From a virus: 33,277 nt of DNA. The translations under genes and the position numbers were made by a program. Within the stretch, counting starts at the first letter, position 1, and every line of letters begins with the position of its first letter. Under the pieces are notes generated by a model, which saw only the letters and a list, made by a program, of their open reading frames with translations, was not told where the DNA came from and searched no databases. The stretch lies in IMG/VR virus record IMGVR_UViG_3300021479_000051, positions 1-33,277 of that record; one strand, written 5' to 3'. This document shows positions 1-33,277 of the stretch, in pieces.

Positions 1-61
1 AGTCGTCCGGTCCACGCTTGTCTACTTTTGGCCAGAACCGTTGCTCCAGAGTTCCACGCAT
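1..61 (-). CDS. HNH endonuclease, N-terminal fragment (runs off window)
   Basis: An open frame starts at an ATG at 61-59, 12 nt past the stop of the minor tail gene, and continues through the window edge. The 20 visible residues begin MRGTLEQRFWPKVDK and continue RGPDD. The RFWxKVDK...D stretch is the usual opening of phage HNH homing-type endonucleases, in which a CWxW motif follows directly. Catalytic residues lie outside the window, so the call rests on the N-terminal signature and on the other HNH genes in this genome. No strong ribosome binding site is visible. Confidence 0.55.
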   Translation of the reverse strand, partial: MRGTLEQRFWPKVDKRGPDD

Positions 62-73
62 GCGTTGACGTTA

Positions 74-1477
74 TCAGATGCGGATTGCCGTGATCTGGCA
101 CTGGCGGTAGCCGCCCGTACTCTGGAACGCCACGTTGTTTCCGATGACGATGAACGTGTCCGTCAGGCCCCAGGAGTACGAGGTCGCTGAATTCGGGACA
201 AGCGTTGTCGTGATTGTGCAGGTCTGCCCCGAACGAACCCATCCGATGAAGTCCTCCGACGTGTTGAACGTGATGCGCTCGGCGGCGAAGGCGTACTCCT
301 GGCGCTCCCGCATGGCCCGTGACAGAGCCATGGGTGTCGTGCTGAGCGACGTGTCGTTGATGTACTCCTCGTAGATGCCCCGGTTGGGACCCGTGTACGT
401 GCTCTGTGACGCCGCATCACTGGCCTGCGCGATGATCGGAAACTGGTAGTCGTACCAGAGCTGAATCCGGACCCCGGCCGCCGGTGCGGACGTGTTGCCC
501 AGATACCAGCCGCCCACCGAGTTCTGCGTCACGATCCACCCGGAAGGCGTCGTACTGGTGTTCCCGGCCTGGACGACTGTCAGGGCCGTTTTCACACCGT
601 TGACCTTCAGGACAGGCGAACCAGTGACGGTGAAGCGGAGGCCCCACGTCGTGGTGGTACCGTCACCGCGCCAGGAGCCGGTCGGGGCCGTCGTGTTGAC
701 GTTGCCGTGAATCGCGGACTGGTTCGCACCCTGGACGAGGATCTTGTTGCGGATCGAGGTGCCGTCCCACTCGTACCCGAACTGCCCGTCCAGCCGGATA
801 TGGCCCTGGGTCAGACTCCCGCCTACTGTTGGGGTGGTAGTGAACGTGACGCCGGAGGAGATGGCTGTGCTGGCGTCATAGAAGTGCAGTTTCCGGTTCT
901 GGTCCACGTACCAGCCGTACGGGGTGACCTGGCTGGCCAGGGTGGCGAGTTTCTTCCAGGCGTCGCTGAGCGTGGTGTAGTTGAGGATGAAGCTGGACAG
1001 TACTGGCCCTGGGGCGACGAATCCGCCGTTGGGAATGGTTGCGGCCGAAATGCCGCAGTTCGCCTGCTTGGTGAGCGAGATGACGATCTGGTCGACGGTC
1101 TGTCCGAAGAACTCTCCGGCAACGATGACATTGTCCGCGTAGAACGTATAGTCCGTGCAGTTGAGGTTCCACTCGTTACGGTTCGCACCTGCGACCTGAA
1201 GAATGGGGTCATTGACAACGCCCGCGAACAGTGTCTGGGCGGCTGTGTTGTCGACCAGACTGACCTGGCTGAGGACAGGAATGTAGAAGTTCGGATGTGC
1301 TTGTCCCTGCCAGTCGTCCACCAGGGGGATAACGGCGGTATCCCCCTGGCGGCCGAAGTTCTGGGTGATGCCCATCTGGGAACTGGCACCCGCCCAGGCC
1401 AGCTTGGACGTGTAGTTGGTGGCACTGCCGCCGGGCGGGGTAATGAGAAGGGTGAGGTTCGGTGGGGCGATGGCCAC
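74..1477 (-). CDS. Minor tail protein (tail tip or baseplate component)
   Basis: This 467-residue protein is encoded directly after the tape measure gene, the position where siphoviruses carry distal tail and tail-tip proteins. It starts with GTG at 1477, preceded by an AAGGGGA Shine-Dalgarno. The sequence is rich in beta-strand-forming Thr, Ser, Val and Gly, has aromatic patches and lacks signal or membrane segments, as expected for a virion protein. I see no catalytic motif that would mark it as a tail lysin. The N-terminal part resembles siphovirus tail proteins that dock on the tube end, but that is inference from position and composition. The frame is intact although an HNH gene follows directly. 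Confidence 0.7.
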   Translation of the reverse strand: MAIAPPNLTLLITPPGGSATNYTSKLAWAGASSQMGITQNFGRQGDTAVIPLVDDWQGQAHPNFYIPVLSQVSLVDNTAAQTLFAGVVNDPILQVAGANRNEWNLNCTDYTFYADNVIVAGEFFGQTVDQIVISLTKQANCGISAATIPNGGFVAPGPVLSSFILNYTTLSDAWKKLATLASQVTPYGWYVDQNRKLHFYDASTAISSGVTFTTTPTVGGSLTQGHIRLDGQFGYEWDGTSIRNKILVQGANQSAIHGNVNTTAPTGSWRGDGTTTTWGLRFTVTGSPVLKVNGVKTALTVVQAGNTSTTPSGWIVTQNSVGGWYLGNTSAPAAGVRIQLWYDYQFPIIAQASDAASQSTYTGPNRGIYEEYINDTSLSTTPMALSRAMRERQEYAFAAERITFNTSEDFIGWVRSGQTCTITTTLVPNSATSYSWGLTDTFIVIGNNVAFQSTGGYRQCQITAIRI

Positions 1478-1491
1478 TTAGTTTCCCCTTC

Positions 1492-4383
1492 TCAGAACCG
1501 GGACCGGTACCCGCCGGACGGCAGAATCATGGTAGCCAACCGCTTCTCCATTTTCTGGAGGAGTGCGTCCGTATCGCGGTCGGACATGATCTGAGCGCCG
1601 CGCAGGTCGACGTGGATGTGCAGTTCCGAAGCGCTGCTGGAACCGCCTCCGCCTATGCTTCCTGCCAGCGTGAGGCCGCCGCCTACGGTCAGGGAGCTGT
1701 TGAGTGAGCTGTTGGCAGTGGTCTTCAGTCCTGCTGCCAGACGGCGGACAGCATCGTGGGCGACGCTCGCATGCTTGTCAATACCGGCCGCGATTCCGTG
1801 GGGAATCCACTTGCCGACCTGGTCGGCGAAGACCTTCGACGGCGAACCGATGCCGAGGAAGCTCAGTGCTCCGTGCAGGGCGCTCTTGGCGATGCTCACG
1901 ATGGCATTGACCACGTAGCTCGCACCTGCTTCGATGCCCTTGATCAGCCCGTTGATGAGGTTGATGCCGATGTTGTAGAAGTTGTAGAGAAATCCGGTCA
2001 GCCAGTTCCAGGCGTCAACCAGCGGCTGAACAATCCAGTGCCTGACCAGTGCCCATGCCCCTTGCGCGATCTGAACGATATTGTTCCACTGACCGGCGAG
2101 GAACGACCCGATCGCATTGATGGCGGGCTGGATAAAAGCCCAGACTGCCTCTACTGGTTTGATGACAACGGTTTTAAAAATTCCCCAGGCTGCCTGGGCC
2201 ACCGTGACAATCGCCTGCCAGGTCGAGACGAAGAACCGGGACAGAGATCCCCATACTGCTTTTGCTGTTCCGATGATCTGCGTGTGAAAATGGTTCCAGA
2301 TCGCAATAAGAACTGCGATGGGGAACGCGAAAATCAACAGCAGTAGCGGCCACCACTTCTCGAAGAATGCTTTGATCGAGTTCCAGACTGACATCGTCGT
2401 ATTGACGATCGCATTCCATACGCTCACGATCGATCCCCAGAGCGCGGTTGCCGCACTGGCCACTGCGTTCCAGGCGGTTTCCAGGGCGTGCCAGGTGGCA
2501 ATAGCTGCCGTCACAAGCCACTTGAAGGCGACGACCAGGGCCGCAATGGTTACCTTGACCACGACACCGACGACCTTGAATACGTCATTGACGATGTCGC
2601 GGAATGTCTTGAAGTGCGTGTAGCAGTACACCAGGATCAGAACAAGGGCGACCAGCGCGGCAACGATGGGATTCTCCCCGACGAGCGCCAGCGCACCGTC
2701 GAGAAGCTCCGCCACCATGATGACCATCTTGATAGCGCCAAACACAGCAATCAGTGCACCAACCACTTTGAACACGGTGATGACGAGCTGCTGGTGCTTC
2801 TCGATCCACGCCGCCAGCGGACCGACGACCTTGGCGATCTCCTGCGCCACTGCCACTACCTCAGGAAGCAGCGCTGTACCGATAGCGATAGCGGCATTCT
2901 TGATGGCTTCCTTGGCGCGGTCCATCTGGAAAGCCGCAGTCTTCTGGAGCGCGGCAAAACCCGTCACGTTGCCGTTGGCCGCACCTGTTGCATGGTCGAT
3001 CTTGTAAATGGCGTTGGCGGTGTCACGCGCATTCTCGCCCGTTGTCATCAGAGCCACGCGCAGACCGGCAGACGTACCGATCAGCCTGGAGAAGGCCCCT
3101 GTGTATGTCTGGTGAAGCTTCGGGGCATTGGCCGCAGCCACCTGGGACAGCCACTGGAGCGTCCCTCCGAGCCCCTGCGTGGAGAGGTGCTTATTCAGTT
3201 CATCAGTAGTGATGCCTGTTGCCTTGAATTCCTTCTGCATAGTCGCAGAAGGCTTCTCCAGGCTCTGGATCGCGTTCGCCAGGTTCTGAGAGGCGCGCTG
3301 TGCCGTAACACCGTGAGACGTCATGACGGACAGCACGCCAGCGACGTCCGCGAACCGCAGGTGCACAGAGGCGGCAAACGGCAGCACGTTGGCCATGGCC
3401 GCCGACATGGACTGAAAGTTCGCCTTACCGACCGACACCGCAGCGACGAGCTGGCTGGTAGCGAAAGTCGCCTTGCTCGCGCCGAGGTGGTAGTCCTTCA
3501 TGATGTCGGTGACCGCGTTCGCCACCGTGGCGAAGTCGGACCCCTCCAGCGCCGCACCCTGGGTGGCCGCCTTCAGAACATCCATGCCGCCTTTCGCCGC
3601 GCTGTACCCAGCCGCCTCCACCACGTACATGGATTTCGCCAGGTCGTCCGCCGAAACGCCCGTCTGGTTGGAGAGCTGGAGGATTCCGTCGCGCACCTGG
3701 CCGAGAGCGCTCTGCGACTCACCGGCCGTTGTCACCAGTCGCTGGGTCAGCGTCTGGAACTGCATTGCTGACTTGACTGCTTCGTACCCGATCCCGGCTA
3801 CGATGGCGACGGCCCCGAAGGCAGCATTCTTGGCCTTCGTCGAGGACTCCGCGCTAGCTGTCCCGGCCCGCCTGGACGCAGCAGCCTGCTCGTCCGAGGC
3901 GGCAACGGACTCGCGGGCAGCCACAACACTCGCGCCCGTCGCAGCGTCCACGGTAGCGGCGAGGCGGGCCTCAGCGGCACTCATCTCAGTCGCTGCGGCA
4001 GCCGTACGGCGCTGGGCCGCAGCCAATTCGTCCGCAGCCGCGACAAGGCGGCTCTGAGCCGCTATGTCGCCGTCCGCAGCGGAAAGAGAGGCCCGCTGTG
4101 CCTGGACGAGGGCTTCCTCGGCGGTGGCCTCTTCCTCGGTCGCCATCGCCAGCTTGGCCCGGGATGCGGACAGCTGGGACGTGGCCAGGGTGACAGCATC
4201 CCCGCCGGAGGCCGTCGCCAACAGCCCGGCGTCGATCCGGGCCGCCGCCTCCTCCGCAGCCGTAGCGGCGAGCTGCGACGTTTCCGCCATCTGCGTAAAG
4301 CTGCCGCTGACACGGTGCAGGACGTCGGACACGAGGTCGACACCCGTAATGGTGGCGAGTACCTGAATAGCTTCAGCCAGCAT
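1492..4383 (-). CDS. Tape measure protein
   Basis: This 963-residue protein is the longest tail gene and sits directly after the chaperone pair, the canonical place for the tape measure that sets tail length. Residues 35-185 are Ala/Glu-rich and predicted to form a long coiled coil. Residues about 210-460 resemble the TP901-type tape measure core. Residues about 532-588 contain strongly hydrophobic segments, as in tape measures that insert into the host membrane. The C-terminal part has Trp-rich repeated helices and a Gly-rich tail. The ATG at 4383 overlaps the end of the frameshifted chaperone gene by 11 nt, implying translational coupling. Confidence 0.93.
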   Translation of the reverse strand: MLAEAIQVLATITGVDLVSDVLHRVSGSFTQMAETSQLAATAAEEAAARIDAGLLATASGGDAVTLATSQLSASRAKLAMATEEEATAEEALVQAQRASLSAADGDIAAQSRLVAAADELAAAQRRTAAAATEMSAAEARLAATVDAATGASVVAARESVAASDEQAAASRRAGTASAESSTKAKNAAFGAVAIVAGIGYEAVKSAMQFQTLTQRLVTTAGESQSALGQVRDGILQLSNQTGVSADDLAKSMYVVEAAGYSAAKGGMDVLKAATQGAALEGSDFATVANAVTDIMKDYHLGASKATFATSQLVAAVSVGKANFQSMSAAMANVLPFAASVHLRFADVAGVLSVMTSHGVTAQRASQNLANAIQSLEKPSATMQKEFKATGITTDELNKHLSTQGLGGTLQWLSQVAAANAPKLHQTYTGAFSRLIGTSAGLRVALMTTGENARDTANAIYKIDHATGAANGNVTGFAALQKTAAFQMDRAKEAIKNAAIAIGTALLPEVVAVAQEIAKVVGPLAAWIEKHQQLVITVFKVVGALIAVFGAIKMVIMVAELLDGALALVGENPIVAALVALVLILVYCYTHFKTFRDIVNDVFKVVGVVVKVTIAALVVAFKWLVTAAIATWHALETAWNAVASAATALWGSIVSVWNAIVNTTMSVWNSIKAFFEKWWPLLLLIFAFPIAVLIAIWNHFHTQIIGTAKAVWGSLSRFFVSTWQAIVTVAQAAWGIFKTVVIKPVEAVWAFIQPAINAIGSFLAGQWNNIVQIAQGAWALVRHWIVQPLVDAWNWLTGFLYNFYNIGINLINGLIKGIEAGASYVVNAIVSIAKSALHGALSFLGIGSPSKVFADQVGKWIPHGIAAGIDKHASVAHDAVRRLAAGLKTTANSSLNSSLTVGGGLTLAGSIGGGGSSSASELHIHVDLRGAQIMSDRDTDALLQKMEKRLATMILPSGGYRSRF

Positions 4384-4943
4384 GGCCCTGACTCCTCCGA
4401 TGCTGTTCCTCGCGCCGAATCAGCTGAATGTAGACGAGGTAGTCCTCTGCCTCCGGCCATGGAAGTTCCCGGAACTCGTCCAGGGACATTCCGAGCTGTT
4501 CTTTGAGTTCTTTACGCAGAAGGAACGTCGAAAAGCTCGGGGGCCCCTGCGTCCCCATCCGTACCGCCGCCGAGGTCTTCAACAGGAAACTGGCGATCCT
4601 CCTCCGGAGTCCGCACCTTGTTCTGGCCGTCAACGGCCTTCCAGAGGTCGTCGAAGATGCTTCCGGGGAGCTGCTGCACGTGCTTGAGGTCGAGCGGCCA
4701 GACGGTGCCGTTGTCGTCGTCCAGGTTCCACGCCTTGATGGACGCCAGGAGCATCAGCTGCCGGTACCGTGCGACGTCCGGGGTGGGAACAGCTTCGCCG
4801 CCGGTCATGACGACCTTGGACAGTGCCCGTTCCGCAGCCTCCTTGGAGCCCTGTGAGACGTGCTTGGCGAGGTCGACCCAGTACCCCCGCTCGGCATCGA
4901 CGACGACACGGTTGACACCTTCGTAGGCAGTAAGAAATCCCAT
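4373..4943 (-). CDS. Tail assembly chaperone, frameshifted long form (gpGT-like)
   Basis: The frame ending at 4373 has no good start of its own but encodes a chaperone-like extension with helical content: FLLRKELKEQLG, then MSLDEFRELPWPEAEDYLVY and a charged end. It overlaps the short chaperone. Joining the two needs a +1 (or -2) shift, since codons in the two frames are offset by one base. A product of about 189 residues would result. A run of four G and five C at 4547-4539 in the mRNA, read GGG GCC CCC GAG in the upstream frame, is the most likely slip site. Known families of tail chaperones commonly use such shifts; the direction here is less usual than the -1 shift of lambda. Confidence 0.7.
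4512..4943 (-). CDS. Tail assembly chaperone, short form (gpG-like)
   Basis: This 143-residue protein lies between the major tail protein and the tape measure, the position of the lambda gpG-type chaperone that coats the tape measure during tail assembly. The chosen ATG at 4943 (MGFLTAYEG) has an AGGGGA Shine-Dalgarno five nucleotides upstream; the longer frame upstream would run through the terminator hairpin. The C-terminus is acidic and Gly-rich, typical of the region where ribosomes shift frame. A second frame overlapping its 3' end supplies a C-terminal extension. Confidence 0.85.
   Translation of the reverse strand: MGFLTAYEGVNRVVVDAERGYWVDLAKHVSQGSKEAAERALSKVVMTGGEAVPTPDVARYRQLMLLASIKAWNLDDDNGTVWPLDLKHVQQLPGSIFDDLWKAVDGQNKVRTPEEDRQFPVEDLGGGTDGDAGAPELFDVPSA
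4539..4547 (-). other. Candidate frameshift slip site in tail chaperone gene
   Basis: The mRNA reads GGGGCCCCC followed by GAGC just before the short chaperone's stop. In the upstream frame the codons are GGG GCC CCC GAG. A +1 slip on the proline codon, or a -2 slip, enters the frame that ends at 4373. CCC-based +1 shifts are known for the tail genes of Listeria phage PSA, and a -2 shift is known for Mu. The nearby CUUUUC is an alternative slip site. Confidence 0.5.
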
Positions 4944-4972
4944 GGAGTCCCCTTGTTTTCTGGCGTGGAAAA

Positions 4973-4999
4973 GGCCCCTGGCGAAAGACGCCAGGGGCC
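4973..4999 (-). terminator. Intrinsic terminator after major tail protein gene
   Basis: A perfect 11-bp stem (GGCCCCTGGCG with CGCCAGGGGCC) closes a 5-nt loop. On the minus-strand transcript it is followed at once by TTTTCC. It lies between the major tail protein stop (5058) and the chaperone start (4943), so it should reduce transcription of chaperone and tape measure relative to the tube protein. Confidence 0.88.
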
Positions 5000-5057
5000 G
5001 GTGCAGGATGACAGCTGCGATGATTCCCAGCTGCATGTAGAAGCTGGCGTGCATGGT

Positions 5058-6500
5058 TTAGTACGGCAGCCAGACACTGTTCGAGACAGTGGCCTGGATC
5101 GTGTACTGCGCACCGGCGGAGAGCGGTCGTGTCGCCTCGAAGGAGAGTGCCGACATGATCGTGTCGGAAATCTTCACGTCATTGGCGAACTTGGTCACAG
5201 CGATCTGCGGGCACACGAAATTGATCGTGCTCGACAGGGTCGGGTGCTGGAGCTGGAATCCCAGCGCGCCCAGCGTCTGTGCGTCCAGGCGGTTGAAGTC
5301 GCCGTAGGTGGCGTCGTTCAGGCTGGACCACACCACGTCCACGGTACCGTTCACATGCAGGGTGACCGGGGTCAGGAAGCTGGGGCCGTGGTTGCCAGAG
5401 AACGTGTATGTCTCTTTGACGCCGTTCTCGATCACGATATTGACGTTGCTCGTGTCGGCGCGCAGCGAGTTGTAGAAGTTCAGCGTCGCCTCAGTGAACA
5501 CGAACGGCAGCTCGTTCGTGACCGAGATAGCCGACGGGGACGTCAGCACAGCAACGGACCGGCCCATCAGGTCGGCCGTGATCTCCGCTGCCGCATTGCC
5601 GACCGGCATCTTCAGGTCGAACTTGTTGACCCGGCATCCGGCGAACTGGAGCGACTGGTAATTGCCGAGGTTTTTCTCTACCGTCAGTGACGGGATCGTG
5701 GAAGCCCCCTGGACAAAAGTGTGCGTGAAGGGGGTGGTGACCAGTGCCACGGCCGCAGCAGAGGCATGGGCGTACGTCAGCGCCGTATCCAGCGTCAGCG
5801 TATTGGTCGCAATGTTGGTGATCTTCCGGACTTCCGCAGTGGTGGTACCAGAGACACTGTTGATGTCGATCTGGATGAAGTTGCCCACAGCCAGACCGGC
5901 GGCCGACGTGACCACGACGGTCGTGGCCGTCGCAATGCTGGGGGAGCTGAGCGTCGTCGTGGCAACGTACGTCGTCACAGCCACACCGGTCGTGTGCCCG
6001 AAGGAGATGGCGTCCGCCACCGTAATGGTCGTGCTCGCCACGACAGTGATCTTCCGGACCTCCTGGAAGACACCCGTGTCGATCGTGATCTGCTGTCCCA
6101 CGGCAAAACCGGTCGCAGAGGTCACCACAAGCGTCGTGGCACCGGCGACGATGGATCCGTTGAGCGTGGTGGACGTGGCCGTCGCGAACGTCCCGATGAC
6201 GCCGAATCCGACATTGGCGTCCTGCCCGATCGAAGCGGCCACCAGCGCCATGGCATTCGAGGGGAACAGCGGACCAGCCAGAGCGCCCTGGTACTTCGCT
6301 TCGCCCTGCAGGTTGTAGATGTGCAGGTCACGAACGCCCTGCATAACCTCTGGCGAGAACCAGCCCGGGTCCTCCTCCATCGTATTGGAAAGCATCGGAA
6401 GAAACGTCGAAGGTGCTACTGGGGTGCCGAACGTGGTCTCTTTAGCAATTCCGGTGGCGGAAAGACTACCGAGCCGCTCAATGATTGTCGGAAAAGGCAC
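5058..6500 (-). CDS. Major tail (tube) protein with two inserted beta repeats
   Basis: This 480-residue protein precedes the chaperones and tape measure, the position of the tube subunit. It starts with GTG at 6500 behind an AGGGGGGA Shine-Dalgarno. Residues 1-105 and about 256-480 resemble actinophage tail tube proteins (opening GxxATGIAKETTFGTPV). Between them sit two tandem Thr/Val-rich repeats, about residues 111-176 and 182-255, each with a VTSAxGxAVG stretch and an EVRKIT stretch. These look like beta domains displayed on the tube surface. The gene is followed by a strong terminator, consistent with high expression. The alternative, a tail sheath, is unlikely given the size and chaperone context. 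Confidence 0.85.
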   Translation of the reverse strand: MPFPTIIERLGSLSATGIAKETTFGTPVAPSTFLPMLSNTMEEDPGWFSPEVMQGVRDLHIYNLQGEAKYQGALAGPLFPSNAMALVAASIGQDANVGFGVIGTFATATSTTLNGSIVAGATTLVVTSATGFAVGQQITIDTGVFQEVRKITVVASTTITVADAISFGHTTGVAVTTYVATTTLSSPSIATATTVVVTSAAGLAVGNFIQIDINSVSGTTTAEVRKITNIATNTLTLDTALTYAHASAAAVALVTTPFTHTFVQGASTIPSLTVEKNLGNYQSLQFAGCRVNKFDLKMPVGNAAAEITADLMGRSVAVLTSPSAISVTNELPFVFTEATLNFYNSLRADTSNVNIVIENGVKETYTFSGNHGPSFLTPVTLHVNGTVDVVWSSLNDATYGDFNRLDAQTLGALGFQLQHPTLSSTINFVCPQIAVTKFANDVKISDTIMSALSFEATRPLSAGAQYTIQATVSNSVWLPY

Positions 6501-6509
6501 GGTCCCCCC

Positions 6510-6764
6510 TTACAGGGTCTCGGTGTCCGCTGCCACGGGGGCATCGGCTGGTTCGGGCAGGGAATCGGGAAGGACTTCGGCAACACCTTTTCGCTTGCCT
6601 ACTGGCCGGGATTCAACCGGCTCCGTGACCTCTTCGACGTCATTCCGGCGGGTAAACGATTCGGCCAGCTCGTCGGGGACTGTGAACTCCGCGCCTGGTC
6701 CCACCTCGCCGACACCGGCTGTGTGGAACGTGACGGTGAGCGGCCCCGTGTAACGCAGCTTCAC
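6510..6764 (-). CDS. Small acidic protein of the neck-tail region
   Basis: This 84-residue protein starts with GTG at 6764 behind GGAG and ends 9 nt before the major tail gene. It begins MKLRYTGPLTVTF and continues with a short beta-rich domain followed by a Pro/Glu/Asp-rich tail. Proteins of this shape between the neck and tube genes occur in many actinophages, but no function is established that I can name. It is likely a structural or assembly accessory by position. Confidence 0.7.
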   Translation of the reverse strand: MKLRYTGPLTVTFHTAGVGEVGPGAEFTVPDELAESFTRRNDVEEVTEPVESRPVGKRKGVAEVLPDSLPEPADAPVAADTETL

Positions 6765-6772
6765 AGGCTCTC

Positions 6773-7270
6773 CTAGAGCTGTTCGGGTTTGATGTACTCG
6801 CTGACGGTGAGGGTGAGTGTGCGCCGGATGAAGGGCTGGACCTTGTCCACGGCCCGCCGTGGAAAGTCATTCGCCGTAGTACCCGGGTGCTGGACAGAGC
6901 GGCGGTAGAAGTGCTCCCCGCCGCGCTCCCAGTGCAGGATTTTTCCGGCCCCTGATCCGCCCTTGGGGATCTCATGCCCACGGGTTCCGCTGATCACGTA
7001 TTTGGCGTACGGAACATCGGAGACGAAGACCATCGAAATGCCCTTGCCGACTCCCCCGCCGACACTGTCGAGCTTGATGGACTTCTTCAGGTCGCCCTTC
7101 ACCTGGCCACGGGACAGTACGGTGTCGTCGTACTTGTATTCCGGAGCCTCAGCCCTGATGGCATCCAGAACGACAGGAGCGATCCGGCTGCGCCAGGTGG
7201 CCGCCATGGGCTTGAAAACCCATCGGGGAAAAGAGACCTTGCCCCCCTCGACCTTGATCTGGATACTCAT
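6773..7270 (-). CDS. HK97 gp10-like neck / tail completion protein
   Basis: This 165-residue protein lies in the head-tail connector block. Its size, the WRSRIAPVVLDAIRAEAP helix, the central SRGQVKGDLKKSI region and the VPYAKYVISGTRGHEIP motif followed by RRAVDKVQPFI match the HK97 gp10 type of neck protein that helps join tail to head. The ATG at 7270 overlaps the previous stop (ATGA), so it is translationally coupled to the upstream connector gene. Confidence 0.8.
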   Translation of the reverse strand: MSIQIKVEGGKVSFPRWVFKPMAATWRSRIAPVVLDAIRAEAPEYKYDDTVLSRGQVKGDLKKSIKLDSVGGGVGKGISMVFVSDVPYAKYVISGTRGHEIPKGGSGAGKILHWERGGEHFYRRSVQHPGTTANDFPRRAVDKVQPFIRRTLTLTVSEYIKPEQL

Positions 7271-7755
7271 GCCTGCACCGCCTCATAGAGCTCCATGCCG
7301 ATCCGGGCCGTGTAGTAGAGCATGCGCAGGGTTGCGGGGGTGCGTTCCGGCGGGTATTCGAACTCGAAGTTCTCGCCGACGTTCAGGAGCTGGCTCACAA
7401 CACCTGTCACTGGGTCGGTGATGAACAGCGGGGTCTGCGTGGTCCATAGTTTATTGAAAACAGCGTCCACGATCAGAGGGAATTCTGTATCGACCGTCGG
7501 GGAGTCCGGATTCGTCTCGTAGACGAGGTAGATGTCCATCAGCCAGGCGAGGTGCTTGAAACCGGCCCCACGGGGCATGGTCTGGCGCTGGATACGGAGT
7601 CTGCTGCCCCAGACGTAGGCTTTCGGACTGTCGAGATCCTCGACTGTGGGCGGTGTGATGTATGCCTGCAAAGGAGTGGACATGCCGGGGATGGCGAGGC
7701 CGTCCAGTTGGTTTTGCAAGTACAGCTGGACCGAATTGAGCGGCGTGGGACTCAC
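7267..7755 (-). CDS. Head-tail connector / tail terminator-like protein
   Basis: This 162-residue protein lies between the adaptor and the gp10-like gene, where tail terminator (tail-to-head joining) proteins are normally found. It has a mixed alpha/beta composition with conserved-looking aromatic stretches (AYVWGSRLRIQR, HLAWLMDIYLVYE). The start is uncertain: the GTG at 7755 abuts an AGGAG sequence with no spacer, and the next in-frame candidates are a TTG at codon 13 and an ATG at codon 25, neither with a better ribosome binding site. The function is inferred from position, length and composition. Confidence 0.7.
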   Translation of the reverse strand: MSPTPLNSVQLYLQNQLDGLAIPGMSTPLQAYITPPTVEDLDSPKAYVWGSRLRIQRQTMPRGAGFKHLAWLMDIYLVYETNPDSPTVDTEFPLIVDAVFNKLWTTQTPLFITDPVTGVVSQLLNVGENFEFEYPPERTPATLRMLYYTARIGMELYEAVQA

Positions 7756-7758
7756 CTC

Positions 7759-7908
7759 CTACCAGGCGCGTGGGGCATTTACCGTGCGGACGTGTGCGTG
7801 CCGATTCCCGACATGCCGATCGCGTACGGCCTTCTTGCGCGCGGTATGCGCTTTCTTCTTCCGCGTGCTCTTGCGGGACTTGACCTTCTTGCTGTGATGC
7901 CAAGCCAC
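7759..7908 (-). CDS. Short highly basic protein
   Basis: This 49-residue frame starts with GTG at 7908. A GGAGG Shine-Dalgarno overlaps the adaptor stop codon, four bases upstream of the GTG. The product is dominated by Lys, Arg and His (for example KKVKSRKSTRKKKAHTARKK) and has no acidic patch. It probably binds nucleic acid or an acidic virion surface. It ends 4 nt before the next gene starts. The strong ribosome binding site and tight packing support it as real although it is short; its function is unknown. Confidence 0.65.
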   Translation of the reverse strand: MAWHHSKKVKSRKSTRKKKAHTARKKAVRDRHVGNRHAHVRTVNAPRAW

Positions 7909-7916
7909 CAGACCTC

Positions 7917-8870
7917 CTAGATCACACGCCTGAACGGCTCCATGATCGATTCCCACTGGAGGTGCAGGTCCGAGATCCCATGCCCACCAGCCGTCTGCGA
8001 TCCTGTGATGTTCTGGATCGAGACACTCGTGATGCCGGACTCCAGCGCCTGCGACATGGCCGCCAGAATCGTCGCCCACAAAACGTCCGACGGGAGACTG
8101 GAGATCACAATCGACGTGGGGACCGAGCCGGTATGCGCGAAAACCAGTGGTGCCGACAGGGTCAGCGTCCCAGGCCCCGCCTGGGCCGTCCCGCCGCCGT
8201 TGGGGAGCACCAGAGGGGTATTCGCCGTCACGGACGTGACATGGACCGTCTCCGTGCTTGCCCCGTCGTAAATCTGGGCCGAGGCACCGGTGAAACCAGT
8301 AACGTCGTCCACCTGAAGAGTACTGGAGCCCGCCGCAGCGCTCACCGTGATACCAGCATGCGGCCATCCGTTGATGTACGTACAGGAGAAGCGGTACCCA
8401 TTGCGCCCGAGCCGCCAGCTGGCGAGGCCAGGAGCGGTAATGATGGACTGGCCACCCGTACCGCCGGAACCCCCCGCCACGTAGGAACCGTAGACGCCGA
8501 TGATGGGATTCTCAACATCCCAGAAACCTGCTGGGGCCTGTGTCCACTGTCGGGGGAAGGCAGCATTGCCAGAGGTCTGGACGGCGAGGATCTGTGTGAT
8601 CGGCCACCGTGACAGAATCCAGCGCACGTTCCCTGTGGCCTGCTCGATATTGATGCGGAAGTCACCTGGACCGGAGCGCTGCTCGGTGTCGACGGTGGCC
8701 CGCAGCGTCTGGTTGACGAAACCGTCGATCATCGTGGTTGCGCGGTGGCAGATGTTCGTCTGCTCGGCGAACTGCTGGTCCGTGGTGGCCTTCGGCATAG
8801 GAATGATCGACCAGGCCACACCTGTCGGAGCTGAGGTCAGGATTGAGGGCGTGATGTACGGTGTGGCCAC
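7917..8870 (-). CDS. Head-tail adaptor protein with inserted beta domain
   Basis: This 317-residue protein is the first of the connector genes after the head module. It starts with GTG at 8870 behind GGGAG. The N-terminal 130 residues contain a helical region typical of head-completion adaptors (ATTDQQFAEQTNICHRATTM, then IDGFVNQTLRATVDTEQRS). Residues about 175-260 carry a Thr/Ser/Val-rich insertion with a VDDVTGF stretch, similar in style to the repeats in the major tail protein. The C-terminus returns to helix. It probably binds the portal ring. The assignment is by position and fold-like features, not by a catalytic motif. Confidence 0.72.
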   Translation of the reverse strand: MATPYITPSILTSAPTGVAWSIIPMPKATTDQQFAEQTNICHRATTMIDGFVNQTLRATVDTEQRSGPGDFRINIEQATGNVRWILSRWPITQILAVQTSGNAAFPRQWTQAPAGFWDVENPIIGVYGSYVAGGSGGTGGQSIITAPGLASWRLGRNGYRFSCTYINGWPHAGITVSAAAGSSTLQVDDVTGFTGASAQIYDGASTETVHVTSVTANTPLVLPNGGGTAQAGPGTLTLSAPLVFAHTGSVPTSIVISSLPSDVLWATILAAMSQALESGITSVSIQNITGSQTAGGHGISDLHLQWESIMEPFRRVI

Positions 8871-8885
8871 GTGGTCGCCTCTCCC

Positions 8886-9062
8886 TTAAATCGGATCCTG
8901 TACGCCGAATTTCTTTGCACATCGTTTACACAGAAGTCTGGCGTTTTCCAGGTCCCGAACCTTGTGCTTTTCACAGACCAGCGACCCGCAGGAAGCGCAT
9001 GCGCCGACCGGAATGCCCCGGGAGTTCGCGTTACAGAAACGGCAGTTACGACTATTTCGTAT
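8886..9062 (-). CDS. Small zinc-binding protein without a standard start codon
   Basis: The frame ending with TAA at 8888-8886 encodes four metal-binding pairs in 58 residues: CRFC (7-10), CASC (22-25), C30 with H33, and CKRC (45-48). This spacing resembles a cross-brace zinc finger. No ATG, GTG or TTG lies in frame between the upstream gene's stop and the first cysteine. A GGGAGG at 9072-9067 lies four bases before an ATA at 9062, which is the start assumed here. Other possibilities are a frameshift from the upstream gene or a sequencing error. The motif makes translation likely; the start is unresolved. Confidence 0.5.
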   Translation of the reverse strand: MRNSRNCRFCNANSRGIPVGACASCGSLVCEKHKVRDLENARLLCKRCAKKFGVQDPI

Positions 9063-9094
9063 ACAGCCTCCCGGTCGACGCTGCGACGCCGCTG

Positions 9095-9694
9095 TTAGCC
9101 CAGTGCAGCCTTGAGCGCGGCAATCTGGTCGTCCCGGGAGCGCGTGATCGGCACGCCGTTCTGCTTAGCGATTTCCCGCAGTTCGTTGATGGTCAGGGTG
9201 TCCAGGTCAGGCTTTGCCAGCTCGACAGGCTCAACCGGTGCAGCCTTCTCGACCGGCTGGACGACCGGAGGGAGCTGGGGGGCGCGGGAAACCTCAGGGG
9301 TTGCCACAATGTCGGCCTGTGGGGCTCCGACGGGGGCGGCCGGGCCGATATTGCCCGTGGTCATGAACTGCATGAACTGCCCGAGGATAGCGGGCAGATC
9401 GCCGAGCTTTGCGAGCTGCCCAAGGGCATCTGCGGTGCTCTGGGCCTGCTCGATGGAGCCGCGCTTCTCAATGTCCTCGCGGGCGCTGGTCTCGTCAATG
9501 GTTTCCGGGATGGTGGTGATCTGGGTCGTCCACAGAGAGTCCGAGCGCAGGAAATCCTCGCAGGGGTGGCAATTCAGGGCCCAGACCTTGGCCGGGGCTC
9601 CAGCGACGACAGGTCGGCGGTGGACCTCGCCACAGCCTTTGTGATCGCGGGAAACAGCTACCGCAGCAAGGTCACTGCGGGCGTAGAGAGTCAT
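9095..9694 (-). CDS. Head-module protein with C-terminal SAP/Rho-N-like segment
   Basis: This 199-residue protein starts at the ATG at 9694. The N-terminal region contains H18, C21, H25, C42 and C45, which could bind zinc. The middle has helices followed by a long Pro/Val/Ala-rich linker (about residues 125-165). The C-terminal 35 residues (LTINELREIAKQNGVPITRS, then RDDQIAALKAAL) match the helix-extended-helix pattern of SAP or Rho N-terminal domains that bind nucleic acid. Similar C-termini are common in actinophage head and connector genes. Function unknown; a DNA-end or connector role is possible. Confidence 0.75.
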   Translation of the reverse strand: MTLYARSDLAAVAVSRDHKGCGEVHRRPVVAGAPAKVWALNCHPCEDFLRSDSLWTTQITTIPETIDETSAREDIEKRGSIEQAQSTADALGQLAKLGDLPAILGQFMQFMTTGNIGPAAPVGAPQADIVATPEVSRAPQLPPVVQPVEKAAPVEPVELAKPDLDTLTINELREIAKQNGVPITRSRDDQIAALKAALG

Positions 9695-9722
9695 GTCGTT
9701 CTCTTTTCGTTGTATTGATCGG

Positions 9723-10001
9723 TCAGACGACGAACGTCTCAGTACCGCACTTGGTGCAGTGGGTGTTCCAGACATTCCAGACCCGGCCACAGTCCGGGCA
9801 CTGACGGCCCTTCTTGGTGCCGAAGGACTGGGATCCCTTGCCGGAGATGAAGTCCTGCTGGCCGTACTGCCCGTGCTCGATGGCAGCGGCATGCCTGTCC
9901 GAAACGGTGACAGTTCCACCGGCACGGTTGGCGGTGTATTTCGTGCCGTCCTTGCAGTCGAATCCCTTACAGCCCGGCGGCAGGTTCACCTTGACAGGCA
10001 T
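9723..10001 (-). CDS. Small zinc-ribbon protein
   Basis: This 92-residue protein starts with ATG at 10001 behind AAGGGGAAA. It has an N-terminal stretch with two cysteines (GCKGFDCKDG), a middle region, and a C-terminal zinc ribbon: CPDC, 11 residues, then CTKC. It lies between two virion genes and may be a structural or assembly factor. The function is not known to me. Confidence 0.75.
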   Translation of the reverse strand: MPVKVNLPPGCKGFDCKDGTKYTANRAGGTVTVSDRHAAAIEHGQYGQQDFISGKGSQSFGTKKGRQCPDCGRVWNVWNTHCTKCGTETFVV

Positions 10002-10011
10002 GCTTTCCCCT

Positions 10012-10308
10012 TTACTGTGCGGTAGTGATGAGCCAGCTCACCGGGCCGGTCGGGGCGGAGGCGGTAAGGATGCTGAGAGTCGTTCCTTTAGACCCCGGGT
10101 ACATCGGAATGGTCACCGTCGTACTGTTGGGGATACCGAATCCGGCTGTCGCTGATGCTGTAACGCCTGCGGCGATGTAAGCGATCGACCCGCAATTGTT
10201 GCTGATGATGATTGATCCGACCCCCGGCGGCACGGTGCACAGCGTAGCCGCCGTAGTGTTGCTGAGCGCCGGAAGGCTGGTCGAACTGAGCGTGCCGCCG
10301 TTGATCAT
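10012..10308 (-). CDS. Beta-rich virion accessory protein
   Basis: This 98-residue protein starts at an ATG at 10308 that overlaps the upstream TAA (TAATG). It consists of one beta-rich domain with the pattern of alternating Val/Ile/Thr strands, ISNNCGSIAYIAAG and IPNSTTVTIPMYPG, which resembles the domain in the 121-residue gene at 11108-11473. Such domains occur in capsid decoration and fibre proteins. There is no signal peptide or membrane segment. A decoration or fibre tip role is inferred. Confidence 0.68.
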   Translation of the reverse strand: MINGGTLSSTSLPALSNTTAATLCTVPPGVGSIIISNNCGSIAYIAAGVTASATAGFGIPNSTTVTIPMYPGSKGTTLSILTASAPTGPVSWLITTAQ

Positions 10309-11039
10309 TACGCCAGCCGCTCCACAACGCCGCCAACCAGCGAAATGGTGTTGGAGGCAGAAGCGGCCGACCAGGTGACGCCGAGGGTGAGCGCATTGGC
10401 CGTAGTGCTGGTAACCGTGGTGGCCGTGGTCGGGCTGATGCAGTAGCTGGAAGCAGTACCAGTGGCAGCAGTACCCAGGGTGACCGTAAGGTTCGCCCAT
10501 GCGGAAGTGGCCGAGCGGAACGTCACCATGCAGTCATAGCTGAACGGCACGTTGGACACGCCGGAACCAAGAGCCGCACTCGTGAACGTGCCCAGTGCCG
10601 TACCGGCGACACCGCCCCAGTACAGCGTGAAGGCAATCGTCGGGGTACCCGTATCCGAGTACAGGCCGTAACCCATCATGTTGTACACCGCACCGGCAAC
10701 GGGGTCGTTCGCCGGAACCGTGTACGACTGGAGGGCCGTCGCCGAAGCAGTGTTCGCGACGGTGACCGTGCTGGTCTGCGACTGGACCACGCCACCGATG
10801 GTGGTGACCTGACCGGTGGAGCTGACAGCCGTCAGCACGCCACCGTTGGCGCTGTAGAGAACACCCGCGCTGCTCGGCGTCGTAGGAGCAGCCGTCAGAA
10901 CAGGGAGAGTGGCACCGCCGTTGAACGCGACAGAACCACCGGAACGGAACTGGACCTTCCCGTCGAACCACTCGTCGGCCAGGCTGAGCGTGGTGCCGTA
11001 CGGGGGGAGGGTGCCGAAGTCGGAGCCGCCTACTGGCAT
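10308..11039 (-). CDS. Virion structural protein, fibre-like
   Basis: This 243-residue protein starts with ATG at 11039 behind TTAGGAGAAAAAG. The N-terminus has the short LADEWFDGKVQFRSGG motif seen in adsorption and fibre proteins, followed by repeated Thr/Ala/Gly/Ser beta segments. The composition suggests an elongated surface protein. It is bracketed by a terminator upstream and a coupled beta-domain gene downstream. A head fibre or head decoration role fits; a receptor-binding role cannot be excluded. Confidence 0.68.
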   Translation of the reverse strand: MPVGGSDFGTLPPYGTTLSLADEWFDGKVQFRSGGSVAFNGGATLPVLTAAPTTPSSAGVLYSANGGVLTAVSSTGQVTTIGGVVQSQTSTVTVANTASATALQSYTVPANDPVAGAVYNMMGYGLYSDTGTPTIAFTLYWGGVAGTALGTFTSAALGSGVSNVPFSYDCMVTFRSATSAWANLTVTLGTAATGTASSYCISPTTATTVTSTTANALTLGVTWSAASASNTISLVGGVVERLA

Positions 11040-11059
11040 CTTTTTCTCCTAACAGGGAT

Positions 11060-11093
11060 GCCCGGCGGGGGCAGGGGAATACCCCCGCCGGGC
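11060..11093 (-). terminator. GC-rich hairpin terminator after decoration-like gene
   Basis: A perfect 12-bp stem (GCCCGGCGGGGG with CCCCCGCCGGGC) closes a 10-nt loop. It lies in the 68-nt gap between the 121-residue gene and the 243-residue gene. The T-run lies on the upstream side (TTTT on the plus strand), so on the minus transcript the stem lacks a U-tail. The stem is strong enough to pause or terminate. Confidence 0.75.
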
Positions 11094-11107
11094 GGCTTTT
11101 GGTGTAC

Positions 11108-11473
11108 TTAGATCGTTGCTTCAGTGGTCTGGAGACCAACCTGAACCTGCGACGTACTCGCGGAGACACCGTAGATACGGCCCGCAGTCTGCCCTGCGGT
11201 GGCGGTGTAGCCACGGAGGGTCACCTGGCCACCAACGGCAACAGGGAGGCCCTGGGTGGTGCTGCTGTTGGCGATGTTGGAACCACCACCAACATAAAGA
11301 ATGCCGGGACCCTGGTTGACGATCGTCACATTCTGGAGGGTCTGTGCGGGGGTCAGAACATTGACCTTGCCCAGCGATCCGAAAGCAGTCGCGCTGACGT
11401 TGGACGGGTCCCAGATCAGGGCAACCGTGGTAATGGTGGTCGTCTGGACCAGGTTGCCTTCGAAAATAGCCAT
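11108..11473 (-). CDS. Probable capsid decoration protein
   Basis: This 121-residue protein starts with ATG at 11473 (MAIFEGNLVQ) behind AAGGAG seven bases upstream; an earlier in-frame start lacks such a site. It is a single beta-rich domain with NVTIVNQGPGILYVGGGSN and GLPVAVGGQVTLRG, a pattern common in phage head-decoration and fibre proteins. It lies two genes after the major capsid protein and is followed by a strong hairpin, as expected for an abundant virion protein. Decoration is inferred from position, size and composition. Confidence 0.7.
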   Translation of the reverse strand: MAIFEGNLVQTTTITTVALIWDPSNVSATAFGSLGKVNVLTPAQTLQNVTIVNQGPGILYVGGGSNIANSSTTQGLPVAVGGQVTLRGYTATAGQTAGRIYGVSASTSQVQVGLQTTEATI

Positions 11474-11483
11474 GTGAAGCTCC

Positions 11484-11939
11484 TTATGTACAAACGAGTG
11501 TGTACGGGAGGCTTGCACTGAAGCCCCAGACGTACTGCTGAATTCCGTCTGGCTGTGACGAAGAATTCAAATGCAGGGATGGAAAGTTGACTTCATTTGC
11601 TGGAAGGCCGCTTCCCAGAAAAAGGCTGAGTGGCGTACCCCCGTCTGTACACAGCGCAGTGATCGTCGTACCACTGCTGCTAACAGAAGCAGTCCCGTTG
11701 AAGTACTTCAGGGCTGGCACCGATCCAGGCCAGGAGATGGCAGTCTCGTAGCTGTAGCACGATCCTGCGGAGTCAATGACCCGAAGTGCACCACTACTGG
11801 TGGTGTAGCACGCATTGATCGTTCCGTCACTGGCGGGAATGCTGGCTGAAGCATCCACCGCTACAACACAGACGAGACCAGTGGCGATTGCCGCCAATGC
11901 CGCCAGCTTTCGAACCACTCCCCTTGTGAGGGTAGCCAT
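11484..11939 (-). CDS. Exported protein with Sec signal peptide
   Basis: This 151-residue protein starts at the ATG at 11939. Residues 1-32 form a classic signal peptide: basic RGVVRK, the hydrophobic core LAALAAIATGLVCVVAV, then an ASA cleavage site. The mature part begins IPASDGTINACYTTSSGALR and continues into a Cys-containing motif that is widespread in secreted actinobacterial proteins. The remainder is Ser/Thr/Gly-rich. There is no lipobox or membrane anchor. It sits between the capsid and decoration genes, an unusual place for an exported protein. Possible roles are altering the host surface or superinfection exclusion; a virion role is less likely. Confidence 0.8.
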   Translation of the reverse strand: MATLTRGVVRKLAALAAIATGLVCVVAVDASASIPASDGTINACYTTSSGALRVIDSAGSCYSYETAISWPGSVPALKYFNGTASVSSSGTTITALCTDGGTPLSLFLGSGLPANEVNFPSLHLNSSSQPDGIQQYVWGFSASLPYTLVCT

Positions 11940-11960
11940 TTGGCTGTCCTTTCCGTGGGG

Positions 11961-11993
11961 AAGGCGGCACCGAGGGATGCTCGGTGCCGCCTT
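11961..11993 (-). terminator. Terminator after major capsid protein gene
   Basis: A perfect 14-bp stem (AAGGCGGCACCGAG with CTCGGTGCCGCCTT) closes a 5-nt loop, directly downstream of the capsid stop at 12000. The minus transcript continues CCCCACGG, so there is no long U-tail, but the stem is very stable. It should isolate the abundant capsid message from downstream genes. Confidence 0.85.
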
Positions 11994-11999
11994 GGCCGA

Positions 12000-13826
12000 T
12001 TAGCTGAACGGGGTGGTGTCCGAGACCTGGAGACCCTGGAGGATGCCCGAGTACTGCGGGGCGTGCGCGACAAGCGCTCCGTACATGAAGATGCTGTAGC
12101 GGAACGTCGCGTCGATGACGGGCCACGCCACCGAGACGTAGTCCTGGACCATGGTCATCTCCCACGCGTTGGCGACGTTCGTCCACGTCTGCGGGAGCTG
12201 GTAGGACATCAGCATCGCGGAACCCTGGGTCAGCCACGGGTGCACAACGAGCTTCAGGATCGACCGGGTGATCGGGTTCTGGAACTCGGAGACAGCCGCG
12301 CCGACGCGGACACCGGAAACGTCCGGCTGGTCCAGGAACAGGCGGTAGTTCGTAGCCGCACCCTGCGAGATGACGTCATTCGAGAGGCGCATGATGTCGC
12401 CGCCCTCGCCCACGATCTCCGCAGGGTCGGCACGGAACGCGCCCGGGTTGGTGCTGGTGGTGTTGGCACCGTTCCACAGGGCCTGAAGGGCGGTGTAGAG
12501 GACGTTGTAGTTCAGGTGCTGCCCGACGGACGAGTTGACGTAGCCGCCCTGCCAGTTGCTCGGGTAGACGCCCGAGGTGGCGGACTTGCCCGTCAGGGTC
12601 GGGATCAGGCCCTCCATGCGGGTGCCCGTACCCGTACCCGTGTCGGCCGCCGGAGGCGTGACCGTGGCGGGCAGCGTGGCGAAGCCCTGGAGGGTGTACT
12701 TGACACCGCCCACGCCGGACGCCATCAGGTAGTAGCTGGTGCCGTCGTAGCCGTAGACGTTCCACGACTGGCCACCGGCGGGCATCGCCGGGAACGTGAC
12801 GTCCACGACCTGACCCGACGCCACCGAGAACGTGGTCGCCGCAGCGGACACGGCGGTGGAGCCGTAGTAGTTGGTCGCAGCCACCTTCACGGAGGTGATG
12901 GTGGTGTTGAACGCGGTCTCGTTCGAACCGGCGGTACGGACAGCCGCAGTCGGGGTGCCAGGCGTCGCCAGGATCGTGCTGGAGGCCGACAGCATCGCGT
13001 ACTCTTCGCCGAGCATCATCTCCTGGAGGAGAATCAGGTTGGCGAGGGCCGAAATGTCCTCAAAGCCCTGACCGGCGAACTGCGCCAGCCACGACAACGA
13101 CTCGGTCAGACCGAAGAAGCGGTACGGGACATTCAGCTGGACCTCGGTCTGCGAACCGGCGTTCGGCAGGTTCAGCGGCCACGAAGTGGACGCCAGGGAA
13201 CCGCTCGACTGGACCAGCTCGGGAATCGAGATGTCCGTGACACCCTGACCACCGGTCTGGGTGCCGGAGATACCGGTGAACACGCGCTCGATACGGCTGG
13301 TGCCCTGACCGGCCGGACGGGGCAGCTTGTTCCGGAAAACCGTGTACATCGGGTAGATGAGACGGCTCGGGGCGAGCAGGTCAAAAGGCACAAGGCCGGA
13401 AACGGTGCCAATGCCGAGGTTACCGGCGGTGAACGACTTGAGGGCGTCCGCACCACCGGGCATCTGACCCAGAACCTGGGAAAGCTGCTCACCAATGGAC
13501 GGGGCGGTCAGTGCGGTCTTCAGATTGCCGAACTGGCCCAGGAACTGCGGATTCAGGCCCTTGACGACGTCCGCTTTGCGCGTGTAGCCACGGTTGGTCT
13601 CCGTACGGAGCTCCATGGTGGCCTGGTGCGCCTTGGTCAGGATCTGACCCGGGTCGGACAGCGCCTGGTTGCCGGTACCGATGTAACCGGCACCCTTGAC
13701 CATGTACGACATGCGGTTCTTGAGCATGTCGCCGGAACGCGAGTAACGGCCTGCCTCAGCGGACGCCTCGTTGTTGGTCGGCCCGACCGTGGCGGGGGGG
13801 ACCTCCATGCTGAGAATGTCAGCCAT
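12000..13826 (-). CDS. Major capsid protein with inserted domain
   Basis: This 608-residue protein follows the protease-scaffold gene, has an AAAGGAAA Shine-Dalgarno before the ATG at 13826, and is followed by a strong terminator. The N-terminal 130 residues are helical and probably a delta-like or N-arm region. Residues 140-280 and 405-608 carry HK97-like features: a beta-rich spine with LVPFDLLAPSRLIYPMY, a long helix with ALANLILLQEMMLGEEYAML, and a C-terminal region with VVHPWLTQGSAMLMSYQLP. Residues about 289-402 look like an inserted beta domain ending in a Thr/Gly linker. It is larger than the common 300-400 residues because of this insertion and the long N-arm. Confidence 0.92.
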   Translation of the reverse strand: MADILSMEVPPATVGPTNNEASAEAGRYSRSGDMLKNRMSYMVKGAGYIGTGNQALSDPGQILTKAHQATMELRTETNRGYTRKADVVKGLNPQFLGQFGNLKTALTAPSIGEQLSQVLGQMPGGADALKSFTAGNLGIGTVSGLVPFDLLAPSRLIYPMYTVFRNKLPRPAGQGTSRIERVFTGISGTQTGGQGVTDISIPELVQSSGSLASTSWPLNLPNAGSQTEVQLNVPYRFFGLTESLSWLAQFAGQGFEDISALANLILLQEMMLGEEYAMLSASSTILATPGTPTAAVRTAGSNETAFNTTITSVKVAATNYYGSTAVSAAATTFSVASGQVVDVTFPAMPAGGQSWNVYGYDGTSYYLMASGVGGVKYTLQGFATLPATVTPPAADTGTGTGTRMEGLIPTLTGKSATSGVYPSNWQGGYVNSSVGQHLNYNVLYTALQALWNGANTTSTNPGAFRADPAEIVGEGGDIMRLSNDVISQGAATNYRLFLDQPDVSGVRVGAAVSEFQNPITRSILKLVVHPWLTQGSAMLMSYQLPQTWTNVANAWEMTMVQDYVSVAWPVIDATFRYSIFMYGALVAHAPQYSGILQGLQVSDTTPFS

Positions 13827-13853
13827 GGTGTTTCCTTTCAGCGGGAGTTTTCA

Positions 13854-16553
13854 TTACGGGTTGATCCCGTTCATCTGGTAAAGGCGACTCCAGGCAGCCT
13901 CCCGCTGCGCCGGGTCTGGGTTGTTGCGAGCCTCCATCTGAAGAGACTGCATCAGGGCCAACTGAGTACGCTCCGCGTTCTCTGCGACCGTACGGGCAGC
14001 CACCGGCACACCCGTAGCGGACTTGTTGGCGGTGTTCTGCATTGCAAGACCCTTGAACGGGGCCTCACGGGGGTCGGGAAGGTCGCCGAGAGCGTCAAGA
14101 CGCTTCTGCTGCTTCCGCAAAGTCTTCTGGGTGGCGGCAAGCTGCTCCGACTGGGCAGAGAACTGCTCCATCAGGTGCGCGAGCTTCTCCACGAGCGGAC
14201 TGGTGGCCTCGGCGACGGCACTCTTCATGATGTCGCCGTAAGCCGGGGCCTCGACCAGTTCGGCGGACACCGTTGCGGCCTTCTCCACGAAAATGCCCTC
14301 AAGACCGGCAGCCTTCGCTGCCTCCCGGGCCTGCTCGATGAGCTCCTGCGCCTTGGCGGTCATCTCCGGGTCCTCCTCCGACTTTCCGACCGGCAGCGGG
14401 ACCGGACGTGCACCAACAGGCGGCTCCCCGCCGAGGCCGGGGGCGGCCATGGGGCACAGGTCCGGGAATGTCTGCGCAATGTGGTCGTGCATGGCCTGCA
14501 TCGCCGATTTGGCGCTGTCCCGCATGGCATTGCGGTAGTAGGTGCGACTCATGCCCGGGGGAAGCGGTGCGGGCTCGATCACGCCCGTGCCCTTGTTGGC
14601 AGGGGACTGCTCCGCACGACCGGCATGCTGGTAGCCCTCGGTGAAGTCGTCGGCACTCATGTCGCTCGTGGGCACGCTGTGCGTGTTCGGACCGGCATGC
14701 CCCGGGCTCAGCTGTGCGTGCCCCGCCGTCAGGGCCGGGCGGCGGAACCGGGTCGGGGACAGCTCGGTCGGCGTCGGGAAGGAGCCGGGGCCCTTGTTGG
14801 CGTCCGTGAACTCCTTGTGCAGCTCATCACGGATCTCCGCAATGACCTCCGGGTCCGTGCCCTTGATGGTGACCGCGTGCTGCCACATCTGCGCCATGTG
14901 CCGGGCCTCGTCAAGAGGGGCAGACGCGGCGGCGTCCAGGGCCTTCTGCTGCCACGCGATGGCGCTCAGCTCGCTGAACGCGTCCGCCTGATAGCACTTC
15001 GCCACGTCCGACGGCTCGAAAGCGGCACACAGGTGGTCGTGCAGGGCCCCGAGGTCGTGCGGGGCACCGACGCTCTTGTGGCGGTCGGCGGCCTTCATGT
15101 ACCGGCTGTCCGGGTCGGTGGGCAGACCCGCGTCGTGCTCGAAAGCCTCGATCGCCAGGCCGTCCGGCTCACGGTGGGCCGGAACCGGGTCAATATCTGC
15201 GGCACCAGGTCCCACAACGCCCTCCCCCGGAGTCGGCTTCTTCTTGTTCTTCTTTTTCTTGACGACTCCGGCCACGCCCTCCGCAGACTTGTCGGCCTTC
15301 GGCAGCTTCCCGCCGCAGTCCTCGCAGGTGCGGAGCTTGGAATCCGCGTCGTGCGAGGCACCACAGTCGCAGTCCTTCTCGCCCTTGGTGGCGTCCGGCT
15401 TCGCCTCGTCGTCCTTGTCGTCGTCAGAGGAACCGAAGGGCTTGGCAGCGCCCGCAAAAGCGCCGCCGCCCTTCTTTTTGCCCTTCTTGCCCTTTTCGAG
15501 CTCAGCGTCGGGCTCCATCTTGCCCACCCCGATCTCCTCCTTCCAGGAATTCGGAAGTTCCGCCACGAAAGACGGTCCCTTGCGGCGGGCAATGCTGATG
15601 ATGTTCGACTTCAGCTTGTCGCTGGAGAAATTGCCCTCACCGGCACGCCCGATCGAGGAAGCGGCATCGGAGACATCGCCAGGGGTGACGATCGGGAAGG
15701 AGCGGTCCGCCCCGGCGAAGTCGGCGGCTGGAATCTTGTCCCGGTCCACCCCGCCGCCCACATCGGGATCCATCGTCCGCTTCTCGGTGGTGTCAGCGGC
15801 GGCACGCTCCTCAGCGACCGCGCGGTGCTTGAGAAGCTTCGCCAGGTCGGCCGGAGAGAAAGAAACGGAGACGTCCTTCGGCAGTTCCACCGAAATGGTC
15901 TCCGGGGAGGCCGTTTTGTTGATGACACTGCCGACCGTGGTCTGAAGCTTCGTGATCAGGCGGTCCATGTCTGCGTCCGAGGCCGACTGGACGCCCTTCA
16001 GCTCCAGCAGGATGTCGTCCGGGCCGAACAGCTCGTCCGTGAACTCGGGAAGGCCGTCCGAGGCCGACTTCACCAGCTGCACGCCGCAGTTCTTGTTCGC
16101 CGGACGGTCCACGAGGGAAATCTCGACGATTTCAGTGCTGGGGCCGAATTTGATACGCCCGCCGCGCGCCACAGAGTCACGGACGATGTCCGGGCGGGAA
16201 ATCCCGACCGAATACGCCCGCAGGACACCCTTTTCGACCAGGCGCTTCGCCACGGGCTCCACGATCAGGGACTTGACCCATGTCGCGCCCTCGGCGTCGG
16301 TATTCGCCTCGATACCGATCCCGGCAGGGTCCCGCTGCGAGTTGTGCTGCACACGAACGTTACCGCCGCTGGAAAGCCACGACTGAATCGCCTTGGCGCT
16401 CCCGTCCGGGTCAACGATCTGCTCGTCGCTGTCCACCGAACCGTCGGTGGCCTTGCCGTAGACGTAGAGGTCCCCGTCCGGGGTCCGCTCGCTCTTGGTG
16501 ATAGGGAACGAGATGTAGGTCAGGTCCCCGCTGTCTGTCAGAGTGGCTGCCAC
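13854..16553 (-). CDS. Capsid maturation protease fused to scaffold-like C-terminus
   Basis: This 899-residue protein starts with GTG at 16553 behind AGGGAG. Residues 10-160 are a prohead protease of the HK97/S78 type: VYGKATDG, then VRVQHN with likely catalytic H70, then LRAYSVGIS with likely nucleophile S115, then the family-typical EISLVDRPAN. Residues about 255-335 carry a DRSFPIVTPGDVSDAAS domain often attached to actinophage proteases. A Lys-rich region with CDCGASH and CEDCGG (probable zinc ribbon) follows. The final 130 residues contain a coiled coil and LPDPREAPFKG, as in scaffold tails. Protease and scaffold thus seem joined in one chain, as in other actinophages, but at unusual length. 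Confidence 0.88.
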   Translation of the reverse strand: MAATLTDSGDLTYISFPITKSERTPDGDLYVYGKATDGSVDSDEQIVDPDGSAKAIQSWLSSGGNVRVQHNSQRDPAGIGIEANTDAEGATWVKSLIVEPVAKRLVEKGVLRAYSVGISRPDIVRDSVARGGRIKFGPSTEIVEISLVDRPANKNCGVQLVKSASDGLPEFTDELFGPDDILLELKGVQSASDADMDRLITKLQTTVGSVINKTASPETISVELPKDVSVSFSPADLAKLLKHRAVAEERAAADTTEKRTMDPDVGGGVDRDKIPAADFAGADRSFPIVTPGDVSDAASSIGRAGEGNFSSDKLKSNIISIARRKGPSFVAELPNSWKEEIGVGKMEPDAELEKGKKGKKKGGGAFAGAAKPFGSSDDDKDDEAKPDATKGEKDCDCGASHDADSKLRTCEDCGGKLPKADKSAEGVAGVVKKKKNKKKPTPGEGVVGPGAADIDPVPAHREPDGLAIEAFEHDAGLPTDPDSRYMKAADRHKSVGAPHDLGALHDHLCAAFEPSDVAKCYQADAFSELSAIAWQQKALDAAASAPLDEARHMAQMWQHAVTIKGTDPEVIAEIRDELHKEFTDANKGPGSFPTPTELSPTRFRRPALTAGHAQLSPGHAGPNTHSVPTSDMSADDFTEGYQHAGRAEQSPANKGTGVIEPAPLPPGMSRTYYRNAMRDSAKSAMQAMHDHIAQTFPDLCPMAAPGLGGEPPVGARPVPLPVGKSEEDPEMTAKAQELIEQAREAAKAAGLEGIFVEKAATVSAELVEAPAYGDIMKSAVAEATSPLVEKLAHLMEQFSAQSEQLAATQKTLRKQQKRLDALGDLPDPREAPFKGLAMQNTANKSATGVPVAARTVAENAERTQLALMQSLQMEARNNPDPAQREAAWSRLYQMNGINP

Positions 16554-16595
16554 ATCCGACTCCCTTGCTGTCGACTACCGGAACGGAAGCATGTC

Positions 16596-16817
16596 TTAGT
16601 CGTCATCCACCAGCGTGGCGCTCGGAAGCCGCCACGCCGGAAGTTCCCCTGTTTTCAGTTTCGTACGCCATGTGCCGTCGGAATCCGTCCACACATACCC
16701 GTGGTCGGTCATGACGGCGTCGTACTTGATACGGACGCGCTCACCCAGCTCCTCCAGCTTGTTGAGCGCGTCCGCGATATCGGCCAGCAGGACAGAAGCG
16801 ACTTCAGAAGTGCTCAT
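16596..16817 (-). CDS. Small protein coupled to portal gene
   Basis: This 73-residue protein starts at an ATG at 16817 that shares its A with the portal stop (TGATG), so it is translationally coupled. The N-terminal half is an amphipathic helix (VASVLLADIADALNKLEELG). The C-terminal half holds a YVWTDSDGTWRTK beta hairpin. It has no recognised family. Its place between portal and protease suggests a head assembly role. Confidence 0.68.
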   Translation of the reverse strand: MSTSEVASVLLADIADALNKLEELGERVRIKYDAVMTDHGYVWTDSDGTWRTKLKTGELPAWRLPSATLVDDD

Positions 16818-19800
16818 CACTGCCTTTCCCGCCCGGCAGTGAGTGCTGCCAGGACGAGGGGGAGATCCGCCAGCAATTCGGCCCGGACGGCAGGGTTGCC
16901 CTCCAGGTGACCGGTGTCCCACCAGGCGAGGGACTCGAACGCGTCGCCGTCGGGGTCATCCGGATTCATGACGTCGTCCCGGCTGTCCCCGATCTGGACG
17001 TCGTCCTCAGTAGGAACTTCGTAGACGAATCCACGGTATTTGCCGTTGGAGGACAGCCATTTGCCTTTCAGGCGTCCGTCGGGCAGGTGCAGGCCCGTCT
17101 CCTCCTGCCACTCCCGCACCGCGCCCATCACCGGGGACTCGGACTCCTCCAGGCAGCCGCCCGGGAACTCCCAGGTGCCCGCTGCCGGGTCCGGCGGAGT
17201 CGTACCGACCTTGTCCGAAACACTCTCGCCGTCATCGTGACTGATGGAGCCATCCGCATGGGACCACCAGTCACCGCCATCCATGCCCCAGGCCAGCTGC
17301 GTACCGCACGGGCACGTAACTGGACCAGCAGCCCGCTGGAGCATCAGGACACGCCCCGAATCCGCCGCCCGTACAGCGATACCCGAAGCGATAGGACCCT
17401 GCGGCCCGAAACGCTTCGCAACATCGCCGCCGTTCCCCGGATCCCAGGCGTCGCACACGTCACTGGACCGGATCGTGCCTTCAACCAGCGAGCAGCCGTC
17501 CGGGGCGAGGAACATGGAGCACGTCCCGCAGCTCTTCCCCGGCTCGGTGGCCTGCCGGTAGTCCACCGACTCCGGGGAGACCTTCTCCCGCTTGTTCGCC
17601 GGATCCGATCCCTTGTGGAACTGGTGGGTGTGCGTCTCGAACCACGGCCCGTCCTGGGAATGCACCCGGCCGATGTACACCAGCGCCGGACGCCCCAACT
17701 CCTTGTACGCCAGAGCTCGGTGATGCCCGTCGACCACGTCGACCGTCGGATCACCCGGCTCCAGCACCGTCACCGACGGCTTCGGCAGGTCGCCCGACTC
17801 GATCCGCTCCTTGAAGTCGTCGACCTTGGCCTGCTGGTGGTGCGCCGCCCAGTGCTCCTCATTGCTGTAGTTCACGAGCTCGTGCGGAAGACTCACCGGG
17901 CCGGTCCAGCGGGCCTTTTTGATCCACTGGATGGATTCCGGCGGAAAATTCTTCAGCATCTGCTCGTACACCACATCGGCGGACACCGTCGGGTGCACCG
18001 GCATATGGATCTCGGACTTCGCCGTCTGAATGCCCTCGGCGTCATGCGGGAATTTCGTGAAACCCCCGCCACCGGCCGGATTGCTCCACCAGTCGGGCTT
18101 GTCCGGGTCCGGATCCGCCCAGAACTCCTGACCGTTGTCCATGACCCGCCGCATACGCCGCGAGACGTCGATCGCGGTCTCCACGTCCAGTCCCTTGGCC
18201 ATGTACTCCGCAATACGGGCCAGCACGTCGTTGCCGATGTGCTTGGCCTCCCAAGAAGTGATCAGGCGGCCTTTTTTGACGTGCCGGGACAGGGCCTCGA
18301 ACTCGGACTGCACCGCCCGGTCCTGCGCCTCGCCCTTGGCGGCACGGGACGCACGCGGACGCTTGGCACCGGCCGCCGCGACGTCGTGCGCCGGTGTCTG
18401 GGCACTCGGCTTCGTGCCCGTGGCCGGTTTCGCGCCAGCAGCTGGCTTTGCGGCCGGTTTCGCAGCAGCCGGAGCAGGTTTCGCCGCTGGTTTGGCCGCC
18501 GCAGCTCCTGCAGCCGGTTTTGCGGCCGAGGGGGACGGCTTCGTGCCCGCAGGGGCGACCCCCGGAACCTCCGGAGGGACCACCGCAGGCGTCTCCGTGA
18601 GACTCGGAGCACGCGAAGCACCCGCAGGCAGCGGCGCGAACTCCGGACCCTGGAGATTGTTCGTCCGCTGCGCCTCCACCGCCTCCTGGAGCGGGAACCA
18701 GCCCTGCGGCGTCGCCCACCCCGGGTCCGAGGTCTCCGGAAGACCCCACGGCTGCAACTTCAGCTCCGAGCGCGCCTCGTCGATGGACCGCAGGCCCGCA
18801 CCCACCTGCTGGGTCAGCAGCTTCGTGAGAACTTCCTCGTCTTTCTCCTCCTGCGTCCCCTCGAACACGAACCGCATGTCGTCCTGCTTGCAGATCACCT
18901 GGAGGATGTAATCCATGATGTCCGCGATGAACGTCAGCGTCGGCTTCGTCGCCTTGCGCGCCTGGACGTCCTGCGACATCTTCGCCATCTGGTGCGCGGC
19001 ACCCGGCGAGGTCGTCGTGGACACCTTCGGCATGATGCCCAGCTCCATCGGCTGCACATCAAAAGCCATGCACACCTGATTCATGACCACTTCGTCGAAC
19101 TGGTCCGCCAACTGCTGCTCACGCTGCGGCATCACCTTCGAGTCCGAGGGAAGGACAATGATCTTGTGCTTCCACGCCGGGTCACCGGCAATCGCGTTCA
19201 GCGCGTCCTGCAACTCACGGATCTGGTTCGGCGTCATGTTCGAATTCACGCCGCCCGGGCTCACGTACACCGCCGGAACCGTACCCTCACGGAAATAATC
19301 CAGCTGGTAGCCTTGCTTCTGCAAACCCGACATCACCGGGATCAGAGCACGCTCGATCGGCGGGAAACCGTACGGAGTCCACCGGCGCGGAACCATCGGC
19401 AGGTACAGCAGCTGGTTCGCGTGCCAGGAATTGACCTCCGCACCCTTCAGATTCCCGTTCGCGATGTCCCGCTCCGTCAGAAGCGTCATGAAATCCGAAC
19501 GTGGCACCCCGTACAGGTACTGCTGGTACGCCGCAGCCGGAGGACGCGGCCGGGCACCGTGCATGTCCAGCAGGGGCCGGATCGTCGGACCGTTGATCAG
19601 CGAAATCGAGTCCAGATTCGACCCCAGCAGACCCTTCTTGCTGGAACGGTCCCACTTCGAGCGGAACAGCAGCGACAGGGCGTCGAAAACGAAAATCTCC
19701 TCCAGGAACGCGTCGATGAACGAGTCCCACGAGAAATAGTCCGGGTCCGGGCCGGACTGGAAGAACTTCATCGCCTCCTGGCGGCGCTCCCCGAAGTCCT

Positions 19801-20299
19801 TCATGTCATCGTGCGACCCCCGCATCGCCTTCGCGGCGTCATGGGTGGGCATGATGTCCCAGTCGATGCCACGGATCTCGTTCTTCCGCAGCTGAATACA
19901 CGCACGCGCCACCGAATACAGGTCCGCCAGCGAGCGCAGCGTGTTGAAGTCAGCGAGCTTGATGCCCTCCGAGCCGGGGGTGCCCGTCGGGAGGTTCCAG
20001 CCCACCTGGTACTCGTACAGGCGCGCGTCCGGGAAGTCCGAACCCGGCTCCGGGGCATCCACCGGCACGGGGAGGATCGGCGAGAACGGCCCGAACGCGC
20101 CGTTGATGAAGTCATCGGCCGGACGCGGCAGATACGAGCGGTACGCGTTCGTCCAGGACCCGTCCTGGCCCCCCGTGTCCAGCTGCCGCGCCATCGGCGA
20201 CACCGAACCGATGTACCCGTTCCCGGAACCCTGCGCCGAGGGGCTCTGCTGCTGACGGATCGCCTTCGCGCTGGAAATAATGGAACCGCGACCGGACAT
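16817..20299 (-). CDS. Portal protein fused to ParB-like and Nudix hydrolase domains
   Basis: This 1160-residue protein is about twice the usual portal length. Residues about 90-560 are an HK97-type portal: helical wing, FLEEIFVFDALSLLF, the YLPMVPRRWTPYGFPPIERA segment and a C-terminal crown with LKLQPWGLPE. Residues 585-640 are an AAKPAAKPA linker. Residues about 840-880 contain TVDVVDGHHRALAYKELG, as in ParB-like domains. Two Cys-rich segments follow (CGTC at 924-927 and CPCG at 996-999). Residues 970-1155 are a Nudix fold with a full Nudix box at 1048-1070 (GCLEESE, then REWQEETGL). The frame is uninterrupted and starts at ATG 20299. The portal role is sure; the roles of the fused domains are unknown. 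Confidence 0.92.
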   Translation of the reverse strand: MSGRGSIISSAKAIRQQQSPSAQGSGNGYIGSVSPMARQLDTGGQDGSWTNAYRSYLPRPADDFINGAFGPFSPILPVPVDAPEPGSDFPDARLYEYQVGWNLPTGTPGSEGIKLADFNTLRSLADLYSVARACIQLRKNEIRGIDWDIMPTHDAAKAMRGSHDDMKDFGERRQEAMKFFQSGPDPDYFSWDSFIDAFLEEIFVFDALSLLFRSKWDRSSKKGLLGSNLDSISLINGPTIRPLLDMHGARPRPPAAAYQQYLYGVPRSDFMTLLTERDIANGNLKGAEVNSWHANQLLYLPMVPRRWTPYGFPPIERALIPVMSGLQKQGYQLDYFREGTVPAVYVSPGGVNSNMTPNQIRELQDALNAIAGDPAWKHKIIVLPSDSKVMPQREQQLADQFDEVVMNQVCMAFDVQPMELGIMPKVSTTTSPGAAHQMAKMSQDVQARKATKPTLTFIADIMDYILQVICKQDDMRFVFEGTQEEKDEEVLTKLLTQQVGAGLRSIDEARSELKLQPWGLPETSDPGWATPQGWFPLQEAVEAQRTNNLQGPEFAPLPAGASRAPSLTETPAVVPPEVPGVAPAGTKPSPSAAKPAAGAAAAKPAAKPAPAAAKPAAKPAAGAKPATGTKPSAQTPAHDVAAAGAKRPRASRAAKGEAQDRAVQSEFEALSRHVKKGRLITSWEAKHIGNDVLARIAEYMAKGLDVETAIDVSRRMRRVMDNGQEFWADPDPDKPDWWSNPAGGGGFTKFPHDAEGIQTAKSEIHMPVHPTVSADVVYEQMLKNFPPESIQWIKKARWTGPVSLPHELVNYSNEEHWAAHHQQAKVDDFKERIESGDLPKPSVTVLEPGDPTVDVVDGHHRALAYKELGRPALVYIGRVHSQDGPWFETHTHQFHKGSDPANKREKVSPESVDYRQATEPGKSCGTCSMFLAPDGCSLVEGTIRSSDVCDAWDPGNGGDVAKRFGPQGPIASGIAVRAADSGRVLMLQRAAGPVTCPCGTQLAWGMDGGDWWSHADGSISHDDGESVSDKVGTTPPDPAAGTWEFPGGCLEESESPVMGAVREWQEETGLHLPDGRLKGKWLSSNGKYRGFVYEVPTEDDVQIGDSRDDVMNPDDPDGDAFESLAWWDTGHLEGNPAVRAELLADLPLVLAALTAGRERQ

Positions 20300-20319
20300 G
20301 CGCGCACCCCCCTCTGTCT

Positions 20320-20676
20320 CTACGGCTGAGTCGTGTAATGCGTCAACGAGGAAAGATCAACCGTCCCCGTACCCGTCGGCTTGACCCAGTAGACCGAACG
20401 CGTCATCACCGGGGAACTCGGACTCAGCAGAAGCTGCTCCACCACCGCGTACGACCACCCGGCAGGCAGCACCCCCGCCGTATCCGTCGGCAGCAGATGC
20501 ACCGAGAACGTACCCCCCGCAATCGGCACCACCAACGGCACCGGACCCACAATCACTGAACCCGAGGCATTCAAAAGCTCCGACGTCGGCGTGATCGTCA
20601 ACTCCCCCCGCACACCCGTCCCCCCGGAACTGTCGTAGAACGTACCCGTCAGCGTGCACGTCGCCGGAAAAGCCAT
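20320..20676 (-). CDS. Fibre-type structural protein
   Basis: This 118-residue protein starts at the ATG at 20676 behind an AGGGGG sequence. It has the layout G-F-Y-D ... ELTITPTS ... GGTFSVHLLPTDTAGVLPAG ... WSYAVVEQL ... YWVKP ... VDLSSL, which is the pattern of small beta domains found at the N-terminus of tail or head fibres in actinophages. It lies immediately upstream of the portal gene. A structural role is inferred; whether it is on head, neck or tail is not visible. Confidence 0.72.
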   Translation of the reverse strand: MAFPATCTLTGTFYDSSGGTGVRGELTITPTSELLNASGSVIVGPVPLVVPIAGGTFSVHLLPTDTAGVLPAGWSYAVVEQLLLSPSSPVMTRSVYWVKPTGTGTVDLSSLTHYTTQP

Positions 20677-20699
20677 GACACCCCCTCGGGTACAGACAG

Positions 20700-21065
20700 C
20701 TACATGCCCAGATCGAGAACGATCAGCCCTGCGGACGTCATCGTGGTACCCGCATTGAACGCATACGCCTCGTACGCCACCGTATGACTGCCCGAACTCA
20801 GAACCGTCTGCGTACTGAGCGACAGTCCCGAGGCGCTCCCGAGAAGCTGCACACCGTCCACGGTGAGCGACACCTGCGTAGCCATGTCGTCCGTGGAACT
20901 GGCATTCACGAAGAACGCCACCGTGTGACCCGACCCCGTCACCGTGATCGGGTCCGAGGCGAGCAGCGACGTGACAGCATTCTGCGTCAGGGAGATGTTC
21001 GTCAGAGCACTCGCGGCCAAAGACATGGTCGACGCCGGAACCGCCACACCCACCACCCCCGTCAC
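20700..21065 (-). CDS. Beta-rich hypothetical virion protein
   Basis: This 121-residue protein starts with a GTG at 21065 that overlaps the upstream TGA (GTGA). No separate Shine-Dalgarno is visible, so coupling is likely. The sequence is a Ser/Thr/Val-rich beta domain, with VSLTVDGVQLLGSAS and SSGSHTVAYEAYAFNAG resembling immunoglobulin-like or jelly-roll accessory domains. It lies in a block of three fibre-like genes. Confidence 0.68.
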   Translation of the reverse strand: MTGVVGVAVPASTMSLAASALTNISLTQNAVTSLLASDPITVTGSGHTVAFFVNASSTDDMATQVSLTVDGVQLLGSASGLSLSTQTVLSSGSHTVAYEAYAFNAGTTMTSAGLIVLDLGM

Positions 21066-22141
21066 GGGAAAACGAAACGGTTGGCACGAACAATCGCAGC
21101 CGTATTGCCGTTCTGCAAACTCGTACACGCCCGGGTCATGACCACCCAGGCCAGCAGCGCCGCCGTACCGTCCAGATCCGGATTCAGCACAAACGTCTCC
21201 ATGCCGATCGCCAGCTGGGCCGCCGCAAGACTGGCGTACTGCGCCTGCCCGTACTGCACCACACACTGGGCACCCGCAACCCCCGTCGGCACCAGGTACA
21301 CGCGCTGGATCGTCGACGCCTGCGGATTACCGCCGACAACCGTGACCACCCCGCCGCTGTCGTAGTGCACCGGATCGAGCACCGACACCGGAGAAGCCTC
21401 GGAACCGGCCGCCTGCGTCGCGTACGCCACCACCATCGGAGCCTCGGCAGGATTGCTGATGTAGTGCACCTCGTTGGGGCCGTTCACATACCCCGCCGAC
21501 GGGTTGAACGTCACACCCGCCGTCTTGTTCACACCCAGATTGGCACCGTTCGCGCTGACCACATTGCCCGCCGCCGGAGGAGCCACGAACGGTCCCAGCT
21601 CGTACAGCAGGTCGTACAGCTGCAACGTGCCCTGCGGAATGTACGTGGGAGCCGGAGTCACCGTCGTAATCACACCACCCGAACAGGTGACCGCCCCCAG
21701 CTGGAGAACCTGACGGCGCTGCACATGCTGAGGACGCGTCGTCTGCAAGAACACACGCCCCGTCGCATCCACCAGGACCCAGTTCACCGCACTCGCCAAC
21801 TGGCCCGCAGTCAGCACCACCGTCTGGGTCTTCGCGAAAGCAACAGGTATGACCTTCGGGGCGTTGAAATTCGTCACATAGTCGACGATCTTCCCCTGCC
21901 CGGCCGTGATACTGACCGAGGTGGAGGACGCCTGGGACAGCAGCATTCCGCCGATCAGGCCCGTCGTCGCGTTCGGCAGCGCAAAACGCTGGAGCGCACC
22001 CCACTGCCCGGCCTGCTTCGGACCGTAGAACGTGTTGTTGTCGTTCTGGTCGATGAAGTAGTCCCCGTCGAAACCCAGATTGCCCGGAGGAACACCGACA
22101 CCCGTCCGGACCGTGGGCCCGGTGTGGAAAGGTGTGGTCAT
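21062..22141 (-). CDS. Fibre-like virion protein
   Basis: This 359-residue protein starts with ATG at 22141 behind GGAG. Residues 20-50 (FDGDYFIDQNDNNTFYGPK, then QAGQWG) match a GDxYID...YGPK...W motif common near the N-terminus of phage fibres and adsorption proteins. The remainder is beta-rich with a central segment (YDLLYELGPFVAPP) and ends in a predicted helix. It lies between the terminase block and the portal, which is unusual for tail fibres, so a head or neck fibre is a plausible alternative. Confidence 0.72.
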   Translation of the reverse strand: MTTPFHTGPTVRTGVGVPPGNLGFDGDYFIDQNDNNTFYGPKQAGQWGALQRFALPNATTGLIGGMLLSQASSTSVSITAGQGKIVDYVTNFNAPKVIPVAFAKTQTVVLTAGQLASAVNWVLVDATGRVFLQTTRPQHVQRRQVLQLGAVTCSGGVITTVTPAPTYIPQGTLQLYDLLYELGPFVAPPAAGNVVSANGANLGVNKTAGVTFNPSAGYVNGPNEVHYISNPAEAPMVVAYATQAAGSEASPVSVLDPVHYDSGGVVTVVGGNPQASTIQRVYLVPTGVAGAQCVVQYGQAQYASLAAAQLAIGMETFVLNPDLDGTAALLAWVVMTRACTSLQNGNTAAIVRANRFVFP

Positions 22142-22164
22142 ATACTCCAGACAGTCACAGGAAA

Positions 22165-22407
22165 CTATTCGGCCCGAGACTCATCCTGGGGGCAGCGGCA
22201 GAACACGCCGCCGACGGGGTAATCGAAACGGCGGATGGGCGGCGGATCCGCACCGTCCGCAGGCACCGGAACCGGCAGGATCGGCATGACCGGACCCCAC
22301 GGGGAGTCAGGCAGCTCCACGGGGACCGGAAGAATTGACGAGAAAGGACCAAAGGAGACCCCATCGGGGTGCTCCGACGGATGGCAGTGTGGGCAGATGC
22401 TACACAT
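22165..22407 (-). CDS. Small Pro-rich protein with repeated ILPVPV motif
   Basis: This 80-residue protein starts at an ATG at 22407 that overlaps the previous stop (ATGTGTAG). It has N-terminal CSICPHCH, C-terminal FCRC, and two copies of the peptide GPxxxILPVPV at residues 20-30 and 38-48. The same peptide occurs once near the N-terminus of the portal (residues 70-80). The rest is Pro/Asp-rich and probably unfolded. It may be a portal-associated factor. No family is recognised. Confidence 0.7.
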   Translation of the reverse strand: MCSICPHCHPSEHPDGVSFGPFSSILPVPVELPDSPWGPVMPILPVPVPADGADPPPIRRFDYPVGGVFCRCPQDESRAE

Positions 22408-22687
22408 CGCCGGAATCCTCTTCGTCGTCCCACACATCCTGCGGGAACACCACACTCGCCTCCCAGTCGCCGTTCGGCCAGAACTCCACCGAGGCAACCG
22501 TCTCCCCGTTCGGATTCCACTCGATCCGCCGGATCCGGGGGCACGGCTGCAACTGTGCGGGCAACGCGTGCACCCGCACATGAATCCCGCCGCAGTACCA
22601 GCACGCCGAAACCCCGTCCGCCTCACCCGAGAAGATCAGCCGCGCCTCGGCCTTCTCCTCCGGTGACAGGTCGTGCTCACTCAGCAT
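22400..22687 (-). CDS. Small hypothetical protein with CxxC motif
   Basis: This 95-residue protein starts at the ATG at 22687 and overlaps its upstream neighbour by 11 nt. It begins MLSEHDLSPEEKAEARLIFS (helical), then has ACWYCGGIHVRVHALP with a CxxC pair and nearby His, then WNPNGETVASVEFWPNGDWE, a beta region, and an acidic end. It may bind zinc. The overlaps on both sides support its reality. Function unknown. Confidence 0.72.
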   Translation of the reverse strand: MLSEHDLSPEEKAEARLIFSGEADGVSACWYCGGIHVRVHALPAQLQPCPRIRRIEWNPNGETVASVEFWPNGDWEASVVFPQDVWDDEEDSGDV

Positions 22688-22838
22688 CGTAGCCGCCGTC
22701 CAGCAGTGAACCCACCAGCGTCACTGTCGCCTCCCGCTCCGCCACTGCATCCAACGGCAGCACAAACGGCCCCGCCTGCTGCACGTCACAACCGACAACA
22801 AACGGATGCTCGTCAGCAGACTCGACACGGATCCTCAC
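22677..22838 (-). CDS. Short hypothetical protein
   Basis: This 53-residue frame starts with GTG at 22838 overlapping the upstream stop (GTGA) and ends 11 nt inside the next gene. The product begins MRIRVESADEHPFVVGCDVQ and ends in acidic YDAE. It fills the only gap between two tightly packed genes, and the overlaps at both ends support translation. It has no recognised family. Confidence 0.6.
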   Translation of the reverse strand: MRIRVESADEHPFVVGCDVQQAGPFVLPLDAVAEREATVTLVGSLLDGGYDAE

Positions 22839-23032
22839 CCTGCCGCCGTCCTGGTCACCACCGGAACCGCCGCATGCGGAACCGCGAACACCGCCTTCTG
22901 CGGAACCTCATCGTCCACGAACACAATATAGTCCGCGTCGATCAGGAACTCCTTCGCCTGCACCACAAACACCGGGGCGGGCGAGGAAGAGGACCAGCCC
23001 TCCGGATAGCACACCACACTGTACGTATTCAC
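22835..23032 (-). CDS. Small hypothetical protein downstream of terminase
   Basis: This 65-residue frame starts with GTG at 23032 overlapping the terminase stop (GTGA), with GGAG five bases upstream. It begins MNTYSVVCYPEGWSSSSPAP, with beta strands FVVQAKEFLIDADYIVFVDD and PQKAVFAVPHAAVP. It may be a small beta-barrel protein. Coupling to terminase suggests co-expression; function unknown. Confidence 0.68.
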   Translation of the reverse strand: MNTYSVVCYPEGWSSSSPAPVFVVQAKEFLIDADYIVFVDDEVPQKAVFAVPHAAVPVVTRTAAG

Positions 23033-24683
23033 GCAGACTCCATCTGATGGTCGAGGATAACCGGCGTCTGACAGAACGGGCACTTCGTACGCGGACCCGC
23101 AGGCGTGCTGGCCATGAAACCACCCGCGCACTTGTGGCACTTCAGCGTCCCGTACGCGTCATGCCACGAACCCGACGCCGTGAACAACGCCATGACCACC
23201 GCATCCGCCTTGTCCGTAGAACGCCCGATGCGCTTGCGGATATCGTCCTTCGACTCCATCTTCAACTTGCCGCCCGACAGCAGTTCCGCAGCACGCGGCG
23301 TCGTCAGATCCGCGAGGAGGTCGTCGTCCGGGGGAAGGCACAGCGTCGGCTTCGGCGTCGCCGACGGATCCAGAAGCTCCCGCACCTTGTGCCACGCCTC
23401 CACCCGCAAATTCGCGAACCCCATCTCCCCCGTCTTGTCCCTGCGCCGGGAAGAATTCGCCGCATTGAACGCATCCGCCTTGAACCCCTGCTCCCGCAGC
23501 CGGTCCAGAACACCCGCACCGATCCCGATCACATCCACAATCGCCGTACGGTCCGGATCCGCCTCCAGCAACCCAGCCACGCGGCCAGACGTGGTCATCG
23601 TATCCTCAAGGGAATACGTGCGGATCTCCGTGACCACATCCCCGTCCCGCAGGGCCAGACACGTCTTGTCCGTACCCTGCCGGGCCACATCCACCCCCAC
23701 CGTCCGCACCCCGGACTGCGCAGGACGGCCCGCCTGATCCCAGACGTGCCAGCGCTCCACCGCCTGCTCCGCCCACGACAGCGGCACCACCGAGTCCTCT
23801 TCACCCGCATAGAACTCGCCCAGAACACGGTTCTGGTACATCGACGAATTCTCGCCCCACTGAATCCGCCGCTGCTCCGCCCACTCCGGAGAAATACGAC
23901 CCGACCGGATCGCGTCATCGAGGGTCACATGCTTCACCGCCCAGTCCTCAAGACCGGGCTTCCGCGACTGGATATCATAGAACCGGCCCTGCGGCGGACC
24001 CGGCGTCGACAAAGCCATCGCATAGCAGTTGCCCGTACCCGAGAAAGCACCCTCACACGCGTTGAAGGTTGTCGCGTCAATAGCCTTCGACTCATCGAAG
24101 CAAAAAAGTAGATCATCCGCGTGCGCTCCCTCAATGAGGGCGGGGTTCGAGGCCGCAGCGGCAAACGCATTGCCGTGGTTCAGTCGCAACGCGAGATTGA
24201 GCATCTCCGAATTCTGGAAAGGCTCGGCACGAATCTTCTCCCACCGGAGCTTGTTCGCCCACTTGCGAATCTCCGGCCACAGATAGTTGATTCCCGTTTC
24301 TTACATGCCCCCGACGGCTGCCCGCCAGGGACATGTAAGATCAGCTGACGCCAAGCGCCAGCCGTGGTCACCACCTTCCAGTCAACCTGTGCGGCATCCC
24401 GGGTAATGGCAAACCAGAGAACCGTGACTGCGGTGATGGTGCTCTTTCCGAGCCCATGCGGCCCCCGGACAGACACACGCTTGTGGTCCCGCAGCATCTC
24501 CAGAATCTCGTCCTGGTAGAACGTCAGGCCGCCGTCTTTGCCCCAGTCGATACAGTCCCGGGCGAAACCCACCGGGTCATGGAAATACTTCTCCACACCC
24601 TGGTTCAATGCAGCGGCACGAGCCTGCAAGTCTTTCAAATACTGGAGGCGCTCCAGCTTCAGTTCCTCAAGAGTCTCAGCCAC
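23029..24683 (-). CDS. Terminase large subunit, interrupted by a 50-nt candidate bypass
   Basis: The ATPase and nuclease that packages phage DNA is encoded here in two frames. The first frame starts with GTG at 24683 (GGAGG upstream) and carries Walker A RGPHGLGKST (73-82), but leaves the conserved path after I115. The second frame resumes with NYLWPEIRKWANKL and carries Walker B LLFCFDE (D180), nuclease acidic residues D315, D367 and D477, and a C-terminal zinc ribbon (499-502, 518-521). Leaving out 24338-24289 gives 534 residues, a normal length. Without skipping, the first frame stops at 24180 after 167 residues. Alternatives are an inactivated gene, two separate proteins with restart at ATG 24204, or assembly error. 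Confidence 0.9.
24289..24338 (-). other. Candidate 50-nt translational bypass (coding gap)
   Basis: Take-off would be AUC (Ile115) at 24341-24339 and landing on a second AUC at 24291-24289, with decoding resuming at AAC (24288-24286). The gap including the landing codon is 50 nt, so frames on the two sides differ. Removing it reunites conserved terminase sequence, WRQLI joined to NYLWPEI. The resumed frame has a TAA inside the gap (24303-24301), so reading simply in that frame is blocked. The size, matched codons and hairpin match T4 gene 60. Bypass itself is inference. Confidence 0.65.
24300..24339 (-). repeat. Inverted repeat forming hairpin in the gap
   Basis: In the mRNA CUUACAUGUCCC (24339-24328) pairs with GGGGCAUGUAAG (24311-24300) over 12 bp, including one G-U pair, around a 16-nt loop that may itself fold through GGC and GCC. 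The first base of the stem is the third base of the take-off codon. The eight outermost pairs are perfect. Confidence 0.9.
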
Positions 24684-24698
24684 AGCACCTCCCCTTGG

Positions 24699-25361
24699 TC
24701 ATTCAATGTGCTTCCAGTGTTGACGGAGAACAATCCGGGATACTGTCGCCCGGCTGACTCCGATGTCTGCGGCGACGTCCTTTTGAACCTCACCAGCCGC
24801 AACGCGCTGGCGGATCGTTCTGACCAGTTCTGCGGTGAGTACCGCTGTGTTGACGCGCTCGCCGCGCGGACGACTCTCCGGGTGCTTTCGTGACCCGTTA
24901 CGGTCCCCATAGGACCAGGACTCCGGATGCGTACGCATATGGTCACCGATTCGGTTGCGCAGATCGTCACACTTCCGGAAGGGGTGCTCGTCACCACGCG
25001 GGCGGCTCTCAATATGAACGCGCGAACCATTCCGGTCACCGGAGGCTGTGCGCCCCCGGGCATCCCGATCAGCAACATTGTCAGCAGGCGTACCCCAGAG
25101 AAGATGGTCAGGGTTGACGCAGCGAAGGCGGTCACACGTGTGCCGTGAGACCTCTCCTGTCACGCCCGTCTTCTCCTCCAGCACCCAGCGGGCTGTCTTC
25201 TGGTACCGGTAGTTGATTTGAATGTGTGGGTAGTACGGCATCTCGCCGTCACGCCCTGCCCAAATACCGAAGGCCCACAGCCAGCAGCCGGTTACCGGGT
25301 CAATGCGGCAGACCTTCCGAACCTGCCCAGTAACGTCGTTCTCGCTCCAGCGGATTCCCAT
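24699..25361 (-). CDS. HNH endonuclease between terminase genes
   Basis: This 220-residue protein has the HNH_3-type layout: CWLWAFG near residue 30, then a conserved SRHTCDRLRCVNPDHLLWGT core that supplies metal and catalytic His/Asn residues, then the NVADRDARGR helix. Two copies of GDRNGSRxHxESRPRG follow, and a C-terminal helix-turn-helix (VQKDVAADIGVSRATVSRIV) probably sets DNA specificity. The start at ATG 25361 is chosen because it directly precedes the conserved domain; upstream residues are atypical and no strong Shine-Dalgarno is seen. It interrupts the terS-terL pair and lies 345 nt upstream of the 50-nt gap in terL. It is probably a free-standing homing endonuclease. Confidence 0.88.
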   Translation of the reverse strand: MGIRWSENDVTGQVRKVCRIDPVTGCWLWAFGIWAGRDGEMPYYPHIQINYRYQKTARWVLEEKTGVTGEVSRHTCDRLRCVNPDHLLWGTPADNVADRDARGRTASGDRNGSRVHIESRPRGDEHPFRKCDDLRNRIGDHMRTHPESWSYGDRNGSRKHPESRPRGERVNTAVLTAELVRTIRQRVAAGEVQKDVAADIGVSRATVSRIVLRQHWKHIE

Positions 25362-25398
25362 GGCCGAAGTGTAACATGCTCGATAGGTGCACGAACAA

Positions 25399-25989
25399 CT
25401 AGAGACCCTCGACCGGTGCGGGCGGAAGGCTGGTGATACTCGGAACGACTGCTGGCGAGGGGGCTGGAAGCTCTGCCTGAAGAAGCTGCTGTTCAAGCTT
25501 TGAAATCTCAGCTTCTATGCGGTCTATCGAGATCACCTCGAACTTCGCCGGGGCGTACAGGCCCATCATCTTCGCCCGCTGGTCCTTCACCTTCTGAATA
25601 CGGTCAGCGGTCTCCAGAACAAAGCGGCTGTCCGGCACCGGATCGCCGTTCTCGTCCCGGACGATCCTGCCCTGCGAGATCACCACATGCTGGCCGTCCA
25701 GAAGCTTCCACAACCGGTACTCCAGCTCGTCGAGGGACTGGAGCTCGATCACCTTCATCTCGTCCACCGTGAACCGGTACATCGACGCCAGATGCGCCCG
25801 GATCGCCGTAGCCACCCGCGACGTATCTGGCAGGCCCTCCTCCGAGAACCAGCCGAAGGACTCCGCAATGCCTTCGAGGGGGGTGCCCAGGGCCTTCAGC
25901 CGGGCCGCCTCCGCCCGCACGCCCGCACCCTTACGGATGCGCTCCGGGTCGGCGAGGGGGAGAAGCGAGGAATCGTCGTTGAAACGCAT
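25399..25989 (-). CDS. Terminase small subunit (probable)
   Basis: This 196-residue protein heads the virion operon, upstream of the large terminase. The ATG at 25989 has GGAGG nine bases upstream; a GTG sixteen codons earlier lacks such a site. Residues 25-70 contain a helix-turn-helix-like region (EAARLKALGTPLEGIAESFG) that could bind phage DNA. The middle has LQSLDELEYRLWKLLDG and a helix with ETADRIQKVKDQRAKMMGLY, as in actinophage small terminases. The C-terminus is a coiled coil followed by a Pro-rich tail. The identification rests on position and fold features; a replication role is less likely. Confidence 0.8.
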   Translation of the reverse strand: MRFNDDSSLLPLADPERIRKGAGVRAEAARLKALGTPLEGIAESFGWFSEEGLPDTSRVATAIRAHLASMYRFTVDEMKVIELQSLDELEYRLWKLLDGQHVVISQGRIVRDENGDPVPDSRFVLETADRIQKVKDQRAKMMGLYAPAKFEVISIDRIEAEISKLEQQLLQAELPAPSPAVVPSITSLPPAPVEGL

Positions 25990-26027
25990 ACCGCACCGCC
26001 TCCGGACAGACTTGTGGCATCGATCGG

Positions 26028-26057
26028 AATATAGCACGCAATTGTCCGTGCACGCAA
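26028..26057 (-). promoter_or_regulatory. Promoter for the virion operon
   Basis: On the minus strand TTGCGT (26057-26052) and TATATT (26033-26028) are separated by 18 nt. A start about 7 nt downstream would give a leader of about 32 nt to the terminase ATG at 25989, containing its GGAGG. It lies in the divergent gap beside the plus-strand HNH promoter. Confidence 0.6.
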
Positions 26058-26091
26058 GAAGTCGCTAAGGGCGTTGGCGCAGGTACCCGGC

Positions 26092-26120
26092 TTGACTCCA
26101 GACAAGTTTGTAATCATAGT
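26092..26120 (+). promoter_or_regulatory. Promoter of HNH gene, probably leaderless
   Basis: TTGACT (26092-26097) and CATAGT (26115-26120) are 17 nt apart. Only 8 nt separate the -10 box from the ATG at 26129 and no Shine-Dalgarno is present, so transcription probably begins at or next to the start codon. Confidence 0.65.
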
Positions 26121-26128
26121 TTTCGGCT

Positions 26129-26749
26129 ATGACGAACCGACTCACCATCCGGGTCAACAAGACAGACATCACCCTCCAGGCCAGCGACATTGAACTCATC
26201 CTCTCCCGCATCCCCATCGGACCGGACCAGGACTGCTGGCCCTGGACCGGCCCCAAGAAGTCCAACGGGTACGGACGGCACAACCTCTGGCGGGACGGCC
26301 GGAGATACGAAGCCAGCGCGCCCAGGCTCGTCTACAGCGTACTCGTCGAAGCGGTCCCGGAAGACCTCGTCCCCGACCACCTGTGCCAGAACAACATCTG
26401 CGTCAACCCCAGCCACCTCGAAATCGTGACAGTGGCAGAGAACTCCCGCCGAACCGGGGAACGGCGGACACACTGCAAACGCAAGCACGAATTCACCGAG
26501 GAGAACACACGCGTTGACACGGCTGGCGCACGACAGTGCCGCGCCTGCTACGAGGAAGTGGGGCGCGAGCGGAACCGTGGCTACTATCACGCAAACAAAG
26601 AGGCACACAGGAAGAGCGCAGAATTGTACTGGCAGCGCAAGCTAGGGACTGATGTCGGACCGGACTGCGGTGTCATCACAAAACGCGGAACTGTGTGCGG
26701 TCGCCCAGAAGGCCATGAGGGGCGGCACTATCCACGACGGGAAAGCTGA
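26129..26749 (+). CDS. HNH endonuclease
   Basis: This 206-residue protein carries an HNH domain in residues about 35-115: DQDCWPWTGPKKSNGYGRH, then VPDHLCQNNICVNPSHLEIV with the His/Asn/His residues, then TVAENSRR. Downstream come HCKRKH and CRAC, a probable structural zinc site, and a basic helical region. A second Cys pair lies at the C-terminus. It is transcribed away from the terminase operon. It is probably a selfish or homing endonuclease. No split gene or intron lies next to it. ATG at 26129 follows a promoter with no leader. Confidence 0.9.
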   Translation: MTNRLTIRVNKTDITLQASDIELILSRIPIGPDQDCWPWTGPKKSNGYGRHNLWRDGRRYEASAPRLVYSVLVEAVPEDLVPDHLCQNNICVNPSHLEIVTVAENSRRTGERRTHCKRKHEFTEENTRVDTAGARQCRACYEEVGRERNRGYYHANKEAHRKSAELYWQRKLGTDVGPDCGVITKRGTVCGRPEGHEGRHYPRRES

Positions 26750-26941
26750 CGGATCGTCAGGAGTTGTTAGACGTTCGAAATCTAGGATCACGTAAAATTC
26801 CCAGCCGCAGTGCGATCGGTGCCCCATACACTTTTCTGCCCACGAACCATCGTGCACGATGGCACACTCTGTCACCGTGGCACTGTGTCACAGATCATCG
26901 CTGTCTGTGACAGGTCACGATTGGCTATCGATTCTCTGCGC
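26750..26941. other. Convergent intergenic region with palindromes
   Basis: No convincing gene is seen between two convergent stops. A hairpin CTGACGGATCGTCAG (26746-26760) overlaps the HNH stop and may terminate it weakly. CCATCGTGCACGATGG (26847-26862) is a perfect 16-bp palindrome. CTGTGTCACAG (26883-26893) and GTGACAGGTCAC (26907-26918) repeat the TGTCAC/GTGACA core, and TGTCACAG pairs with CTGTGACA as an 8-bp stem. Confidence 0.6.
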
Positions 26942-27322
26942 TCACCTCCCCGTGCTGCTGCGCGCCCACACACCAGGGCCCGGGGCTGTGGATGTAGAGG
27001 CCACGCTCTGTGTAGGTGCAGGGGTGGGGGTGGTGGTAGCAGGTGCAGCGGGCAGCACACCAGCGGCCATGGCCAGTAGTGCCATGGCTACCAATGCCAG
27101 GAACCCCCCTACCAGGATGGCCACAATAGCCACCACGTAGGTGCCCAGAGTGGGGCGCTGGGTAGCACGCTGGGCCACTGCTGGCCTCATGGTGCGGGTG
27201 GCACGGGCCACGGGTGCACCCTGTGGGGCACGGTTGGTACGGCGGGCGCTGGCACCCACGTACACCCGGCCAAGGGGTGTCTGTACGGGAACGGTGACGC
27301 GGGGGGTGATGGAGATTGGCAT
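26942..27322 (-). CDS. Single-pass membrane protein
   Basis: This 126-residue protein starts with ATG at 27322 behind AAGGAAAAG. Residues 1-58 are basic and Pro/Arg/Thr-rich. Residues about 60-90 form one long hydrophobic segment (YVVAIVAILVGGFLALVAMA, then LLAMAAG). The remainder is Thr/Pro/Ala-rich and probably extracellular. No lipobox or enzymatic motif is seen. Possible roles include host membrane association or superinfection exclusion; the sequence does not decide. Its convergence with the HNH gene and its own promoter-like leader suggest an independent unit. Confidence 0.75.
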   Translation of the reverse strand: MPISITPRVTVPVQTPLGRVYVGASARRTNRAPQGAPVARATRTMRPAVAQRATQRPTLGTYVVAIVAILVGGFLALVAMALLAMAAGVLPAAPATTTPTPAPTQSVASTSTAPGPGVWARSSTGR

Positions 27323-27404
27323 GGTCTTTTCCTTTTCCTGGGTTCCTACGGGATATGTACCCTGGCGTGTCAGGACTCAAACACGCTTAGTCGGCCTGAT
27401 TCCT

Positions 27405-27434
27405 GGGGGCCCAAATCTTGCGACCTGGGCCCCC
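27405..27434 (-). terminator. Hairpin downstream of the 413-residue gene
   Basis: GGGGGCCCA (27405-27413) pairs with TGGGCCCCC (27426-27434) over 9 bp with a 12-nt loop. It lies between the stop of the 413-residue gene at 27449 and the next minus-strand gene. There is no U-run, as is common in GC-rich genomes. A second short hairpin, CGTGT with ACACG (27366-27385), follows. Confidence 0.65.
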
Positions 27435-27448
27435 TAGGACCGGGCCGC

Positions 27449-28690
27449 CTAGACCAGGGCGAGGGGGGCGGTAGCCGTCTTGCCGCTCCGGTGCCACTTC
27501 AGGGCCCGTCCGCGCTCCGGCCGGTACCCGAGTCCCCGGGCCCAGAAAGCGGCCCGCAGACGGACGTCGGAGCCGTTCTTGATGGTCATGGTGTGGTCGC
27601 CCAGCCTGACCAGGACGGTGCGCCCGGCGGACATGTCCAGGGTGAGCGTCGGGGTGGCGTCCTGCTCCCCGTCGTACTGCGCGCCGACCTCGTTGTCCTG
27701 GGCCAGCTGCTCCCGCTCGGCGTCCATGGCGGCGTACGGATCGGTGGCGTAGTCAACGGTCGGTTCGGCGGGGACGTCGTAGAAGAGTTCCGCCGCGTAC
27801 GCCCCGTAGTAGGTCGGGGCGTTCGGTCCGTCGTGCTGCGGGGTGTCCACGATCACACGCCCGGAGACGCTCACGGTGGCCCGGTTGTGGCGGGAAGCCG
27901 TCTTGATCTTGACCTTGTCGACGCGGTAGTTCAGACCCCGGAGGTCTACACGGACTGTGCCAATCATGGCGTTGAACATCGGCATGGCGTCACTGAGACG
28001 CTTCTGTGCGGCGATGGCGGAGGGACGCTCGTACACGTTGTCCGACTGCTCCGGGTCGGTGTGCCTCGCGGCCATTTCGGCCGAAGCGGGGAAGTCGGGG
28101 GTGTAGTTCGCGGCGCGCACGCCGGTCCAGTTGGGGTTGTCCTGGGCCCAGGTGATCCAGCGGTCCACGTCGGCGGGGTTGCCGTTGGGGATGTGAGCCG
28201 CCTCGAACTCGTCGGTCTCGCCCTTGACGGTGGCGTAGACGGATACGGGCTCGCCCGGGGTGTAGGTGGGGTCAACCGGCATGCTGGTGATCTTGAAGAG
28301 GTCCGGACGGACGTCGGACAGTTCGTCGCCCTCGCCGTAGAACGAGACGACCGGGCGACCGTCCTCGATCCGCATCACCATGCCCGTTTCGAGCGGACGG
28401 CCGTTACGGCGGGACACGCTCTCCACCTCGCAGCCCTCAACGTAGGTGGTGCCCTCGGCGTCGCGCGGTGCGGCCTGCATGACGTCGTCCTGGGTCTCGG
28501 CGGCGCGGGTGGTGTACTCCAGGCGTTCCCGTGCTTCGGTCAGCTTGGCTGCGGCCTTTGCGCACGCCTTGCACATGTCGTGGCCGTCGGTGCTGTTGCT
28601 GACCTCCCGGCCGCAGAGTGTGCGGAGCTGTCCGTCCTGCGCGTAGTGGCTTTTGTATCCGGCAAGGGTGGAGACGGTGAAGAGGTTCAT
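27449..28690 (-). CDS. Hypothetical protein with N-terminal zinc motif
   Basis: This 413-residue protein starts with ATG at 28690 behind AGGAAG; an upstream in-frame start lacks context. The first 45 residues contain H15, C26 and C40xxC43 (LCGRE and MCKACAKAA), a small zinc motif found in two other genes nearby. Residues about 70-140 and 250-330 are mixed alpha/beta. No known catalytic motif is seen. The C-terminus is basic (ERGRALKWHRSGK). It may be a DNA-associated or host-interaction protein, but no function is recognised. Confidence 0.78.
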   Translation of the reverse strand: MNLFTVSTLAGYKSHYAQDGQLRTLCGREVSNSTDGHDMCKACAKAAAKLTEARERLEYTTRAAETQDDVMQAAPRDAEGTTYVEGCEVESVSRRNGRPLETGMVMRIEDGRPVVSFYGEGDELSDVRPDLFKITSMPVDPTYTPGEPVSVYATVKGETDEFEAAHIPNGNPADVDRWITWAQDNPNWTGVRAANYTPDFPASAEMAARHTDPEQSDNVYERPSAIAAQKRLSDAMPMFNAMIGTVRVDLRGLNYRVDKVKIKTASRHNRATVSVSGRVIVDTPQHDGPNAPTYYGAYAAELFYDVPAEPTVDYATDPYAAMDAEREQLAQDNEVGAQYDGEQDATPTLTLDMSAGRTVLVRLGDHTMTIKNGSDVRLRAAFWARGLGYRPERGRALKWHRSGKTATAPLALV

Positions 28691-28751
28691 GATCTTCCTG
28701 CTTTCCTGGTTCCTATGGAGGTTCAAATGTCTCACGGCGGACCGTGCGTGT

Positions 28752-28964
28752 CTAGAGGTCTGACGTCACATTCTGCGTGAATCCGTAGCCGTCCTGCATG
28801 TCACGCTCTCGGGTGCGCGTGCTGCATGCTGCGCAGGTGACGTCGGACGGATCGAGTGAGGCGCGCACGATGGATGCGTCTGGCCGCTTGACAGGGAGGT
28901 CGCACGCGGTGAGAAATGCGCCGAAGTACTCGATCCCGTGTGTGATGGTTGGTGTTTCTGGCAT
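28752..28964 (-). CDS. Small zinc-motif protein
   Basis: This 70-residue protein starts with ATG at 28964, behind AGGAAAGCAGGA. It has THGIEYFGAFLTAC followed by VTCAAC, giving H9, C21, C44 and C47 as ligand candidates, matching the motif in the 413-residue protein and in the 70-residue plus-strand protein at 29959. Its upstream region is a divergent promoter area. Function unknown; such minimal zinc proteins often act as phage regulators or inhibitors. Confidence 0.72.
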   Translation of the reverse strand: MPETPTITHGIEYFGAFLTACDLPVKRPDASIVRASLDPSDVTCAACSTRTRERDMQDGYGFTQNVTSDL

Positions 28965-29148
28965 GGGTCCTGCTTTCCTGGGCGAGCGGCCAGAGTAGCA
29001 TGCGCGACACCTGGCTGTACATAGCCACTGACCTGCACAAACAGCCGTTACCCTACCGTGACTTGACAGCGGGGTGCCCCATGCAGGCTAGATGGGAGCG
29101 CACCGCAGCACAGCAGGGCGGGGCGCAGGAACGAGGAAAGCAGGACCG
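28965..29148. promoter_or_regulatory. Divergent control region
   Basis: This gap between divergent genes holds a plus-strand promoter candidate: TTGACA at 29063-29068 and CTAGAT at 29088-29093, spaced by 19 nt. The same 12-nt leader AGGAAAGCAGGA stands just before both start codons (29134-29145 on the plus strand, 28979-28968 on the minus strand). I could not place a convincing minus-strand promoter. Confidence 0.5.
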
Positions 29149-29460
29149 ATGGATACAGACACCCTGACCAACGTGTTCACGTCCGGCATCCCCATGGAGG
29201 AGTCGTGCCCCCGGGCGCACAAGGCGATCATGCTCGCCAGCATGGCGCTCGCTGCCGCGCAGTCCATGCCGGAGGGCAGTGCGTTGGAGCCCATCCGGCG
29301 GGGTCGGCTGAGTATCGCCGACAGGCACGCCAGGGTTGCGGCGGATGTGCTGCACCTTGAATACATGACGGGTACTCACACGGTGTGGCTGGCTGTGGTG
29401 CGGTACATGGTGGAGCTGCACACGGCGCGGCTCGTGGCGGAGAGGGCGGTACAGGGATGA
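29149..29460 (+). CDS. Small helical hypothetical protein
   Basis: This 103-residue protein starts with ATG at 29149, four bases after AGGA. It is largely helical (AIMLASMALAAAQSMPEG and ADVLHLEYM) with a basic middle (IRRGRLSIADRHARV). No signal peptide or metal motif is seen. Its stop overlaps the next start (ATGA), so it begins a coupled plus-strand operon. Function unknown. Confidence 0.75.
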   Translation: MDTDTLTNVFTSGIPMEESCPRAHKAIMLASMALAAAQSMPEGSALEPIRRGRLSIADRHARVAADVLHLEYMTGTHTVWLAVVRYMVELHTARLVAERAVQG

Positions 29461-29897
29461 GCGAGACGGTACAGGAGCAGCGGGACCACGCGTACGCAGC
29501 GTCCGGGCACATGGACGTGAGCACGTCGTTCGATGCGATTGGGGAGGACCCTGAGCAGTGGTCGGCGGGGGCCGTGTGGTGTCGGCAGGTGTGGGACGCT
29601 GCGCGGGAGGCGTACGACGGGGGCCGATTCGATCACGAGGAACCGAACTACTCCGGGGTAGTCGATGAGTTGTCCGGGTCGCTCGAACCGGTGTACACAC
29701 ACAACCGGTGGCAGGTGTTCACTGACCTGATGGCGTACCAGTCGGAGCACGCCGAGGAATTGATCGGGGAGTGTGCGTACACCGACATGACCACGCTCGC
29801 GGGTGACGTCTTGGAACGCATGGCGTGGGACGCGGTGCAGGGGCTGGTCATGGAGTGGCGGAAGGAGAACGCAGACGACGACGACTCTGACGGTTAG
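29457..29897 (+). CDS. Acidic hypothetical protein
   Basis: This 146-residue protein starts at ATG 29457 inside the previous stop. It is acidic and helical, beginning MSETVQEQRDHAYAASGHMD and ending in a DDDDSDG tail. Several aromatic pairs (WCRQVWD and WDAVQGLVMEW) suggest a compact fold. It has no recognised family. A structured element follows its stop codon. Confidence 0.75.
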   Translation: MSETVQEQRDHAYAASGHMDVSTSFDAIGEDPEQWSAGAVWCRQVWDAAREAYDGGRFDHEEPNYSGVVDELSGSLEPVYTHNRWQVFTDLMAYQSEHAEELIGECAYTDMTTLAGDVLERMAWDAVQGLVMEWRKENADDDDSDG

Positions 29898-29934
29898 TCA
29901 GCTTGGCGCGTGAGTGAGACACGCGCCTTACTGA
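29895..29934 (+). other. Structured intergenic element, copy 1
   Basis: After the stop TAG the sequence TCAG ctt GGCGCGTG is followed by a 7-nt loop, then CACGCGCC tta CTGA. The 8-bp inner stem and the 4-bp outer pair are perfect and separated by a 3x3 internal loop. The next gene starts 25 nt later behind AGAAAGGAATCAGGA. The same plan recurs at 32001-32037. Confidence 0.75.
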
Positions 29935-29958
29935 ACAACCGGAAGAAAGGAATCAGGA

Positions 29959-30171
29959 ATGCAGACCGCTGAATACGTCGCCACATTCGACAGTGGTTGG
30001 CGTGGCACCACACACGGAATCCGGGACGGTTGGTCATACGACCGTATCGCGGAAGCCCGTACATGGTGTGGAAGGTCGGGCCCGTTCGCCATCAATTCGA
30101 TGCACTCCGGGACGCCGATGAACGTCACGTGCGGACGCTGCCTCACGTGGCGCAACCGACCGAAGGAATAG
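29959..30171 (+). CDS. Small zinc-motif protein
   Basis: This 70-residue protein starts at ATG 29959 behind AGGAATCAGGA. It contains THGI (H19), WCGR (C37) and VTCGRC (C58, C61), the same H-C-CxxC layout as two minus-strand proteins on the other side of the control region. The ending (WRNRPKE) is basic. A small zinc-stabilised domain is likely; its role is unknown. It heads a run of coupled small genes after a structured leader. Confidence 0.75.
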   Translation: MQTAEYVATFDSGWRGTTHGIRDGWSYDRIAEARTWCGRSGPFAINSMHSGTPMNVTCGRCLTWRNRPKE

Positions 30172-30173
30172 GA

Positions 30174-30488
30174 ATGGCTGTCTCCCTGCGCAAGCGCTAC
30201 GTACACACCCACTACAACCTGTGGGCGGGCAGCACACCACTGCACCTCGACATTAACGACCGTACGTCTGACCCGGCCGTCGCCGACATGTGGTTCCGCC
30301 GTGCCGCCAAGCAGTACCCGTACGCCGAGGTTGTCCGCCGCACGTGGTCCAGCGCACCCGTGTACGTCCGTCCGGACGGCCGTTGGGTGCAGGACCCTGG
30401 ACCCCGTCCGCACGGCCGTTGGGCGGGTCGTGGCTGCGATACCGGCTGCTGCAACTTCCGACTCACCACCACACAGAGAAAAGGCTGA
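30174..30488 (+). CDS. Basic hypothetical protein with Cys cluster
   Basis: This 104-residue protein starts at ATG 30174, two bases after the previous stop and behind AAGGAATAGGA. It is basic, with YVHTHYNLWAG, WFRRAAKQYPYAEVVRR, a Pro/Gly/Arg-rich segment (GPRPHGRWAG) and a Cys cluster (CDTGCC). No family is recognised. Tight packing supports its reality. Confidence 0.7.
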   Translation: MAVSLRKRYVHTHYNLWAGSTPLHLDINDRTSDPAVADMWFRRAAKQYPYAEVVRRTWSSAPVYVRPDGRWVQDPGPRPHGRWAGRGCDTGCCNFRLTTTQRKG

Positions 30489-30493
30489 TCAAC

Positions 30494-30700
30494 ATGCGCA
30501 CTCGCATCGCATACGCGCTCACCGCACTACTCCTGTCGACCGGCGTCGGCTACACCGTGCACGCGGTCGACAGCCACAACGCCACCCAGACGTCCGTCAG
30601 CACGTTCAACGACGGATTCCTTGACGGGGTCTGCGCGGGGTCGCCGACGGTCGCCCAGGCCGACTACGGCACCGACTGCAAGGCAGGAGGACACAACTGA
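30494..30700 (+). CDS. Small exported or membrane-anchored protein
   Basis: This 68-residue protein starts at ATG 30494 behind AAAGG. Residues 1-24 have basic N-terminal MRTR, the hydrophobic segment IAYALTALLLSTGVGYTV, and a possible cleavage site near HA. The remaining 44 residues include two cysteines (GVCAGS and TDCKAG) that might form a disulphide. It is probably secreted or anchored at the membrane of the host. Its stop overlaps the next start (TGATG). Confidence 0.72.
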   Translation: MRTRIAYALTALLLSTGVGYTVHAVDSHNATQTSVSTFNDGFLDGVCAGSPTVAQADYGTDCKAGGHN

Positions 30701-31050
30701 TGGAACTCAACAAGGGACACGCGCAGGCCGTCACGGACCTGATGCGCACACGGTTCCCCCTGCGGGGGGGCAACCACCGGAAGAACGGCCGCACGTTCTT
30801 GCCCCGCTGGGGAACCCCCCAGGGCGAGCACAGCGCGCCGTACGGCCGGTTCTTCCCAACGCGGGTGTTCGACGCGTTCCGGGGCTTGCCGGAGCACACG
30901 TTCGAGCCGCTTGTGCAGCTGTACGTGTACGACGAGAAAGAGCCGGACCGCCCCATGATGGTGCGCGTCGACGACATCACGGCGGCGCGGGATTACGTGC
31001 GTGTCCTGTCAGAGTTCATCGCGCACGTCGAGAGTACGGAGGCGAACTGA
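30700..31050 (+). CDS. Hypothetical protein
   Basis: This 116-residue protein is coupled at both ends by TGATG overlaps. It begins MELNKGHAQAVTDLMRTRFP, followed by a basic Gly/Arg/Lys-rich region (RGGNHRKNGRTFLPRWG), then VQLYVYDEKEPDRPMMVRVD, a beta segment, and a C-terminal helix. No family is recognised. The overall shape resembles small phage proteins in early operons. Confidence 0.72.
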   Translation: MELNKGHAQAVTDLMRTRFPLRGGNHRKNGRTFLPRWGTPQGEHSAPYGRFFPTRVFDAFRGLPEHTFEPLVQLYVYDEKEPDRPMMVRVDDITAARDYVRVLSEFIAHVESTEAN

Positions 31051-31667
31051 TGGCCCGTTACATCGCCACCATGAACACCCCCGGCTACCTGCCCCAGGAT
31101 GACGGGGTGCACGTGTTCGACACCCCGGCCGAAGCGTGGTCGTATCTCGCCACAGAACGGCGGGAAGCCGAGGACAACGACGAAACCGAGTACGAGGATG
31201 CCGAGGGGGATTACTCCGACGTCGTCGATGAGTTGGACGCGTACGAATCGTGCGACCACGGGTCCGGTACCGTACACGGCTACACCCCTGGCTACGACGG
31301 CACGCATGACCTGGGTATCGCCTACACCGTGACCCAGGTCGAACGGGGCCTGTACCGGTGCCCGTGCTGCGGTGACGACGTCATCGGGGACGTCGGGTAC
31401 GGCTGCGACGACTGCACCATAGAGGGGTGCGAGGAGAGCCCCGACGCGTGCGGGGAAGTCGCGTACTGGGAATGCCAGCGGACGGATTCTGTGTCCGCCA
31501 CGGAGGCCATGGAGGCAGACGAGGGTGAGGGTGACGCAGGCTGCACGTGCGAGCGGATCCCGGGCTCCCTGGACTACACCAAATGCGCTTTCTGCATAGA
31601 CCTGGAAACGCACTGCTACGTGTGCCGACGTGTCGGCCACCCGATAAGTGAGGAATGCACGCCGTGA
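31050..31667 (+). CDS. Acidic multi-zinc-finger protein
   Basis: This 205-residue protein starts at ATG 31050. The first 100 residues are acidic, with an ATERREAEDNDETEYEDAEG stretch. The second half has many Cys pairs: CPCC, CDDC with a following C, CTC, CAFC, CYVC and a final C. Two or three zinc sites are likely. It may act by mimicking DNA or binding a host protein; neither is established. Its stop overlaps the next start. Confidence 0.72.
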   Translation: MARYIATMNTPGYLPQDDGVHVFDTPAEAWSYLATERREAEDNDETEYEDAEGDYSDVVDELDAYESCDHGSGTVHGYTPGYDGTHDLGIAYTVTQVERGLYRCPCCGDDVIGDVGYGCDDCTIEGCEESPDACGEVAYWECQRTDSVSATEAMEADEGEGDAGCTCERIPGSLDYTKCAFCIDLETHCYVCRRVGHPISEECTP

Positions 31668-31996
31668 ACGAGTCGGGACAGTTCTTCTACGACCATGCCG
31701 GGTACGGATACGACCCGGCCACGGAAACCCCGGAGCAGGGGCGGAAACGGTGCGCACGCGAACTGGCTGCCGCCGAAGCGGAGCGCACCGAGCGGGGGTG
31801 GTGGGTTGAGTGGACCCATGACCAGGACAGCGGGTACGGAGGGTGGTACACCGCCACCCTGTACCATGCCGCGCCGCTCACAGGGGAGCGCACGGCACTC
31901 ACGTCCTGCGGTGCCGTGGACGCTGGGGACGGGGATCCGTACCGGCGTGTCGTGGTCGCCGAACTGGCCAGGGAGGCACTCCATCCATCCGACTGA
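31664..31996 (+). CDS. Hypothetical protein with YDHAGY motif
   Basis: This 110-residue protein is given a GTG start at 31664 that overlaps the previous stop (GTGA), with GAGGAA eight bases upstream; an ATG three codons earlier is also possible. It begins MNESGQFFYDHAGYGYDPAT and continues ETPEQGRKRCARELAAAEAE, a stretch I recognise from small actinophage proteins of unknown function. The middle is Trp/Tyr-rich (WWVEWTHDQDSGYGGWYTAT). A structured element follows its stop. Confidence 0.75.
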   Translation: MNESGQFFYDHAGYGYDPATETPEQGRKRCARELAAAEAERTERGWWVEWTHDQDSGYGGWYTATLYHAAPLTGERTALTSCGAVDAGDGDPYRRVVVAELAREALHPSD

Positions 31997-32000
31997 CGAA

Positions 32001-32037
32001 TAGTCAGATTGCCGGGCACACTGTGTCCGGCTTTCTG
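32001..32037 (+). other. Structured intergenic element, copy 2
   Basis: The sequence TAGTCAG att GCCGGGCAC, then a short loop, then GTGTCCGGC ttt CTG repeats the plan of the element at 29895-29934: an outer CAG/CTG pair, a 3x3 internal loop and a strong inner stem (9 bp with one G-U). The loop is only 3 nt. The next gene follows behind AGAAAGGAAAAGGA. Confidence 0.7.
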
Positions 32038-32061
32038 GCCATTCACCAGAAAGGAAAAGGA

Positions 32062-32244
32062 ATGAAGATCCAATGGAGCCGCTACAACGTCGAGAGTGAG
32101 AGCGGAGGCTTCCGCACGTACTGCTACGACTGCGCATACGGGGAGCGTGACTACGGCGACTTCCACCACTGGTGTGAAGCCCTGACAAGCATCGTGGAGC
32201 GAATCACCGAGCATGAGCAGTCCGTACACACAGGAACGGAGTAG
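32062..32244 (+). CDS. Small Cys/His-rich protein
   Basis: This 60-residue protein starts at ATG 32062 behind AAGGAAAAGGA. It has C21xxC24 and H35-H36 near C38 (YCYDCAYGERDYGDFHHWCE), a probable zinc site, followed by a helix ending in a His/Glu-rich tail. The ORF ends two bases before the next start. Function unknown; small zinc proteins of this type are common in phage early operons. Confidence 0.72.
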   Translation: MKIQWSRYNVESESGGFRTYCYDCAYGERDYGDFHHWCEALTSIVERITEHEQSVHTGTE

Positions 32245-32246
32245 GA

Positions 32247-33277
32247 ATGGAACCCAACGAAGAACACCCCCAAGGCGCGGCAGTCCTTGACGCAACAGAA
32301 CGCTGGCTGCGCCGCTTCGTGCACTTCCCCTCCGAAGCGCACTACACCCTCGCAACCCTGTGGGTGGCGGGATCCCACATGACCGACGAAACCGGCACCG
32401 TCGTCCACAAGGCATACGGACGGCTGGGATTCGTCAGCAACGAACCCGCCTCCGGCAAAACCACAGCCATGGAACGCGCACTAGCGCTCACCCCGCGCGG
32501 CGAGGTGCTGGTACAGCCGTCTCTGGCAGGCATCATGGACGCCATAGACGAGCGGCAGATCATTGCCCTTGACGAGGCGGACAAGTACTTCGGTCGCACC
32601 GGACGCATGGCCCATGTCACGGCGTTCCTCAATGCCGGGTACAAGCAGGGTGGTGGCCTTGTGCGACACCGTGGCCGGAAGGTCGACAGTTTCGCCCTGG
32701 TCATGTACTCCGGTCTGTTGGAGGCACTGGGGGTGAACCCCGACCTGCAACCGCTTCGCACACGGTCGTTCCTGATCGAGATGCACGCCATGACCCACGG
32801 CACCACCGTGGAGGAGTACGACGACGAGCGCCACGACGCCCCTCAGGGCATCCTGCGGCAGGCTGTAGCGTCCTGGGCCCACTCGGTGGCGCACGTGGCC
32901 TCTGGGGTGGTCGTGGAGACGCCTGAGGGGGTCACCAACCGCCGTGCACAGATATGGCGTCCTCTGCTCCGCACGGCGGCTCTGGCAGGCGGGTACTGGC
33001 CGGACAGGGCACGTGAGGCGTGCGAGGAACTGGAGTCCGGTATCAGCAGTGCGGCACTGGTTCTCACACCGGAACAGCGCATCATTGCCGATGTACTGGC
33101 CGTGTGCGAGGGGGTGTCCCGGGTGCCTACGCCGACGCTCATTGAAGCGCTGCATGAGGTGGAGGGTGCGCCTTGGAAGTTCGTGCTCCCCCATAAGAAG
33201 GGCGGCGCTGCCAGTTCGGGTACGGCGCGTGAACTGGCTGCCTTGTTGGAGCCGCATGGTCTGTTCCCGCGTCCGCT
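32247..33277 (+). CDS. DUF3631-type ATPase, 3' end outside window
   Basis: At least 343 codons are open from ATG 32247, behind AGGA, to the window edge. Residues about 60-80 hold a P-loop (GFVSNEPASGKTTAMERAL) and residues about 105-116 a Walker B motif (IIALDEADKYF). The region around RMAHVTAFLNAGYKQGGGLV, RTRSFLIEMHAM and the later LLRTAALAGGYWPDRA matches the DUF3631 type of proteins tied to phage or plasmid primase-helicase systems. It may act in replication. The remaining C-terminus lies outside the window. Confidence 0.8.
   Translation, partial: MEPNEEHPQGAAVLDATERWLRRFVHFPSEAHYTLATLWVAGSHMTDETGTVVHKAYGRLGFVSNEPASGKTTAMERALALTPRGEVLVQPSLAGIMDAIDERQIIALDEADKYFGRTGRMAHVTAFLNAGYKQGGGLVRHRGRKVDSFALVMYSGLLEALGVNPDLQPLRTRSFLIEMHAMTHGTTVEEYDDERHDAPQGILRQAVASWAHSVAHVASGVVVETPEGVTNRRAQIWRPLLRTAALAGGYWPDRAREACEELESGISSAALVLTPEQRIIADVLAVCEGVSRVPTPTLIEALHEVEGAPWKFVLPHKKGGAASSGTARELAALLEPHGLFPRP

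Follow-up and report, generated by a model that had tools for sequence, protein, structure and literature searches.

A 50-Nucleotide Coding Gap in a Viral Large Terminase Gene and Its Probable Bypassing by Ribosomes

Introduction

How can a large terminase be made as one protein when the two parts of its gene lie in different reading frames? The question is raised by the terL gene of an uncultured virus known from a single contig, an IMG/VR record of 33,277 bases that was analyzed at its full length and is called the window below. For more than 35 years, gene 60 of T4 has been the case on which efficient bypassing over long distances by bacterial ribosomes rests. If the terL gap is bypassed too, an essential gene in a phage unrelated to T4 would supply another 50-nt example and, together with dozens of short gaps in other terminases, make a class of what has been a curiosity. 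This would open the way to a comparative dissection of the signals and to direct tests in Streptomyces bldA mutants. Bypass gaps would then also explain why gene callers split these terminases.

A Gap in a Conserved Terminase Gene

All window features given in this text lie on the minus strand (-). The 5′ part of terL (24339..24683) begins with GTG at 24683 and spans 115 codons, which encode the Q motif, the Walker A motif GPHGLGKS and the final residues AWRQLI; this part matched the terminase large subunit family PHROG_2 (1.2e-5). Homology resumes at AAC 24288, in a frame other than that of the 5′ part, and the 3′ part that starts there (23029..24288) opens with NYLWPEI and carries the remaining ATPase domain, the nuclease domain and a Cys-rich C-terminal end. 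Between the two lies a coding gap of 50 nt (24289..24338) with the layout AUC / UUA CAU GUC ... GGGA AUC / AAC, which has no counterpart in any of the relatives. Read without a shift, the upstream frame is closed by UGA at 24180..24182 and gives a default product of 167 aa. Joined across the gap (GTG 24683 to AUC 24341-24339, then on from AAC 24288 as far as the stop at 23029), the gene gives a product of 534 aa. The uninterrupted TerL of a relative, L003, is 90% identical to it, with 79% and 92% for the two parts. The identification as TerL is further supported by PDB sequence matches to TerL proteins and by a Foldseek match between the model of the L003 TerL and Sf6 gp2 (E 6e-23). The preliminary description had thus placed the gap exactly in coordinates, frames and length; its identical bounding AUC codons (24341-24339 and 24291-24289) and the single 534-residue terminase obtained by removing the gap were both recovered.

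The relatives comprised seven viruses from IMG/VR at first, to which more were added by profile search. In the blastn alignments read, a single clean gap of 50 nt opened at this one position, and the 22-codon segment around the site measured exactly 66 nt in 90/90 alignable TerL loci, with no length change, so that none of these loci holds the 50 nt; the preliminary description had named such a comparison with related terminases as a check. The insertion site corresponds to I118/N119 of the L003 protein and falls inside a helix spanning residues 114-129 of its AlphaFold model (mean pLDDT 90). The best explanation is that the 50 nt are a real insertion in terL, which would be transcribed and left undecoded.

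A second copy of the insert was found neither in IMG/VR, scanned with a strict pattern of its hairpin, nor among 84,980 genomes, scanned with a relaxed one, and blastn against phage records returned chance matches only; the idea of a repeated mobile element was rejected on these grounds. No other viruses with an insert at the same terL site were found. An insertion that inactivated the gene recently, a minority variant or an error of assembly, any of which would mean that this copy makes no terminase, would fit a single contig and the lack of a second record with the insert, and small quasi-palindromes are known to give rise to insertions and artefacts. We consider this explanation unlikely, given that both halves of the gene have stayed intact, with 79-92% identity to L003, that the genes adjoining terL show no clear broken frames, and that the insert starts with UUA and ends with a matched codon (p about 2e-4). 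Removal of the 50 nt from RNA or DNA, by splicing or excision, appears extremely improbable: the hairpin element does lie between 3-nt direct repeats (ATC), but its length is below that of any self-splicing intron, no Rfam element matched it up to E=1, and no recombinase occurs among the neighboring genes scanned.

Signals at the Proposed Take-Off and Landing Sites

The proposed take-off codon, AUC (Ile115, 24339..24341), is part of a predicted hairpin (24299..24340) that starts at its second base. The hairpin described at take-off in the preliminary account is present, its size being 19 bp, including 3 G-U pairs and closed by the loop GCAG, and not the 12 bp given there. No other 44-nt stretch of the entire transcribed strand folds more stably (−34.9 kcal/mol, against a mean of −11.8 and an sd of 4.2), and a 91-nt fold at the site has a z-score of −4.3. 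With AUC in the P site, about 8 bp of the stem would be left at the mRNA entry, and 12-15 bp could refold behind a landed ribosome. Another predicted stem, of 6 bp, lies 5′ of the take-off codon (24360-24346).

The first codon of the gap, which would occupy the A site at take-off, is UUA (24336..24338). Of all sense codons in the window ORFs, UUA is used least (4/10,595), a count that includes some perhaps spurious ORFs and may not reflect its scarcity in the host, and it is absent from the rest of terL. No tRNA-Leu was found in the record, whose sole tRNA is a tRNA-Ser(GCT) at 32377-32471. The proposed landing codon, AUC (24289..24291), is the only AUC or AUU within the gap; it is thus the first met after take-off and forms the last triplet of the gap (gap position 47). 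When 50-mers were drawn at random from the same strand, the fraction with a slow or stop codon first and the first AUY as the last triplet was 0.00019. The gap of T4 gene 60 (NC_000866), used as a control, passed both tests, that on the first codon and that on the first matching codon coming last. Upstream of the landing codon, AGAAACGGG (24293..24301) is a suggestive, weak Shine-Dalgarno-like stretch (−5.9 kcal/mol against the anti-SD). Neither a KKYK nascent-peptide signal in the 115-residue N-terminal part nor a stop codon directly after take-off was found, UUA standing in its place. The UUA and the landing AUC being the first AUC/AUU go beyond the preliminary description, as does an HNH gene about 15 nt upstream of terL.

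Frameshifting, Reinitiation and Bypassing

A skip of 50 nt amounts to a −1 change of frame, and the upstream frame is open to 24182; a −1 ribosomal frameshift just past the hairpin would accordingly yield a terminase with about 16 extra residues. We regard this as very unlikely. The UAA of the downstream frame (24301..24303), which the preliminary description had already noticed inside the gap, closes the −1 frame for any shift made within the hairpin; the sole slip-prone run, GGGGGCA at 24312, precedes it, and past it no heptamer allows good re-pairing. The hairpin also lies upstream of the point where the shift would be required, and a slippery heptamer followed by structure in an open −1 frame, the signature of programmed −1 frameshifting, was not found at the site. 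Moreover, the insert falls within the helix 114-129, and some 16 added residues would therefore cut a conserved helix in a segment whose length never varies. The reasons for which frameshifting had earlier been judged the poorer fit, namely the place of the hairpin, the lack of a slippery heptamer and the break in a conserved stretch, thus hold.

It is still harder to credit that the gene makes two polypeptides through termination and reinitiation at AUG 24204. This codon does stand just before the UGA of the upstream frame (24182-24180), and T4 gp39/gp60 is an example of a working split enzyme, but such a split terminase would lack 28 conserved residues that lie between Walker A and Walker B in the ATPase core, and no well-spaced Shine-Dalgarno sequence precedes AUG 24204.

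Programmed bypassing of the 50 nt is probably the mechanism in this one contig of an uncultured virus and is the best supported by its sequence. It is favored because there is no slippery site past the UAA, the insertion falls in mid-helix, the matched codons have no earlier cognate between them, and UUA and a hairpin stand at take-off. The ribosome would stall once AUC, paired with peptidyl-tRNA-Ile, occupies the P site, the rare UUA standing in the A site and a GC-rich stem at the mRNA entry. Codon-anticodon pairing would then be lost at the take-off AUC, the ribosome would slide over 50 nt while the hairpin refolds behind it, and re-pairing on the first AUC met would let decoding restart at AAC, to give a single 534-aa terminase. 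Sliding in T4 was processive up to 56 nt in vitro (PMC11194080). Ribosome hopping, the reading proposed in the preliminary description, was favored by every sequence-level test. Against bypassing stand the single contig, without a second example of the insert in IMG/VR, the 84,980 genomes or the phage records; the lack of the stop after take-off and of the KKYK signal that T4 has; and the position of the known short gaps, at Walker A after KGWG and not at the site in the window. The stalling, sliding, landing and protein product are inferred from these sequence features.

Short Gaps in KGWG^KDP Terminases

Atkins et al. (2016, PMC5009743) called bypassing at UUA likely for two terminases, that of prophage StrepC.1 and that of Streptomyces phage phiHau3. 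The phiHau3 terminase gene has two 10-nt gaps, GGC / UUACUCCGGU / AAG and UCU / UUAACGGUCC / ACG. The first, in the form GGC / UUACYCCGGU / AAG, is shared by phiHau3, GreenWeasel, BroPlease and Triumph, while Omar and Yosif are gapless there; GreenWeasel has both gaps, BroPlease and Triumph have the first, and Omar and Yosif have none, so that four isolated Streptomyces phages carry such gaps. In the second gap, UCU / UUAACGGUCC / ACG (phiHau3, L010:2895-2955; GreenWeasel, L095), take-off and landing are both Ser codons. A UUA-anchored pattern identified 23 terminases with such gaps in IMG/VR and four matching sites in 393 genomes from the genus to which L013, a Streptomyces, belongs.

To avoid the circularity of that pattern, IMG/VR was also scanned with the gap content left free, in an open scan that fixes KGWG and KDP by design and covers gaps at that site, the one used by phiHau3, only. 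It returned 79 contigs, of which 53 carried terminases, with 37 distinct gaps of 4-13 nt. The first codons of these 37 gaps were UUA (11), UGA (10), UAG (8), UAA (3) and others (5), that is, UUA or a stop in 32/37; stop codons being as common as UUA, the UUA start is not an artefact of searching for TTA. The last codon was GGN in 31/37, matching the Gly take-off codon, and AGC in 5/37, and when the letters after the first codon were shuffled in 10,000 trials, GGN ends averaged 5.5 and never exceeded 13. The same take-off and landing rule thus recurs, at the level of sequence, in independent terminases. Gap lengths fell into all three mod-3 classes with one protein outcome, and therefore no single +1 or −1 shift, nor readthrough alone, suffices. 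Every KGWG^KDP gap would be accounted for if ribosomes hop from one Gly codon to another across a stop or slow codon. Beyond phiHau3 and StrepC.1, the 53 terminases of the open scan (L101-L126 and L134-L184) apparently make up a large set of bypass sites. A search for longer UUA gaps at KGWG (35-65 nt) gave three matches, of which 0/3 were terminases.

The TerL family of the window holds one further frame break, a 7-nt insert at Walker A (GPHG^LGKS) in L050:2740-2765, GGA / UUAGCGA / CUG, whose landing codon CGA matches take-off at two positions only. Long, in-frame, intein-like interruptions of Walker A were also noticed (L002:1799-2809, L025:463-1478, L058:1662-2758 and L064:1677-2758); they start with Ala or Cys, and those of L002 and L025 end in HN. 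Walker A therefore attracts several kinds of insertion.

Comparison with Known Systems

The gap of T4 gene 60 (NC_000866) has GGA at take-off, UAG first, the sole GGA at its end and a take-off stem. The window resembles it in the 50-nt length, in a take-off stem-loop that includes the take-off codon, in the absence of the gap from relatives, and in an HNH gene nearby upstream (mobA in T4). It differs in that the gene encodes a terminase and not a topoisomerase, the matched codon is AUC instead of GGA, UUA replaces UAG after take-off, the stem has 19 bp, KKYK is missing, and terL itself is not split by the HNH gene. With phiHau3 and StrepC.1 it shares a terminase gene, UUA as the first codon, a landing codon that matches take-off and the exact resumption of the conserved protein, whereas gaps of that type measure 4-13 nt, sit mostly at Walker A after KGWG and belong to a different TerL family; the 50-nt gap of the window is structured and lies about 35 residues further on, at the WRQLI/NYLWPEI junction. 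It looks like a long, structured version of the short-gap type. Taken over the full feature lists, the best-supported assignment is that the gap works like T4 gene 60 and the phiHau3 type and is a plain member of neither, because it has no stop after take-off, no KKYK and is not a short Walker A gap.

Two other systems bear some likeness. The byp elements of Magnusiomyces capitatus mitochondria are short inserts hopped by ribosomes with the frame restored (PMC5009743); the likeness is one of description, and they differ in being mitochondrial, in numbering 81 per genome and in their relaxed matching. In the tape measure gene of Corndog, an HNH insertion comes with a proposed bypass (PMC4351075); this is again an actinophage in which an HNH insertion adjoins an odd translation event, unlike the window in that no matched-codon gap is described there and a non-standard start codon is equally likely.

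On balance, we lean toward hopping between matched codons, set off by a stop or UUA, as a widespread class of recoding in phage terminases, in which short gaps of 4-13 nt at Walker A occur in many lineages and the window provides a long, structured form of 50 nt; it may tie packaging to the supply of host UUA-tRNA (bldA) or to termination status.

Neighborhood of the Gene

A free-standing HNH (His-Me finger) endonuclease gene with a C-terminal HTH (24699..25361) stops about 15 nt short of terL and is itself preceded by a gene common to the relatives in the small-terminase position (25399..26037; PHROG_645). The endonuclease is a possible mobile partner of the 50-nt insert; both are missing from L002-L005 and L008. 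A strict linkage of the two as a cassette is weakened by L056, L057 and L060-L062, in which an HNH gene, 35% identical, stands upstream of terL, yet the insert is absent. In L056:1900-2553 and L062:1900-2553, this gene of the window's HNH family lies directly upstream of a terL without the 50 nt. Elsewhere in the window, the portal protein (16817-20299; 1160 aa) has ParB-like (817-879) and Nudix (1039-1100) matches in its C-terminal region, an unusual fusion.
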